A stretch of DNA of 64,000 bases. It comes from an uncultured Pelagibacteraceae bacterium. Lineage in GTDB: Bacteria > Pseudomonadota > Alphaproteobacteria > Pelagibacterales > Pelagibacteraceae. The stretch is from contig CACHPE010000002.1 in the NCBI GenBank assembly GCA_902581605.1, positions 1 to 64,000 on the forward strand. Direction: 5' to 3'. Position numbers and translations under genes: made by a program. Below, in pieces: positions 1 to 64,000 of the stretch (within the stretch, counting starts at the first letter, position 1; every line of letters begins with the position of its first letter). Under the pieces are notes generated by a model. The model made no database searches, was not told where the DNA came from, and worked only from the letters and a program-made list of their open reading frames with translations.

Positions 1-1905
1 GCTTTTAAAATTCATTTGGAAGGCAAAATAAAAGAAGCCCAAATAATTTATTTAAAATTAGTAAAAAAAACAGAAAAAAAACACAATTTATTTTTTTTAC
101 TTGCAACAACGTATTTGCAAACAGAAGACTATGAAAAAGCAATAAATTTTTTTAATAAGTCAATTGATATTAAATCTAATTTTGCAGATGCTTACAATAA
201 TAGAGGAATAGCGTTATACAATTTGAAAATGTATCACGAGTCTATTGAAGATTTTAATAGAGCAATAAAATTAAAAGAGAATTACTTTGATGCTCATTTA
301 AATAAGGGAATATCGTTAAGAAGTTTAAAAAAATATGAAGAAGCAATTCAATGTTATCAAAATTGTATAAAACTCAAAAGTCATGATGCAAAAATATATA
401 ATAATCTTGCAAATGTATTTATAGAACTTGGCAATTACGATAAAGCTTTAAAATCTTTTAATAAAGCCATTCATTTAAATAAAAACTATGCAGAAGCTTA
501 TTTTGGAAGGGGTAAGCTATTTTCTTTAAATAAACACCCTAAGCTTGCAATAAAAGATTTTGAAAACACGATTAAGATTAAAGATGATTTTGATTTTTTA
601 TATGGTCATTTAATTCATACAAAAATGAGGATTTGTGATTGGAGTAATTATGAATCTTTAATAAAAAAAATTGTAAATGGAGTCAAAATTAATAAGAAAA
701 TGATAGACCCTTTTTGTTTTTTATCATTAATAGATGATCCAAAAAAACATAGGGTTGCGTCTGAGCTTTCTTTTAATAAACAAACAGAATTACAGTCCTC
801 AATTAAAAACTTCAGTCAATTAAATAAAATTAAGATAGGATATTTTTCAGGAGATCTTTGCGACCATGCTTTTTTGCATTTAACCCTAGATATATTTAAG
901 CATCATGATAAATCCAAATTTGAGGTTTATGCTTTTTATTCTGGATTAAAAGAAGACAAATGGACAGAGAAAGCAAAGGGATATTTTGATAAATTTTTTA
1001 ATGTTTCAAATCTAAACGGTGAAGAAATTGCAAATTTAAGTCGTAAAAATCAAGTAGACATAGCAATTAATTGCTCTGGGCACACAGAATATAATCAGAA
1101 TGAAGCTTTTAATTATCGCGTATCATCAATTCAAGTTAACTACCTTGGGTATCCAGGAACTATGGGAGATAAATGTCATGATTATATAATAGCTGACAAG
1201 TTTGTCTTACCAAAAGAAGAAGCGTCAAATTATACAGAAAAAATTTTATACCTTCCTAATTGCTATCAAGCTAATCGATCCAAAATACCTATTGCCGGTT
1301 CTACCTTGTCAAAAAAAGATTTTGGATTACCAGAAGGTGTTTTTATATTCGGTTGTTTTAATAACTCTTATAAAATTAATCCTGAAATTTTTGATACCTG
1401 GATGAAAATTTTAAAAAGAAATAAAAATAGTGTACTTTGGCTTTTGAACACCGATGATTGCTCTAAAAACTTGATTAAAGAGGCTATTAAAAAAAAATTA
1501 AACCCAAAAAGAATTATTTTTTGTGAAAGAGCTTCGGTTGAAATTTACCATTCAAGATTTAAATTTATAGATTTGTTTCTTGATACATATCCATATAACG
1601 CCCACACAACTGCGAGCATCGCTATTAGAATGGGTGTTCCAATTATTACTATGTCGGGAAGATCATTTGCATCTAGAGTTGCGGGTAGCATACTGTCAAC
1701 TGTTGGACTTAACGAATTAATTACAAAAAATAGCAAAGAGTATATTGAGCTTGCTTTAAAGATTTCTAAGGACGAAAATAAATTCAAAAAGTTAAAAAGT
1801 CATTTATCAAATTCTTTAAATACTGACAAATTATTTAACAGCAAAAAATTTACTAGAGATTTAGAAAATATTTTTATTAATTTAATAAATAAAAAGGCTA
1901 AGTAG
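1..1905 (+). CDS. TPR-repeat protein with C-terminal O-GlcNAc transferase (SPINDLY/GT41-like) domain; 5' end truncated by window
   Basis: Reading frame is open to base 1 ([14 protein letters not shown]...). N-terminal TPR units ([26 protein letters not shown]); C-terminal OGT-type motifs ([67 protein letters not shown]). Confidence 0.85.
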
Positions 1906-3166
1906 GTCTATTCATTGAATTAAAAAACTCAGCATTATTTTTAGTGTCTTTTAATTTCGAATTAATAAATTCAATAGCATCCATTGTTCCCATTGGAGCA
2001 ATTATTCTTCTTAAAACATTCATTTTTTGCAGATCATTTTTGTCAAATAAAAGCTCTTCTCGTCTCGTACCTGACTTTGTTATATCAATAGCTGGATATA
2101 TTCTTTTATCTGCGATTTTTCTGTCTAGTATTGTTTCGCTATTACCTGTTCCTTTGAACTCCTCAAAAATCACTTCGTCCATTCTGCTTCCTGTATCAAT
2201 TAAAGCTGTAGAAATAATTGTTAATGAACCACCTTCTTCAATATTTCTTGCTGCACCAAAAAATCTTTTAGGTCTCTGGAGTGCATTTGCATCAACACCA
2301 CCAGTTAAAACTTTCCCCGAACTAGGTATCACTGCATTATAGGCTCTTCCTAATCTAGTTATAGAATCTAATAAAATGATAACATCTTTTTTATGTTCAG
2401 TTAATCTTTTAGCTTTTTCAATAACCATTTCAGCCACTGCTACGTGCCTTTGGGCTGGTTCATCGAAAGTAGAGCTAATTACTTCACCTTTTACTGTTCT
2501 TTGCATGTCTGTTACTTCTTCTGGACGTTCGTCAATCAGTAGTACCATAAGATAACACTCTGGGTAATTTTTAGCTATTGAGTTTGCAATACTTTGCAAA
2601 ATCATTGTCTTTCCAGCTTTAGGTGGAGAAATTATTATTGATCTTTGACCTTTTCCAATTGGGCTAACAAGGTCAATTAACCTTGGGGTAAGGTCTGTTT
2701 TTTTCTCAACTTTTGTTGTTTCAACCTCCATAACTAATTGTTTATTAGGATATAGTGGCGTCAAGTTATCAAATGCAATTTTATGTCTAGCCTTTTCAGG
2801 TTCTTCAAAATTTATTTTACTTACCTGCAATAATGCAAAATATCTTTCTCCCTCTTTAGGTGCTCTAACTGGTCCTTCAACAGTGTCTCCGGTTCTGAGT
2901 CCAAATTTTCTAATTTGACTTGGACTTACATAAATATCATCTGGTCCTGGAAGATAATTTGACTCCATGGCTCTAAGAAAACCAAAACCATCTTGCAACA
3001 ATTGCAAGACACCCACGCCTGTAATTTCCTCTTGTTCGGCAACTTTCTTAAGAATAGCAAAAAGTATTTCTTGTTTTCTTAGCGTGCTAGCATTTTCTAT
3101 ACCAAGCTCTTCTGCTTGAGTAATGAGCTGTTCAGATGATTTTAGTTTTAGTTCTTGAATGTTCAT
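1898..3166 (-). CDS. rho: transcription termination factor Rho
   Basis: 422 aa with Rho Walker A/B and signature motifs ([40 protein letters not shown]). Confidence 0.98.
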
Positions 3167-3232
3167 GATTAATTTTTTGATAAGGACTTATCAGATATGA
3201 GTAATATATATACTGCTGTTATTATTTCAACC

Positions 3233-3667
3233 CTAGATTGGCTTAAAAATAGCTAAAAATACAACAATAATTAGTATAACCGTAGGTATTTCATTAATGA
3301 TTCTAAAAAATTTTGCAGATCTTGTGTTTGTAGAATTTTTTAAAGCAACAAGACATTTTCCTAAATAGTCATTGTATGCCGATAACAATATCACCAAGAC
3401 AATCTTTATTTGAAACCAAAATTGAGAGAAAATATGTATTCCATTGAGATAAATTAAAGCTAATCCAAAGACCCAAGTAAAAATCATTGCTGGTCGCATA
3501 ATGTAAAAAAACAATCTTTTTTCCATCACTTCAAATATATCGGTTGCTTCTTTTTTCTCTTTGTTTTCAACATGGTAAACAAAAATTCTAGGCAAATATA
3601 AAAGACCAGCCATCCAAGAAACAACAGCAATTAAATGTAAGGATTTGAATAATAAATACGAATTCAT
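3233..3667 (-). CDS. hemJ: HemJ-type protoporphyrinogen IX oxidase (UPF0093 membrane protein)
   Basis: 144 aa membrane protein, LKSLHLIAVVSWMAGLLYLPRIFVYH motif; next to hemH/hemE. Confidence 0.88.
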   Translation of the reverse strand: MNSYLLFKSLHLIAVVSWMAGLLYLPRIFVYHVENKEKKEATDIFEVMEKRLFFYIMRPAMIFTWVFGLALIYLNGIHIFSQFWFQIKIVLVILLSAYNDYLGKCLVALKNSTNTRSAKFFRIINEIPTVILIIVVFLAIFKPI

Positions 3668-3670
3668 GTG

Positions 3671-4666
3671 TCAGATATTTCTTTCAATTAAAGACTTTAA
3701 TAAAATGATATGATCATTGTTATCATTTAGACATGGGACCATATCGAAATTTTCTCCTCCTGAATTTAAAAAACTTTCTTTAGCTTGTATTTGTATTTCC
3801 TCTAAAGTCTCTACACAATCAGATGCAAACCCTGGACAGATTGTAAGAACATTTTTAACGCCCTCTTTGGGAAGGCTTTCTAAAGTTTTATCCGTATATG
3901 GTTGCAGCCATTGTTGTGGGCCAAATCTTGATTGGAATGTGGTTTTAATTTTAATTGAACTAAATTTTTCTGAAATCAGTCTTGTCGTTTTATGACAATA
4001 ACAATGATAGGGATCGCCTTTATCAAAATATTTTTTTGGTATCCCGTGATAAGAGGCTATAATTAAATCTGGTTTCCAGCTTATATCATTTATTTTTTTA
4101 TTAATCGAATTAACAAGTGCATCAATGTAAAGTGAATCAGATTCATAATGAGGAATTATTTTTAAAGACGGTTGCCATCTCATTTTCATTAAAGTTCTGT
4201 ATACCTCGTCACAAACTGTAGCAGTTGTGGCTGCTGCATATTGTGGATAAAGAGGAAGTATTACTAGGTTTTCACAGCCCATTTGATGCAATTTATAAAT
4301 CTTGCTCTTAATGCTGGGATTTCCATACCTCATTGCAAAGTCTATAATAATATTTTCTTTTGATAATAAATTTGAAATTTTCTCACTTTGCTTTCTTGTA
4401 TAATAAAGAAGTGGAGAAATATTTTCTTCTTTCATCCAAATTTCCTTATAAGCTTTAGCAGTTTTAGAAGGTCTAAAATTTAAAATAAACAAATTTAAAA
4501 TTATTTGCCAAACTATTGGATTTACCTCGATAACTCTTCTATCAGAGAGAAACTCTTTTAAATATTTTCTTATATCAAACCAATTAGTGGAATCAGGTGT
4601 ACCAAGATTGATTATGAGTACACCTGTTTTGCCATATTTTATTTGCGGGTGGTTTTTTTCAATCAT
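3671..4666 (-). CDS. hemH: ferrochelatase
   Basis: GVLIINLGTPDS, FAMRYGNP, LPLYPQYAAATTATV, SYHGIPKKYFDKGDPYHCYC motifs. Confidence 0.97.
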   Translation of the reverse strand: MIEKNHPQIKYGKTGVLIINLGTPDSTNWFDIRKYLKEFLSDRRVIEVNPIVWQIILNLFILNFRPSKTAKAYKEIWMKEENISPLLYYTRKQSEKISNLLSKENIIIDFAMRYGNPSIKSKIYKLHQMGCENLVILPLYPQYAAATTATVCDEVYRTLMKMRWQPSLKIIPHYESDSLYIDALVNSINKKINDISWKPDLIIASYHGIPKKYFDKGDPYHCYCHKTTRLISEKFSSIKIKTTFQSRFGPQQWLQPYTDKTLESLPKEGVKNVLTICPGFASDCVETLEEIQIQAKESFLNSGGENFDMVPCLNDNNDHIILLKSLIERNI

Positions 4667-5667
4667 TTAAAATCTTTTACAATTTTAATTAAGTTTTCAA
4701 CCATTTCTGGATTTGTTTCGGGCAGAATACCATGACCAAGATTAAATATATATGGATGATCTCGGAAAATTTCTAAATATTTAGAGGCCTCTTTTTTTAA
4801 TTTTTCTTTATCTGTTAATAAAATTTTTGGGTCTAAACCACCTTGAATAGGTATTTTTATATCTCTAAGTATTTTCTTTGGGTCAACATTATAATCGATA
4901 CTAACTGCATCAGGTTTAACAATATCACAAAATTCCTTGTAATTTTTTATTTCTCTAGGAAAACATATCACTGGTACTTTTAAGGATTTTACATAATTAA
5001 CTAAATTTAGAGTTGGCGAATAAACATAATTTGGTAAATCTTTTTCTTCTAATAGGCCTGCCCAACTATCAAATATTTGAATTATGTTTGCACCGTTATC
5101 AATTTGGTTCTTAATGTGCACTTTTAAAAATTTTTCTATAATCAATAGAATTCTATTTATCAAAAATTCATCTTTGAAAAAATCTTCTTTCAATTTTCTT
5201 TTAGGAGATTGTTGATTAATCATATAAACTAATAATGTCCAAGGAGCACCAACAAAGCCGATAGTATTTTTGTTATTTAAACTAGTGTCTGAGCTAACTT
5301 TTTTTATTGCCCTATATACACGATGTATTTTTTCGACAAAGTCGATTTCATCAATCTTAGCGATTTCTTTTAGATCTAGTTCACCTAACTTTGGTCCAAA
5401 ATTTTTTTCAAATTCAACTTTTTGACCTAATCCATAAGGAAGTATTAATATGTCAGAAAATATAATTGCAGCATCTAGATCAAATCTTCTTAAGGGTTGT
5501 AGGGTTATTTCTGAAGATAAATCATCATTTAAACAAAGATTAATAAAGTTGGGGTTGTTTTTTCTAATTTCTCTAAATTCTGGTAGATATCTTCCTGCTT
5601 GTCTCATAACCCATATAGGATTAAAGGAAGTATCTTTGTTAGTAATTATTTTGTTTAAAGGTTTCAT
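4663..5667 (-). CDS. hemE: uroporphyrinogen decarboxylase
   Basis: PIWVMRQAGRYLPEFRE, FVGAPWTLLVYM, FDSWAGLL, NLGHGILPETNPEMV motifs. Confidence 0.97.
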   Translation of the reverse strand: MKPLNKIITNKDTSFNPIWVMRQAGRYLPEFREIRKNNPNFINLCLNDDLSSEITLQPLRRFDLDAAIIFSDILILPYGLGQKVEFEKNFGPKLGELDLKEIAKIDEIDFVEKIHRVYRAIKKVSSDTSLNNKNTIGFVGAPWTLLVYMINQQSPKRKLKEDFFKDEFLINRILLIIEKFLKVHIKNQIDNGANIIQIFDSWAGLLEEKDLPNYVYSPTLNLVNYVKSLKVPVICFPREIKNYKEFCDIVKPDAVSIDYNVDPKKILRDIKIPIQGGLDPKILLTDKEKLKKEASKYLEIFRDHPYIFNLGHGILPETNPEMVENLIKIVKDFK

Positions 5668-5933
5668 AAATAAATATTATTAATTATTGTAGTTGTAATA
5701 TATCTTGTGAATAAAGGTGATTACTTTTTATAAACATTATATTCACAGTTTACCAACATCTTATGTAGTTAAAATTGTTTAAAATGAAGCTTTTTTATAA
5801 TATCAATTTTTGTGGATTGTTTTGTCCTATTTATTATTAATGTTAATAAATAACAGTTTTTACAAGGTAAATTTATTAAATTTTAAATTGTGTAATTTAA
5901 TTAAAATAATACAAATTTATTAACAATTTATTC
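5668..5933. other. candidate chromosomal replication origin (oriC)
   Basis: Longest protein-free gap in the left third; divergent hemE | ppsR-maf-aroE-coaE-dnaQ arrangement; DnaA-box-like TGTGAATAA (5706-5714), ATATTCACA (5739-5747), TGTGGATTG (5811-5819); very AT-rich right half with an 11-bp direct repeat AAATTTATTAA (5869-5879, 5913-5923). No biochemical or skew evidence. Confidence 0.55.
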
Positions 5934-6761
5934 ATGAGCAATACATATCAAATATATTTAATTTCCGATTCAACTGGTGAAACTTTAGATAGAATATTTT
6001 TAGCGCTTAAGGCGCAATTTTTAAATATAGAATACAAAGTTCATTCTTATTCTTTTACGAGAACAGAAAATCAAATTCTAAAAATTTTAGAGGATGCAAA
6101 AAAAAATGAAAATTCTATAATCTTATATACAATCGTGGACAACAGCTTAGCCAAATATCTTGCGAATGTAAGTGAGGAGAAAAATATTCCTTGTTTTGGT
6201 GTTTTAGGAAATTTAATTTTAAATTTTTCAAAAATATTAAATCAAAAAGCAACTCATGAGCCAAGTGGTCAACATATATTGAATGAAGAGTATTATGATA
6301 GAATTGAAGCAATCCAATTTACAATGAATCATGATGATGGAAATTTAATAAACGAAGTATACAAATCAGATATTATTCTTGTAGGCGTAAGTAGAACGAG
6401 CAAAACACCAACATCTATTTATTTGGCCAACAAAGGGTTTAAAACATCAAACATTCCGCTAGTAAATGAAAACTCTTTGCCAGAGTCCCTTAAAAAAAAT
6501 CCCCAAATGACATGCGTTGTAGGACTAAGTACAGAGCCAGAAAGACTCGCTGATTTGAGAAAAAATAGGATGAATTCTTTAAAAGAGACAGAAAATATTG
6601 AATATACTAATTTAGAAAATATTAAAAGAGAGGTTCTTGAGGCAAAAAAAACATTTCAAAAATATAAATGGCCTCTTATAGATGTAACGAGAAAGTCAGT
6701 TGAAGAGACAGCGGCTTCTATAATTAAAATTCACGAAATATATTTAAACAATGTTAAATAA
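5934..6761 (+). CDS. ppsR: pyruvate, phosphate dikinase / PEP synthase regulatory protein (DUF299 kinase/pyrophosphorylase)
   Basis: YLISDSTGETLDRI, VGVSRTSKTPTSIYLANKG motifs. Confidence 0.93.
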   Translation: MSNTYQIYLISDSTGETLDRIFLALKAQFLNIEYKVHSYSFTRTENQILKILEDAKKNENSIILYTIVDNSLAKYLANVSEEKNIPCFGVLGNLILNFSKILNQKATHEPSGQHILNEEYYDRIEAIQFTMNHDDGNLINEVYKSDIILVGVSRTSKTPTSIYLANKGFKTSNIPLVNENSLPESLKKNPQMTCVVGLSTEPERLADLRKNRMNSLKETENIEYTNLENIKREVLEAKKTFQKYKWPLIDVTRKSVEETAASIIKIHEIYLNNVK

Positions 6762-7335
6762 AATTATTCTCGCTTCAAAAAGCGAGGTTAGAAAAGAAAT
6801 CTTAGATAAAAATAATATTAAATGCGTTGTGGAGCCCTCAAACGTAGATGAAGAGCCTGTTAAAGAGAGTTTATTAAAAGAACACGCAACTTCAGAAATA
6901 ATTTCAAAAAATTTAGCTGAATTAAAAGCAAACAAAGTTAGCATGAAAAAAAGTGACGAAATAGTATTGGGAGCAGATAGTGTGATAGATTTAAGGGGCG
7001 AATTGATTTCTAAACCAGAAAGCAGAGAAGAGGCAATGGAAATATTAAGAAAACTTAACGGTAAATCACATTTTTTAATTAGTTCTGTTTGTATATCTAA
7101 AAATGGATCTATGATTTGGAATTATACTGATAAAGCAAAATTAACTATGAAAAATTTTACAGACGATGAATTGAAAAACTATCTATCTAAAATACCTGAT
7201 GAAACTCTTTATGCATATAATGTTTACCAAATAGAAGGAGAGGGTAGAAGTTTGTTTGCAAGCATAGAAGGTGACGAGGATACAATTATGGGTCTACCTG
7301 TTAAAAAAATTAAGGAATACATAAGCTCATTGTGA
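6751..7335 (+). CDS. maf: Maf-like nucleotide pyrophosphatase
   Basis: KIILASKSEVRKEIL, LGADSVIDL, SISSVCI-type Maf fold; oriC-proximal synteny. Confidence 0.92.
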   Translation: MLNKIILASKSEVRKEILDKNNIKCVVEPSNVDEEPVKESLLKEHATSEIISKNLAELKANKVSMKKSDEIVLGADSVIDLRGELISKPESREEAMEILRKLNGKSHFLISSVCISKNGSMIWNYTDKAKLTMKNFTDDELKNYLSKIPDETLYAYNVYQIEGEGRSLFASIEGDEDTIMGLPVKKIKEYISSL

Positions 7336-8129
7336 TGAAAAAATATTTCGTAATTGGCAACCCCATTAAACATTCTTTATCACCAAAACTTCATAATTAC
7401 TGGCTTAGAGAAAACAGTATTGATGCCATTTATGATAAAAAAAAAATTGATGAGAAAAATCTCCAAAGTATAATTTCTGAAGTTAAGGAAAAAAAAATAA
7501 ACGGTATTAATGTAACTGTTCCATTTAAAAAATTAGTAATCCCTTATTTAGATAAATTAAGCCGAGAGGCAGAACAAACACAGTCTGTAAATACAATAAT
7601 TTTAACTAATGATAACTTGGTGGGCCACAATACAGACATAGCTGGTTTTACCAAAGCAATTAAAGATTTAAATTTTAATATTGAAGGGAAAAAAATTTTT
7701 ATCTTAGGGGCTGGCGGTGTTGTTCCATCAATAATTTTTGCTTTAAACAAAATGAATGTTTCAAAAATAATCATTAGCAACAGAACAAAAAAAAAAGCTG
7801 AAGATTTAAAATCACAATTTCATAATTTAGAGGTATTGGATTGGGGAGATATAAATGACTTTGATGTAATTATAAATGCCACCAGTTTAGGATTAAACAA
7901 AGAAGCTATTGATTTAGATTTTTCAAAATTTTCCAATAACAAACTTTTTTATGATGTAATTTATAATCCTTTGGAAACTAATTTCTTAAAAGAAGGAAAA
8001 AAACTTGGCAACAAAACAGAGAATGGTAAATTGATGTTTATTTATCAGGCATTTGAAGCATTTAAATTATGGCACGGAATAGAACCACAGATTAATAGCA
8101 ATACACTAGAAATTTTAAACAATGATTAG
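7332..8129 (+). CDS. aroE: shikimate dehydrogenase
   Basis: VIGNPIKHSLSPKLHNYW, GINVTVPFKK, NTDIAGF, GAGGVVPSII motifs. Confidence 0.95.
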   Translation: MMKKYFVIGNPIKHSLSPKLHNYWLRENSIDAIYDKKKIDEKNLQSIISEVKEKKINGINVTVPFKKLVIPYLDKLSREAEQTQSVNTIILTNDNLVGHNTDIAGFTKAIKDLNFNIEGKKIFILGAGGVVPSIIFALNKMNVSKIIISNRTKKKAEDLKSQFHNLEVLDWGDINDFDVIINATSLGLNKEAIDLDFSKFSNNKLFYDVIYNPLETNFLKEGKKLGNKTENGKLMFIYQAFEAFKLWHGIEPQINSNTLEILNND

Positions 8130-8691
8130 AATTGGAATTTTAGGAAATATAGGTTCGGGAAAAAGCTATGTTGCCAAAAACTTTGGATACCCAGTGTTTA
8201 ATGCAGATTACGAAGTTTCAAAACTTTATAAAAAAGATAAAAAAATATTTAAAAAATTAAAGAAAAAATTACCAAAATATATCTCTTCATTCCCAATAAA
8301 TAAGAATGAAATTACAAAAGCGATATTAAGTAATAAAGCTAATCTAAAAAAAATAATTACTATTGTTCATTTAGAAATTAGAAAAATATTAAAATTATTT
8401 TTAAAAAAAAATAGAAATAAAAAAGTTATAATTCTTGATATTCCCTTATTGTTAGAAAATAAAATTAATAATAAAGACGACATTCTAGTTTTTGTTGAAT
8501 CTAAAAAAATTGAAATAGAAAAAAGATTAAAAAAAAGATTAAATTTTAATCGTAAACTTATAAATAAGTTCAAAAAAATTCAGTTTTCTTCTTCTTATAA
8601 AAAGAGAAGATCAAACTTTATCATTAAAAATAATTTTAAGAAAAAATCTTTAAATAAGAGTATAAAGAAAATATTAAATGAAATTTTATAA
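8122..8691 (+). CDS. coaE: dephospho-CoA kinase
   Basis: IGILGNIGSGKSYVAKNFG P-loop, DIPLLLENK motif. Confidence 0.93.
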   Translation: MIRIGILGNIGSGKSYVAKNFGYPVFNADYEVSKLYKKDKKIFKKLKKKLPKYISSFPINKNEITKAILSNKANLKKIITIVHLEIRKILKLFLKKNRNKKVIILDIPLLLENKINNKDDILVFVESKKIEIEKRLKKRLNFNRKLINKFKKIQFSSSYKKRRSNFIIKNNFKKKSLNKSIKKILNEIL

Positions 8692-9354
8692 ATGAAAGAA
8701 ATTGTACTAGATACAGAAACCACAGGTATTTCAGTAAAAGAAGGTCATAGAATTGTTGAGATAGGTTGTATAGAACTAGACAATTTAATACCAACTAAAA
8801 ATAGATTTCATTGCTATTTAAATCCAGAAAGAAAAGTATCAGAAGATGCATTTAAAGTGCATGGATACACGGATGAATTTCTCTCAAATAAAAATAAATT
8901 TTCTGATATTTCAGAGGAATTTCTTGCTTTCATAAAAGATAAAAGGCTCATTATTCATAATGCAGATTTTGATATTGCCCATTTAAATAATGAACTTTTA
9001 AAGTTGGGTAAAAACAAAATTGATAATGAGATAGTTGATACGCTTGTTCTAGCAAGAGAAAAGTTTCCTGGGTCTCAGGCTAGTTTGGATGCATTGTGTA
9101 AAAGATATAAAATTGATAATTCTAAAAGAGTAAATCATACAGCTTTAATTGACTGTGAATTATTGGTTAAGGTTTATATAAATTTAATTGATCAAAAAGA
9201 ACCAACTTTAAACTTTCAAAATGATAAAAAAAACAATTTTGATCGTAGTAATAAAAGTTTATCCTATTATAAAAAGATTGTTGAAATTAGCTCACAAGAT
9301 TTAAAAGCTCATGAAAAATATTTAAAATATAATTTGAAGAAAAATTTTTATTAA
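8692..9354 (+). CDS. dnaQ: DNA polymerase III epsilon subunit (3'-5' exonuclease)
   Basis: IVLDTETTGISVKEGHRIVEIGCIEL, HNADFDIAHLN, HTALIDCELL exonuclease motifs. Confidence 0.95.
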   Translation: MKEIVLDTETTGISVKEGHRIVEIGCIELDNLIPTKNRFHCYLNPERKVSEDAFKVHGYTDEFLSNKNKFSDISEEFLAFIKDKRLIIHNADFDIAHLNNELLKLGKNKIDNEIVDTLVLAREKFPGSQASLDALCKRYKIDNSKRVNHTALIDCELLVKVYINLIDQKEPTLNFQNDKKNNFDRSNKSLSYYKKIVEISSQDLKAHEKYLKYNLKKNFY

Positions 9355-9779
9355 TTTAATCTTTGGTTATAAAGTTCCTCAAAATTGACTTTTTTTTCAA
9401 ATTTAACATTAGGATAACCCGAATTGTGTAAAAGATCTAAAAGCGCCTTTTCTAAAAATGGATAAATTTCAATCTGTACATCACACAATATGATTTTTTC
9501 AAGATCTTCTTTTTTTGTAATCCCATCACTTATTTTTATAATTGTTGCATAATTTATTTCAAAATAAGATTTTATTTTATTTTGTTGTTTATCTTCAAAT
9601 TTCAAAATAGTATTAATTTCTATCATCTTATCTTTTAGTGCTTTAGAATTGATATCTATATCTAAATGGTACTTTAAAATATAATCTTTTACAAAAATAT
9701 ATGTCTCTACATTGGGTGTTTCGCTAGACATATCTTTAATATATTTTGCTAAAATTTTATATTTTTCTGTCATTGTCAT
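9351..9779 (-). CDS. secB: protein-export chaperone SecB
   Basis: 142 aa; KYIKDMSSETPN, YPFLEKALLDLLHNSGYP motifs; next to dnaQ as in alphaproteobacteria. Confidence 0.9.
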   Translation of the reverse strand: MTMTEKYKILAKYIKDMSSETPNVETYIFVKDYILKYHLDIDINSKALKDKMIEINTILKFEDKQQNKIKSYFEINYATIIKISDGITKKEDLEKIILCDVQIEIYPFLEKALLDLLHNSGYPNVKFEKKVNFEELYNQRLN

Positions 9780-10182
9780 CTTCTATATCTTCAAATTCTC
9801 CATCTATAAAATTATTTTTTGTTTTTTTTTCTTGAGAAAATTTTTTGGAAAATTTTTTTAAAATTAATTTTCTAGTGATTGGAAATATTAAAAAAAACCC
9901 CAATATATCTGTTGCAAAACCAGGTATAATCAAAAGTAAAGCAGCAAAAGCAATGGTAGCTCCTGATATTACTTCATAAGCCGGTGTTTCTTGTTTACTT
10001 AATTGAGTGAAACCAGCTTTCAATGTATTTAATCCCTCATATCTAGCATAATACACACCCAGAATAGCAGTTATAAAGATTAATAAAATGGTAGTTAATG
10101 CTCCAATTTGAGCTCCTATTTTGATAAAAAGGTAAATCTCTACTACAGGTATAAAAATTATTGAAAAAAATATTGGGTTCAT
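9757..10182 (-). CDS. fxsA: FxsA family membrane protein
   Basis: IFIPVVEIYLFIKIGAQIGALTTILLIF, LLIIPGFATDILGFFLIFP. Confidence 0.88.
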   Translation of the reverse strand: MNPIFFSIIFIPVVEIYLFIKIGAQIGALTTILLIFITAILGVYYARYEGLNTLKAGFTQLSKQETPAYEVISGATIAFAALLLIIPGFATDILGFFLIFPITRKLILKKFSKKFSQEKKTKNNFIDGEFEDIEDDNDRKI

Positions 10183-10240
10183 TTGTCCTTAATCTAAATT
10201 GCTGGTTGAAATTAATCAATAGAGTAATTACTATTAAGTT

Positions 10241-10837
10241 ATGAATTACAGTTTTGAATATATCGATATTATTTTACTTGCAATGATTGCAGGGTTTATT
10301 TTTTTAAGACTGAGAGGCATTCTTGGAAAAAGAACAGGATATGAAGGAAAATCTCCAGCACAGTTTCAAGAAGTGTTAAAAAAAATTAAGGTTGATCAAA
10401 ATAAAAAACCAAGTAATAAATTTGATGATGAAGCTAAAAAAGAGTTTTTAAAAGGTGCGAAAATTGCTTACGAAACTATTATTACTGATTTTAGCGATAA
10501 CGATAACAAAATTACAAATGCTAAACCTTTATTGAACAAAAATATTTTTAATCAATTTGATGATGCATTAAAAGAAAGGGCAAAAAGAGGACACTTTGCT
10601 GAAATCACTTTTATTGGAGTAAATAAAGCGGAAATAAAAGAGCATAAAAAAATTGGAAATATTCTAAATGTAACAGTTGATTTTATAGCTGAAGTAATCA
10701 CTTGTATTAGAGATAAAGAAAAAAAGATTGTATCTGGTGACCCTGAAAAAATAAAAAAAATTTATGATACTTGGGTTTTTTCAAGAGATACCACTTCTTC
10801 AAATCCTAATTGGCAGCTAGTTAATATTTTAACCTAA
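10241..10837 (+). CDS. Tim44/TimA-like domain protein
   Basis: N-terminal TM followed by Tim44-like domain (AKKEFLKGAKIAYETIITDFSDND, ...DTWVFSRDTTSSNPNWQLVNI). Confidence 0.85.
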   Translation: MNYSFEYIDIILLAMIAGFIFLRLRGILGKRTGYEGKSPAQFQEVLKKIKVDQNKKPSNKFDDEAKKEFLKGAKIAYETIITDFSDNDNKITNAKPLLNKNIFNQFDDALKERAKRGHFAEITFIGVNKAEIKEHKKIGNILNVTVDFIAEVITCIRDKEKKIVSGDPEKIKKIYDTWVFSRDTTSSNPNWQLVNILT

Positions 10838-11260
10838 TTGAACAATAATATTTCAGATAAAGATAAAAAGGATTGGCAAACTTTTATTTCAAGTAAGGAA
10901 AAAGTTATAGATAAAGATTTTAAAAGCCAAAAAAAAAATCTATTAAAAGTTAGATCTATAGATTTGCATGGATATACTCTTGAACAAGCAAACAACGCTA
11001 TAGAACAATTTATATTAAAAGGATTTGAAGAAAGGGTAAACAAATTAATTGTTGTTACTGGAAAAGGTATTCATTCAGATGTTGAAAAAAATCCTTATGT
11101 TTCAAAAGATCTAAGTATTTTAAAATATTCTGTTCCGGAATTTATTAATAATAATCAAAATTTAATGAGATTGATAAATGACATTCAAGACGCTACTATT
11201 GATGACGGTGGTAGCGGCGCTTTTTACGTATTTTTAAAAAAAAATAGATCTAAAGAATAA
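10838..11260 (+). CDS. Smr domain protein (TTG start)
   Basis: [44 protein letters not shown]. Confidence 0.88.
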
Positions 11261-12623
11261 ATTTAGATAGGTCAGTATCTTTCACCAAGTTATCAAGATT
11301 CTTATTAATATATTCTTTATTAATAACAATCTTTTCTCCCGCTCGGTCTGTAGCTGTAAAACTTATTTCATCTAAGATTTTCTCAATTATAGTGTGTAAT
11401 CTCCTAGCTCCAATATTCTCAACTGTTGCATTTACCTCTGATGCTATATTAGCAATAGCATCTATTCCATCATCTGAAAATTCAAGATCAACATTTTCTG
11501 TTTTTAAAAGAGCCACATATTGTTTGATTAAACTAAAATCAGGTTCTCTTAAAATTCTTTTAAAATCGTCACTAGTTAAAGCTTCTAACTCAACTCTTAT
11601 AGGTAATCTCCCTTGTAATTCCGGGAGCAAATCAGACGGTTTTGCTAATTGAAATGCACCAGAGGCAATGAATAAAATATGATCTGTTTTTATTGGACCG
11701 TGTTTTGTGTTAACAGTTGTTCCTTCTATTAATGGTAATAAATCCCTTTGAACACCTTCTCTTGAAACATCGCCACCAACTCTGTCAGTTCTTGCTGAAA
11801 TTTTATCTATTTCGTCGAGAAATACTATTCCATTATTTTCTGTTGAGAGTTTTGCAGCTTTAATAATTTTATCTTGTTCGATTAGTTTATCTGACTCGTC
11901 ATTAATTAAAATTTCATGAGACTCTTTGACGGTCATTTTTTTCTTTTTTTCTTTGGTTCCCATTGATTTTCCAATCATTTCACTGATGTTGATCATTCCA
12001 ACATTAGCTCCAGGCATCCCAGGAATTTCAAAAGATGCACCACCTGAACCAGTGTCGCTCACCGCAATTTCTATTTCGTTATCGTCCAAATCTCCGTTTC
12101 TAAGTCTTTTTCTAAAACTTTCTCTAGTAGCTAAACTTGCTTTTTTTCCAACCAAAGCATCTAAAACTTTTTCCTCTGCAGCTTTCTGAGCTTTTGCAAA
12201 AACTTCTTTTCTTTTCTTTACTTTTTCCATTGATATAGCTATCTCAATTAAATCTCTTACAATTTGTTCTACATCTCTTCCAACGTAACCAACTTCAGTG
12301 AATCTTGTAGCCTCAACTTTTACAAAAGGAGCTTCCGCTAGTTTAGATAATCTTCTCGAAATTTCAGTTTTTCCAACACCTGTTGGTCCAATCATTAAAA
12401 TATTTTTAGGTAAAACTTCATTTTTCATTTCACCTTTAAGAGCTTGTCTTCTCCATCTATTTCTTAATGCCACAGCAACAGCCCTTTTCGCTTTGTTTTG
12501 CCCAACAACAAATCTATCTAATTCTGAAACTATTTCTCTTGGTGATAAAGAACTGACCAAAGAAGCTTCTTCTTTTTGATTTTTATCTTTTGGGTGTAGT
12601 TGTGTTACGTTTGATTTATCCAT
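11250..12623 (-). CDS. hslU: ATP-dependent protease ATPase subunit HslU
   Basis: [54 protein letters not shown]. Confidence 0.98.
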
Positions 12624-13138
12624 TATATTTTTTCAATTTTAACATTATGATTTGTAAAAACACATATATCTGCTGCTATTTTGATTGATTTTTTTGCAAT
12701 TTCCTCAGCTGAAATGTTGCCTTCCATCAAAACTTTTCCAGCAGCTAGAGCATAATTTCCTCCAGAACCAATTCCTATCACGTCTCCCTCTGGCTCAAGC
12801 ACATCACCAGTTCCAGAAATAATATAGCTGTTATTTTTATCACCAACAGCCATGAGTGCCTCTAATCTTCTTAAGTATTTATCTGTTCTCCAGTCTTTTG
12901 CTAACTCAACAGCTGCTCTTGATAAATTTCCAGCATGCTTTTCTAATTTTCCCTCTAATCTTTCAAATAGAGTTAATGCATCTGCAGTTGATCCTGCAAA
13001 TCCTGCTACCACATCTCTTTTTTCAATTTTTCTAACTTTTGAAGCAGTACTTTTAACAACAGTATTTCCCATACTAACTTGCCCATCACCAGCAACGACT
13101 ACTTCATTATTTTTTCTTACTAGTACAATTGTTGTCAT
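12623..13138 (-). CDS. hslV: ATP-dependent protease peptidase subunit HslV
   Basis: [41 protein letters not shown]. Confidence 0.98.
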
Positions 13139-13227
13139 ACTTAATAAATGGTAACTATTTTTGATACTTCAAGTGTTCAGACTGATATTGATATAGCCGG
13201 ATTATGTATGTATACCATTAAAAATAT

Positions 13228-13818
13228 ATGGCTAGAAAAGGAAAAGTATCTCGAAAAACAAAAGAAACAAGCATTAATGTTGAAGTCAATATTGATGGTA
13301 AAGGTAAGTACCAAATTGACACTGGTATAGGTTTCCTAGATCATATGCTTGAGCAATTATCAAAGCATTCTTTAATAGATTTAAAAGTTAAAGCAAAAGG
13401 AGATACTCATATTGATCTTCACCACACAACAGAGGATACGGGTATTGCAATTGGAGAGGCTTTAAAAAAAGCAGCAAAAAAATTTGTAGGAATTAAGAGA
13501 TATGCTCACACAGTTATTCCTATGGATGAAACATTGACTAGGGTTGCAATTGATGTCTCAAACAGACCTTATTTAATTTGGAAAGTAAAATTAAAAGTTG
13601 AGAAACTTGGAGAAATGGATACTGAATTATTTAAAGAATGGTTCCAAGCATTTTCTCAATCAGCTGGAATTACAATGCACGTTGAAAATATTTATGGTGA
13701 TAATAGTCACCACATAATTGAGTCTTGCTATAAAGCATTAGCAAGATCATTAAGAGCTGCATTAGAGATGGATCCGAGAAACAAGAAGAGCATTCCATCT
13801 ACTAAAGGCTCATTATAA
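13228..13818 (+). CDS. hisB: imidazoleglycerol-phosphate dehydratase
   Basis: [51 protein letters not shown]. Confidence 0.97.
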
Positions 13819-13823
13819 GTTTA

Positions 13824-14450
13824 ATGAACGTTATAATTGTTGATTATAATTCGGGCAATATTAGCTCGGTAATTAACTCCTTTAAGGAAGTTGCTAAAGA
13901 CAAAGTAAATATCGAAGTAACTTCAGATTTAAATAAGATTAAATCTTCAGATAAAGTTGTTTTACCTGGACAGGGTTCGTTTAAGAGTTGTGTTGATGCT
14001 TTAAGTAATATAAGTGGTCTAGTAGACACATTAAGCGAGTTTGCCATAAATAATAAAAAACCACTTCTAGGAATTTGTGTTGGATTACAAATGTTTGCAG
14101 ATGTTGGTTTCGAAGAAACAGAAACCAGGGGTCTTGGATGGATTTCAGGAAAAGTATCAAAGATAGATAATAAAAATGGAAAGTATAAACTTCCTCATAT
14201 TGGTTGGAACCAAATAAATATTATCCAAGAAAGCAAAATTTTTAAAGATATAGAAAATAATTCTCACATGTATTTTGTTCACAGTTATGAATTTGTGCCT
14301 GAGGATAAAAATGTAGTTTCAGCAACAACAGATTATTCATCTAATATTGTTTGCTCTGTTGAAAAAGAAAATATTTTTGGAACTCAATTTCATCCTGAGA
14401 AGAGTGATAAAATTGGGCTTAAAATAATCGATAATTTTATAAAGTTATAA
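13824..14450 (+). CDS. hisH: imidazole glycerol phosphate synthase, glutamine amidotransferase subunit
   Basis: VDYNSGNISSV, GICVGLQMFAD, GTQFHPEKS. Confidence 0.97.
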   Translation: MNVIIVDYNSGNISSVINSFKEVAKDKVNIEVTSDLNKIKSSDKVVLPGQGSFKSCVDALSNISGLVDTLSEFAINNKKPLLGICVGLQMFADVGFEETETRGLGWISGKVSKIDNKNGKYKLPHIGWNQINIIQESKIFKDIENNSHMYFVHSYEFVPEDKNVVSATTDYSSNIVCSVEKENIFGTQFHPEKSDKIGLKIIDNFIKL

Positions 14451-15176
14451 ATGAAAATTTTTCCAGCGATTGATATTAAGGATAAAAAGTGTGTGAGGTT
14501 AGTCAAAGGAGATTTTGATAATAAAACTGAATACGAAATGTCTCCAATCGAACAGGCTGGAAAATACAAGGACCATGGTTTTAAAAACTTACACATAGTA
14601 GATTTAGATGGGGCCTTAACTGGTCAAACCGTTAATTTAGATATTATTGAGGCAATAGTAAGTAAATTTGATCTTAAAATTGAAATTGGCGGCGGTGTAA
14701 GAAATTTTGAGAGCATTCAGAAATATACAGATGTTGGAGTTGAAAAAGTTATTTTAGGAAGTGCTGCCATAAAAGATAAAAACTTTTTAAAGGAGGCTTG
14801 CGAAAAATTTCCAAATAAAATTGCTTTAGGTTTGGATGCTAAAAATGGATATTTATCTGTCTCAGGCTGGAAAGAAAATTCTAATCAACTAACATTAGAT
14901 TACTTAAATGAAGTGAATGATTTTGGTGCAAGCAGATTGATTTACACAGATATCAATAGAGATGGGACGAAGCAAAGCCCCAATTTTGAAGAAACAGCAA
15001 AGGTTGCTAATAAATCCAATTGTCCAGTAATTATATCGGGTGGGGTTTCATCAATTGATGATATTAAAAAAGCTAAGGACTTAAATAATAGTAAGATCGA
15101 AGGTATAATAGTTGGAAAAGCTATCTATGATGGAGATATTAAATTAGACGAATTAGTTAGTGAACTAGATGCTTAA
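14451..15176 (+). CDS. hisA: phosphoribosylformimino-5-aminoimidazole carboxamide ribotide isomerase
   Basis: [27 protein letters not shown]. Confidence 0.97.
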
Positions 15177-15924
15177 GAATAGAATTATACCATGTTTAGA
15201 CGTAAAAAATGGACGTGTTGTAAAAGGAATTAACTTTGTTGATCTACAGGACGCAGGAGATCCTGTCGAACAGGCTAAAATTTATTCAGACGGTGGAGCA
15301 GATGAGATTTGCTTTTTAGATATTACTGCATCAAATGAAAATAGAGATACTATTTATGATGTAGTAGAGAAGACCTCGAAGAAATGTTTTGTTCCTCTGA
15401 CAGTTGGAGGGGGTGTTAGAACTGTTGAGGACATCAACAAACTACTTAACTGTGGTGCAGACAAAGTATCAATCAATACTGCTGCTGTTCAAAATCCAGA
15501 AGTGGTAGAAGAAAGCTCTAAAAAATTTGGCTCACAATGTATTGTTGTTGCAATTGATGCAAAAAAAAATGGGGACAAATGGGAAATATTTACTCATGGT
15601 GGAAGAAACAATACTGGAATTGATGCAATAGAATTTGCAAAAAAAATGGAAGCTAGTGGAGCAGGCGAGCTTCTAGTTACTTCTATGGATCGGGATGGTA
15701 CCCAAGTTGGTTATGATATAGAGCTTATGGCTAAGATATCTTCTATGGTAAATATTCCAGTTATTGCTTCAGGCGGAGTAGGAAATTTAGATCATTTAGT
15801 TGATGGAATTAAATTAGGAAATGCCAGTGCAGTTTTAGCAGCATCAATATTTCACTACGGCAAACATTCTGTAAAAGAAGCTAAGGAGTATTTGGATTCA
15901 AAAGGAATTCCTGTTAGAATTTAA
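15169..15924 (+). CDS. hisF: imidazole glycerol phosphate synthase cyclase subunit
   Basis: [41 protein letters not shown]. Confidence 0.98.
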
Positions 15925-15925
15925 T

Positions 15926-16198
15926 ATGCTTAATACATTAGAAAACCTAATAAAACTTGCGAGAGAAAGAAAATCTTCCCCAGTTGAAGGTTCGTATACT
16001 AATAAGTTGCTTTTAGACAAATCACTAAGCAAAGCAAAAGTTTTAGAGGAAGTTGATGAATTAATTGAAGCTGTAGAGAAAAATTCTAATAAAATTCATG
16101 AAGCAGCAGATGTTTTGTATCATCTACTAATGTATCTCGAGGCTAATGATATAAAAATTGAAGACGTAATGTCAGAATTAGAAAAAAGAAAAAAATGA
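15926..16198 (+). CDS. hisE: phosphoribosyl-ATP pyrophosphatase
   Basis: SYTNKLLLDKSLSKAKVLEEVDELIEA, EAADVLYHLLMYLE. Confidence 0.94.
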   Translation: MLNTLENLIKLARERKSSPVEGSYTNKLLLDKSLSKAKVLEEVDELIEAVEKNSNKIHEAADVLYHLLMYLEANDIKIEDVMSELEKRKK

Positions 16199-16560
16199 GT
16201 TACGACGATAATAATATTTTTGCAAAAATTCTACGTGGAGAGATTCCTTGTAATAAAATTTATGAAGATGATTTTGTTTTGTCATTTCATGACATTAATC
16301 CACAAAAAAAAATTCATGCTTTAGTTATCCCTAAAGGGAAATATATTGACCTAGATGATTTTAGTCTTAATGCCTCTCCACAGGAAATGGTTGGATTGTT
16401 AAAAGGTATTAATATAGTTGCTAAAAAGCTTGGTATTTCAACAGAAGTAGGTAAGGGTTATAGAACTTTAGCAAATATCAGTGATCATGGTGGACAAGAA
16501 GTACCTCATTTACACTTTCATCTATTTGGAGGTGAAAGAGTAGGAAAAATGGTTGAGTGA
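16195..16560 (+). CDS. HIT-family (histidine triad) protein
   Basis: NIFAKILRGEIPCNKIYEDD, HLHFHLFGG triad. Confidence 0.95.
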   Translation: MSYDDNNIFAKILRGEIPCNKIYEDDFVLSFHDINPQKKIHALVIPKGKYIDLDDFSLNASPQEMVGLLKGINIVAKKLGISTEVGKGYRTLANISDHGGQEVPHLHFHLFGGERVGKMVE

Positions 16561-17060
16561 CTGAGGAAGTTAAAAGAAATTATCTAGAAATAAGCTCACT
16601 TAAAGATCTTAATGAGGGAAGTAAGCCATCAGAGGATTATTCTCTAGGTTTAATTGATCCAATTAATTTTCAACTAAACAAATTTTTTTACAAAAATATT
16701 GGTAAAAACCATAAATGGATTGATAGACTAACTTGGTCAGAAGAAAAATGGATTAATTATGTTGCATCTGAAAATGTCAAAACATATGTATTTAAATTTA
16801 AAAATGATTTAGTAGGTTTTTTTGAATTGATTTTTCACCCAGAAAAAAATGAGACTGAAATTGCCTATTTTGGAATATTAGAGGAATATCAAAATAAAAA
16901 ATTAGGTTCCTATTTATTATCTGAAGCTATTAAAAAAGCTTTTGAAAATAAAGTTAATCGTGTTTGGGTTCATACATGTTCATTAGATCACAAAAATGCT
17001 TTAAATAACTATGTTTCGAGAGGAATGAAAATATTTAAAACTGAAATTTTGAATATTTAA
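16557..17060 (+). CDS. GNAT-family N-acetyltransferase
   Basis: FFELIFHPEKNETEIAYFGILEEYQNKKLGSYLLSEAIKKAF. Confidence 0.82.
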   Translation: MTEEVKRNYLEISSLKDLNEGSKPSEDYSLGLIDPINFQLNKFFYKNIGKNHKWIDRLTWSEEKWINYVASENVKTYVFKFKNDLVGFFELIFHPEKNETEIAYFGILEEYQNKKLGSYLLSEAIKKAFENKVNRVWVHTCSLDHKNALNNYVSRGMKIFKTEILNI

Positions 17061-17605
17061 TTTTGAGTGGGGATTTTAAAAAGATTTTTTGGGAGCAATC
17101 TGTTTTTTTTAATTAAACTAAGAAAAGTAATATTAAAATTTTGGTAAATATCTGTATTTTGCCAACCAACTAAATCATAAGTTTTTTTATCAAAAAAAAT
17201 ATTAATTTCTTTATCTCCATCTAAAATTGTAAAATTAACTAGATTTTCGTCAACAATTCTTTCCTCAAGCTCATAAATTTTATTTATTAGAAAATTTTTG
17301 TCTAAAATTAAATTTAAAGCAGTTTTTTTTAATGGATATCTGTAATAACTAGTCCTTGTTTTTATTACTAATGATTTTCCATTAGATACTAAAATTTTTT
17401 TATTACTTTTCGAATACTCACAAAAGATTTTTTTTGGATATTCAATGGTACAGTTTCCATTTTCTATTTTTCCATTAATATTTTGTTCGAACTTAAAATC
17501 AAGATTTTCTGTATCTTTTAAATTTTGTACTATTTTGTCTTTGATTTCAGCATTTGAGATAGAGGCAGATAAAAATAAAAAAAATATTAAAAAATATTTT
17601 ACCAT
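17057..17605 (-). CDS. lolA: outer membrane lipoprotein carrier protein LolA-like
   Basis: Signal peptide; DFKFEQNINGKIENGNCTIEYPKKIFCEY pattern; sits directly after ftsK. Confidence 0.8.
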   Translation of the reverse strand: MVKYFLIFFLFLSASISNAEIKDKIVQNLKDTENLDFKFEQNINGKIENGNCTIEYPKKIFCEYSKSNKKILVSNGKSLVIKTRTSYYRYPLKKTALNLILDKNFLINKIYELEERIVDENLVNFTILDGDKEINIFFDKKTYDLVGWQNTDIYQNFNITFLSLIKKNRLLPKNLFKIPTQN

Positions 17606-19689
17606 TAAAGCACATCTCTTTTACCAACATGATTTGCTTTGCTAACAACGCCATCTGATTCCATCATGTCAATAATTCTTGCTGCTCTGTTGTACCCAAT
17701 CTGAAGTTTTCTTTGTAAAAAGGAAGTAGATGCTTTACCTTCAGACCTAATTATATCTAAAGCCTGCTCGTAAAGCTCGTCTTTCTCACCTTGATTTTGA
17801 CTATCACCAATTTCTTTTTCATCAGCGAAATTTAAAATTTCATCCACGTAATCTGGCTCCGCTTGAGATCTTAAAGAATTATTTATTTTTTCAATTTCTC
17901 CATCAGATACAAATGGTGCATGAATTCTAACTACTCGATTAGCCGAAGACATGTATAACATATCTCCTTTTCCCAATAATTGTTCGGCTCCTTGTTCCCC
18001 AAGAATAGTCCTACTGTCTATTTTAGAGGTTACTTGGAAAGATATTCTGGTAGGAAAATTAGCTTTTATTGTTCCTGTAATTACGTCTACACTAGGTCTT
18101 TGGGTTGCCATTATAATATGAATCCCTGCTGCTCTTGCCATTTGAGATAGTTTTTGAATATAATTTTCAATTTCTTTACCAGCAACTAACATTAAGTCAG
18201 ACATTTCATCAACAACGACAACAATATAAGGCATTGGTAGTTTGTGTTTTGCATTGTAACCATCAATATTTCTGACACCTTCTTTAGTCATTAATCTATA
18301 TCTGCTCTCCATTTCCTTAACCACCCAGCCTAGTACTGAAGCTGCTTTTTTTGCTTCTGTTATAACTGGACATAGTAAATGTGGAATTCCTTCGTAAGTA
18401 GACAACTCCAACATTTTGGGATCAATTAAAATAAATTTACATCTGTCAGGAGTGTGTCTGTAAAGAAGAGATAAAATAATTGTATTTATACATACTGACT
18501 TTCCGGATCCAGTAGTTCCTGCTATTAGTAAATGTGGCATTGAAGATAAATCACCCACTATTGGATTGCCTGATATACTCTTGCCTAGTGCAATAGGTAA
18601 TTTGATATCTTTTTTTTTAAAATCACTGTTATTTAAAATTTCACTTAAATAAACATTTTCTCTAGAATTATTTGGTAGTTCAATACCAATAGTATTACTT
18701 CCAGGAATTATGGAAATTCTTGCAGACTCCGAACTAGTATTTCTTGCTATGTCATCTGATAAATTAATAATTTTTGAAACTTTCACTCCAGCAGCAGGCT
18801 CAAATTCGTTTAGGGTTACAACAGGCCCATGACTTACTTTCTTAATTTTACCATTAACTCCAAAATCTAATAAGATTTTTTCCAAAAACTCAGGATCATT
18901 ATTTTCATTTTTTTCAGATCCTGCTCTTTCTTTTTTAGAAGGTATTTTTAATAACTCTAAGCTTGGGAGTTTAAATTTAATTCTGTTATCAGATTGTTTC
19001 TCAGTTTTTATAAAAGGTAAATCTTCTTGAATTAAATTTTTAATTTCATCTTGTGGTATATATTCACTTATTATCTCACTTTTATCTGTATAATTTTTTT
19101 CTTCTTTTCTTTTAAATAAACTTAAAAATTTTAATATTAATTTATAAAATATAAATGAATTAAAATTAATACTTTTAAGGAATAAAAATAAAATTGAAAT
19201 AATTAAGAAATAATATGATATTTGATTGTTTATAATCAAGATCTTATTTAAATAAGTTTGGTTTAAAAAATTTCCTATAAATCCACCATTGCCGTTTATA
19301 TAAAATGTAAACGCATCAGAATAATAATGCGCTAAAAAAAGAGTTCCAAAAATACAATAAAGTACTGTAAAGAAAATGTTTTCAATAATTAAAATAAATT
19401 CTTTACTCTTCAATAAATTAATACCTGTAATGGTAAAAGTTAAAGAAATTAGATAAGCTATTAATCCAACTGATTGAAAAAATAAGTCAGAAATAAAACT
19501 ACCTTTAATACCGAAAAAATTTTTAATTTCTGTATTATCTGGAAAAATAAAGTTCGGATCTTCAGGTGAATAAGTAAATAATGCAACAAATAAGGCTAAA
19601 CCTAAAAAAAAGAGAATTATTCCAGAAATCTCAGCCAACCGCTTAGATGCAAAATCAATAAAAAAATTAGCTGTTTTTTTAATATCCAT
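17605..19689 (-). CDS. ftsK: DNA translocase FtsK
   Basis: N-terminal TM helices; LLIAGTTGSGKSVCINTII, VVVDEMSDLM, LGKGDMLYM, C-terminal winged-helix gamma domain. Confidence 0.97.
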   Translation of the reverse strand: MDIKKTANFFIDFASKRLAEISGIILFFLGLALFVALFTYSPEDPNFIFPDNTEIKNFFGIKGSFISDLFFQSVGLIAYLISLTFTITGINLLKSKEFILIIENIFFTVLYCIFGTLFLAHYYSDAFTFYINGNGGFIGNFLNQTYLNKILIINNQISYYFLIISILFLFLKSINFNSFIFYKLILKFLSLFKRKEEKNYTDKSEIISEYIPQDEIKNLIQEDLPFIKTEKQSDNRIKFKLPSLELLKIPSKKERAGSEKNENNDPEFLEKILLDFGVNGKIKKVSHGPVVTLNEFEPAAGVKVSKIINLSDDIARNTSSESARISIIPGSNTIGIELPNNSRENVYLSEILNNSDFKKKDIKLPIALGKSISGNPIVGDLSSMPHLLIAGTTGSGKSVCINTIILSLLYRHTPDRCKFILIDPKMLELSTYEGIPHLLCPVITEAKKAASVLGWVVKEMESRYRLMTKEGVRNIDGYNAKHKLPMPYIVVVVDEMSDLMLVAGKEIENYIQKLSQMARAAGIHIIMATQRPSVDVITGTIKANFPTRISFQVTSKIDSRTILGEQGAEQLLGKGDMLYMSSANRVVRIHAPFVSDGEIEKINNSLRSQAEPDYVDEILNFADEKEIGDSQNQGEKDELYEQALDIIRSEGKASTSFLQRKLQIGYNRAARIIDMMESDGVVSKANHVGKRDVL

Positions 19690-19751
19690 ATATGTGAATC
19701 AATTATACCACTTTGTATCATCTAATTTTTGTTGTTAAAATTAAAAATAAT

Positions 19752-20825
19752 ATGAGAGTTTGTATTCTTGGCACTAGTTTATCGAGCTTAACTTTAGCAA
19801 AATCTTTAGTTAATCAAAAAATTTATGTAGATGTTTTATATTTTAAAAAAACATTTTTAGTAAATAAAACTCGTACAATAGGTATTTCTAAAAGCAATGT
19901 AGAATTTTTTAATGAAAAAATAATTAATATAGAAAAAATTATTTATAAATTGAACAAAATTGAAATTTATAGTGATAATTTACAGCAACAAAAGTTGATT
20001 AATTTCGGAAATAATAATGATCATTTATTTTCAATTGTCAAAAATTATAAACTTATAGAAGTTTTAGAAAAAAATCTATCTCGTAGCAAGTATTTTAGAA
20101 AAATTAATTATAAAAAAAAATTACATTTTTCTAAGGATTATGATTTGGTTTTTAATACTGATTATAACAACTCAATTACAAAAAAACATTTTAATAAAAA
20201 GATTGTAAAAAAATATAATAGTGTTGCCTATACTACAATTTTAAAACATGAAAGAATTTCAAACAATGTTGCTGTACAAATATTTACAAAAAATGGTCCT
20301 TTAGCATTTTTGCCCATTTCAGATTGTGAAACATCAGTTGTTTACTCTATTAACACTCATTTAAAAAATGAGAGAGAAGTTAATAATTTAATTAATATAT
20401 ATAACTCTAAATATAATATAAAAAAAATTAATAAAATTGAGTCTTTTGAGCTGCAAGGATTAAGTTTGCGATCGTATTTTTATAAAAACATTTTGGCATT
20501 TGGAGATTTACTCCATAGAATCCATCCTCTAGCAGGACAGGGTTTTAATATGACAATTAGGGATATAAAAATTTTAAATGAGATAATTCAAAAAAAAATT
20601 GACCTTGGTCTACCTTTAGATTCAAGATTAAATGCGGAATTTGAAAGTATTCAAAGGCATAAAAATTATATATTTTCATCTGGAATTGATTTAATTCATG
20701 AATTTTTTAATCTAGAAAGAAGAACTAAAAACGATTTTTTAAGTAAATCGATTCAATTTTTTAATAAAAATTCAAGTATTAATAAAATTTTCACAACAAT
20801 TGCAGACAAAGGTCTTTTATTTTAA
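19752..20825 (+). CDS. FAD-dependent hydroxylase, UbiH/UbiF/COQ6-like
   Basis: Start moved to ATG at 19752 (MRVCILGTSLSSLTLAKSLV); C-terminal ALGDLLHRIHPLAGQGFNMTIRDIK-type FAD motif. Confidence 0.78.
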   Translation: MRVCILGTSLSSLTLAKSLVNQKIYVDVLYFKKTFLVNKTRTIGISKSNVEFFNEKIINIEKIIYKLNKIEIYSDNLQQQKLINFGNNNDHLFSIVKNYKLIEVLEKNLSRSKYFRKINYKKKLHFSKDYDLVFNTDYNNSITKKHFNKKIVKKYNSVAYTTILKHERISNNVAVQIFTKNGPLAFLPISDCETSVVYSINTHLKNEREVNNLINIYNSKYNIKKINKIESFELQGLSLRSYFYKNILAFGDLLHRIHPLAGQGFNMTIRDIKILNEIIQKKIDLGLPLDSRLNAEFESIQRHKNYIFSSGIDLIHEFFNLERRTKNDFLSKSIQFFNKNSSINKIFTTIADKGLLF

Positions 20826-20832
20826 TTAATTT

Positions 20833-21471
20833 TTACTGTAGAGTTGTATTTTCGTAATTATCAAAAATATAGGTTTTGAGAATTTCTGCGATTTTATGTT
20901 TTCTAGTATCTAAGCTTTTAGCCTCAAGTAAAATTTGTTTTTCTTCAAGTGAAAAGGGTGATGCCATAGCTAAAGCATTAATTGTCTCATTTAAACTTTG
21001 TTTTTCTAATGCTTTCCAATTGATTATAAAACCTTTTTTTTCAAATAAAGACTTTAAATCTTTGAAAATTAGCTCAAGATCAGAAAAATTTAAGTTCTCT
21101 TTTTCATCACTTAAATCATTTGAGTAATTATTATAGTCAACTTCCACAGATCTATATTTTTTATCTGTGTTTATTTCATTTATAATTTGAAATCTGATTT
21201 TTCCTTTTAATTCAATTAGATAACGACCATCTTCTGTCTCTCTAAAACTTGTTATTTTTCCTAGGCAACCCACATCATGTAATTTTGGTATACCATTTTG
21301 ATCATTAGAATTTTTTGGCTGTATCATACCAATTAATTTATCTGATTTCATGCTATCGTTGATCATATCAAGGTATCGTGGTTCAAAAATATTTAGAGGT
21401 ACAGTAGTTTTGGGAAAAATTATAAAATTACTTAGCGGAAAAACAGGTATTATTTTTGGTAATTCTTTCAT
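20833..21471 (-). CDS. LON peptidase substrate-binding (N-terminal) domain protein
   Basis: IPVFPLSNFIIFPKTTVPLNIFEPRYLDMINDSM, GCLGKITSF; no ATPase or protease domain. Confidence 0.9.
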   Translation of the reverse strand: MKELPKIIPVFPLSNFIIFPKTTVPLNIFEPRYLDMINDSMKSDKLIGMIQPKNSNDQNGIPKLHDVGCLGKITSFRETEDGRYLIELKGKIRFQIINEINTDKKYRSVEVDYNNYSNDLSDEKENLNFSDLELIFKDLKSLFEKKGFIINWKALEKQSLNETINALAMASPFSLEEKQILLEAKSLDTRKHKIAEILKTYIFDNYENTTLQ

Positions 21472-21495
21472 ATTTTTTTTACAAATTAAATTTTA

Positions 21496-22371
21496 TTGAT
21501 CTATATTATTTATACAATGATATTTTGGATCGCATCATATCCCAAAAGTGGAAATACATGGCTGAGAGCTTTAATAAGTTCATATTATTACACTGAAGAT
21601 GGGGTTTACCATCAAAATATAATTAAAGAAATTGGTCAATTTCCTGAAAAAAGACATTTTAAAAGCTTTGATTACAACAAAGATATTGTGACTGATACAT
21701 CAAAATTTTGGCTTAAAGCACAAGAAAAAATAAACGAAGATAAAAAACTAAGATTTTTTAAAACTCACAATGCATTTGGAGCTCTTAATAACAATCAATT
21801 TACTGATAATAGAAATTCATTAGGAGCAATTTATATTGTTAGAGATGCAAGAAATGTAATTACTTCAATTAAAAATCATTATGAATTAAATGATGATCAA
21901 GCGTTTACTTGGATGTTGAATCAAAATAATTACATTTATGACGTAAATAATTTTGAAAATGATGGATATAGTGATTTTCAATATATAAGTTCGTGGAGTA
22001 TTAATTATAAATCTTGGAAAGTTCAAAAAAAAATTCCAATTAAAATAATCAAATATGAGGATTTGCTTAACCAAACTTTTGCAGTTTTTAAAGACATTAT
22101 AGAATTTATTAATAAATTTACTCAGATAAATGAAAAAATTAATATAGAAAAATTAAAAAATTCTGTGAATTCAACTTTCTTTGATAAACTTAAAAAAGAT
22201 GAAGAAAAAAATGGTTTTTCAGAATCAATAACATCAACAAAAACAAAAACAAAAATCCCGTTTTTTTATTTAGGTCCAAAAAATAATTGGAAAAATATAT
22301 TAGATGAAAAATTACAGATTAAAATTTCCAATACATTTAAAGGGGAGTTTAATGAGCTTGGCTATAAATAG
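21496..22371 (+). CDS. sulfotransferase domain protein (start may be ATG at 21517)
   Basis: IFWIASYPKSGNTWLRALISSYYY 5'-PSB loop and IYIVRDARNVITSIKNHY 3'-PB motif. MIFWIASYPKSGNTW begins at 21517. Confidence 0.88.
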   Translation: MIYIIYTMIFWIASYPKSGNTWLRALISSYYYTEDGVYHQNIIKEIGQFPEKRHFKSFDYNKDIVTDTSKFWLKAQEKINEDKKLRFFKTHNAFGALNNNQFTDNRNSLGAIYIVRDARNVITSIKNHYELNDDQAFTWMLNQNNYIYDVNNFENDGYSDFQYISSWSINYKSWKVQKKIPIKIIKYEDLLNQTFAVFKDIIEFINKFTQINEKINIEKLKNSVNSTFFDKLKKDEEKNGFSESITSTKTKTKIPFFYLGPKNNWKNILDEKLQIKISNTFKGEFNELGYK

Positions 22372-22376
22372 GTAAA

Positions 22377-23684
22377 TTAAAATTTATTTTCAATTAAATA
22401 ATAATAAGGTTTGTATTTATCTGATTCATATTTTTTAATTTTATCACGAATTTGTAGAAAACTGCTTGTTTTACTTGATAAATTATTATTATCATATGAT
22501 TTTAAAATATCTTCATCCCAATCTATATTGCAAAAATCAAAAATTTTTTTTAATTGTTCATTAGGTTGTGTTGTAAATTTTTCCAGACTTACATCTAAAA
22601 TTTTTTCTGGATATTTATTTTTAAAATAACTTATAATTTTTTCATAATTTAAAATATATTTGATTATATGATCAATAGAGTGTGCCCAAGGTAAATAAAT
22701 TAACATAGAATGATAAATAGCTAATGTAGCATCAAATTTATTTCTAAATGTGTGTATGAATTTAGCCTCTGGATAAACTTGCAATATCAGTTCTATATAA
22801 AAAAAGTTTTCTAAAGATTTATCAATAAAATTTTTATTTTTTGAATAAGAATAAATATTTTCTAAGGAATTTACCAGTATTTCTCTATTTATTGAAATTT
22901 TAATGTTGTTATTTTTATCTAAGTTTTTTTTTATTTGATTAAAAATTATTGTATCAAAAATACTAGATTCGCCATAAGAGTAAAATTCATTTTTCTTTTG
23001 CATTATTAAAGACTCTATTAATGTAGAGCCTGATCTAGGTAACCCAATTATAAAAATTGGTTTTTTTTTAAATTTAGTTGGAGATTTTTCTTTTTTATCT
23101 ATTAAATTTATATTATTAAAATTATTCATGAGTATATTAGTATGATATTCCACTGATCTGGAATTATATTTTAGTCTTGAATTAAATTGATATTTATGGG
23201 CTAAATTTAAAAATTTAATCTCATTACTTATATTTTTCTTTTTTTCACATTTTGAATAAATAAAATTAATTAAACTTTTGTCCCCAAGAGTTAAGTTTTG
23301 TTCTTTCTCTATCAATTTAATTTTATCTAAATATTTCTCCTCAAAATTTTTCATATTCATTCTGAAAAGTCTGTAATATGCTTTTACATTGTTTGGATTT
23401 GATTGGATTAATTTTAAAAATAATTTTTTTGCTTTATCAATTTTACCTAAACTTTGCAGAGTTATAGCATAATTATTTACTATAGCCTCTGAGTTAGGAT
23501 ATTTTTCTAAAGATCTTTCAAGATAGAACAAGCTTTTTTTTAAGTCGTTTAACTCATAGTAAATATTTCCTAAAAAAAATAGTATATCCCCATCATTTGG
23601 ATTTAATTTATGTAATTTTTTAAAAATATTTAAGGCTGTTAAAACTTCTCTATTCTTTAATTTATTTAAACCTTCCTCAATCAT
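22377..23684 (-). CDS. TPR-repeat protein with C-terminal sulfotransferase domain
   Basis: N-terminal TPR; PIFIIGLPRSGSTLIESLI PAPS-binding loop, FIHTFRNKFDATLAIY. Confidence 0.88.
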   Translation of the reverse strand: MIEEGLNKLKNREVLTALNIFKKLHKLNPNDGDILFFLGNIYYELNDLKKSLFYLERSLEKYPNSEAIVNNYAITLQSLGKIDKAKKLFLKLIQSNPNNVKAYYRLFRMNMKNFEEKYLDKIKLIEKEQNLTLGDKSLINFIYSKCEKKKNISNEIKFLNLAHKYQFNSRLKYNSRSVEYHTNILMNNFNNINLIDKKEKSPTKFKKKPIFIIGLPRSGSTLIESLIMQKKNEFYSYGESSIFDTIIFNQIKKNLDKNNNIKISINREILVNSLENIYSYSKNKNFIDKSLENFFYIELILQVYPEAKFIHTFRNKFDATLAIYHSMLIYLPWAHSIDHIIKYILNYEKIISYFKNKYPEKILDVSLEKFTTQPNEQLKKIFDFCNIDWDEDILKSYDNNNLSSKTSSFLQIRDKIKKYESDKYKPYYYLIENKF

Positions 23685-23703
23685 TTAATTATGAATATTA
23701 TTA

Positions 23704-24789
23704 TTAAAGTTCATTTTTTCTAAACTCATATTGTTCTTTTAAAATTTTATTTAAAAAATTATTTTTAAGTTTTTTTGGAAAAACTTTCTCATAAGATGAA
23801 TCACCTAAAAGCTCTGCATAAATTAACCAGTTTTTTAAAATAAAAAAATCAGCAAGTGTTAACTTGTTCAATGTGGCGCCTACAAATGTATTGTCTCTAA
23901 TAACACTCTCATTATCTATAATTTTTTCATATTTACTCCATTTTTCATCATAATTTATTTTTTGTTTACCCTTAAAATTTATATTTTCAAAATCTGGGAA
24001 CTTTTTATAAAACTCACTACAGCCATGTTTAATTTGAACGCTTTTTGTTTCAATTTTGGTTTCTTGAATTTTTTTTTTAATTATTTCTAAAGTTTCAGTA
24101 GAATCTTCTAAATTATCAAAGTAAACAAACCCTTTATAGTTTCCTTTTATATTGGGTCTAATTTCTATCATGCATTTTCGTAGGATACTTTTTTTGATAA
24201 ATGATTGATTAAATAAAAAATATAATTTTATTAATTCCAAGACGTCTTTTACGATTATCTGAATTTTATAACAACTGAAGCAATATTTTGGTATTATACT
24301 GAATTTATTAAAAACTTTGAAATGTCGATCACAGTCTAATTTTTTATTATCTCTTCTAAAAATTTGTGTTTCTTTATAGTTAATTTCATTACAATTTTCA
24401 TCGATGTAACAATCAGCTTTTTCAAAAATTTCTTTTATTGTGTCTACATCAGAAATTTTTTCTCGAAGATTATTGTTTAAAGACAAAATTTTTTCATTAG
24501 TAGAAAATATATTGTTTTTTTCTGAATTTTTAGGTTTGATAAAATTTAACAAATGTATAATTGAAAATATAGCTTTTTCATTTTTACTATTTAAATCTAA
24601 AACTTTATTAAAGTTTTCAATTGATTGTTGATACTCACCTATTTCCATATAACAAATTCCTAGGCTTTCATGAGTTAGTTCATTGTTAATATTTTCTTTA
24701 GATGATGACTCAAAACAATTTATTGCTTTTATAATTTTACCTAATTTATAATATTTTATTCCTTCTATTTGTTTTGTAGTTAATTCCAT
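23704..24789 (-). CDS. TPR-repeat protein with uncharacterised Cys-rich C-terminal domain
   Basis: N-terminal TPR (ESLGICYMEIGEYQQSIENFNKVLDLNSKNEKA); C-terminal ~220 aa with KADCYIDENCNEINY and DCDRHFKVFNKFSIIPKYCFSCYKIQI. Confidence 0.7.
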   Translation of the reverse strand: MELTTKQIEGIKYYKLGKIIKAINCFESSSKENINNELTHESLGICYMEIGEYQQSIENFNKVLDLNSKNEKAIFSIIHLLNFIKPKNSEKNNIFSTNEKILSLNNNLREKISDVDTIKEIFEKADCYIDENCNEINYKETQIFRRDNKKLDCDRHFKVFNKFSIIPKYCFSCYKIQIIVKDVLELIKLYFLFNQSFIKKSILRKCMIEIRPNIKGNYKGFVYFDNLEDSTETLEIIKKKIQETKIETKSVQIKHGCSEFYKKFPDFENINFKGKQKINYDEKWSKYEKIIDNESVIRDNTFVGATLNKLTLADFFILKNWLIYAELLGDSSYEKVFPKKLKNNFLNKILKEQYEFRKNEL

Positions 24790-24909
24790 AAAACTAATAT
24801 AACTTAGATTTGTAAAAATTCTTAATTTTGATACAAAAATGAGTCTAAGATAATTACAGATAAATTATATAATTTTTGTTACCTGCTATATTTTAAAAAA
24901 AACAGATTC

Positions 24910-24924
24910 ACTGTGGGACACAGT
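24910..24924. repeat. perfect inverted repeat ACTGTG-GGA-CACAGT
   Basis: Seen directly; 6-bp arms, 3-nt loop. Confidence 0.6.
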
Positions 24925-24955
24925 CAGTAATGAATTTAATTAATTTTCTTATTGC

Positions 24956-24984
24956 TTGCATTTCTAAAAATCGCTAATTATAAT
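24956..24984 (+). promoter_or_regulatory. putative sigma-70-type promoter of tRNA-Gly
   Basis: TTGCAT (24956-24961) - 17 nt - TATAAT (24979-24984), 12 nt upstream of the mature tRNA. Confidence 0.6.
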
Positions 24985-24996
24985 GTTTTTAATTAA

Positions 24997-25071
24997 GCGG
25001 GCATAGCTCAGTGGTAGAGCGTCTCGTTGCCAACGAGAAGGTCGAGGGTTCGACCCCCTTTGCCCGCTCCA
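24997..25071 (+). tRNA. tRNA-Gly(GCC), CCA encoded
   Basis: GCGGGCA/TGCCCGC acceptor stem, CTCGTTGCCAACGAG anticodon arm, GGTTCGA T-loop, encoded CCA. Confidence 0.97.
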
Positions 25072-25093
25072 AAAAAATTATGAGATAAAAATT

Positions 25094-25438
25094 ATGAGTG
25101 ATTTAGCAAATAAAAAGTGTGTACCATGTGAAGGAAACATCCCTCCTTTTAATGCTGAGGAAATACACAAATATCTAAAAAAAGTTGATGGATGGGAAGT
25201 TTTAGAGGATAAAATTGATGGATTTCATTTAATCAAAAGTTTTAAATTTGATAATTTTTTAAAAAGTCAGCAATTTGTAAATAAAGTTGGAGAAATTGCT
25301 GAATCGGAAGGTCATCACCCCGATTTATGGTTTGGGTGGGGTTATGCGAGGATTAAAATATTCACACATGCAATTAAAGGTCTAGCAGAGAGTGATTTTA
25401 TTCTTGCAGCAAAAATAGATAAAATCTCTAATGCCTAA
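25094..25438 (+). CDS. phhB: 4a-hydroxytetrahydrobiopterin dehydratase (PCD/DCoH)
   Basis: WEVLEDKIDGFHLIKSFKFDNF, EGHHPDLWFGWGYARIKIFTHAIKGL. Confidence 0.93.
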   Translation: MSDLANKKCVPCEGNIPPFNAEEIHKYLKKVDGWEVLEDKIDGFHLIKSFKFDNFLKSQQFVNKVGEIAESEGHHPDLWFGWGYARIKIFTHAIKGLAESDFILAAKIDKISNA

Positions 25439-26966
25439 AGTGTCTTGTTTTTGAAAAAAGAAGTACGGTATCCGTTTCATTTGCAAAATTAATAATATCT
25501 TTGTCTCTTATTGATCCTGATGGTTGAATTACTGCTCTAACACCAGATTGGACTAATTTTTCAATACCATCTACAAAAGGAAAAAATGCATCTGAGGCTG
25601 CAACCAAATTATCATTTTGGAGATTAAATTTTTTCATTTTATTTATTGCTATTTGACAACTGTCTAACCTACTTGGTTGACCAGAACCAATACCAACAGT
25701 TGTTTCCTCAGATGCTAACACTATTGCATTTGATTTGACATACCTGCATACATTAAAAGCAAAAATAAGATCTTTAAGTTGTTTAGCTGTTGGTTTTTGT
25801 TTTGATACAATTTTAAAGTTTTTTTTTGAAAATAAATTCAAATCCTCCGATTGTATCATTATTTCTTGACTAAATGATATGAATTTAAGAAGTTCTGTTG
25901 ATGTATAATTTGTGCCATCAATTAATCTTAAGTTTTTTTTAGCTTTTAATATTTTGATAGCATCATTATCAAATCCGTTTGCGATTATCACTTCTAAAAA
26001 TAGCTTGTTTAATTCTGTAGCTAACTTCCTCGTAATTTTGAAATTACAAGAGACTATTCCGCCAAATGCACTGACTGGATCGCAGGAAAGAGCAGATTTA
26101 TAACTTTCTAAATGATCGTTTTTAGCAGAAACTCCACACGGGTTTGCATGTTTTACAATTACAGTTCCTTTACCTTTAGGTAAAGATTTTGAAATAGTTA
26201 AAGCACTAAATATATCATTATAATTGTTATAACTAAGCTGTTTTCCATGAATTTGTTTTAAATTCATATTTGGACTAATTGAATAAATTGCACTTTGCTG
26301 ATGAGGATTTTCTCCGTATCTAAGTTGCTCAATTAAATTTCCATGAAAAACTTTCTTACTAGGGAAAATAGCATTTGTTTTTTTGTTAAAATAGCTTGAA
26401 ATTACAGAGTCATAATAAGCGGTTTCAGCAAAAGCTATTCTTGATAGTTTTTCTCTAAAATTTAATGAAGTAGATCCTTTAAATTTTTTTAGTTCTTGAA
26501 TTAATTCTTCATACTGTTCTGAAGATGTTATTACGGTCACATCATTATAGTTTTTAGCTGCTGATCTTACCATTGTAGGACCACCCACATCTATATTTTC
26601 TATAATTTTTTTATGGTTTTTTGTTTTTTTTAAAGTGTTCTCAAATGGATAAAAATTAACAATTACCAAATCAATATTCTCAAAACCATAATTTTTTAAA
26701 TCTTTTAAGTGAGATTTTTTTTCTCTTTTATTCAGAATACCGGCATGAATTTTAGGATGAAGAGTTTTTACTCTGCCATTTAAAATCTCAGGAGAATTAG
26801 TAAATTTAGAAACCTCTAAACATTTAAATTTTAATCTTATAATTTCTTTATAGGTTCCACCCGAGCTGATTAATTTTATTTTGTTTTTTTTTAATATATT
26901 TAATAAAGGTTTTAAGTTTTTTTTGTCAGATACAGAAATTAGGGCTGTTTTAATTTTTTTCTTCAT
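25428..26966 (-). CDS. purH: bifunctional AICAR formyltransferase / IMP cyclohydrolase
   Basis: TALISVSDKKNL, HPKIHAGIL, LRYGENPHQQSA, KHANPCGVS. Confidence 0.98.
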   Translation of the reverse strand: MKKKIKTALISVSDKKNLKPLLNILKKNKIKLISSGGTYKEIIRLKFKCLEVSKFTNSPEILNGRVKTLHPKIHAGILNKREKKSHLKDLKNYGFENIDLVIVNFYPFENTLKKTKNHKKIIENIDVGGPTMVRSAAKNYNDVTVITSSEQYEELIQELKKFKGSTSLNFREKLSRIAFAETAYYDSVISSYFNKKTNAIFPSKKVFHGNLIEQLRYGENPHQQSAIYSISPNMNLKQIHGKQLSYNNYNDIFSALTISKSLPKGKGTVIVKHANPCGVSAKNDHLESYKSALSCDPVSAFGGIVSCNFKITRKLATELNKLFLEVIIANGFDNDAIKILKAKKNLRLIDGTNYTSTELLKFISFSQEIMIQSEDLNLFSKKNFKIVSKQKPTAKQLKDLIFAFNVCRYVKSNAIVLASEETTVGIGSGQPSRLDSCQIAINKMKKFNLQNDNLVAASDAFFPFVDGIEKLVQSGVRAVIQPSGSIRDKDIINFANETDTVLLFSKTRHFRH

Positions 26967-28591
26967 TATAATTTACTGATCACCCATTTTATAACCTGCT
27001 CTTTTTCATTGTTCATGCCAGAGATAAAAATATTTTGGTTTTCTTTATATGAATTTTTATTACCGAAATATAAACCATTATCAATATTAATATCAAATTT
27101 ATCACAACTAAATTTCCAACCTTCTTCATCTATTTCAATTAAGATAGATTTGTTGTCTTGCGTTTTCATGACTTTTGAGCTTGGATCGAGATGAAATCTA
27201 ATATCAAATTTAATTTCTTTATTAGGTGTTTTTCTAAATAATTTATCATAACCAATAAATTTCATCTGTTCTGGATAAAACTCAACCTCTCTCTCATAAT
27301 ATGTTCCAAATTTAATTAAATATCCATCATGTGTACCTGATATTTTCCAATAATTATTTTCAAAAACTACATTTTTTTTTGATACTTTCAGTCCTCTATC
27401 AACAATTAAACCTTTTTGATGTTTAGCAAAATTACAGGAAGAATAATCCTCAATAGTTAAAGCACAATGAAGAGAGGTACTTCTTGATAATTTATTAAAT
27501 TTATTTTTTTTATCTACGTAATAACCAGCATTTGAAATTAATTTTTTTTCGTTTGAAAATATTTCAAAAGATAGAGCACCTGCTTGGTAGTCGTTGGAAA
27601 AAGTTTTGTTAGGACTAGAACCTATATCAGCAGCAAGAATTATTTTTTTATTTTTAAGAATTGCGTATCCTCCAAGTTCATTAATCTGGTTTTTGAAAGC
27701 ATAACCAAACCTTTTTAAATATTGATCAAATTCTTTATTTTCAGAAAAATAATTCCCATTAAAAAAAATATCTTGTTTTATATTTTGCCATATGAAGGCG
27801 TAACCTGAACCTAAGTAATAAATGGTTTCATCAATATATTCAGGAATTAAATTCTGGGATTCTTTGAACCACTCTCTAATAATTATAAAGTATTTTAAAT
27901 AAAATATAAGTTGTCGAATATTTCTTGATTTTGGAAAGCCTTGATTATCAATTGAAGATTTAATGATATTTTTTAATAAATTTAATCCATTTACAAGATA
28001 TTTTTTTTCATTTTTATAAGCTAATCCAGTTAATATGATTGCAGCGCACCCAATCATCTTATTTTCTACTTCTTTTGAGTTTTTGATTTCATTTAACAAA
28101 TGATTAGTTTGTTTTTGAATCATATGATCAAAAGTAGATCTGTATTCTTGATCACTATCTTCATAAGTGAGTTGATGATTCGATAACCATGAAATAATTC
28201 TTTTTGCTGTTAAATCAAATTCCCAACTTTTTTTTTGAAATTTATTGTTATTTGAGATCCAATTTTTAATGACTGTTTGTGTAGTTTTTTTTGAAGATTT
28301 TAAATCTAAGCTAAAAAACCAAAAAAAATTATTTAATTTTTCATAATCTTTTGAGCTTAAATTATTTTGCCAAATTGATTCAATAGCAAAGTCTTCAATT
28401 TTATATTTTTTGTTTTGATATTTAATTATAGAAGAAAGCAAATGAGGACTTGGTTTATAGTCAAAACTATTATCAAAAGTTTTTGATATTTTTTTTTCGT
28501 AAAAATTTGAATTTTGATAAATTGATTTAAAACTATCTCTTATATTAAAATAAAATTGACCTAAAATGCCAAAGGAATTTGTATTAATCAT
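26966..28591 (-). CDS. heparinase II/III family protein
   Basis: Alpha/alpha toroid then GGYAILKNKKIILAADIGSSPNKTFSNDYQAGALSFEIF; next to purH. Confidence 0.85.
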   Translation of the reverse strand: MINTNSFGILGQFYFNIRDSFKSIYQNSNFYEKKISKTFDNSFDYKPSPHLLSSIIKYQNKKYKIEDFAIESIWQNNLSSKDYEKLNNFFWFFSLDLKSSKKTTQTVIKNWISNNNKFQKKSWEFDLTAKRIISWLSNHQLTYEDSDQEYRSTFDHMIQKQTNHLLNEIKNSKEVENKMIGCAAIILTGLAYKNEKKYLVNGLNLLKNIIKSSIDNQGFPKSRNIRQLIFYLKYFIIIREWFKESQNLIPEYIDETIYYLGSGYAFIWQNIKQDIFFNGNYFSENKEFDQYLKRFGYAFKNQINELGGYAILKNKKIILAADIGSSPNKTFSNDYQAGALSFEIFSNEKKLISNAGYYVDKKNKFNKLSRSTSLHCALTIEDYSSCNFAKHQKGLIVDRGLKVSKKNVVFENNYWKISGTHDGYLIKFGTYYEREVEFYPEQMKFIGYDKLFRKTPNKEIKFDIRFHLDPSSKVMKTQDNKSILIEIDEEGWKFSCDKFDINIDNGLYFGNKNSYKENQNIFISGMNNEKEQVIKWVISKL

Positions 28592-28595
28592 TAAC

Positions 28596-29255
28596 TTATT
28601 TTAATTTTAATAAATTAATATTTTTTTTTATATCTCCATCGTTACTTTTGAAAACTGTAGTACCAGAAACAAGAATGTTCGCACCAGCATCAATTGCACT
28701 TTTACAGTTATCAAAATTGATTCCACCATCAATTTCTATGTCATAATCTAACTTTTTTTGTTCTCTTATTTTTTTTAATTCTTTAATTTTATCTAAAACA
28801 TTGGGCATAAATTTTTGCCCTCCGAATCCAGGATTTACACTCATAATTAAAACTAAATCTATTTGATCTAATAAATCTAAAACTAAATCAATTTTAGTTT
28901 CAGGATTAAGTGAAACTCCAACTTTTTTATTTTTTTCTTTTATTTTTTTAATTGAATCTTCTAAATTATCAGTTGCTTCAGGATGAATAGTAATTATATC
29001 TGCTCCAGCTTCAGCATAAGCGTCTATATATTTATGAACTGGTGATATCATTAAGTGAACATCAAATTTTAATGAGCAATGTTTTCGAAGAGCTTTAATT
29101 ACAGGTGGTCCTATAGTTAAATTAGGAACAAAATGACCATCCATGACATCCACATGAATCATATCAGCTCCCCCTTCTTCGAGTCTTTTAATTTCAGAAC
29201 CTAATTGACTAAAGTCAGCTGATAAAATTGATGGTGAAATTTGTATATTTTTCAT
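28596..29255 (-). CDS. rpe: ribulose-phosphate 3-epimerase
   Basis: ISPSILSADFSQLG, HVDVMDGHFVPNLTIGPPV, MSVNPGFGGQKF. Confidence 0.98.
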   Translation of the reverse strand: MKNIQISPSILSADFSQLGSEIKRLEEGGADMIHVDVMDGHFVPNLTIGPPVIKALRKHCSLKFDVHLMISPVHKYIDAYAEAGADIITIHPEATDNLEDSIKKIKEKNKKVGVSLNPETKIDLVLDLLDQIDLVLIMSVNPGFGGQKFMPNVLDKIKELKKIREQKKLDYDIEIDGGINFDNCKSAIDAGANILVSGTTVFKSNDGDIKKNINLLKLK

Positions 29256-29289
29256 TGATTACTAGATTAACTAGTATCAATTTTAAAAA

Positions 29290-29640
29290 TTAAAATGAAT
29301 TAAAAAATTGATAAATTTGTCTAGAAATTTCACTTTCCAAAGGAAATGATAACATTCCCATCACCGAATATCCTAAGATCCAAGGCATCAGATAAAATCT
29401 AATCATGTAGAAAAACCAAGCAACATACAAGGGCACCAATGGCCCAATGATAAATGAGGGTGTTATTGGTTTAAATAATTTTATTAGAGGATTGGTGTAT
29501 TTTACAAATACTCTCATGAAAAAGAATTGTGAGTCTTCTTTTTGAAAAATGTTCATCGCTACTCTTCCAATAAGAGTCCACATGATGATCCCGAGCAAAT
29601 AATCAATAAAATATATTAAAGGATGAAAATTCGCTGACAT
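29290..29640 (-). CDS. small integral membrane protein, YggT-like hypothetical
   Basis: 116 aa with several hydrophobic segments (YFIDYLLGIIMWTLIGRVAMNIF; NPLIKLFKPITPSFI). Confidence 0.6.
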   Translation of the reverse strand: MSANFHPLIYFIDYLLGIIMWTLIGRVAMNIFQKEDSQFFFMRVFVKYTNPLIKLFKPITPSFIIGPLVPLYVAWFFYMIRFYLMPWILGYSVMGMLSFPLESEISRQIYQFFNSF

Positions 29641-29670
29641 TCAAAATTTATATTGGAAAATTTATTGAAA

Positions 29671-29700
29671 TAAAAGGGGCGAAATTAATCGCCCCTTTTA
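29671..29700 (-). terminator. Rho-independent terminator downstream of symporter operon
   Basis: Perfect 12-bp inverted repeat TAAAAGGGGCGA-AATTAA-TCGCCCCTTTTA with T-rich flank on the minus strand, 10 nt after the stop of the 29710-31521 CDS. Confidence 0.85.
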
Positions 29701-29709
29701 AAAGATTAT

Positions 29710-31521
29710 TTAGTGTGATTTACCAAGAATTGATTTACCACTCGGTACACGTACGTCATCAACCATTTTTTGAGTAGCTTTATCTGGTTCTGCAGTCATT
29801 AAACTAACTACTACCATTAAAACTAAACTAACAGCTGATCCGAAGATACCAAATGTTAACTGTGTAATTCCTAGGAAACCACTTCCACCAGTTCGTACCC
29901 AAACTAAGTACCACGCACCGGCGATTAGACCACCTAGCATACCAGCAATCGCACCTTGTCTATTAGCTCTCTTCCACCATACACCAAGCACAAGTGGGAA
30001 GAACAATCCAGACATCGCAAAATCAAAAGCCCAGATAACCGAACCTAAGATTCCTTGTATCTCCATTGCTGCAATAGTTGCTCCAGCAAAACCAATTATT
30101 ACAAGTAATACCCTTGCAACAAGTAGTCGTTTTGCAGTTTCCGCTTTTGGATCAATGATCTTATAGTAAACATCATGTGATATAGCGTTTGCAATCGCTA
30201 GAATCAAACCATCGGCAGTAGACATGGCAGCTGCCATACCCCCTGCAGCAACTAGACCTGAAATTACATAAGGTAATCCAGCTATCTCTGGTGTTGCTAA
30301 TACAACGGCTTTACCACCCATGAAGAACTCATTTAATTCGAGAGTTCCATTTCCGTTAAAGTCGCTGATAAACATTAGGTTTGCTTGGTTCCAGTTTTGG
30401 TACCAGTCTATTGCTTCCACTTCTGCAAATGTCTTACCGATAATACCTGTTGGTAAATTCGGGTCGATCAATGATAACTTAGATAAAGTAGCTAACATTG
30501 GAGCAGAAGAATAAAGTAGGAAGATAAAGAATAATGACCAACCTACTGATTTTCTAGCTGCTTTTACACTTGGAGTAGTAAAGTATCTCATCATCACGTG
30601 CGGTAATGATGCTGTTCCCATCATCATCGCTAATGCTAATGAAATAAATGCCCAAGGTGTAGCGTTCACTGCAGAGTGAGCTTTAGTTATTCCTGCTAAG
30701 CCTTTAGGTACTGATTTTAGATCAGCAGCTGCGTTTTTAACAAAACCAAACTGTTGTTCTAATTCACCAATTCTAGCTACCTCGTCAGCTAACATAAAGT
30801 GAGGGAAGAAACCCGCACCCATTTTGTTACTGATCCAGAATACTGGAAGTAGGTAAGCTATAATCAGTACGATATATTGTGCAACCTGTGTCCAAGTTAC
30901 CCCTCTCATACCACCTAACATTGAACATAATAAAATACTTATTAGTCCAACATAAACTGCGTATTGGAATGGGATATCAAGTGCAACAGATGCAATAGTA
31001 CCTGTAGCGTTAATTTGTGCAGTCACATACGTAAATGAAGCAACAGTTAAAACTACAACTGCGCTAAATCTAGCTAAATTACCACCGTATCTAGTACCTA
31101 TAAAATCTGGAACTGTATAACAGCCAAATTTTCTTAAGTATGGTGCTAATAAAGATGCAACAAGCACGTAACCACCAGTCCAACCTACAAGTAGAGCCAT
31201 ATAGCCGTAACCTTTAAAGTAAATACCACCCGCCATTGCAACGAATGAAGCACCAGACATCCAGTCTGCTGCAGTCGCCATTCCGTTGAAGACTGTTGGT
31301 ACTTGCCTTCCAGCTACGTAATATGCATCTGCTTGGGCTGTTCTTGATAGCCAACCGATTAATGCATAGATGAATACAGTAAAAGCAACGAAAGCGATAC
31401 CAATCGCTTTAGCTGTCATACCCATCTGTTCAGCAATTGCCATAATGATTATGAAACCTATAAATCCTCCGGTATAGATCCCGTAAACTTTAGGCAAATT
31501 ATCTATGAAATTACCTTTCAT
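29710..31521 (-). CDS. sodium:solute symporter (acetate/VC_2705-type)
   Basis: 603 aa polytopic; YYVAGRQVPTVFNGMATAADWMSGASFVAMAGGIYF; GLVAAGGMAAAMSTADGLILAIANAISHDVYY; partnered with DUF4212. Confidence 0.9.
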   Translation of the reverse strand: MKGNFIDNLPKVYGIYTGGFIGFIIIMAIAEQMGMTAKAIGIAFVAFTVFIYALIGWLSRTAQADAYYVAGRQVPTVFNGMATAADWMSGASFVAMAGGIYFKGYGYMALLVGWTGGYVLVASLLAPYLRKFGCYTVPDFIGTRYGGNLARFSAVVVLTVASFTYVTAQINATGTIASVALDIPFQYAVYVGLISILLCSMLGGMRGVTWTQVAQYIVLIIAYLLPVFWISNKMGAGFFPHFMLADEVARIGELEQQFGFVKNAAADLKSVPKGLAGITKAHSAVNATPWAFISLALAMMMGTASLPHVMMRYFTTPSVKAARKSVGWSLFFIFLLYSSAPMLATLSKLSLIDPNLPTGIIGKTFAEVEAIDWYQNWNQANLMFISDFNGNGTLELNEFFMGGKAVVLATPEIAGLPYVISGLVAAGGMAAAMSTADGLILAIANAISHDVYYKIIDPKAETAKRLLVARVLLVIIGFAGATIAAMEIQGILGSVIWAFDFAMSGLFFPLVLGVWWKRANRQGAIAGMLGGLIAGAWYLVWVRTGGSGFLGITQLTFGIFGSAVSLVLMVVVSLMTAEPDKATQKMVDDVRVPSGKSILGKSH

Positions 31522-31781
31522 TATTCGTCCTCTCTTTCGCTAAAGCCGAACTCTTCATCGATTTTTTCTTGTCTATTCGCAAACCAGAAAATCAAGATTA
31601 CGAATGCACCAAGAGATCCCTGACATGTAAACCAGTATGTCCATGGATAACCGAAAGGTCCTGTGACCTCGTTCATTTCAGCTCCAAAGAGAAAGATGCC
31701 AATTGAGAAAACAAACCAGATTGCTAGTGTTATAAATAACAATCCCCTGGTTTTTTCCCAGTGTTTTTGTTGATTTGACAT
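31521..31781 (-). CDS. DUF4212 (sodium/substrate symporter small subunit)
   Basis: 86 aa; HWEKTRGLLFITLAIWFVFSIGIFLF, GFPYPWTYWFTCQGSL-type pattern; abuts the symporter. Confidence 0.9.
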   Translation of the reverse strand: MSNQQKHWEKTRGLLFITLAIWFVFSIGIFLFGAEMNEVTGPFGYPWTYWFTCQGSLGAFVILIFWFANRQEKIDEEFGFSEREDE

Positions 31782-31916
31782 TTATACCTCTCTATTTAGT
31801 TATAACTGATTGAAACCATAACCATTATGAAGGTTTTGAAAAGACCTAAAATTCACCATATTAGGTACTTATTTACTTACTTTTTTAAGATATAATTGGC
31901 GCACATACAAATTTAC

Positions 31917-32540
31917 ATGGGAAAATACAAATTAACTTGGAGAGACATAAAATTTGAGGATTTCAAAACATATTTATTCGCCATGTTTAAGGCGTTTATT
32001 CCAAAGAAAAAAATAAAAACTTTAGACGAATTAGAACAATTTATTCAAACTAAATCTGCCTGGGCTACTCAAGTTACTTTATATAATTATCTAAAAACTA
32101 GAATGGGAACAAGATATGTTCTTCATTTTGATAATGATGAATTTATGTCATCAGTAAATCTTGCTAAATGGAATATTTATTCAGTTGCATTACAAGATTT
32201 AACTTTTTTTACATTTTCATATTTAAAAGTTAATTTTAATTATCAGGATATTCATAAAGCAAACGAAATTTTCAATAAAATTTTAGATGACGAAATTTCT
32301 AATAAGATGCCGTTAGATATTATTGATGAAGCTAGGAAAAGTTTTGATGAACGATTAAACAAAATAAATTGGGATGTTTATTATCAAGACTTACCTTTTA
32401 ATCCTAGTGCACTCTCTTTATATAAATGGGCTCCAATTGCAGAGGAATTAAAAACTTTAGATCGAAAGATTGTTTTAAATTCGATGATTTTAAAATGGGA
32501 TGTTGTTAAACAAGAATTTAAAGATTTAATACAGTTTTAA
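31917..32540 (+). CDS. hypothetical protein
   Basis: ATG at 31917 ([19 protein letters not shown]); the track start at 31896 is a TTG. No family recognised. Confidence 0.65.
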
Positions 32541-34633
32541 ATATTTTTTCTATTTTCAACCAAACTATCAACAACACTTGGATCTGCTAGAGTAGTTGTG
32601 TCTCCTAATTCACCATGCTCATTAGCAGCAATCTTTCTTAGAATTCTTCTCATTATTTTTCCTGATCTTGTTTTAGGAAGACCTGGAGTAAAATGAATTA
32701 GATCTGGAGTTGCTAAAGGACCAATTTGTTTTCTAACCCAAAGTTTTAGATCTCTTTCTAGTTCACCAGTTTCGCTCTCTCCTGCATTTAAGGTTACATA
32801 GCAATACAAACCATTACCTTTAATATCATGGGGGTAACCAACTACAGCAGCTTCAGCTACTTTTGGATGAGCAACAAAAGCACTTTCAATTTCAGCTGTT
32901 CCAAGATTATGTCCTGAAACGATAATCACATCATCTACTCGACCAGTGATCCAGTAATATCCATCTTTATCTCTTCGACATCCATCTCCTGTGAAATATT
33001 TTCCGTTAAATTGAGAAAAGTATGTATCGATAAATCTTTGATGATCTCCATAAACAGTTCTCATTTGTCCAGGCCATGATTGAGCAATACATAATCTTCC
33101 TTCTCCAGCTCCTTTAATTTCTTTACCGTTTTTATCAACAAGGACTGGCTTAATTCCATAGAAAGGTTTTGTTGCAGATCCAGGTTTAAGAGGAATAGCA
33201 CCTGTCTGAGGAGCAATCATTATACCTCCAGTTTCCGTTTGCCACCATGTGTCTACAATTGGGCATTTAGAATTACCTACAGTTTTATAATACCACATCC
33301 AAGCTTCTGGATTTATTGGTTCTCCCACTGTTCCTAAAAGTTTAAGTGATTTTCTAGATGTTTTCTTAACAGGTTTATCTCCCTCACGCATTAAAGCTCT
33401 GATTGCAGTTGGTGCTGTATAGAAAGTATTTACTTTATATTTATCAACTATTTGCCACCACCTAGAACTATCGGGATAATTTGGAATTCCCTCAAACATT
33501 ATGGTGGTTGCACCATTCGAAAGTGGTCCATAAATTATGTAACTATGTCCAGTTACCCAGCCAATATCAGCAGTACACCAATAAATATCTTTTGGTTTGT
33601 AGTTGAAAATATATTGATGTGTCATTGATGCATAAACCATATAACCGCCAGTAGTATGAAGAACTCCTTTAGGTTTACCTGTTGAACCCGAAGTATATAA
33701 AATAAACAAAGGATCTTCAGCGTCCATTTCCTCAGGTTCACAATTATTTGGAACGTCTTTAATTAAATCATGAAACCAAACATCTCTATTCTGATCCCAG
33801 TTTATGTAATTACCTGTTCGTTTTACAACAATACATTTCTTAACATTTGGACAACTCATTAAAGCTTCATCGACTGTATATTTCAATGGAATAGTTTTTC
33901 CTCCACGCACTCCTTCATCTGCAGTAATTATGTATTCAGACTCGCAATCATTCACTCTTCCCGAAATAGAATCTGCTGAAAAACCTCCAAATATAATCGA
34001 ATGAACTGCACCAATTCTTACACAAGCTAACATCAAAATTGCTAACTCTGGTATCATTGTTAAATAAATTGTTACGCGATCCCCTTTTTTAATTCCTAAT
34101 TTTTTTAAACCATTTGCTGCTTTAGAAACTTTTTGGTGAAGTTGTTTATAAGAAATTTTTTGACTATCTTTTGGATCATCTCCTACCCAAATAATAGCTG
34201 TTTTATCTTTTTTATCTTTTAGATGTCGATCAATACAATTCGCTGAAGCATTTAAAGTGCCATCTTCAAACCATTTAATTTTGACTTCTTTAGTACTGTA
34301 TTTTACATCTTTAATTTTTTTATAAGGTTTGATCCAGGTAATTCTTTTTCCTTCTTTTCTCCAAAATTCATCATTACTCTTTATAGATTGAGAATATTTT
34401 TGTTGATATTTACTTTTATTTGCTAAGCTACTTTTAACCCATTCTGGTTTTGTTTTAATAACCACTTCAGGAGGTGTATTTTCGTTTTCTTTTTTTGCTT
34501 TAATTTTTTTCTTTATTTTTTTTGAGGATTTTTTTCTAACTTTAGATCTTTTCTTTACCTTTTTTGAAGTTTTTTTTCTAACTTTAGACTTCTTTTTTCT
34601 TACCTTGCTTTTCTTTTTCTTTTTTTTTGGCAT
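32537..34633 (-). CDS. acs: acetyl-CoA synthetase with Lys-rich N-terminal extension
   Basis: Acs core ([74 protein letters not shown]) preceded by ~50 aa of K/R/S repeats. Confidence 0.96.
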
Positions 34634-34649
34634 AGGTGATTTTTTTTTT

Positions 34650-35063
34650 TTAAATTCTACTCATGTTATTTATAATTTTCCAGCTTTTATAATCAACAGG
34701 CATTACAGAAAGCCTACTTTGCTTTATTAGAGCTAAGTGGCTTAAATCCTTATTTTTTTTGATATTTTCAAGTGTTACAGGCTTTGAAAATTTACTTTTA
34801 AATTGAACAGTCACAGCAACAAACCTACCTGTCTTGTCAGTTTTATCTATATAATACTCTTTGGTGACTTTTACGATTCCAACTATTTCTTTTCCAATGT
34901 TTGAATGATAGAAAAAACAAAGATCATCTTTTTTCATACTCTTTAAGTTCTTTGCAGCTTGATAATTTCTTACACCATCCCAAGGTGCACCTTTAATTCC
35001 AGCTTTTTTTTGCTGGTCAATTGACCAAACATTTGGTTCAGATTTTAGTAACCAATATTTCAT
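34650..35063 (-). CDS. EVE domain protein (thymocyte nuclear protein 1-like)
   Basis: ATG at 35063 gives [54 protein letters not shown]; the upstream extension in the track is probably non-coding. Confidence 0.92.
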
Positions 35064-35114
35064 TTTAATTAGATAACCTATTGTAACATAATTATAAATT
35101 GATAATCTTAAAAT

Positions 35115-35657
35115 ATGAGAGAAGCACCATATATATTTGGAAAAATTTATAATTTCGAGCAAGTTAAGGAAATTAACAATGTGATAAAGGAAAATTTTAT
35201 TGAGGGTGAAGATAATTATGCAAGAGGTGCAGAAAAAACCTCAGATGTTAAGTTTGTAAGATTTGGGCAAATTCAAAGACTTATGGGTCCTTTTCTGGAT
35301 TTTTGTTATACTTCAAATATAAATTATTTTGGATTTGATCTACATCCAATCACTTCACAAAAAAGATTAAATTATAATATTTACAGTATAGGAACAGAAT
35401 ATAATTGGCATATAGATGCAGTTTCAAAACATCCAGTAAGGGATATTAAACTTACAGCTTTGCTCAATTTATCTGAAGAGCCTTATGAAGGAGGAGAGTT
35501 GCAACTGTTTAAAACTTTAGTAATAGCTTGTAAAGAATTTAACGAACCAGGAAGTGCAATTATTTTTCCATCATTCACAAACCATAAAGTCAATAAAGTT
35601 ACTTCTGGTTCAAGAAATACGCTAGCCCTATGGATGTCTGGGCCAAAATTTAGATAA
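35115..35657 (+). CDS. 2OG-Fe(II) oxygenase (PKHD-type hydroxylase-like)
   Basis: YNIYSIGTEYNWHIDA (HxD), EGGELQLFK, HKVNKVTSGSRNTLALWMSGP. Confidence 0.88.
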   Translation: MREAPYIFGKIYNFEQVKEINNVIKENFIEGEDNYARGAEKTSDVKFVRFGQIQRLMGPFLDFCYTSNINYFGFDLHPITSQKRLNYNIYSIGTEYNWHIDAVSKHPVRDIKLTALLNLSEEPYEGGELQLFKTLVIACKEFNEPGSAIIFPSFTNHKVNKVTSGSRNTLALWMSGPKFR

Positions 35658-35663
35658 CCTAAA

Positions 35664-36737
35664 TTATAATTTTACTCCAGCACCTTTGAGAAAAGCTGCA
35701 TCTTCATCTAAGGGCCATCTAGGTTTTGCTGGGTAATTTAAATCATTAAATTGGTTTATTTTAAATTTTTCCAAACCTACCATTGCAATCATTGCTGCAT
35801 TATCTCCACAAAACTCTATAGGTGGAAAAATACTTTCATAATTATTTTCTTCACATAGATTAATTAACATAGACCTAATTTTTTTATTTGCTGCAACTCC
35901 TCCAGCAACAACGAAAATTTTTTCATTTAATTCATTTATTTTTTCAAATTCAGTAAAAGCAATCTTTGTTTTTTTATATAAAATTTCTTCAATTGTTTTT
36001 TGAAAAGATGCTGCAAGATTATATTTATCTTGTTCTGATTTAATTGTTTTGCTTATCTTCAAAATGGCAGTTTTTAGACCTGCAAAAGAAAGATTACATC
36101 CTCCTTTGTTGAAAATTGGTTTTGGTAAATCATATTTTTCTGGATCACCTTTTTTAGCTAAAATTTCTATTTGAGGTCCTCCTGGAAATTCTATTCCTAA
36201 AAGCTTTGCCGTTTTGTCAAACGCCTCACCTAATGCATCATCAATAGTTGTTCCTAATCTTTTATATTTACCAAGATTCTGAACACTTAAATATTGTGAG
36301 TGCCCACCTGAAATTAAAAGAAGTAAATATGGATAATTTAAATTTGTATTTAGTTTTGGACTTAAAGCATGTCCCTCTAAATGATTAACAGCAATAAAAG
36401 GTTTATTCATTGCTGTTGCGAAAGCTTTACCAAAACTTAGCCCAACTGATAAACAAACAATTAATCCAGGACCAGCGGTAGAAGCAACCGCATCTATCTC
36501 TTCAATTTTTCTACCACTTTCATCAATAGCTTTTTTTACAATCCAATCAATTTTTTCAATATGTGAACGTGCTGCCAACTCAGGGACCACTCCACCAAAC
36601 TCTTTATGAACTTCTACTTGACTTGAAACAATGTTGGATAAAACTACTGGTAATCCTTCTTCATTTTCAGTTATTAAAGAAGCTGCAGTTTCATCACAGC
36701 TAGATTCTATTCCAAGAATTAAGGGTTTTTTGTTCAT
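35664..36737 (-). CDS. tsaD: tRNA N6-adenosine threonylcarbamoyltransferase TsaD
   Basis: LGIESSCDETAASL, HLEGHALSP, LLISGGHSQYL, GGVAANKKIR. Confidence 0.98.
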   Translation of the reverse strand: MNKKPLILGIESSCDETAASLITENEEGLPVVLSNIVSSQVEVHKEFGGVVPELAARSHIEKIDWIVKKAIDESGRKIEEIDAVASTAGPGLIVCLSVGLSFGKAFATAMNKPFIAVNHLEGHALSPKLNTNLNYPYLLLLISGGHSQYLSVQNLGKYKRLGTTIDDALGEAFDKTAKLLGIEFPGGPQIEILAKKGDPEKYDLPKPIFNKGGCNLSFAGLKTAILKISKTIKSEQDKYNLAASFQKTIEEILYKKTKIAFTEFEKINELNEKIFVVAGGVAANKKIRSMLINLCEENNYESIFPPIEFCGDNAAMIAMVGLEKFKINQFNDLNYPAKPRWPLDEDAAFLKGAGVKL

Positions 36738-36791
36738 TCAAATAGTTTTTAATAATTGTACAATCTTTATACAAGTAAGAAATAATTTTTT

Positions 36792-37709
36792 ATGAGAAAA
36801 AAAATAATAATTGGATCTAGGGGTAGTAAGCTTGCCTTACTTTACGCTCAACAAGCTAAAAATAAGATTATTGAAAATACCGACCTTGGTAATGAAGATA
36901 TTTTAATTAAATCAATTACAACTAAAGGTGACGAAGTACAGGATATAAGATTATCTGAGCTTGGTGGCAAAGGTTTGTTTTCTAGTAATATTGAAAAAGA
37001 ACTTCAGTTAAAAAATATTGACATTGCAGTCCATGCACTTAAAGATATGCCTGCTAATGAAACAAAAGGATTAACAACAGACTCTTTCCTTGAAAGAAAT
37101 GACCCTAGAGAGATTTTAATTACAAAGAACAAAAAAAAACTTAAAGACTTAGATCAAAAGTCAATTGTTGGCACTTCATCATATAGAAGAGAATTTCAAA
37201 TAAAAAAAATTAGACAAGATTTGAACTGTAAACTAATTAGAGGGAATATAGATACTAGAATTAAAAAATTGAATGAAGGGATGTATGATGCAATTATTTT
37301 GTCTTATGCTGGTATCAAATTTTTAAAATTTGAAAATGAAATCTCAGAAATTTTTTCAGCTGAAGAAATAATTCCTAGTGCAGGACAAGGCGTAATTGCT
37401 CTTCAGTGCAGGGAGAATGATGATGAGATAATTTCTATTTTAAACAAAATTAATCATGAGGAAACACATAAAAGGGCTCACCTTGAGAGGAATATTTTAA
37501 AAGTTTTAGATGGAGATTGTGAAACAGCAATTGGTGCTCATTCAGTGGTTGATGGAGATAAGATTACAGTGGAGGCTGAACTTTTTTCTTTAGATGGTAA
37601 ACAAAGGTTTTATGAAAAAAAAGTTGGTAATTTGAATGAGTTTAAAGAAATTGGTAAAGAGATTGGAATAGTTTTAAAAACAAAATCAAATAATTCATAT
37701 AAAAGATAA
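36792..37709 (+). CDS. hemC: hydroxymethylbilane synthase
   Basis: IIGSRGSKLALLYAQ, AVHALKDMPA, IRGNIDTRIKKL, GDCETAIGAHS. Confidence 0.97.
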   Translation: MRKKIIIGSRGSKLALLYAQQAKNKIIENTDLGNEDILIKSITTKGDEVQDIRLSELGGKGLFSSNIEKELQLKNIDIAVHALKDMPANETKGLTTDSFLERNDPREILITKNKKKLKDLDQKSIVGTSSYRREFQIKKIRQDLNCKLIRGNIDTRIKKLNEGMYDAIILSYAGIKFLKFENEISEIFSAEEIIPSAGQGVIALQCRENDDEIISILNKINHEETHKRAHLERNILKVLDGDCETAIGAHSVVDGDKITVEAELFSLDGKQRFYEKKVGNLNEFKEIGKEIGIVLKTKSNNSYKR

Positions 37710-37710
37710 T

Positions 37711-38409
37711 ATGCATATTTTGTTAACTAGACCATTAGAGGATTGTTCTGAAATGATATTAAAATTTCAATCATTAGGACATCAAGTTTCTCATCTCCCA
37801 TTAATAAGAATTGAAAAGGTTAATTATGAAGAAATTAACTTTTTTGAATATAGTGGAATTATCTTTACTAGTGCAAATGCAGTTAAATTTTTAAACACAG
37901 TAAAATTAGATAAAAATATTAAATGCTTTTGTGTTGGAAATGCTACAGAAAATAAAGCAAGAAGTGTTGGTTTTCAAAATACAATTGCGGCTGAAGGAAA
38001 TGTTACAAACTTAAAGGAGTTAATTATACAAAGTTACGACTCCAAAAATAAACAATTACTTTACGTTAGTGGTGAAACAATTTCGATTGATTTAGATCAA
38101 CAGTTATTAAGCGAAGGTTTTAAGGTAAAAAGAATTATTAATTACAGAGTATATCATAATCAAAAATTTGATGAGAAATTTGTTGATGAATTAAAATTAA
38201 ATATGCCTGATATGGTCTATGTTTACTCTCAAAATAGTGCGTCAAGTTTCTTAAATTTCATAAAGATTTACCAAACCGAAAATTTATGGATGAATACAAA
38301 TTTGATGTGTATAGGCGAAAAAACCTCGTCAATACTGAACGAAATCAAATGGAAAAAGATTTTTCTTTTTAACCCTGGAGATGAAGAGTTTTTGTTATAT
38401 AAAATTTAG
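37711..38409 (+). CDS. hemD: uroporphyrinogen-III synthase
   Basis: HILLTRPLEDCSEM..., GIIFTSANAVKF; directly after hemC. Confidence 0.88.
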   Translation: MHILLTRPLEDCSEMILKFQSLGHQVSHLPLIRIEKVNYEEINFFEYSGIIFTSANAVKFLNTVKLDKNIKCFCVGNATENKARSVGFQNTIAAEGNVTNLKELIIQSYDSKNKQLLYVSGETISIDLDQQLLSEGFKVKRIINYRVYHNQKFDEKFVDELKLNMPDMVYVYSQNSASSFLNFIKIYQTENLWMNTNLMCIGEKTSSILNEIKWKKIFLFNPGDEEFLLYKI

Positions 38410-38411
38410 AA

Positions 38412-39497
38412 ATGGAATTAATTAATAATTTTTCGGAAATATTTTTATCAGTATGGAATAAAGGAATTCTTGGTGTTGATATCTTTCAAATCTTAATTGG
38501 TATTGGAATATTTTTACTATTCTTAATTTTTAGAGGTCTAATAAGCAAATTAGTTATTAAAAAATTAGAAATTATCTCCAAAAGAACAACGAATAAATTA
38601 GATGATACTTTTGTTCAATCACTTGTAGGTCCAGCAAGATTTTTACCAGTTGTATTAGGATTTTTTATTGCAAGCTACTATATGACTTTCTCACTAGAAG
38701 GAAGAGAAGTGGTAGATACAATAAATAGAACTTTGATCACTATTTTAATTTTTTGGGTAATTCACCAAATTATAGAACCAATTTCATACATACTTAGTGG
38801 TTTAGACAAATTGTTAACAAGAGAACTTATTGGCTGGATAATTAAATCACTAAAAATTTTAATTTTTATTTTAGGTTTAGCAGCAGTTTTAGAATTGTGG
38901 GGAATTAAAATAGGTCCAATCATTGCGGGTCTTGGATTGTTTGGTGTTGCTGTAGCATTAGGGGCACAAGATTTATTCAAAAATTTAATATCAGGAATTT
39001 TAGTTTTAGTTGAAAAGAGATTTAAAATTGGAGACTGGATAGCTGTCGAGGGTATTATTGAAGGTGTAGTAGAAAAGATTGGGTTTAGATCAACAACAAT
39101 TAGAAAGTTTGACAAATCTCTTGCTATTATTCCAAATTTTCAATTTGCTGAAAACGCTGTTGTTAATGTAAGTGAAACTTCAAATTGGTTAATCAGTTGG
39201 ATTATTACACTTCAATATGACACTACGGTAGATCAGTTAAAAAAAATTAGAGATGAAATCGAAAGTCATATTAATTCAAGCGAAGATTATAATACCTCAA
39301 TTGGTGTTGCGGTAAGAGTTGATAAATTTTCTGATAGTTCAATAGATATGTATGTAAGATGCTTTACTAAAACAGGAAGTTGGAATAATTGGCTTGATGT
39401 AAAAGAAAGATTAGCACTTGTGATTAAAGAAATTGTAGAAAAAAATGGTGCTTCATTTGCTTTCCCAAGTCAGTCTATTTATGTTGAGAAAAAATGA
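38412..39497 (+). CDS. MscS-family mechanosensitive channel
   Basis: AGLGLFGVAVALGAQDLFKNLISGILVLVEKRFKIGDWIAVEGIIEGVVEKIGFRSTTIRKFD. Confidence 0.94.
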   Translation: MELINNFSEIFLSVWNKGILGVDIFQILIGIGIFLLFLIFRGLISKLVIKKLEIISKRTTNKLDDTFVQSLVGPARFLPVVLGFFIASYYMTFSLEGREVVDTINRTLITILIFWVIHQIIEPISYILSGLDKLLTRELIGWIIKSLKILIFILGLAAVLELWGIKIGPIIAGLGLFGVAVALGAQDLFKNLISGILVLVEKRFKIGDWIAVEGIIEGVVEKIGFRSTTIRKFDKSLAIIPNFQFAENAVVNVSETSNWLISWIITLQYDTTVDQLKKIRDEIESHINSSEDYNTSIGVAVRVDKFSDSSIDMYVRCFTKTGSWNNWLDVKERLALVIKEIVEKNGASFAFPSQSIYVEKK

Positions 39498-39784
39498 TAG
39501 CTATTTTTTATTTAGTTTTACAAATTTTAAAATTGTACTCTTATGTTGTAATTGCCAATGTTATTGTAAGTTGGTTAATAGCTTTTAACGTTCTTAATAC
39601 TCAAAATAGGTTTGTGTATGCAATTTTAGAGTTGAGTTACAAATTAACCGAGCCTTTCCTGAATAAAATTAGACGTTTTTTGCCAAATTTAGGTTCACTA
39701 GATATTTCTCCAATCATTCTTCTTTTATTGATTTGGTTTATCGAAATGTGTATGAAGCTGTACATCGCACCAATGATTTTTTAA
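39494..39784 (+). CDS. YggT family membrane protein
   Basis: YSYVVIANVIVSWLIAFNVLN, YKLTEPFLNKIRRFLPNLGSLDISPIILLLLIWF. Confidence 0.9.
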   Translation: MIAIFYLVLQILKLYSYVVIANVIVSWLIAFNVLNTQNRFVYAILELSYKLTEPFLNKIRRFLPNLGSLDISPIILLLLIWFIEMCMKLYIAPMIF

Positions 39785-39793
39785 GAGAGAAAT

Positions 39794-40639
39794 ATGATTT
39801 TAATTGATGGAAAAAAAGCAGCCGCAGAATTAAGAGCAGAGTTAAAGGAAGAAGTTGCAGAGTTAAAATCAAAACATAATAAAGTACCAGGTTTAACAGT
39901 AATACTGATTGGTGATTTAACACCTAGTCAGATTTATGTGAGAAATAAAGAGAAGTCAGCAAATGAGGTAGGATTAAAATCTGAAGTAATTAAATATCCA
40001 GACTCAGTTGAAGAAAAGACTGTTCTAGAAAAAATTCAAGAACTAAACAATGATGAAACTGTTTCAGGAATTTTGGTTCAACTTCCTTTACCTAAGCATA
40101 TTGATAAGCAGAAGGTTATTGAAGCCATTGATCCTTCAAAAGACGTAGATGGATTTCATCCAATGAATGTAGGCAATCTTTCATCTGGTTATGAAAGTTC
40201 GATACCTTGTACTCCGCTTGGATGTTATTTATTGATAAAAAAAATTGAACCTAATTTAAGTGGTAAAAAAGCTGTGGTTGTGGGTAGATCAAATTTAAAT
40301 GGTAAACCAATGACACAACTACTTTTAAAAGAAAATTGCACCGTAACTATAACTCATTCAAAAACTAAAGATTTAAAAGCTGAGTGTTTAGAGGCTGATA
40401 TAATTGTTGCAGCTGTAGGTATACCTGAACTTGTTAGAGGAGATTGGGTTAAGAAAGACTCTATTGTTATTGATGTTGGTATAAATAAAACTGACAACGG
40501 TATAGTTGGTGATGTTCATTTTGATGAAGTTTCAAAAAACGCAAAAGCACTTACACCAGTTCCAGGTGGAGTTGGACCTATGACTATTGCTTGTTTGCTT
40601 AAAAATACGATCGACTGTTTCAAAAGATCGCAAATTTAA
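39794..40639 (+). CDS. folD: methylenetetrahydrofolate dehydrogenase / methenyltetrahydrofolate cyclohydrolase
   Basis: YVRNKEKSANEVG, GILVQLPLPKHID, VVGRSNLNGKPMTQLLL, PVPGGVGPMTIACLLKNT. Confidence 0.98.
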   Translation: MILIDGKKAAAELRAELKEEVAELKSKHNKVPGLTVILIGDLTPSQIYVRNKEKSANEVGLKSEVIKYPDSVEEKTVLEKIQELNNDETVSGILVQLPLPKHIDKQKVIEAIDPSKDVDGFHPMNVGNLSSGYESSIPCTPLGCYLLIKKIEPNLSGKKAVVVGRSNLNGKPMTQLLLKENCTVTITHSKTKDLKAECLEADIIVAAVGIPELVRGDWVKKDSIVIDVGINKTDNGIVGDVHFDEVSKNAKALTPVPGGVGPMTIACLLKNTIDCFKRSQI

Positions 40640-40677
40640 TAATTAAACCCCAAGCTGTAATCTGTTAATTTATTAGA

Positions 40678-40881
40678 ATGAAAAAACCTAAACGACCATA
40701 CAGATTTGGTATAATTTTTTTGCTTCTTACAGTTCCGCCTATTGGGGCAACACAATTAGGTTGGTACTTGCATGACATGCAAACTGGTTTTGATTATGGT
40801 ATGATTGTAGGTACTGTATCAGTAATATACGCTGCATATTTAATGTATGAAAAAAACTGGCGTGAAGAAGATGAAGATTAA
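40678..40881 (+). CDS. small membrane protein, hypothetical
   Basis: 67 aa with two hydrophobic segments, between folD and the SHOCT-like ORF. Confidence 0.65.
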   Translation: MKKPKRPYRFGIIFLLLTVPPIGATQLGWYLHDMQTGFDYGMIVGTVSVIYAAYLMYEKNWREEDED

Positions 40882-40884
40882 ATT

Positions 40885-41160
40885 ATGGAAAAAATAATTT
40901 TTTTTGGATTGGTTATTCCTATTATGGCTTATGTTTTATACTTAGGTGGAATGGCAATTATGAATGGTTTTAAGTCTAAGGAAGCTAATAGAGCTGAGAA
41001 AGAGGAAGCTGAAAGTGAGGGTAGGGAGACAAGCGAAACTTCTGATGAACAAAGCAGTAATTTAAGTGATGAACTTACTAAATTGAATGATTTAAAAGAA
41101 AAAGGAATTATTTCTCAAGAGGAATTTGAAAAGGCGAAAAATAAACTATTAAATAATTAA
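40885..41160 (+). CDS. small membrane protein with C-terminal SHOCT-like domain
   Basis: N-terminal TM plus DELTKLNDLKEKGIISQEEFEKAKNKLL SHOCT signature. Confidence 0.85.
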   Translation: MEKIIFFGLVIPIMAYVLYLGGMAIMNGFKSKEANRAEKEEAESEGRETSETSDEQSSNLSDELTKLNDLKEKGIISQEEFEKAKNKLLNN

Positions 41161-41171
41161 ATAGTTTAATC

Positions 41172-42059
41172 ATGTTTAATGGTTTTAAAAAAAAATTTGT
41201 TAAAGTAAGCAAGGGTAAAATTTTTTGTAGATTTAAAGGTAACGGTCCCCCATTATTATTACTTCATGGATATCCCCAAACACATGTGATGTGGCACAAG
41301 ACTGCCCCTGAGCTTAGTAAATATTTCACTGTAATAGTTGCTGACCTTAGAGGATATGGAGATAGTTTAGTTTTACCTGGTGGTACTAATCATAAAAATT
41401 ATTCTAAAAGAGAAATGGCTAAAGATATGGTTCAATTGATGAGTAAATTAAATTTTAAAAAATTTTTTGTTGCTGGACATGATCGAGGCGGGAGAGTTGC
41501 ACATAGAATGGCAAGAGATTATAGAAATAAAATTATGGCTTTAAGTGTCTTAGATATTTGTCCAACTATAGATATGTACGAGCATACTGATATGAAATTT
41601 GCAAAAGGATATTTTCACTGGTTTTATTTAATACAGCCAGCACCTTTACCAGAGAAAATGATAATGGCAGATCCTAAAAGATGGTTAAAAAGTCGTTTTA
41701 ATAGGTCATCAAAACGTGCGATTGGAAAAATTGAAGACGAATATCTGAGAGCCTTTAAACAAAATAAAAGAATTCATGCAACATGTGAAGATTATAGAGC
41801 TGCGGCGACTATAGACTTAGAGCACGATAAAAAAGATAGAAATAAAAAATTAAATATTCCTATCCAAGTTTTGTGGGGAAAAAAAGGAGTAGTTGGAAAG
41901 CAATTTAATTCGATTAAAATTTGGCAAAAATATACAAATAAAAAAATCTATGGTGCAGAAATTAATTCAGATCATTTCATTCCAGAGGAAAGTCCTAAAC
42001 AAACTTTAAATCACCTAAAAAAATTTTTTCTAAAAAATGTTAAAAATAATTCCAAATAA
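41172..42059 (+). CDS. alpha/beta hydrolase, fluoro/haloacetate dehalogenase-like
   Basis: LLLHGYPQTHVMWHKTAPELSKYFTVIVADLRGYGDS, VAGHDRGGRVAHRMARDY (Asp nucleophile), SDHFIPEE (His). Confidence 0.82.
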   Translation: MFNGFKKKFVKVSKGKIFCRFKGNGPPLLLLHGYPQTHVMWHKTAPELSKYFTVIVADLRGYGDSLVLPGGTNHKNYSKREMAKDMVQLMSKLNFKKFFVAGHDRGGRVAHRMARDYRNKIMALSVLDICPTIDMYEHTDMKFAKGYFHWFYLIQPAPLPEKMIMADPKRWLKSRFNRSSKRAIGKIEDEYLRAFKQNKRIHATCEDYRAAATIDLEHDKKDRNKKLNIPIQVLWGKKGVVGKQFNSIKIWQKYTNKKIYGAEINSDHFIPEESPKQTLNHLKKFFLKNVKNNSK

Positions 42060-42828
42060 AAAAAATATTGGAGCAGAAATAATTGTAAATTTAAAAGATA
42101 TTACGAATAAAGATATTTTAAAAATTAAGAAAGCACTGAATAAATATGGAATGTTATATTTTAAGAAACAAAGATTAACATCTAAACTTTTCATTAAGTT
42201 TGCAAAATATTTTGGAAATTTAGCTAACTATCCAAGACTAAAAGGTTTAAATAAAAAATTTCCTCAAATTACAGTAGTGCAAAGAAAATCAACGGATAAA
42301 GGACCAAGTTTTGGTGAACAATTTCATACTGACTCGATTTATACAAAAAAGCCACCAAGATTTACAATGTTGCTTTCAAAACTTGTACCAAAAAAAGGAA
42401 AGGCCAATACAGAATTTTGTTCTCAATATCTTGCTTATAAAGAATTACCAAATCCAATAAAAAAAAAATTTAAAAGTATTAAAGGTAAATATTCCTCTGA
42501 GGGTCCGATATCTGTTACTACAAAAGAAAGAGTAAAAGAAAAAGGAAAAAATATTAAAGAACTTAAATCTTCACATAAAATAATTAGGAAAATCAGTACA
42601 AATTATTCGATTTATTGCAGTCCAGGACATTTTGTTGGTTTTAGTTCAAAGATAAAAAATCAAGAAAAGTTCAAAAAATTTTTATTTAATCATCAAATTA
42701 AGAAGAAGTTTCAATTTTCATTGTCTTGGGAAAAAAATCAATTGGCTATATGGGATAATAGGTCTATGCTTCATCAGGCAACACCCTTTAAGGGAAATAG
42801 AATAATGCATAGAATAACAATTAAATAA
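42037..42828 (+). CDS. TauD/TfdA-family Fe(II)/2OG dioxygenase
   Basis: GEQFHTDSIYTKKPPRFTMLLSKLVP (HxD) and IWDNRSMLHQATPFKGNRIMHRITI. Confidence 0.85.
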   Translation: MLKIIPNKKNIGAEIIVNLKDITNKDILKIKKALNKYGMLYFKKQRLTSKLFIKFAKYFGNLANYPRLKGLNKKFPQITVVQRKSTDKGPSFGEQFHTDSIYTKKPPRFTMLLSKLVPKKGKANTEFCSQYLAYKELPNPIKKKFKSIKGKYSSEGPISVTTKERVKEKGKNIKELKSSHKIIRKISTNYSIYCSPGHFVGFSSKIKNQEKFKKFLFNHQIKKKFQFSLSWEKNQLAIWDNRSMLHQATPFKGNRIMHRITIK

Positions 42829-42831
42829 TTT

Positions 42832-43758
42832 ATGTTCACAATTTTTTTAGGACTAACTCCATTTATATTTATTACTTTTTTAGGGTTTGTATTTGGTAAG
42901 TTAAAAGTTTTAGACCTTAGTCATGCTAAAATTTTAAATCTTTTTTTGTTCTATATTGCAGTTCCGGCATTGATAATTAAACTAATAGCACAAAATGAAA
43001 TTGGACAAGTAGATTTTAAACAAATTTTCTCTTATTTAATTATGCAATCGATATGTGGAATTATTACTTACTTAATTACCTCAAAATATTTTAATAGATC
43101 AATCCCAGAATCAATTATTTGGGCTTTAACAGTTGCATTATCAAACCATGTGACTTTGCTTTTGCCAATAACAGAAATATATTTTCAACAAGATGTAATT
43201 ACTCAAGTTGCAAGTATCATATTAATGGATGGAATAATTTTATTATCTGTAATTGCTTTTTTTCTCGAATTATCTACAAAAAAAAATGTAAATTTATTTA
43301 ATTTTATTAAAAATTTATTTTTAAACCCATTTATTCTTTCAATAATTATAGGTCTGTTATTTTTATTATTAAATTTTAATATTGATCAAACACCGATTGA
43401 ATACACTTTGTCTAAACTTGCAGCATGTGTTTCACCAGTTGGATTGTTTGCAATTGGCATAATTCTCTCATTTTATACTAAAAATGTAATTAACAAATTA
43501 TCTGTTTCTATTTCGGTTTTAAAATTAGTCATTTCCCCAATTATTTTACTTTTAATTGGATTAGTTTTTTTTAATGCAGGATTGCCTGCTGAAATACCCG
43601 GTGCTTTCTTTGTGAGTGTTGCACCTTGTGGAGTTACTTCTATAGTTTTATGTGCCGCCTATAATGTAAGTCCCAAAAATATAATAAAAGCAATTTTTGT
43701 ATCTACTATTGCATCTATAGGGACTATATTTTTTGCAATTGAGTATTTAACTTTATAA
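42832..43758 (+). CDS. AEC (auxin efflux carrier) family transporter
   Basis: 308 aa, about 10 hydrophobic segments; LFLFYIAVPALIIKLIAQ, SVAPCGVTSIVLCAAY. Confidence 0.88.
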   Translation: MFTIFLGLTPFIFITFLGFVFGKLKVLDLSHAKILNLFLFYIAVPALIIKLIAQNEIGQVDFKQIFSYLIMQSICGIITYLITSKYFNRSIPESIIWALTVALSNHVTLLLPITEIYFQQDVITQVASIILMDGIILLSVIAFFLELSTKKNVNLFNFIKNLFLNPFILSIIIGLLFLLLNFNIDQTPIEYTLSKLAACVSPVGLFAIGIILSFYTKNVINKLSVSISVLKLVISPIILLLIGLVFFNAGLPAEIPGAFFVSVAPCGVTSIVLCAAYNVSPKNIIKAIFVSTIASIGTIFFAIEYLTL

Positions 43759-44733
43759 TAATTTATCTAGAGGACTAACTTCTCCAATTTTAAAAATAAT
43801 TGCATCTTCTTTATTAAAACCATATTTTTCAGCACTATTTTTAAATCTAATTGGGGGTTCCATAATTGGCTCCAATGACAAAACAAATGTTCCCCAATGC
43901 ATTCCTAATACTTTTTTACTTTTAAGGTCCTGTGCAACATTCAAAGCTTCTTCTGGTGTAGTATGATAAATTGTTTTATCAAACATTGGTTTGAAATTAT
44001 AAGCTCCAATATTAATCATTGTCAGATCTATAGGACCGTATTTTTCTCCTAGTTTTTTGTAGATTTCTCCATATCCAGTATCACATGCAAATAAAATTTT
44101 TTTATTTTTATATTTTATAAGAAAATTACCCCACAAAGTTTTATTAGTGTCTGTTAAACTTCTCTTTGACCAATGAACTGCAGGAAGTAAAGAAATTTTC
44201 AAATTCTCATTTATAACTATTTGATCATACCAATCCATTTCATTTACATCTCTATATCCTTTAAAATATTTACCAAGATTTAGAGGTGTTAATACTTTTG
44301 CATTCTTAAAAGGAAAATTTCTAATTGTTGACATGTCCTGATGATCGTAATGATTATGAGTGAGTAAAAATATATCCGTTTTAGGTATCTCGTTTAATTT
44401 TACCGCAGGATTAGTAAATCTCTTTGGACCAAAGATTAGTGGTCCAGCGTTCTTTGAAAATACAGGATCTGTTATAATTGTAGTTCCACCTAATTTTATA
44501 AGGTATGTCGCGTGACCTATCCAAGCAATATAATCATCATCTTTATATTTTTCTAAATCAGCTAATACTTTTTCTTTTTCAATCACATGTTCTTTTGGAT
44601 AAGATAAATCAACTTTTTTTCTCAATTTACTGAAAGTTCTATAAGAAAATTTTCCTGAAGATATTATTACTGGAGATCCTTTTGGATTTCTGAAAGTACC
44701 ATCAGGTAAATGATGATAAGGTCTTTCTTTCAT
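43753..44733 (-). CDS. MBL-fold hydrolase, NAPE-PLD/UlaG-like
   Basis: WIGHATYLIKLGGTTIITDPVFS, LLTHNHYDHQDM, ACDTGYGE, LGMHWGTFVL. Confidence 0.9.
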   Translation of the reverse strand: MKERPYHHLPDGTFRNPKGSPVIISSGKFSYRTFSKLRKKVDLSYPKEHVIEKEKVLADLEKYKDDDYIAWIGHATYLIKLGGTTIITDPVFSKNAGPLIFGPKRFTNPAVKLNEIPKTDIFLLTHNHYDHQDMSTIRNFPFKNAKVLTPLNLGKYFKGYRDVNEMDWYDQIVINENLKISLLPAVHWSKRSLTDTNKTLWGNFLIKYKNKKILFACDTGYGEIYKKLGEKYGPIDLTMINIGAYNFKPMFDKTIYHTTPEEALNVAQDLKSKKVLGMHWGTFVLSLEPIMEPPIRFKNSAEKYGFNKEDAIIFKIGEVSPLDKLL

Positions 44734-44734
44734 A

Positions 44735-45829
44735 TTATTTTTTCTTCTCCATTAACCATAAGCTATTTCCTGCAAGAAAATATATTTTTCCATTAACCGG
44801 GTGAACTTGTATGTCTCTTATTCTCCCAATTTTATCTTTAAAAACAATTGTTTCTTGAATGTTAGATAAATTTTTAAAGTTTAATTTTCTCATTGATTTA
44901 TCTTTTAAAGAAGTAATGAGCGCTTCTCCATTCCATTCATTAAATTCTTTTCCATTATAAATAGTTATGGCACTTGCAGCTATTGAAGGTACCCAATATT
45001 GGATTGCCTTAGTAAAACCTGGTTTCCATTTAGGTCCAATCTTTGACCCTGAATAATTTGTTCCGCCCCAACCTAAAATTTTCCAACCATAATTTTCTCC
45101 TTTTTTTATTTCACCAAACCAATCACCACCTTTTGCACCATGGTTGCTAGCATAAATTTTTCCATCAAAATAGGAATGAGTTAGACCTTGAGGGTTGCGA
45201 ACACCGATTTGATAAATTTCAGGTAACCAATCTGATTTACCTTCGAATTTAGGATTATCTTTTGGAATACTACCATCTAAGTGAATTCTGATAATACTTC
45301 CAGGATGGTTTGTTGGATCTTGAGCAATCATACCACCACCTCTTTCACCAGAAGACGCAAAAAGATAATTATCTTTTATAGCTAATCTTGAACCGAAATG
45401 ATAACCAGATTCTATAGGTGGTTCAGCTTGAAATATATTTTCAAAATCTAAATTTTTTTTATTTAATTTAGCTTTTGCAATTGATGTACTGGTTTTCCAA
45501 TCCCCTCTATTTTCTGAATAAGAAATCCATAAGTAATTATCTTGGTAAATAATATCTAATAAACCTCCTTGTCCGTGTACAAAATAATTTAAGTTATGTT
45601 CAACTTCATAAACTTCTTCAGAAATAATATTTACTATTTTTATTTTTCCAGTTTTTTCAGTGATAATAAGCTCCTCATTGTTTATAAAAGATGATCCCCA
45701 TGGGTCACTTAAATCTACCAATTTTTTAAAAATAAAATTTTCAGAAAAACTTTTCGATGAAAATAATAAAAAGAATAATATCGATAAAAAATATTTGATC
45801 ACTTTATGAAAGTTTAGATCTACCACCAT
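44735..45829 (-). CDS. PQQ-dependent sugar dehydrogenase-like (GSDH) periplasmic protein
   Basis: Signal peptide; beta-propeller motifs PWGSSFINNEELIITEKTGKIKIV, GSRLAIKDNYLFASSGERG, IYQIGVRNPQGLTH, YASNHGAKGGDWFGEI. Confidence 0.9.
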   Translation of the reverse strand: MVVDLNFHKVIKYFLSILFFLLFSSKSFSENFIFKKLVDLSDPWGSSFINNEELIITEKTGKIKIVNIISEEVYEVEHNLNYFVHGQGGLLDIIYQDNYLWISYSENRGDWKTSTSIAKAKLNKKNLDFENIFQAEPPIESGYHFGSRLAIKDNYLFASSGERGGGMIAQDPTNHPGSIIRIHLDGSIPKDNPKFEGKSDWLPEIYQIGVRNPQGLTHSYFDGKIYASNHGAKGGDWFGEIKKGENYGWKILGWGGTNYSGSKIGPKWKPGFTKAIQYWVPSIAASAITIYNGKEFNEWNGEALITSLKDKSMRKLNFKNLSNIQETIVFKDKIGRIRDIQVHPVNGKIYFLAGNSLWLMEKKK

Positions 45830-46514
45830 CTACAGCAATTATTTGACCCGTAACCCAAGAACTGTCTTCTGTTAGTAAGAATTTAGCAAGAGCAGCAGAG
45901 TCTTTACCTTCCCCCAACCTTTTAAGGGGATGTGCTTTTGCAATACCTTCAGCGACAGCAGTATTTTTTAACATTGGTTCTGCTATTTTAGATTTTGTTA
46001 AACTTGGCGCCACACAATTTACTCTTATGTTTGGAGCGAATTCTGCCGCAAGAGAAACCGTCAATCCTTCAACAGCAGCTTTAGCTGAGGCTATGATTGC
46101 ATGATTGGTAAAACCTCTTTGAGCAGCAACGGTAGAAAATAATACTATTGAACCTTTGTTTTTTTTTAAACTTTCCTGATATCCCTTAATAGCTTCTACA
46201 GCAGAATAAAGATTAAGCTTCATGCATTTCTGAAAATCTTGTTCACTTACCATTCTTAATGGTTTTAAATCAATTGAACCGACACAATAAGCTAGGCCTT
46301 TAATTTCAGAAATATCTGATTTAACTTTTTCTATAAACCCATCCTCTAAAACATCTGCAACGGTATGTGAGCATCCAAGTTTTTCAGAGACAGAACTAAG
46401 TTCGCTTTCATTTCTTCCAACTAAATGAATATCGTATCCAGAGTTTTTTAATTGTTCCGCTAAACTTGACCCAATAGAACCTGTCGCACCAAAAATTACA
46501 TATTTTTCTGACAT
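45804..46514 (-). CDS. short-chain dehydrogenase/reductase
   Basis: VIFGATGSIGSSLAEQL, YCVGS, SIVLFSTVAAQRGFTNHAIIASAKAAVEGLT, TGQIIAVDGG. Confidence 0.92.
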   Translation of the reverse strand: MSEKYVIFGATGSIGSSLAEQLKNSGYDIHLVGRNESELSSVSEKLGCSHTVADVLEDGFIEKVKSDISEIKGLAYCVGSIDLKPLRMVSEQDFQKCMKLNLYSAVEAIKGYQESLKKNKGSIVLFSTVAAQRGFTNHAIIASAKAAVEGLTVSLAAEFAPNIRVNCVAPSLTKSKIAEPMLKNTAVAEGIAKAHPLKRLGEGKDSAALAKFLLTEDSSWVTGQIIAVDGGRSKLS

Positions 46515-46541
46515 AAAAAATTTTATTAGTTATATTTAACT

Positions 46542-48032
46542 ATGAAGTTATTTTTTATACTTGGTAATCAATTATTTCCAACAAAATACCTAGGCCGCTT
46601 CAAAAAAGACCACCTATTTTTTATGGCTGAAGATAAGGGATTATGCACTTATGAAAAGCATCATAAACAAAAAATTTTATTATTCTTATCTTCTATGCGT
46701 TCTTATGCAGACGGATTAAGAAAAAATAAATTTAAATTAGATTATTATAGAATCGAAGATAAAGAATTTAATGAAGATTATTTTAAAAAATTAAAAAAAA
46801 TAATTACACAAAAAAAAGTAAAAGAAATTTCAAGTTTTGAAGTAGAGGATAAATTTTTTGAAAAAAAAATTTCACAATTTTTAAAAAAAGAAAAAATACA
46901 CTGGAATGTTATTCAAACTCCCATGTTTTTAAATTCAAGAGCTGAATTTAAAAATTATTTATCAAAATCAAAAAAACCTTTTATGGCAACTTTCTACAAA
47001 GAGGTTAGAAAAAAATCTGGGATATTGATGGGGTCAGATGGTAATCCCATCGGAGGAAAATGGAGCTTTGACGAGGATAACAGAAACAAATTACCCAAAA
47101 ATATTTCAATCCCTAAATTTCCAAAAATCAATGAAACCACCCACACAAAAAAATTAAAGCCTATTATTGAAAAGGAATTTAAAAATCACCCAGGGAGTAC
47201 AAATAATTTTTGGTTTGCAACAGAATACGAGGATGTAGTTAAACTTTTAAGTTTTTTTATAAAAGAAAAATCAAACTTATTTGGTGATTATGAGGATGCA
47301 GTTGATCAAAAAGATAATATTCTATTTCATAGTGTATTAAGTCCTTATATAAATTTAGGTTTAATTACTCCTGAATTTGTTATCCAAAAAATTTTAGATT
47401 TTCATAAAAAAAATAAAATTAGAATGAATTCTTTAGAGGGCTACATTCGCCAGGTGATTGGTTGGCGAGAATTTATGCGTGGAATTTATCAGTCTTATTC
47501 TGAAGAAATGGAAACCAGAAATTTTTTTAAACAAAACAAAAAAATGAAAAGTTCTTGGTATGATGGGACCACTGGCCTTCCACCTTTGGATTACGCAATT
47601 AAAAATGCTGTTAATCATGGTTGGTCACATCACATTGAACGGTTAATGATCTTATCAAATATTATGAACCTTTGTGAAATTAAGCCAACAATTGTCTACA
47701 AATGGTTCATGGAAATGTTCGTAGACTCTTCAGATTGGGTAATGGTTCCTAATGTTTATGGAATGGGATTATTTAGTGATGGAGGAATTTTTGCGACCAA
47801 ACCCTATATTTGTGGATCGAGTTATTTTATGAAAATGATGGACTTTAAGAAAGGTGATTGGTGTAACACCATGGATGGTCTTTACTGGAGATTTATAGAT
47901 CGAAATAGAAAATTTTTTTTAAAAAATCCTCGTTTATCGATGATGGTAAGGATATTTGATAAAATGAAATCTCATAGAAAAAAATTAATTTTATCTGAAG
48001 CTGATAAATTTATTAAACTAAATACAATTTGA
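46542..48032 (+). CDS. PhrB-like cryptochrome/photolyase family protein (FeS-BCP lineage)
   Basis: 496 aa; LFFILGNQLFPTKYL, EGYIRQVIGWREFMRGIYQ, HHIERLMILSNIMNLCEIKP, VMVPNVYGMGLFSDGGIFATKPYI. Confidence 0.92.
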   Translation: MKLFFILGNQLFPTKYLGRFKKDHLFFMAEDKGLCTYEKHHKQKILLFLSSMRSYADGLRKNKFKLDYYRIEDKEFNEDYFKKLKKIITQKKVKEISSFEVEDKFFEKKISQFLKKEKIHWNVIQTPMFLNSRAEFKNYLSKSKKPFMATFYKEVRKKSGILMGSDGNPIGGKWSFDEDNRNKLPKNISIPKFPKINETTHTKKLKPIIEKEFKNHPGSTNNFWFATEYEDVVKLLSFFIKEKSNLFGDYEDAVDQKDNILFHSVLSPYINLGLITPEFVIQKILDFHKKNKIRMNSLEGYIRQVIGWREFMRGIYQSYSEEMETRNFFKQNKKMKSSWYDGTTGLPPLDYAIKNAVNHGWSHHIERLMILSNIMNLCEIKPTIVYKWFMEMFVDSSDWVMVPNVYGMGLFSDGGIFATKPYICGSSYFMKMMDFKKGDWCNTMDGLYWRFIDRNRKFFLKNPRLSMMVRIFDKMKSHRKKLILSEADKFIKLNTI

Positions 48033-48160
48033 TGAAAAAAGAAAATTTACCAACAAAAATTTGTCCAGTTTGCAAAAGATCATTTACCTGGCGGAAAAAA
48101 TGGAAGTTGAATTGGGATAGAGTAAAATATTGTTCTAAGAAGTGTTCTAAGTTAAGTTAA
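48032..48160 (+). CDS. DUF2256-like mini-protein (42 aa), absent from ORF track
   Basis: ATG overlaps upstream TGA (TGATG); translation MKKENLPTKICPVCKRSFTWRKKWKLNWDRVKYCSKKCSKLS with CxxC/CxxxC zinc-binding pattern. Confidence 0.88.
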   Translation: MKKENLPTKICPVCKRSFTWRKKWKLNWDRVKYCSKKCSKLS

Positions 48161-48165
48161 GCTTA

Positions 48166-48885
48166 GTGAACATAATAGTACTACAGCATATTAAAATAGA
48201 AGACCCAGGGTATATTAAAGGTTTAATGTTAGCTGATGGATTTAACTTAACCACCATTGAATTAGATGAAGGTGAAAAAATACCAGACAATTTAAGTAAA
48301 TTTGATGGAATGTTTTGCATGGGGGGTCCAATGGATACTTACATGGAACAAGATTATCCTTGGTTAATAGAGGAAAAAAAAGCAATTAAAGAATTTGTTG
48401 TTAATTTAAAAAAACCTTATTTAGGTTTTTGTTTAGGTTGTCAGCTTTTAGGAGAAGTAGTAGGCGGAAAAGTGGTTAAATCTAAACCAGCAGAAATAGG
48501 GATTATGGATATTAATTTCTCTAATGAAAAAGATGAAGATAAATTATTTTCAAAATTTCCCGATACAATTAAAAGTTTACAATGGCATTCTTATGAAGTT
48601 CAAGGAATTGAGAATAACAAAGATATAACTTTATTAGCTTCTTCCCCAATCACTAAGTATCAAATTTTTAAATATCAAAACCATGCTTATGGAATTCAAT
48701 TTCATATAGAAATAAAAGATACCACGGTGAATGAGTGGGGGTGTGTTCCAGAATATAAAAAAGCTTTAGAGGAGCAGCTTGGAAATGGAGCATTAGAAAA
48801 CTTTGATCAATCTGCAAAAGATAACATGAAAGATATGAATAACTATTCTACAATCCTTTATAATAATTTTAAAAAACTTTTATGA
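48166..48885 (+). CDS. class I glutamine amidotransferase-like protein (GTG start)
   Basis: FDGMFCMGGPMDTYMEQDYPWLIEEKKAI, YLGFCLGCQLLGEVVGGKV, YGIQFHIEI. Confidence 0.92.
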   Translation: MNIIVLQHIKIEDPGYIKGLMLADGFNLTTIELDEGEKIPDNLSKFDGMFCMGGPMDTYMEQDYPWLIEEKKAIKEFVVNLKKPYLGFCLGCQLLGEVVGGKVVKSKPAEIGIMDINFSNEKDEDKLFSKFPDTIKSLQWHSYEVQGIENNKDITLLASSPITKYQIFKYQNHAYGIQFHIEIKDTTVNEWGCVPEYKKALEEQLGNGALENFDQSAKDNMKDMNNYSTILYNNFKKLL

Positions 48886-49103
48886 ATAATAAAATCTATG
48901 AGTGGGCAGGAGTTATAACTGCAATATTGTATTCTTTGTTTGTCGCTTTAAATATAGGGATAGAATTTTTTGGTTTTTGTCTACTATTATTGTCAGCCAT
49001 TTTAATTGGAATTTGGGCCTATAGAGGTGGTCATAAAGGAATTTTATTTTTGCAATTTTTTTATGCAACCGCTGGAATTATTGGGATGGTTCGTTGGTTT
49101 TAA
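48882..49103 (+). CDS. small membrane protein, hypothetical
   Basis: 73 aa, hydrophobic; 4-nt overlap with the upstream CDS. Confidence 0.7.
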   Translation: MNNKIYEWAGVITAILYSLFVALNIGIEFFGFCLLLLSAILIGIWAYRGGHKGILFLQFFYATAGIIGMVRWF

Positions 49104-50239
49104 TTAAAGCTTGAAATTATTTTGGGAATATAATTTTTAAAATTAAAAAAACCTTTATTACAGTATTGCCAAGCCAATTGATCAAGATTTCTATATAAAA
49201 AATCTATCTTTAAATTTCTAGAATTTAAAAAATCTAAATTTTCACCTACAGTTGGATACAAACCATAATAATTTTCAATATTTGTTAATTCACTTATATC
49301 AATAATTTGACAATCAATAGATTTATTTTTTAATCTTTTTTCTTGGTCTTCTATTAAATGAGATTTAAATTTCACTAATTTATTACTGAGTTTTATTGCT
49401 CTATTTTCATTTTTATTAGAAACTAAGTAAATTTTTTTAAAGTCGTTTTCTTTAAAGTCAGTGATTTCAAACGAGAGATTATTTTCAAAAATTAAAAGAT
49501 TCTTATTCTCAATATTTTGTGGGTTATTGAAATCCTGTTTAATTATTTGGTAAGATTTTTCAGATACTTTTGGAGGAGCATTTTCATTTAATTTTAAATT
49601 TTGAAATCTATTGTTAGTAAATTTTTTGATATTCCATTCAGTTGCAAGGTAGTGTTTTCCTTGAGTTTGAACACCCGCAACCCATCTCCAGCCAAGAGTA
49701 TTTGATGCAGCATCTCCATCATAAAGATTTTGCATGAAAAATTCTGCTCCTAATTGCCAAGGTAATTCTAGTGTAAAAATCCAAATACTAGCAAACCACA
49801 TTCTTGTGTGATTATGCAAATAATTGTTTTCTTTAAGCTCTTTCACCCACTCATTAAAGCAATCTATGTTTGTTTTTCCCTCAATTGCATTAAGATAATT
49901 TTGATTATTTTGAAATTCATTTCTAATTTGATTTAATTCAACAAGGTAATCTGCCCAAACATTCGGTCTAAGTTCTAACCATCCTTTCCAATAAGTTCGC
50001 CACAGAACTTCTTGAATAAATTTTTCATTTTTTGAAAAAGAAAATTTACTTAGAGCTTTCTGAATGACTTCTTGTTCATTAATTATTCCATGAGTTATGT
50101 ATGGTGATAAGCAAGATATATTGGATCTTTTTTCAGGTCCAAAATCAAAATTTCTTAATCTTGAATACTCTCCAAGATTATTCTCAACAAAATTATTTAA
50201 TTGATTTAAGGCCTTAGCCCTTGAAGCTTCAAATATCAT
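49100..50239 (-). CDS. photolyase/cryptochrome FAD-binding-domain protein with C-terminal extra domain
   Basis: CLSPYITHGIINEQEVI, FIQEVLWRTYWKGW, NHTRMWFASIWIFTLELPWQLGAEFFMQNLYDGDAASNTLGWRWVAGVQTQGKHYLA begin almost at the N-terminus. Confidence 0.88.
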   Translation of the reverse strand: MIFEASRAKALNQLNNFVENNLGEYSRLRNFDFGPEKRSNISCLSPYITHGIINEQEVIQKALSKFSFSKNEKFIQEVLWRTYWKGWLELRPNVWADYLVELNQIRNEFQNNQNYLNAIEGKTNIDCFNEWVKELKENNYLHNHTRMWFASIWIFTLELPWQLGAEFFMQNLYDGDAASNTLGWRWVAGVQTQGKHYLATEWNIKKFTNNRFQNLKLNENAPPKVSEKSYQIIKQDFNNPQNIENKNLLIFENNLSFEITDFKENDFKKIYLVSNKNENRAIKLSNKLVKFKSHLIEDQEKRLKNKSIDCQIIDISELTNIENYYGLYPTVGENLDFLNSRNLKIDFLYRNLDQLAWQYCNKGFFNFKNYIPKIISSFN

Positions 50240-50245
50240 TTAAAA

Positions 50246-50626
50246 TTATTTTGATTTTTTTTTCTTAAGACCTAATTTGTCACTATGCCTTAATCTTAAA
50301 ACAACAATCGCTCCAGCTATTAACAAAATAGCTACTGCTTCATAAACAAGTGCAGTAGGATCCATTTCTTTACCTTGTAGAATAATAAATCGTGCAAGGG
50401 CTGTAATTGCAATAAGAAGTGGTAGGGTAATACTAATAGATTGTTGATTCCAAAAAACCCTAACCATTGCTAGTACCTCCAAATAAAGAAACATTAAAAG
50501 CAAATCTGCTAATGTAACAGATTGATTTAAGAACATGTTTTTCATTTCAATCCCAACAGCAATAACAGTGCTGATTAAAATAATAACCATTAATGCTAAC
50601 TGTAAGTTCTTTGCTATCTTATCCAT
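50246..50626 (-). CDS. PsiE-like phosphate-starvation-inducible membrane protein
   Basis: 126 aa; TM segments around LADLLLMFLYLEVLAMVRVFWNQQSISITLPLLIAITALARFIIL. Confidence 0.78.
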   Translation of the reverse strand: MDKIAKNLQLALMVIILISTVIAVGIEMKNMFLNQSVTLADLLLMFLYLEVLAMVRVFWNQQSISITLPLLIAITALARFIILQGKEMDPTALVYEAVAILLIAGAIVVLRLRHSDKLGLKKKKSK

Positions 50627-51090
50627 TATTTATCTTTACTAAAAGGTAACCATTTTTCAATTGCAGATTTTAAGGGACCATCATAAGGAATTGAATAAGA
50701 GTTTGGGTTTGGACTTGTCAAAACCTCAATTCCTTTTGAAAATACGAAAATAAATACTATTACAAAAACTATGACCATGATTTTAAAAGGATCAAAATTT
50801 TTTGTTTTAAAAACACTTGCAGACTTCTCTTCTGCCCTATGGAATTGTTTAAAAGTCATATAGACAGCAAATATTAAACCTATGTGAGCTAAAAAAAGTC
50901 CAGCCCAACCAAATGCAAAGGTTGTGTAAGAAAAAACATACAAACTAAAAACAGTAGTCCAAATAAAACTTAAAACTAAAAGAATTTGTAATCTAACTGT
51001 CTTAGGAAGTGCGCGAAGATCATTCTTACTATCATCAAATAAAATATTTGCAGCATCCCTCATCCAATTCTTTATTGATTCCATTGTCAA
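50626..51090 (-). CDS. conserved membrane protein, hypothetical
   Basis: 154 aa, 3-4 TM; overlaps PsiE-like start. Confidence 0.7.
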   Translation of the reverse strand: MTMESIKNWMRDAANILFDDSKNDLRALPKTVRLQILLVLSFIWTTVFSLYVFSYTTFAFGWAGLFLAHIGLIFAVYMTFKQFHRAEEKSASVFKTKNFDPFKIMVIVFVIVFIFVFSKGIEVLTSPNPNSYSIPYDGPLKSAIEKWLPFSKDK

Positions 51091-51141
51091 AGGATATAAT
51101 TTTTAGTGATTTAAACAATTGTTAATTTGTCCTAAAGCAAT

Positions 51142-52323
51142 CTAAGTACGAAGCTTTTTCTTATGAAAATTGATAAATTTCTCAACGTTAGATTTATTAA
51201 ATGATTTATTTTCTTCAAAAGAAACCTTCTTCATTGAATATGCGCTACTATTAGTAACTCTTGATTGAATTGTAATATTCCCTTTATACAATTTAAGTTT
51301 TACTGAGCCATTAACTTTACTTCTTTTTAAATCTACAATTTTTTGAAGTTTAAATCTTTCTTTTGAATACCAATAACCATTATAAATTAACTCAGCATAT
51401 CTAGACATTACCTGATCTTTTTTATGCATTGTTTCTTTGTCTAAAGTAACAGACTCAATTGCTCGATGAGCATTGATTAAAAGAGTTCCACCGGGTGTTT
51501 CATATACACCTCTAGATTTGATACCTAAAAATCTATTCTCCACTAAGTCAACTCTTCCAATTCCATTTTTACCTGCGATGTCATTGAGCTTTGTTAATAA
51601 TTTAGCCGGAGACATTTTTTTTCCATTTATTCCAAAAGGATCACCGTTTTTAAAATTGATAGTAATAAATGATGATTTGTTTGGTGCCTTTTCTGGAGAA
51701 ATTGTCCGCTGGAAAATAAATTCTGGTGCTGAATTTTTTGGATTTTCTAAAACCTTACCTTCAGTTGATGTATGAAATAAATTATCATCTACTGAAAAAG
51801 GAGGTGCACCTTTTTTATCTTTAGGAATAGCTATGTCATGTTTTTTTGCATAATTAATTAAATCTGTTCTTGATTTTAATTTCCAAATTCTCCACGGGGC
51901 TATGATTTTAATTTTGGGACCAAAATAATGATATCCTAATTCAAATCTAACTTGGTCATTGCCTTTACCAGTTGCTCCATGCGAAACTGCATAGGCTTTA
52001 AATTTTTTAGCTACTCTTATTTGATCTTTTGCAATAAGAGGTCTTGCTATTGATGTCCCTAATAAATAAACACCCTCATAGATCGCGTGTCCTCTGATCA
52101 TGGGATAAATATAATCTTTAACAAAAATATCTTTTAAATCTTTAATAATGACATTTTTAACACCAAATTTTTTTGCATTACTTATAATTTTTTTTCTATC
52201 AATTTCTTGTCCAACATCTGCTGTATAGCAAATTACATCTGCATCATAATTTTCTTGAAGCCATTTTAAAATTATAGAAGTATCGAGCCCTCCAGAATAA
52301 GCTAGAACAATTTTTTTTTTCAT
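51142..52323 (-). CDS. argG: argininosuccinate synthase
   Basis: KIVLAYSGGLDTSIILKWLQE, SHGATGKGNDQVRFELG, GRVDLVENRFLGIKSRGVYETPGGTLL. Confidence 0.98.
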   Translation of the reverse strand: MKKKIVLAYSGGLDTSIILKWLQENYDADVICYTADVGQEIDRKKIISNAKKFGVKNVIIKDLKDIFVKDYIYPMIRGHAIYEGVYLLGTSIARPLIAKDQIRVAKKFKAYAVSHGATGKGNDQVRFELGYHYFGPKIKIIAPWRIWKLKSRTDLINYAKKHDIAIPKDKKGAPPFSVDDNLFHTSTEGKVLENPKNSAPEFIFQRTISPEKAPNKSSFITINFKNGDPFGINGKKMSPAKLLTKLNDIAGKNGIGRVDLVENRFLGIKSRGVYETPGGTLLINAHRAIESVTLDKETMHKKDQVMSRYAELIYNGYWYSKERFKLQKIVDLKRSKVNGSVKLKLYKGNITIQSRVTNSSAYSMKKVSFEENKSFNKSNVEKFINFHKKKLRT

Positions 52324-52327
52324 TGAT

Positions 52328-52987
52328 TTAATTTTTTTTTAACTCTGTATATGAATTAGCTGATATAATTATTCTATCATCTTCACCATAAAAAGGATGC
52401 GATCCATGAAATAAATGGCCAGGAAATACTAACAACTTTCCTTCCTCTGCTTCCATTGTAACTTGTCCTTTTTGCATATAATTACTTCCAAAATCAAATG
52501 GATGTTGTGGATGATATGGCTTAAGAAAATAAGTTGATCCATTCATTTTTTTTGCTTCTTTGCCTGTCTGAACATAATAAACACAGGACCAACTAAAATT
52601 TCCATGATTATGGGGATACACCATTCCACCTTGATTATATCTTATGAACCAAGACTCAACTAATTTAACATTTAATTCCTTTTTATTTCCCTCTAGCCAA
52701 GGTTTATTTACTGCTTTAGCTGTTTCCAAAATTGACATAGCAATAAATTTTAATACTTTATGTAAAGCACTATTTTCTTCAGTATGTAAATTATATTCAC
52801 TTTGATAAAGGTTATGATTTCCAGTATAGTTTTTATCATGTAATTGTTTATTTCCTTTTGAATTATTTTTTTCATAATTTTTAAAAAAATCTATTAATTC
52901 TTTTTTTATAAAATCATGTTCTTTGTTATAAAACTTACCAATTACAATTGGCCAAAATTGATAAAGATGATTTTTTCCATTTATCAT
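52328..52987 (-). CDS. putative 2OG-Fe(II) oxygenase
   Basis: SWFIRYNQGGMVYPHNHGNFSWSCVYYVQTG; EEGKLLVFPGHLFHGSHPFYGEDDRIIISANS. Confidence 0.8.
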   Translation of the reverse strand: MINGKNHLYQFWPIVIGKFYNKEHDFIKKELIDFFKNYEKNNSKGNKQLHDKNYTGNHNLYQSEYNLHTEENSALHKVLKFIAMSILETAKAVNKPWLEGNKKELNVKLVESWFIRYNQGGMVYPHNHGNFSWSCVYYVQTGKEAKKMNGSTYFLKPYHPQHPFDFGSNYMQKGQVTMEAEEGKLLVFPGHLFHGSHPFYGEDDRIIISANSYTELKKN

Positions 52988-53503
52988 TTAACTGTTACAG
53001 GCTTTTTTAGATGCATTATAAGCCTTAGTAAATCCTAATAATGAATAATGATCAATTGTTTGAGAACCTTGTTGATTATATCCGGTAATCATAATTCTAG
53101 ATCCTTTTCTCATTTGTTTGATCATTTTTAATTCAATTTTATTGTCTGCAATCCACGCAAAACCTTGTTCTTTAATATCAAATTTAAATTTATTCTTCCC
53201 TGAAGCAGCTGTTACAGAATTATTTTTGTTGAATTCATAACCTGGGGTAACACTTACTTCATTTTTTATATTGTCGTTTGGTCTAAATGCTACAAATAAT
53301 TTTGCATCTCTTTTATTTGTTTTTGGAGCTTGCAAAATAGGTAAAGATTGTGCAAAGCATACTTTACCGTCAGCATCCATAACGACCATTGCCTCCCAAT
53401 CTTTATATTTACCAATTTTTTTAATTTCTTGAGCTGTAACTTGAGTAACACCACTTATAAAAAATATTCCTAACAATATTGTAATTTTTTTAATTATGGA
53501 CAT
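52988..53503 (-). CDS. invasion-associated locus B (IalB) family periplasmic protein
   Basis: Signal peptide, YKDWEAMVVMDADGKVCFAQS, C-terminal Cys. Confidence 0.78.
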   Translation of the reverse strand: MSIIKKITILLGIFFISGVTQVTAQEIKKIGKYKDWEAMVVMDADGKVCFAQSLPILQAPKTNKRDAKLFVAFRPNDNIKNEVSVTPGYEFNKNNSVTAASGKNKFKFDIKEQGFAWIADNKIELKMIKQMRKGSRIMITGYNQQGSQTIDHYSLLGFTKAYNASKKACNS

Positions 53504-54528
53504 GGATTTGGATAAATTGTTTGTACGTGGTTAATTTCTTTAATGACATCATCAGATAAGTTTACATTTACACTTTCTATATTTGTTTTCAACTGCTCCA
53601 TTGTAGTTGCTCCAATTATTACACTAGTCATAAAGTCTTGGATTTCACAAAATTTTATCGCCATCTGACTCATATCTAGATCAAATTTTTCACTAATTTT
53701 ATAATAATGTTCAACGGCATTCTCAGTATTTGGCTTTCTATATCTTGTCCAGAAATCGAAATCTCTCTCCATTCTTGATCCTTTAGGAAAACTTTTGTTT
53801 CTATACTTTCCACTTAAATATCCACTTGCAAGTGGAGAGTAAGCTAGGCAGCCAATGTTTTCTCTTATAGAAACTTCAGCTAGTCCAACTTCGTAAGATC
53901 TATTTAATAAACTATAAGGATTTTGGATTGACATCATTCTGGGCAACTTTTTATCTTTGTATAACTGAAGATAATTTAAAACTCCCCAAGGAGTCTCATT
54001 TGATAAACCAACGTATCTTATTTTTCCTTGATCTATATATTTATTTAATTCTGCAAGAACATCTTCAAATTTATTCCATTCATTTTCTTTATGAACATAA
54101 CCAAGTCTTCCAAAATTATTTACATTTCTTTCTGGCCAATGAAGTTGATATAAATCTATATAATCAGTTTTAAGTCTTTGAAGACTGTCATTTAAAGCAG
54201 CTTCTAAGTTTGGACCCGTAAAACTATTTTCTCCACTTCTTAAATAATCTCTTGCTGGACCAGCAACCTTTGTAGCAAGAACGACTTTGTCTCTTTTTTT
54301 AGTTTTTTCAAACCAGTTTCCAATAATTTCTTCTGTATCACCATAAGTTTCCTTTTTTGGTGGTACTGCATATAATTCAGCAGTGTCCCAAAAGTTTACT
54401 CCTTGATCTAAAGCAAAATTCATTTGTTCAAATGCTTCAAGCTCGGTATTTTGTTCTCCCCACGTCATAGAACCGAGACAAATTGTACTCACTTTAATAT
54501 CGGTATTACCTAAATTTTTGTAATTCAT
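53494..54528 (-). CDS. aldo/keto reductase
   Basis: MNYKNLGNTDIKVSTICLGSMTWGEQN, FWDTAELYAVPP, DYIDLYQLHWPERN, VGLSNETPWGV. Confidence 0.95.
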   Translation of the reverse strand: MNYKNLGNTDIKVSTICLGSMTWGEQNTELEAFEQMNFALDQGVNFWDTAELYAVPPKKETYGDTEEIIGNWFEKTKKRDKVVLATKVAGPARDYLRSGENSFTGPNLEAALNDSLQRLKTDYIDLYQLHWPERNVNNFGRLGYVHKENEWNKFEDVLAELNKYIDQGKIRYVGLSNETPWGVLNYLQLYKDKKLPRMMSIQNPYSLLNRSYEVGLAEVSIRENIGCLAYSPLASGYLSGKYRNKSFPKGSRMERDFDFWTRYRKPNTENAVEHYYKISEKFDLDMSQMAIKFCEIQDFMTSVIIGATTMEQLKTNIESVNVNLSDDVIKEINHVQTIYPNPCP

Positions 54529-54607
54529 TAGAAATATTATGTTAAAATTTTGTTAATCTTTTAAGGTATCTTGAATAATTAGTAAAAGAATATATATATT
54601 ACTTATT

Positions 54608-55369
54608 ATGGAATTTAATAAAAACGGAATACTAAATAGAGCAAAAGCAGCACAACAAACAGCTGCTGTAATGGATGAAGGCTTAAGAGCCTACATGCTA
54701 AAAGTTTATAACTACATGGCAACAGGTATATTGTTAACTGGAATAGTAGCACTATTAACATTTAAAATGTCTGTTGTTACTAATGATGCAGGTTCAATTG
54801 TTGGTTTAACGCAGATGGGGAATGCAATTTATTTATCAGGTCTTAAATGGCTTGTAATGTTAGCACCTTTAGGTATCGTTTTTTACATGAGTTTTGGAAT
54901 TAATAAGATGAGTGCATCAAAGGCACAAACTACGTTTTGGGTTTTTGCAGCCTTAATGGGTCTATCATTATCTTCAATATTATTGGTTTATACTGGAATG
55001 AGTGTAACAAGAGTTTTCTTCATTACATCTGCAACATTTGGAGCGATGAGTATCTACGGATACACAACTAAAAGAGATCTTACAAAGTTAGGATCTTTTT
55101 TAATGATGGGTCTAATAGGAATAATTATAGCTTCAATAGTTAATATCTTTATGAAATCTTCTATGATGTATTTTGTGATTTCAATTTTAGGTGTTTTAAT
55201 ATTTGTTGGTTTAACAGCTTATGACACTCAGAAAATTAAAAATATGTATGTTGCGTCAGACACAGGCGAGATAATGGGTAAGAAAGCTGTTATGGGCGCT
55301 TTAACTTTATATCTAGACTTTATCAATCTATTTATAATGTTGTTAAGATTATTTGGTCAAAGAAGATAA
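54608..55369 (+). CDS. Bax inhibitor-1/YccA family membrane protein
   Basis: ALMGLSLSSILLVYTG, IFVGLTAYDTQKIKNMY, ALTLYLDFINLFIMLLRLFG. Confidence 0.95.
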   Translation: MEFNKNGILNRAKAAQQTAAVMDEGLRAYMLKVYNYMATGILLTGIVALLTFKMSVVTNDAGSIVGLTQMGNAIYLSGLKWLVMLAPLGIVFYMSFGINKMSASKAQTTFWVFAALMGLSLSSILLVYTGMSVTRVFFITSATFGAMSIYGYTTKRDLTKLGSFLMMGLIGIIIASIVNIFMKSSMMYFVISILGVLIFVGLTAYDTQKIKNMYVASDTGEIMGKKAVMGALTLYLDFINLFIMLLRLFGQRR

Positions 55370-55371
55370 AT

Positions 55372-55719
55372 TTATTTTTGAAGTTTCTTCCAGTTGGTAT
55401 TTTTCAATAAAATTCTAAGATCGTAAGAATTTTTTAGTATCTTACCATTCGTATCAGTAATCAAATACTTAAGATTTTTATTTTTAGGTTTAAAATTTTT
55501 GCAAATTTTATATAAGGCATTTTCAGCGGCATTTCTAAAAACACTAAACCCCACTTGCTTACTTGATATATTTAAACCATAATCCTTCCAAGATCCTTCA
55601 GAAACCATCTTGGCATATAAATCTAATATAATTTTTAGCTCATCTTTTTCAAAAAAATGTTTTTCTTCTATTTTATTATGCGGATTATTTACTACTAATT
55701 TTAAATTACTACGCATCAA
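55372..55719 (-). CDS. DUF2794 family protein
   Basis: FFEKDELKIILDLYAKMVSEGSWKDYGLNISSKQVGFSVFRNAAENALYKICK. Confidence 0.85.
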   Translation of the reverse strand: MMRSNLKLVVNNPHNKIEEKHFFEKDELKIILDLYAKMVSEGSWKDYGLNISSKQVGFSVFRNAAENALYKICKNFKPKNKNLKYLITDTNGKILKNSYDLRILLKNTNWKKLQK

Positions 55720-56260
55720 TCTTATGTTTATTAATTAATGGTACCTGAAAACCTGTAAATATTATTGTTATTGGAAGCATTCCCCATACTTTAAAATTAA
55801 CCCAAAATTCTTCTGTTTGAGTTCTCCAAACAATTTCATTTAATAAAGCTAGACCAAAGAAAAAATACATCCATCGTTTATTAAGAATTTCCCAACCAAT
55901 ATCAGTTAGAGGAATAGATTTACCCATTATTTTTTTTAGAATAGGTTCATTGGTAAAATATTTCCCAAAAAATAATGCAAGAGCAAACATAATATTAATG
56001 ATAGTTGGTTTTACATAAATAAATATAGGATCATTAAAGTAAATTGTTAGCCCACCAAAAAAAGTGATCAAAATTCCACTTATTAAAGGCATTGGAGGAA
56101 TTTTTTTTTCAAAAAACCAAACTACTGCTAATGCCACTAAAGTTGCAACTATCAGTGGAGGTATTGCTACTGATAAATTTTTACCACTATTGTAATAATA
56201 GAAAAAAAATATTGCTAAAGGACCGAAATCAGTAACAAATTTTAAAAAAGATTTATTCAC
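55709..56260 (-). CDS. ispZ: septation protein A (inner membrane IspZ/YciB)
   Basis: FVTDFGPLAIFFFYYY, ILITFFGGLTIYFNDPIFIYVKPTIINIMFALAL, LNEIVWRTQTEEFWVNFKVWG. Confidence 0.93.
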   Translation of the reverse strand: MNKSFLKFVTDFGPLAIFFFYYYNSGKNLSVAIPPLIVATLVALAVVWFFEKKIPPMPLISGILITFFGGLTIYFNDPIFIYVKPTIINIMFALALFFGKYFTNEPILKKIMGKSIPLTDIGWEILNKRWMYFFFGLALLNEIVWRTQTEEFWVNFKVWGMLPITIIFTGFQVPLINKHKIDA

Positions 56261-56347
56261 TAAAAAGATATTAACATATTTGCCACATCACAAAACATTT
56301 ATATTTTTAGCATTGATTTTTATTTCTAAATACCCATACTAAGATAA

Positions 56348-56668
56348 ATGCCAGTTCAAAAAGCTAAATTTTCAATTGGAGACATCGTAAAGCATAAACA
56401 CTTTGAATTTAGAGGTGTGATATACGATGTTGATTTCGAATTTAATAATTCTGAGGAATGGTATCAATCTATTCCAAAAAATGTGAGACCAAGAAAAGAT
56501 CAACCATTTTATCACTTATTAGCAGAAAATGATGAGATAACTTATGAAGCTTATGTTTCTGAGCAAAATTTGCTGATGGATGACTCTGATGAACCAATAA
56601 AACACCCTTTAATTGAAGAGATTTTTTCAGGAAAAAAAGGCTCTAGTTATTTCAAGCTTTCTAATTAA
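56348..56668 (+). CDS. hspQ: heat shock protein HspQ
   Basis: AKFSIGDIVKHKHFEFRGVIYDVDFEFNNSEEWYQSIP, QPFYHLLAENDEITYEAYVSEQNL. Confidence 0.92.
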   Translation: MPVQKAKFSIGDIVKHKHFEFRGVIYDVDFEFNNSEEWYQSIPKNVRPRKDQPFYHLLAENDEITYEAYVSEQNLLMDDSDEPIKHPLIEEIFSGKKGSSYFKLSN

Positions 56669-56735
56669 GGCAACCATCATTCAACCACATTTAGCTCAAA
56701 TCTAGGCCATACAAATTAGCTATATTTTTAGTATC

Positions 56736-56801
56736 TTCTGGTCAAGAGTGTTAAACGTTAATTTCAATCTTATTATCTCCCCTCTCCATTCTTGATCAGA
56801 A
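56736..56801 (+). repeat. inverted repeat; 15-bp RNA stem candidate
   Basis: TTCTGGTCAAGAGTG (56736-56750) pairs with CATTCTTGATCAGAA (56787-56801); two positions are G:U only in plus-strand RNA. Confidence 0.6.
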
Positions 56802-56847
56802 AACTATTTCATAATAGAAATCACCAAAAAAAATTCTAAATTAAAAT

Positions 56848-57555
56848 ATGTTTAAACTTTTTGAACCTAACAAGATTTTCAAAATCACGTCAAAAGCACC
56901 TAAGTACGTTTTATTTTTATTTATTGTTGTATTGAGTGTTGGTTTAGTTGAAGCATTAATCATATCGCCTGAAGATTATAAACAAAGTGATGCAGTTAGG
57001 ATTATGTATGTTCATGTTCCTGCCGCTTGGATTTCACTTGGAATATTTTCTTCTATAACTTTGTTATCTATTTGTGGTTTTGTATTTAGAAACAAAAACT
57101 TTTTTTTAATCTCTAAAAGTTTAGCTCCTTCAGGATTTGTATTTAATATTATTGCTTTAGTTACCGGATCAATTTGGGGAAAACCAACTTGGGGAACATG
57201 GTGGGCTTGGGATGCAAGAATTACATCAATGTTAATATTAGCTTTATTCTATGCAATGTATTTAATTGTTTGGAGAATTTATGATAAGGAAGAAAAAGTC
57301 TACAAGATCTCAACTATTATAACTATTTTAGGAATTATTAATGTTCCAATAATAAAGTACTCAGTTGATTGGTGGAATACACTCCATCAACCTGCATCTA
57401 TTAATATCTTGTCAAAAAGCTCAATTCATTCATCAATGCTTTACCCATTATTAATAATGACTGCGGCATTTGCTCTTTTTTCATTGTTAATTTTCTTAAT
57501 GAAATATAATACAGAACTGATAAAAATTAAAAATAAAGGCTTAGATAGATTATGA
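56848..57555 (+). CDS. ccmC: heme exporter protein CcmC
   Basis: RIMYVHVPAAWISLG, GSIWGKPTWGTWWAWDARITSMLIL. Confidence 0.97.
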   Translation: MFKLFEPNKIFKITSKAPKYVLFLFIVVLSVGLVEALIISPEDYKQSDAVRIMYVHVPAAWISLGIFSSITLLSICGFVFRNKNFFLISKSLAPSGFVFNIIALVTGSIWGKPTWGTWWAWDARITSMLILALFYAMYLIVWRIYDKEEKVYKISTIITILGIINVPIIKYSVDWWNTLHQPASINILSKSSIHSSMLYPLLIMTAAFALFSLLIFLMKYNTELIKIKNKGLDRL

Positions 57556-57779
57556 TAAATGAATTATTTTTTATGAATGGATATGCAGTGTATGTGTTAT
57601 CTGCTTTTAGCTTTACGTTGTTAAGTTTCTTAGGCTTATATTTGGTAACTAAAATGCAATTTGTTAAAGAACAAAACAAATTTGTTGCTAAATTTGGATC
57701 ACTTACTACTGAGCAGGCTAATTCTGCAAAATCACAAAGAATAAATAAAGAAATTTTAGCAAACGTAACAAATAATTAA
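57552..57779 (+). CDS. ccmD: heme exporter protein CcmD
   Basis: Short single-TM ORF between ccmC and ccmE (FMNGYAVYVLSAFSFTLLSFLGLYL). Confidence 0.75.
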   Translation: MINELFFMNGYAVYVLSAFSFTLLSFLGLYLVTKMQFVKEQNKFVAKFGSLTTEQANSAKSQRINKEILANVTNN

Positions 57780-57789
57780 CTTTTAAACC

Positions 57790-58209
57790 ATGTATGGTCG
57801 AAAGGTTAAATTAAGATTTCTGTTTATAATAATAATCTTAATTACTTTAATTTTAACGACATTTTTGATTTTAAAATCATTAGAGGAAAATGTTGTATAT
57901 TTTCAATCGCCTTCTGAAATAAAATCACTTATTGAAATAGATAAAAGCAAAATAAGGGTTGGAGGTATGGTTAAAAAAAATTCTATTTCTATAAATTCAA
58001 ATGAAGTTAACTTCATAATAACAGATTTTAAAAATGAAATAAATGTTACTTATACGGGTGCAGTACCAAATTTATTTGCTGAGGAAAAAGGCGTTGTTGC
58101 AGAAGGTTTTTTAAAAGATAGAAACTTCTTCTCTGCTACAAAAATTTTAGCAAAGCATGATGAAAATTATATGCCACCAGAAGTAAAAGAAGCATTAGGG
58201 GAAAAATAA
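57790..58209 (+). CDS. ccmE: cytochrome c maturation protein CcmE
   Basis: [45 protein letters not shown]. Confidence 0.96.
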
Positions 58210-58210
58210 A

Positions 58211-60082
58211 TTGATTTATAGTCTTGTTGGATATTATTCGTTAATATTAGGATTAATTACTGGATTATCGTTATTTTATTTTTCATATAAAAATTTTAAA
58301 TATTCAAACGTATTAGATACCAAAATATTATCATTTACATTTTTACAATTATTTTTTGTTGTCTTAAGTTTTTCGTGTTTGATCTTTTCTTTTGTTATTT
58401 CGGATTTTAGTAATGTAACAGTATTTAATAATTCTCACACTACTAAACCATTATTTTATAAAATAAGTGGAACCTGGGGGAATCATGAAGGTAGTTTATT
58501 ATTATGGTTACTTGTTTTAACTTTATTTATTTTCATATTTTTATTACGAACAAAAAATCAACCAGTAAAATACAAAATTTTAACTTTAGTTTTTCAACAA
58601 ATAATAATTGTTGGTTTCTTTTTATTTCTAATAAAAACATCAAATCCATTTAATTATATTTTCCCAATACCTAGTGAAGGTCTTGGATTAAACCCAATTT
58701 TGCAAGACCCCGCTTTAGCAATTCATCCACCTATTTTATATTTAGGCTATGTTGGTTCTTCAATTATTTTTTCATCTGTTTTGGCAGCAACGAGTTTAAA
58801 AATTATTTCTACTAGTTGGGCATCACATATAAAAAAATGGATCTTAATTTCATGGATATTTTTGACTTTAGGAATACTTCTTGGATCGATTTGGGCTTAT
58901 TACGAATTGGGCTGGGGAGGTTTTTGGTTTTGGGATCCAGTTGAGAATGTTTCTCTAATGCCCTGGCTTGCATTAACCACTCTTTTACATTGTATTTTAG
59001 TATTAGAAAAAAAATCTATTTTAACTTCATGGGTAATAATTCTTTCTATTGCAACATTTACATTAAGTATGTGTGGAACATTTTTGGTGAGATCAGGAAT
59101 ATTAAATTCAGTTCATACATTTGCTAATGATCCTGAAAGGGGTTTATTTATTCTTGTTTTTTTATTTATTTTGATTTTTTTATCTATTTTAATTTTTTTC
59201 TTTTTTCATAAGGATAATGACAGAAAATCTTATAGTTTTTTTTGGTTGAGCAAAGAAACTTCAATATTAATTAATAACTGGTTTATGATGTATTTTTTAT
59301 CAGTTGTATTAATAGGTACCGTTTATCCAATTTTTTTAGATGTAATTTCTTCCCAAAAAATATCTGTTGGACCACCATTTTATCATAAATTAATAATTCC
59401 TTTTTTAATTCCATTTTTACTTATGATGGCGATGGGTCCAAAATTAAAATGGATAAAATCTCAACTTGAAGACAAGATTTATTTAATTTCTTTTTTAATT
59501 ATCTCAATTTTATTAGCATTTTTAGTATTAAAAAATTTTAATCAAAATATTTTAATAAATACAATTTTGATATCGAGTGCGCTTTATTTATTCTTTATTA
59601 CTTTGCGAGATTTTTTTGTAAAAAAATATAAAAATATTTCACAAAATATTGCTCATTTTGGATTTAGTTTATTGATTCTAAGTATCTTGTTTAACAATAT
59701 ATTTGCAAGCGAAATTATAACAAATCTCAAGGTTGGTGAAACTTTTGAAAATTCAAAAACTAAGATAGTTTTTGAAAGTGTTGATCAGAAAAAAGAAAAA
59801 AATTATAATGCTATTATTGCAAACTTTTCTATAAGTAATTCAAATGGTGAAGAGGATAGATTTTCGCCAGAGCTAAGAATTTATAATCAACCTGTTATTG
59901 CAACGAGTGAAGCTGATATCAAAACAACACTTAAGTCAGATAAATTTATTGTAATTAATCTGGTTCAAAATCAAGATTTTTTCAACGTAAGATACCAAGT
60001 TAAACCATTTATGCTATTGATCTGGTTATCAGTAATTCTAATATCTTTTGCTGGCATTGTTAGCTTTTTACAAAAAAGATGA
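58211..60082 (+). CDS. ccmF: cytochrome c-type biogenesis protein CcmF
   Basis: SGTWGNHEGSLLLWLL, LLGSIWAYYELGWGGFWFWDPVENVSLMPWL, GTFLVRSGILNSVHTFANDPERG. Confidence 0.98.
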   Translation: MIYSLVGYYSLILGLITGLSLFYFSYKNFKYSNVLDTKILSFTFLQLFFVVLSFSCLIFSFVISDFSNVTVFNNSHTTKPLFYKISGTWGNHEGSLLLWLLVLTLFIFIFLLRTKNQPVKYKILTLVFQQIIIVGFFLFLIKTSNPFNYIFPIPSEGLGLNPILQDPALAIHPPILYLGYVGSSIIFSSVLAATSLKIISTSWASHIKKWILISWIFLTLGILLGSIWAYYELGWGGFWFWDPVENVSLMPWLALTTLLHCILVLEKKSILTSWVIILSIATFTLSMCGTFLVRSGILNSVHTFANDPERGLFILVFLFILIFLSILIFFFFHKDNDRKSYSFFWLSKETSILINNWFMMYFLSVVLIGTVYPIFLDVISSQKISVGPPFYHKLIIPFLIPFLLMMAMGPKLKWIKSQLEDKIYLISFLIISILLAFLVLKNFNQNILINTILISSALYLFFITLRDFFVKKYKNISQNIAHFGFSLLILSILFNNIFASEIITNLKVGETFENSKTKIVFESVDQKKEKNYNAIIANFSISNSNGEEDRFSPELRIYNQPVIATSEADIKTTLKSDKFIVINLVQNQDFFNVRYQVKPFMLLIWLSVILISFAGIVSFLQKR

Positions 60083-60600
60083 TGAAAAATAAAATATTAC
60101 CTTTTTTAGTTATTATTATTTTTGGAATAGTATTTTTTATTTTTTATAAAAGTTTAGAAGACTCAAAAATATACACTCCAGATGTTAATACAAAAAAAGA
60201 GGTACCAGTGTTTAATACTAAAGAATTTTTTTCTGGAGAAAATTTGAAATCATCAAGTATCTTTGAGTTAGATAAGGTTTATTTATTAAATATTTGGTCA
60301 TCTTGGTGTGTACCATGTCGACAAGAGCATCCTCTTTTAATGAATTTAAATTCAGAAAATAAAGTAAATATTATAGGTATGAATTATAAAGATAATTTAA
60401 AAAATGCAGAAAATTTTTTAATAGAACTGGGTAACCCTTATAAAGAAATCTTAATTGATTTAGATGGTACACTTGCAATTGAGTGGGGAGCCTATGGGGT
60501 TCCTGAATCATTTTTAATTTATAATAATGAAATTATTAAAAAATATGTTGGACCTCTTAACCAAGGATTAGTTGATGAAATTAATTTATTGATAAAATGA
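60079..60600 (+). CDS. ccmG: thiol:disulfide interchange protein CcmG/DsbE
   Basis: LLNIWSSWCVPCRQEHPLL, WGAYGVPESFLI. Confidence 0.95.
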   Translation: MMKNKILPFLVIIIFGIVFFIFYKSLEDSKIYTPDVNTKKEVPVFNTKEFFSGENLKSSSIFELDKVYLLNIWSSWCVPCRQEHPLLMNLNSENKVNIIGMNYKDNLKNAENFLIELGNPYKEILIDLDGTLAIEWGAYGVPESFLIYNNEIIKKYVGPLNQGLVDEINLLIK

Positions 60601-60959
60601 AACTTCTAAGATTTTTTTTAATTGTTATATTGTTATTCCCTTTAAACAGTCTTAACGCTGTGGAGAATAATAAAAGAAATGAAATAACTAAAAATTTACG
60701 ATGTCTTATATGTCAAGGTCAATCGGTTTATGATTCAGATTCTGAATTTGCAAATAGCTTAAAAATCGTAGTTGATAAAAAGCTTCAAGAAGGTCTTTCT
60801 GAACATCAAATTTATGAATATTTCAAAACTAAATATGGAGAATGGATACTTTACGATCCTAGTTTAAATAAAAACACTTATATTCTTTGGTTATTGCCGA
60901 TATTGATATTTTTAATCGGAGGTGCAATAATCTACAAAAGCTTTATAGTTAAAAAATAA
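60597..60959 (+). CDS. ccmH: cytochrome c maturation protein CcmH
   Basis: EITKNLRCLICQGQSVYDSDSEFA, YGEWILYDPS. Confidence 0.96.
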   Translation: MKLLRFFLIVILLFPLNSLNAVENNKRNEITKNLRCLICQGQSVYDSDSEFANSLKIVVDKKLQEGLSEHQIYEYFKTKYGEWILYDPSLNKNTYILWLLPILIFLIGGAIIYKSFIVKK

Positions 60960-60967
60960 ATTAATAA

Positions 60968-61483
60968 GTGATGAATTTGAAAAAATTTTTAATTAATCTG
61001 TTAATGATCACATTTGCATTTTCTTCGTTTGCAGATGAAAAAGTTTTAAAAGATCAAAATACAGAATTCAGTTTTTTCACAGGAATGTTTGATTTTAGCG
61101 ATGATGGAAAAAGATCAACTTTAATTGGCTTTCAACATCAAAATGAAAATTTAAATAGAGATACTTTTTTAGGTAATCTTTCACCGATTACAGGTGCATT
61201 ATTAACAGCAGATAGCGCAGGATATATTTATACAGGTGTTCAGGCTCAATATAAATTAGGAGTATTAAATTTTACTCCAAGCTTTACCCCAGGATTATAT
61301 TTTGAGGGTGATGGTAAAGATTTGGGTCATTTAATTGAATTCAAAAGTGAATTACAAATTTCACTCGATTTATCTAGATCAAGTGAATTAGGCCTTTCTT
61401 ATAATCATATATCTAATGCTAGTCTAGGAGATAAAAATCCTGGGGCAAATAGTTATATGTTTAATTTCTTTAAAAGCTTTTAA
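60968..61483 (+). CDS. PagL-like lipid A 3-O-deacylase / acyloxyacyl hydrolase family protein
   Basis: Signal peptide; C-terminal GLSYNHISNASLGDKNPGANSYMF resembles the PagL HxS active-site region. Confidence 0.65.
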   Translation: MMNLKKFLINLLMITFAFSSFADEKVLKDQNTEFSFFTGMFDFSDDGKRSTLIGFQHQNENLNRDTFLGNLSPITGALLTADSAGYIYTGVQAQYKLGVLNFTPSFTPGLYFEGDGKDLGHLIEFKSELQISLDLSRSSELGLSYNHISNASLGDKNPGANSYMFNFFKSF

Positions 61484-61495
61484 TAGATACTCATC

Positions 61496-62647
61496 ATGAA
61501 TATTAAGGATTGTTATAATTTTGAAGATTTTAGAAAATTAGCTAAAAAAAAATTACCAGCTCCTATTTTTCACTATATCGATGGTGGAGCGGATGATGAA
61601 GTTACTTTAAACAGAAATACAGATGCTTTTAATGATTGTGATTTAGTTCCCAATATTCTTAATAGTGTTGGTGAGCCAGATTTATCTACTACAGTTTTCG
61701 GTAGAAAAATTAGTATGCCGTTATTTTTATCTCCTACGGCAATGCAAAGTTTATATGACCCTGATGGAGATAAAGCTTCTGCTAGAGCAGCAGAGAAGTT
61801 TGATACAATTTATAGTATGTCCACAATGGCATCTTTTTCAATCGAAGAGGTTGCAAATGTTTCTAGTGGGCCTAAACTTTTTCAACTTTATATTCATAAA
61901 GATAAATCAATTACTGATGATTTAATTGAAAGATGTAGTAGAGCTAATTTTGATGGGATGTGTATTACTGTTGATACACTTGTTGCTGGAAATAGAGAAA
62001 GAGATCATAGGACTGGATTTACCACACCACCGAAATTTACTTTGGATAGTTTATTGAGTTTTGCAATGAGACCAGGATGGGTTTTCAAATACTTTACAAA
62101 TAAAAAATTTGAATTAGCAAACATAAAAAACAAAACTGATAAAGGCACTAATATTGCAAAATCAGTTATGGATTACATTAATGAACAATACGATCCAGCA
62201 ATGAATTGGAAAGATGCAGAATATTGCATAAAAAAATGGAATAAGCCTATGGCATTAAAAGGTGTAATGTCAGTAGAAGATGCTAAAAGAGCAATAGATA
62301 TTGGTTGTACAGCAATTATGATTTCAAATCATGGAGGAAGACAACTTGATGGATCAAGATCTCCATTTGATCAAGTTAAAGCAATTTCAGATGCAGTTGG
62401 TGATAAATTAGAAATTATTCTTGATGGCGGTGTAAGAAGGGGAACACATGTTCTTAAAGCTCTAGCTGCTGGAGCAACAGCTTGCAGTTTTGGAAAAGCA
62501 TTTCTTTTTAGTTTAGGCGCAGGTGGACAAAAAGGTGTTGAGAGACTTTTAGAAAATATGCAAAAAGAAATTAGAAGAAATATGATTTTAATGGGTTGTA
62601 AGTCTGTTAAAGATCTTGATGCGTCAAAAATAATATATAGAGACTAA
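61496..62647 (+). CDS. lldD: FMN-dependent alpha-hydroxy-acid dehydrogenase (L-lactate dehydrogenase-like)
   Basis: [66 protein letters not shown]. Confidence 0.92.
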   Translation: MNIKDCYNFEDFRKLAKKKLPAPIFHYIDGGADDEVTLNRNTDAFNDCDLVPNILNSVGEPDLSTTVFGRKISMPLFLSPTAMQSLYDPDGDKASARAAEKFDTIYSMSTMASFSIEEVANVSSGPKLFQLYIHKDKSITDDLIERCSRANFDGMCITVDTLVAGNRERDHRTGFTTPPKFTLDSLLSFAMRPGWVFKYFTNKKFELANIKNKTDKGTNIAKSVMDYINEQYDPAMNWKDAEYCIKKWNKPMALKGVMSVEDAKRAIDIGCTAIMISNHGGRQLDGSRSPFDQVKAISDAVGDKLEIILDGGVRRGTHVLKALAAGATACSFGKAFLFSLGAGGQKGVERLLENMQKEIRRNMILMGCKSVKDLDASKIIYRD

Positions 62648-62688
62648 AATATAAGAATTTTAAGCATTTATTTGATAAATTAAACCTT

Positions 62689-62740
62689 CAAACTAAATAG
62701 ACAAAAAACTAATTTTCGTTTAGTTTGTCGATTTTAATTT
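62689..62740 (+). terminator. possible terminator/attenuator hairpin between lldD and aminotransferase
   Basis: CAAACTAAA (62689-62697) / TTTAGTTTG (62719-62727), perfect 9-bp arms, followed by T-rich TCGATTTTAATTTT. Confidence 0.5.
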
Positions 62741-62750
62741 TAAAATTACT

Positions 62751-63914
62751 ATGGAACTTGCAAAATCTTTAAATAGGCTTGGAACTGAAAGCGCTTTTTC
62801 TGTTTTAGCTGAAGCAAAAAAACTCGAAGCTCAAGGTAAACCTATGATTCATTTAGGATTAGGTCAACCTGATTTCAAAACTCCAAAACATGTAGTTGAC
62901 GCAGCCAAAAAAGCTCTAGATGATGGACACCACGGATATGTTCTCTCTAATGGTATTTTAGAGTGTAGACAATCAGTTACTAGATGGATTAAGAAAAGAT
63001 ATAGCGCAGACGTAGATCCTGAAAGAATTATTATTATGCCAGGTGGAAAGCCAACAATGCATTATGCAATTCAGTGTTTTGGTGAGCCAGGAGCAGAGAT
63101 AATTCATCCAACCCCAGCTTTCCCTATTTATGAATCAATGATTAATTATACTGGTTCTACTGCAGTGCCTTACGATCTAACTGAAGATAAAGATTTAAAG
63201 TTTAGTGCAGATAAAATTTTATCTCTAATTACTGATAAAACTAGATTATTAATTTTAATAAATCCAAACAACCCAACAGGGAGTTTTGTGGAAAAATCAG
63301 AAATAGACAAATTGGCTGAAGGTTTAAAAAAACATCCTCATGTTACTATTTTAAGTGACGAAATTTATAGTAGACAAATTTTTGATGATAAAGAAATGCC
63401 AACATTCTTTAATTATCCTGAGTTAAGAGAAAGATTAATAGTTTTAGAAGGTTGGAGTAAAGCTTACTCAATGACAGGTTGGAGACTTGGTTGGAGTTTT
63501 TGGCCAGAAAATTTAGTTGAACATGTAAATAAATTATTAATTAATAGTGTATCATGTGTTAATGCTGCTGCTCAGTTCGCAGGTATTGCTGCCTTAGATG
63601 GACCTGATGACTCAATTGATGAGATGATGGAAAAGTTCACATTAAGAAGAAAATTAATTCATGAAGGTTTAAATAGTTTACCAGGTGTAGAGTGTAGTTT
63701 ACCTGGTGGAGCATTTTATGCATTCCCAAAAGTTATTGGAACTGGAATGAATGGTAGTGAATTTTGTAAAAGAGCTATGCATGAGGCAGGTGTTGCTATA
63801 GTTCCCGGTACAGCTTTTGGAAAAACATGCAAAGATTACGTAAGATTTAGCTTTGCTGCTTCAAGAGATAACATTTCTAACGCATTGGAAAATATCAAAA
63901 AAATGTTAGGTTAA
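62751..63914 (+). CDS. class I/II PLP-dependent aminotransferase
   Basis: IHLGLGQPDFKTPKHVVDAAKKAL, LILINPNNPTGSFV, EGWSKAYSMTGWRLGW. Confidence 0.95.
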   Translation: MELAKSLNRLGTESAFSVLAEAKKLEAQGKPMIHLGLGQPDFKTPKHVVDAAKKALDDGHHGYVLSNGILECRQSVTRWIKKRYSADVDPERIIIMPGGKPTMHYAIQCFGEPGAEIIHPTPAFPIYESMINYTGSTAVPYDLTEDKDLKFSADKILSLITDKTRLLILINPNNPTGSFVEKSEIDKLAEGLKKHPHVTILSDEIYSRQIFDDKEMPTFFNYPELRERLIVLEGWSKAYSMTGWRLGWSFWPENLVEHVNKLLINSVSCVNAAAQFAGIAALDGPDDSIDEMMEKFTLRRKLIHEGLNSLPGVECSLPGGAFYAFPKVIGTGMNGSEFCKRAMHEAGVAIVPGTAFGKTCKDYVRFSFAASRDNISNALENIKKMLG

Positions 63915-63917
63915 GCT

Positions 63918-64000
63918 ATGTCTGAATTAGCTTTACCAAAAATTGATAACTCTATTTTAAATAGAAAAAGTGAGATAGTAAAAAATCTTTCAAAATTAAC
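63918..64000 (+). CDS. start of a CDS truncated by window end; possibly FAD-linked oxidase (GlcD-like)
   Basis: ATG at 63918 opens MSELALPKIDNSILNRKSEIVKNLSKL with no stop before window end; product call is weak. Confidence 0.45.
   Translation, partial: MSELALPKIDNSILNRKSEIVKNLSKL

Follow-up and report, generated by a model that had tools for sequence, protein, structure and literature searches.

A conserved DnaA-box module between hemE and ppsR is the probable chromosomal replication origin of a Pelagibacteraceae (SAR11) genome

The 266-bp non-coding gap between hemE and ppsR (positions 5668-5933) is very probably the chromosomal replication origin (oriC) of this Pelagibacteraceae (SAR11) genome. 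A sequence-only reading had proposed as much, and the assignment is supported by the position and flanks of the gap, by the conservation, spacing and periodicity of its elements, by GC-skew change points in complete relatives and by the nearness of parS and parB. The site was already to be expected from alphaproteobacterial knowledge and is not categorically new; what is new is the base-level architecture and its conservation across the family. Published work has used GC skew or coverage to locate the SAR11 origin (PMC9516812, PMC9589681). We found no experimental SAR11 origin map in the open-access papers searched; origin databases may list predictions. Few cells in the ocean are as abundant as SAR11, whose in situ growth is estimated using the origin/terminus copy-number ratio. 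A base-level origin map provides a fixed anchor for such estimates, which dnaA, located 61-72 kb from the gap in seven complete genomes, does not. The locus also offers a case of an alphaproteobacterial origin lacking CtrA that can be put to the test.

Results

Genomic context and chromosome position

The window, meaning the whole stretch of DNA analysed, comprises the first 64 kb of contig C2 of a draft genome (36 contigs, 82% complete). Both the gap and every motif listed in it by the sequence-only reading were found where that reading had placed them. The attribution of the window to a SAR11-type genome is borne out by the nearest named PpsR relatives, which are from uncultured Pelagibacteraceae and show up to 100% identity. 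Pfam assigns the flanking products to URO-D and Kinase-PPPase (Table 1), and the latter family is what we take to be COG1806/DUF299. The gap has a G+C content of 16% and probably also holds the hemE and ppsR promoters. In Caulobacter crescentus, experimental mapping placed the origin (Cori) between hemE and COG1806, the location also predicted for Rickettsia origins (PMC1914354). An origin beside hemE had been noted for both organisms in the earlier reading, and the same flanks are found here.

Table 1 Features of the hemE-ppsR gap and its flanks (window positions).
Feature	Position	Strand	Basis
hemE, uroporphyrinogen decarboxylase, left flank	4663-5667	-	Pfam PF01208 (URO-D); start at 5667
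oriC region (very probable), gap between divergent hemE and ppsR	5668-5933	.	kept length; skew switch in four complete relatives
Probable unwinding element, DnaA-trio-like: TAT TAT TAA TTA TTG TAG TTG TAA TAT, T every 3 bp	5675-5701	+	register conservation, low stability
box1, TGTGAATAA; DnaA box TTATTCACA on the minus strand	5706-5714	-	conservation 0.976; most conserved gap box in close relatives
Conserved element GGTGATTA (family GnTnATTA), between box1 and box array	5716-5723	+	conservation 0.923
box2, TTATAAACA, first of three at 11-bp pitch	5728-5736	+	conservation 0.948; 1 mismatch
box3, ATATTCACA, second of the 11-bp-pitch array	5739-5747	+	conservation 0.898
box4, TTACCAACA, last of the array, degenerate in the window (most relatives: TTATTAACA)	5750-5758	+	conservation 0.865
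TGTGGATTG, possible weak DnaA box kept in close relatives	5811-5819	-	conservation 0.872
box5, TTATTAACA on the minus strand (top TGTTAATAA)	5841-5849	-	conservation 0.963; 1 mismatch
box6, TTATTAACA, adjoins ppsR and includes right copy of the AAATTTATTAA repeat	5917-5925	+	conservation 0.929; 1 mismatch
ppsR, PF03618 kinase/pyrophosphorylase (Kinase-PPPase), right flank	5934-6761	+	Pfam; start at 5934

Since the window belongs to a fragmented draft, skew was evaluated in four complete relatives from two genera (G012, G085, G086 and G061), bearing in mind that GC skew resolves tens of kb at best. The G012 chromosome (one contig, 1,343,202 bp) has a cumulative skew peak at 616 kb and a bottom plateau at 1.24-1.30 Mb, with the gap at 1.262 Mb; the raw minimum (1,290,841) is 29 kb from the gap. 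The gap position also fits the strand-corrected GC3 change point of 1.25-1.31 Mb. An origin adjacent to dnaA was rejected for this genome, as dnaA (1.199 Mb) lies 63 kb off and is disfavoured by the strand-corrected GC3 fit (delta chi2 8.8). A gene bootstrap and a TA3 skew fit gave no usable interval in G012. Sampled skew for G085, G086 and G061 (another genus), using twenty 20-kb tiles each, yielded wide intervals that include the gap. At a resolution of tens of kb, the gap therefore lies at the GC-skew switch (minimum) in complete relatives, and the change points cover it in all four, as the sequence-only reading had expected. Against this, cumulative skew within the window alone is lowest near 36 kb.

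The nearness of parS and parB adds independent support for oriC. Only one parS-like site with two or fewer mismatches occurs in G012, 7.3 kb from the gap, and parB is found 9, 9 and 20 kb from the gap in G012, G085 and G063, respectively.

An ordered array of DnaA boxes

The sequence-only reading had listed boxes at 5706, 5739 and 5811 and considered the set to be minimal. All three are located as it described, but four others (5728, 5750, 5841 and 5917) had been missed, and the gap actually contains six or more boxes in an ordered array, with three boxes spaced by exactly 11 bp coming after box1. In the family alignment, the TGTGGATTG site does not stand out. Across the family, the array boxes have the consensus TTATTMACA, in which A is more frequent than the canonical C at position six. 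The DnaA protein has the usual domains (Pfam) and its domain IV recognition residues look canonical, reading RDHTT in the recognition helix and VRPRQ; the relaxed boxes are thus not explained by an obviously altered DnaA. The GGTGATTA element next to box1 is kept over the family.

The clustering of DnaA boxes exceeds chance, as in a bacterial chromosomal oriC. One perfect TTATNCACA means little, given that the 64-kb window contains two against 4.0 expected. Allowing up to one mismatch, the gap holds five box matches, whereas dinucleotide shuffles give 0.95 (P ~0.002); no other 270-bp stretch of the window is as dense in boxes. Across the gaps of 56 relatives, 248 relaxed boxes were counted against 47.8 expected, with P<=0.05 in 53 gaps. 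In the G012 genome as a whole, the gap is the top non-coding box cluster and the second overall, the densest stretch (1,324,350) being mostly coding and lacking a perfect box. Another G012 cluster, at the raw skew minimum (1,290,795), overlies the starts of two coding genes and was rejected. Boxes within the gaps are spaced by 11 bp 40 times and by 22 bp 27 times; a search of the G012 genome for an 11- or 22-bp spacing peak found none.

Conservation across relatives

The gap is 261-289 bp long in 56 of 58 relatives, other genera included (PpsR identity down to 55%), and 266-284 bp long in 88 further loci. hemE was not found in the locus of the other two, G062 and G063 (loci L130 and L131, another genus), where a rho-like gene lies directly upstream and the box module still sits beside ppsR. 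Per-position conservation was derived from 91 close relatives (effective number 32): box columns are conserved at 0.930 versus 0.829 for the remaining columns, and no rotation of the box mask (265 in all) matched this. The boxes are thus kept across the gaps of related genomes, which the sequence-only reading had named as a check on its proposal. None of 18 genomes of a sister family of the order (f2, G089-G106) yielded a ppsR match; in that family the right origin flank has been lost or has diverged.

A putative unwinding element left of box1

AT-rich DNA of low predicted stability lies next to the boxes, as in a DnaA-dependent chromosomal oriC, and the probable site of unwinding is the stretch left of box1, approximately 5675-5701. 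The least stable 36 bp of the region are 5667-5702, with 5868-5903 close behind, and a spacer of only 4 nt (5702-5705) separates the element from box1. A conserved trinucleotide register adjoins box1 on this side. Over the family, T is present at -7, -10, -13, -16 and -19 relative to box1 in 100, 89, 93, 98 and 80% of cases, and all five Ts are found together in 42 of 56 genomes versus 0.74% of 1,745 background boxes. A one-base shift of the phase leaves all five Ts in only 0 and 4 genomes. The register steps are TA in most genomes. Coding was rejected as a source of the 3-bp register, since the hemE-box1 distance differs between relatives by non-multiples of three.

The sequence-only reading had placed unwinding in the right half of the gap, at an 11-bp direct repeat (AAATTTATTAA). 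The repeat does exist (5869-5879 and 5913-5923), but of its two copies only the right one is in a conserved stretch. As the left copy is poorly conserved (0.765 versus a mean of 0.850) and the right copy consists of the flank and core of box6, the repeat is mostly chance. It is rather unlikely, though worth keeping in mind, that melting begins in the right AT-rich half (5869-5923) or on both sides: 5868-5903 comes close to the left flank in instability and box6 is at its edge, whereas the left repeat copy is not well kept, no 3-bp register was noticed there, and in E. coli the unwinding element has the same geometry as proposed here, to the left of box R1. The conserved, least stable stretch on the hemE side of box1 is the better candidate.

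The left half of E. coli oriC comprises, in order, the DUE, box R1 and a box array, with an IHF site between R1 and the array. The SAR11 gap is similar in having an AT-rich element, a TGTGNATAA box and then phased weaker boxes; unlike in E. coli, no GATC/SeqA cluster was noticed in the gap, and the flanking genes differ.

A second point of comparison is the basal unwinding system (BUS), which consists of a DnaA box plus DnaA-trios (PMC6669920, PMC8287927). To count as DnaA-trios, at least three NAN triplets must lie no more than 16 bp from a DnaA box, on the strand whose 5' end is distal (PMC8287927), and the '5'-tail' wording of the same study puts the trio strand on top here. As in the BUS, a conserved box adjoins AT-rich DNA with a 3-bp period, located on the side expected for trios; the conserved T fits the 5' base of 3'-GAT-5', and the TA steps are compatible with a DnaA-trio. 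Unlike in the BUS, the most conserved base of the SAR11 register is T rather than the central A, and the spacer is 4 nt versus the common 10-13. On the expected strand, the window has two NAN triplets in register, short of the three required. At least three such triplets occur in 64% of the family versus 60% of AT-rich background, and the strict criterion is non-discriminating in such AT-rich DNA. Judged from its sequence, 5675-5701 would work like a trio element, although we do not file it as one.

With unwinding left of box1, DnaA would bind box1 and the three boxes at 11-bp pitch, a pitch of one helical turn that would place these boxes on one face of the DNA. The DnaA oligomer could then reach left over the 4-nt spacer into the AT-rich, 3-bp-periodic element, which would melt first and take the helicase; both the start of melting and the strand held are inferred. 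Towards ppsR, a further cluster of DnaA may be anchored at boxes 5841 and 5917.

Relation to the Caulobacter origin

Like Cori, the SAR11 gap has divergent hemE and COG1806 (ppsR) flanks, DnaA boxes and AT-rich DNA, and dnaA is not adjacent. DnaA, CtrA and IHF sites are described as typical features (PMC1914354). Two IHF-site matches (12/13) occur in the gap, in very AT-rich DNA, and both overlie DnaA boxes. Unlike for Cori, CtrA is missing and its sites are not kept in the SAR11 gap; the gap is ~266 bp long, its boxes are mostly TTATTMACA with three at exact 11-bp pitch, and GANTC is nearly absent. We found no CtrA ortholog in 7 genomes (best match 35% identity) and no exact TTAA-N7-TTAA in the window, and a comparative study reports no ctrA ortholog in Pelagibacter (PMC2877005). 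Control by CtrA was therefore rejected, and the gap is not a CtrA-regulated Caulobacter-type origin.

The 11-bp pitch allows another reading of the array, in which a TTAA every 11 bp, equivalent to TTAA-N7-TTAA, is bound by a CtrA-like response regulator and not by DnaA. Exact sites of this form are present in 18 of 56 relatives and such sites exist in Cori (PMC1914354), but their lack in the window, the missing ortholog and the better fit of the units to the DnaA box make this very unlikely.

GANTC is methylated in Pelagibacter in a cell-cycle-like gradient (PMC9516812). The motif occurs once in 58 family gaps versus 8.2 expected (Markov model), a depletion of uncertain strength as the 58 gaps are related, and twice in 146 gaps overall. 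It is not depleted in G012 intergenic DNA in general (138 versus 151).

Taking DnaA as the binder of the array, we tentatively suggest that the alphaproteobacterial origin site may have been retained in SAR11, but that CtrA control was lost and the origin remade into a compact DnaA-only module. The module might, equally tentatively, be described as one strong box, a relaxed TTATTMACA array at 11-bp pitch and a divergent trio element with a conserved T. If true, the near absence of GANTC would also free the origin from direct CcrM control.

It is extremely improbable that the gap is only a divergent promoter region, with boxes that are DnaA-regulated or chance AT-rich sites and an origin elsewhere nearby, for although hemE and ppsR diverge from it, each needing a promoter there, and AT-rich gaps easily gain box-like sites, the family has a fixed box spacing, triplet register and length, the module of G062 and G063 persists with rho and not hemE on its left, skew, parS and parB all point to the gap, and G012 has no better intergenic box cluster.

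Neighbourhood of the origin

Further into the window, G+C rises to 0.33-0.38 at 29000-33000 compared with ~0.28 around it; Rfam found no rRNA in this stretch. An ORF at 16-1905, left of rho, encodes a TPR/O-GlcNAc-transferase-like protein where G012 has an mnmE-like gene, amounting to a rearrangement or insertion within 4 kb of the origin. The hemH products of the window (3671-4666) and of G012 (1,259,912-1,260,946) occupy the same position and look very different; replacement in place by another ferrochelatase type is possible.
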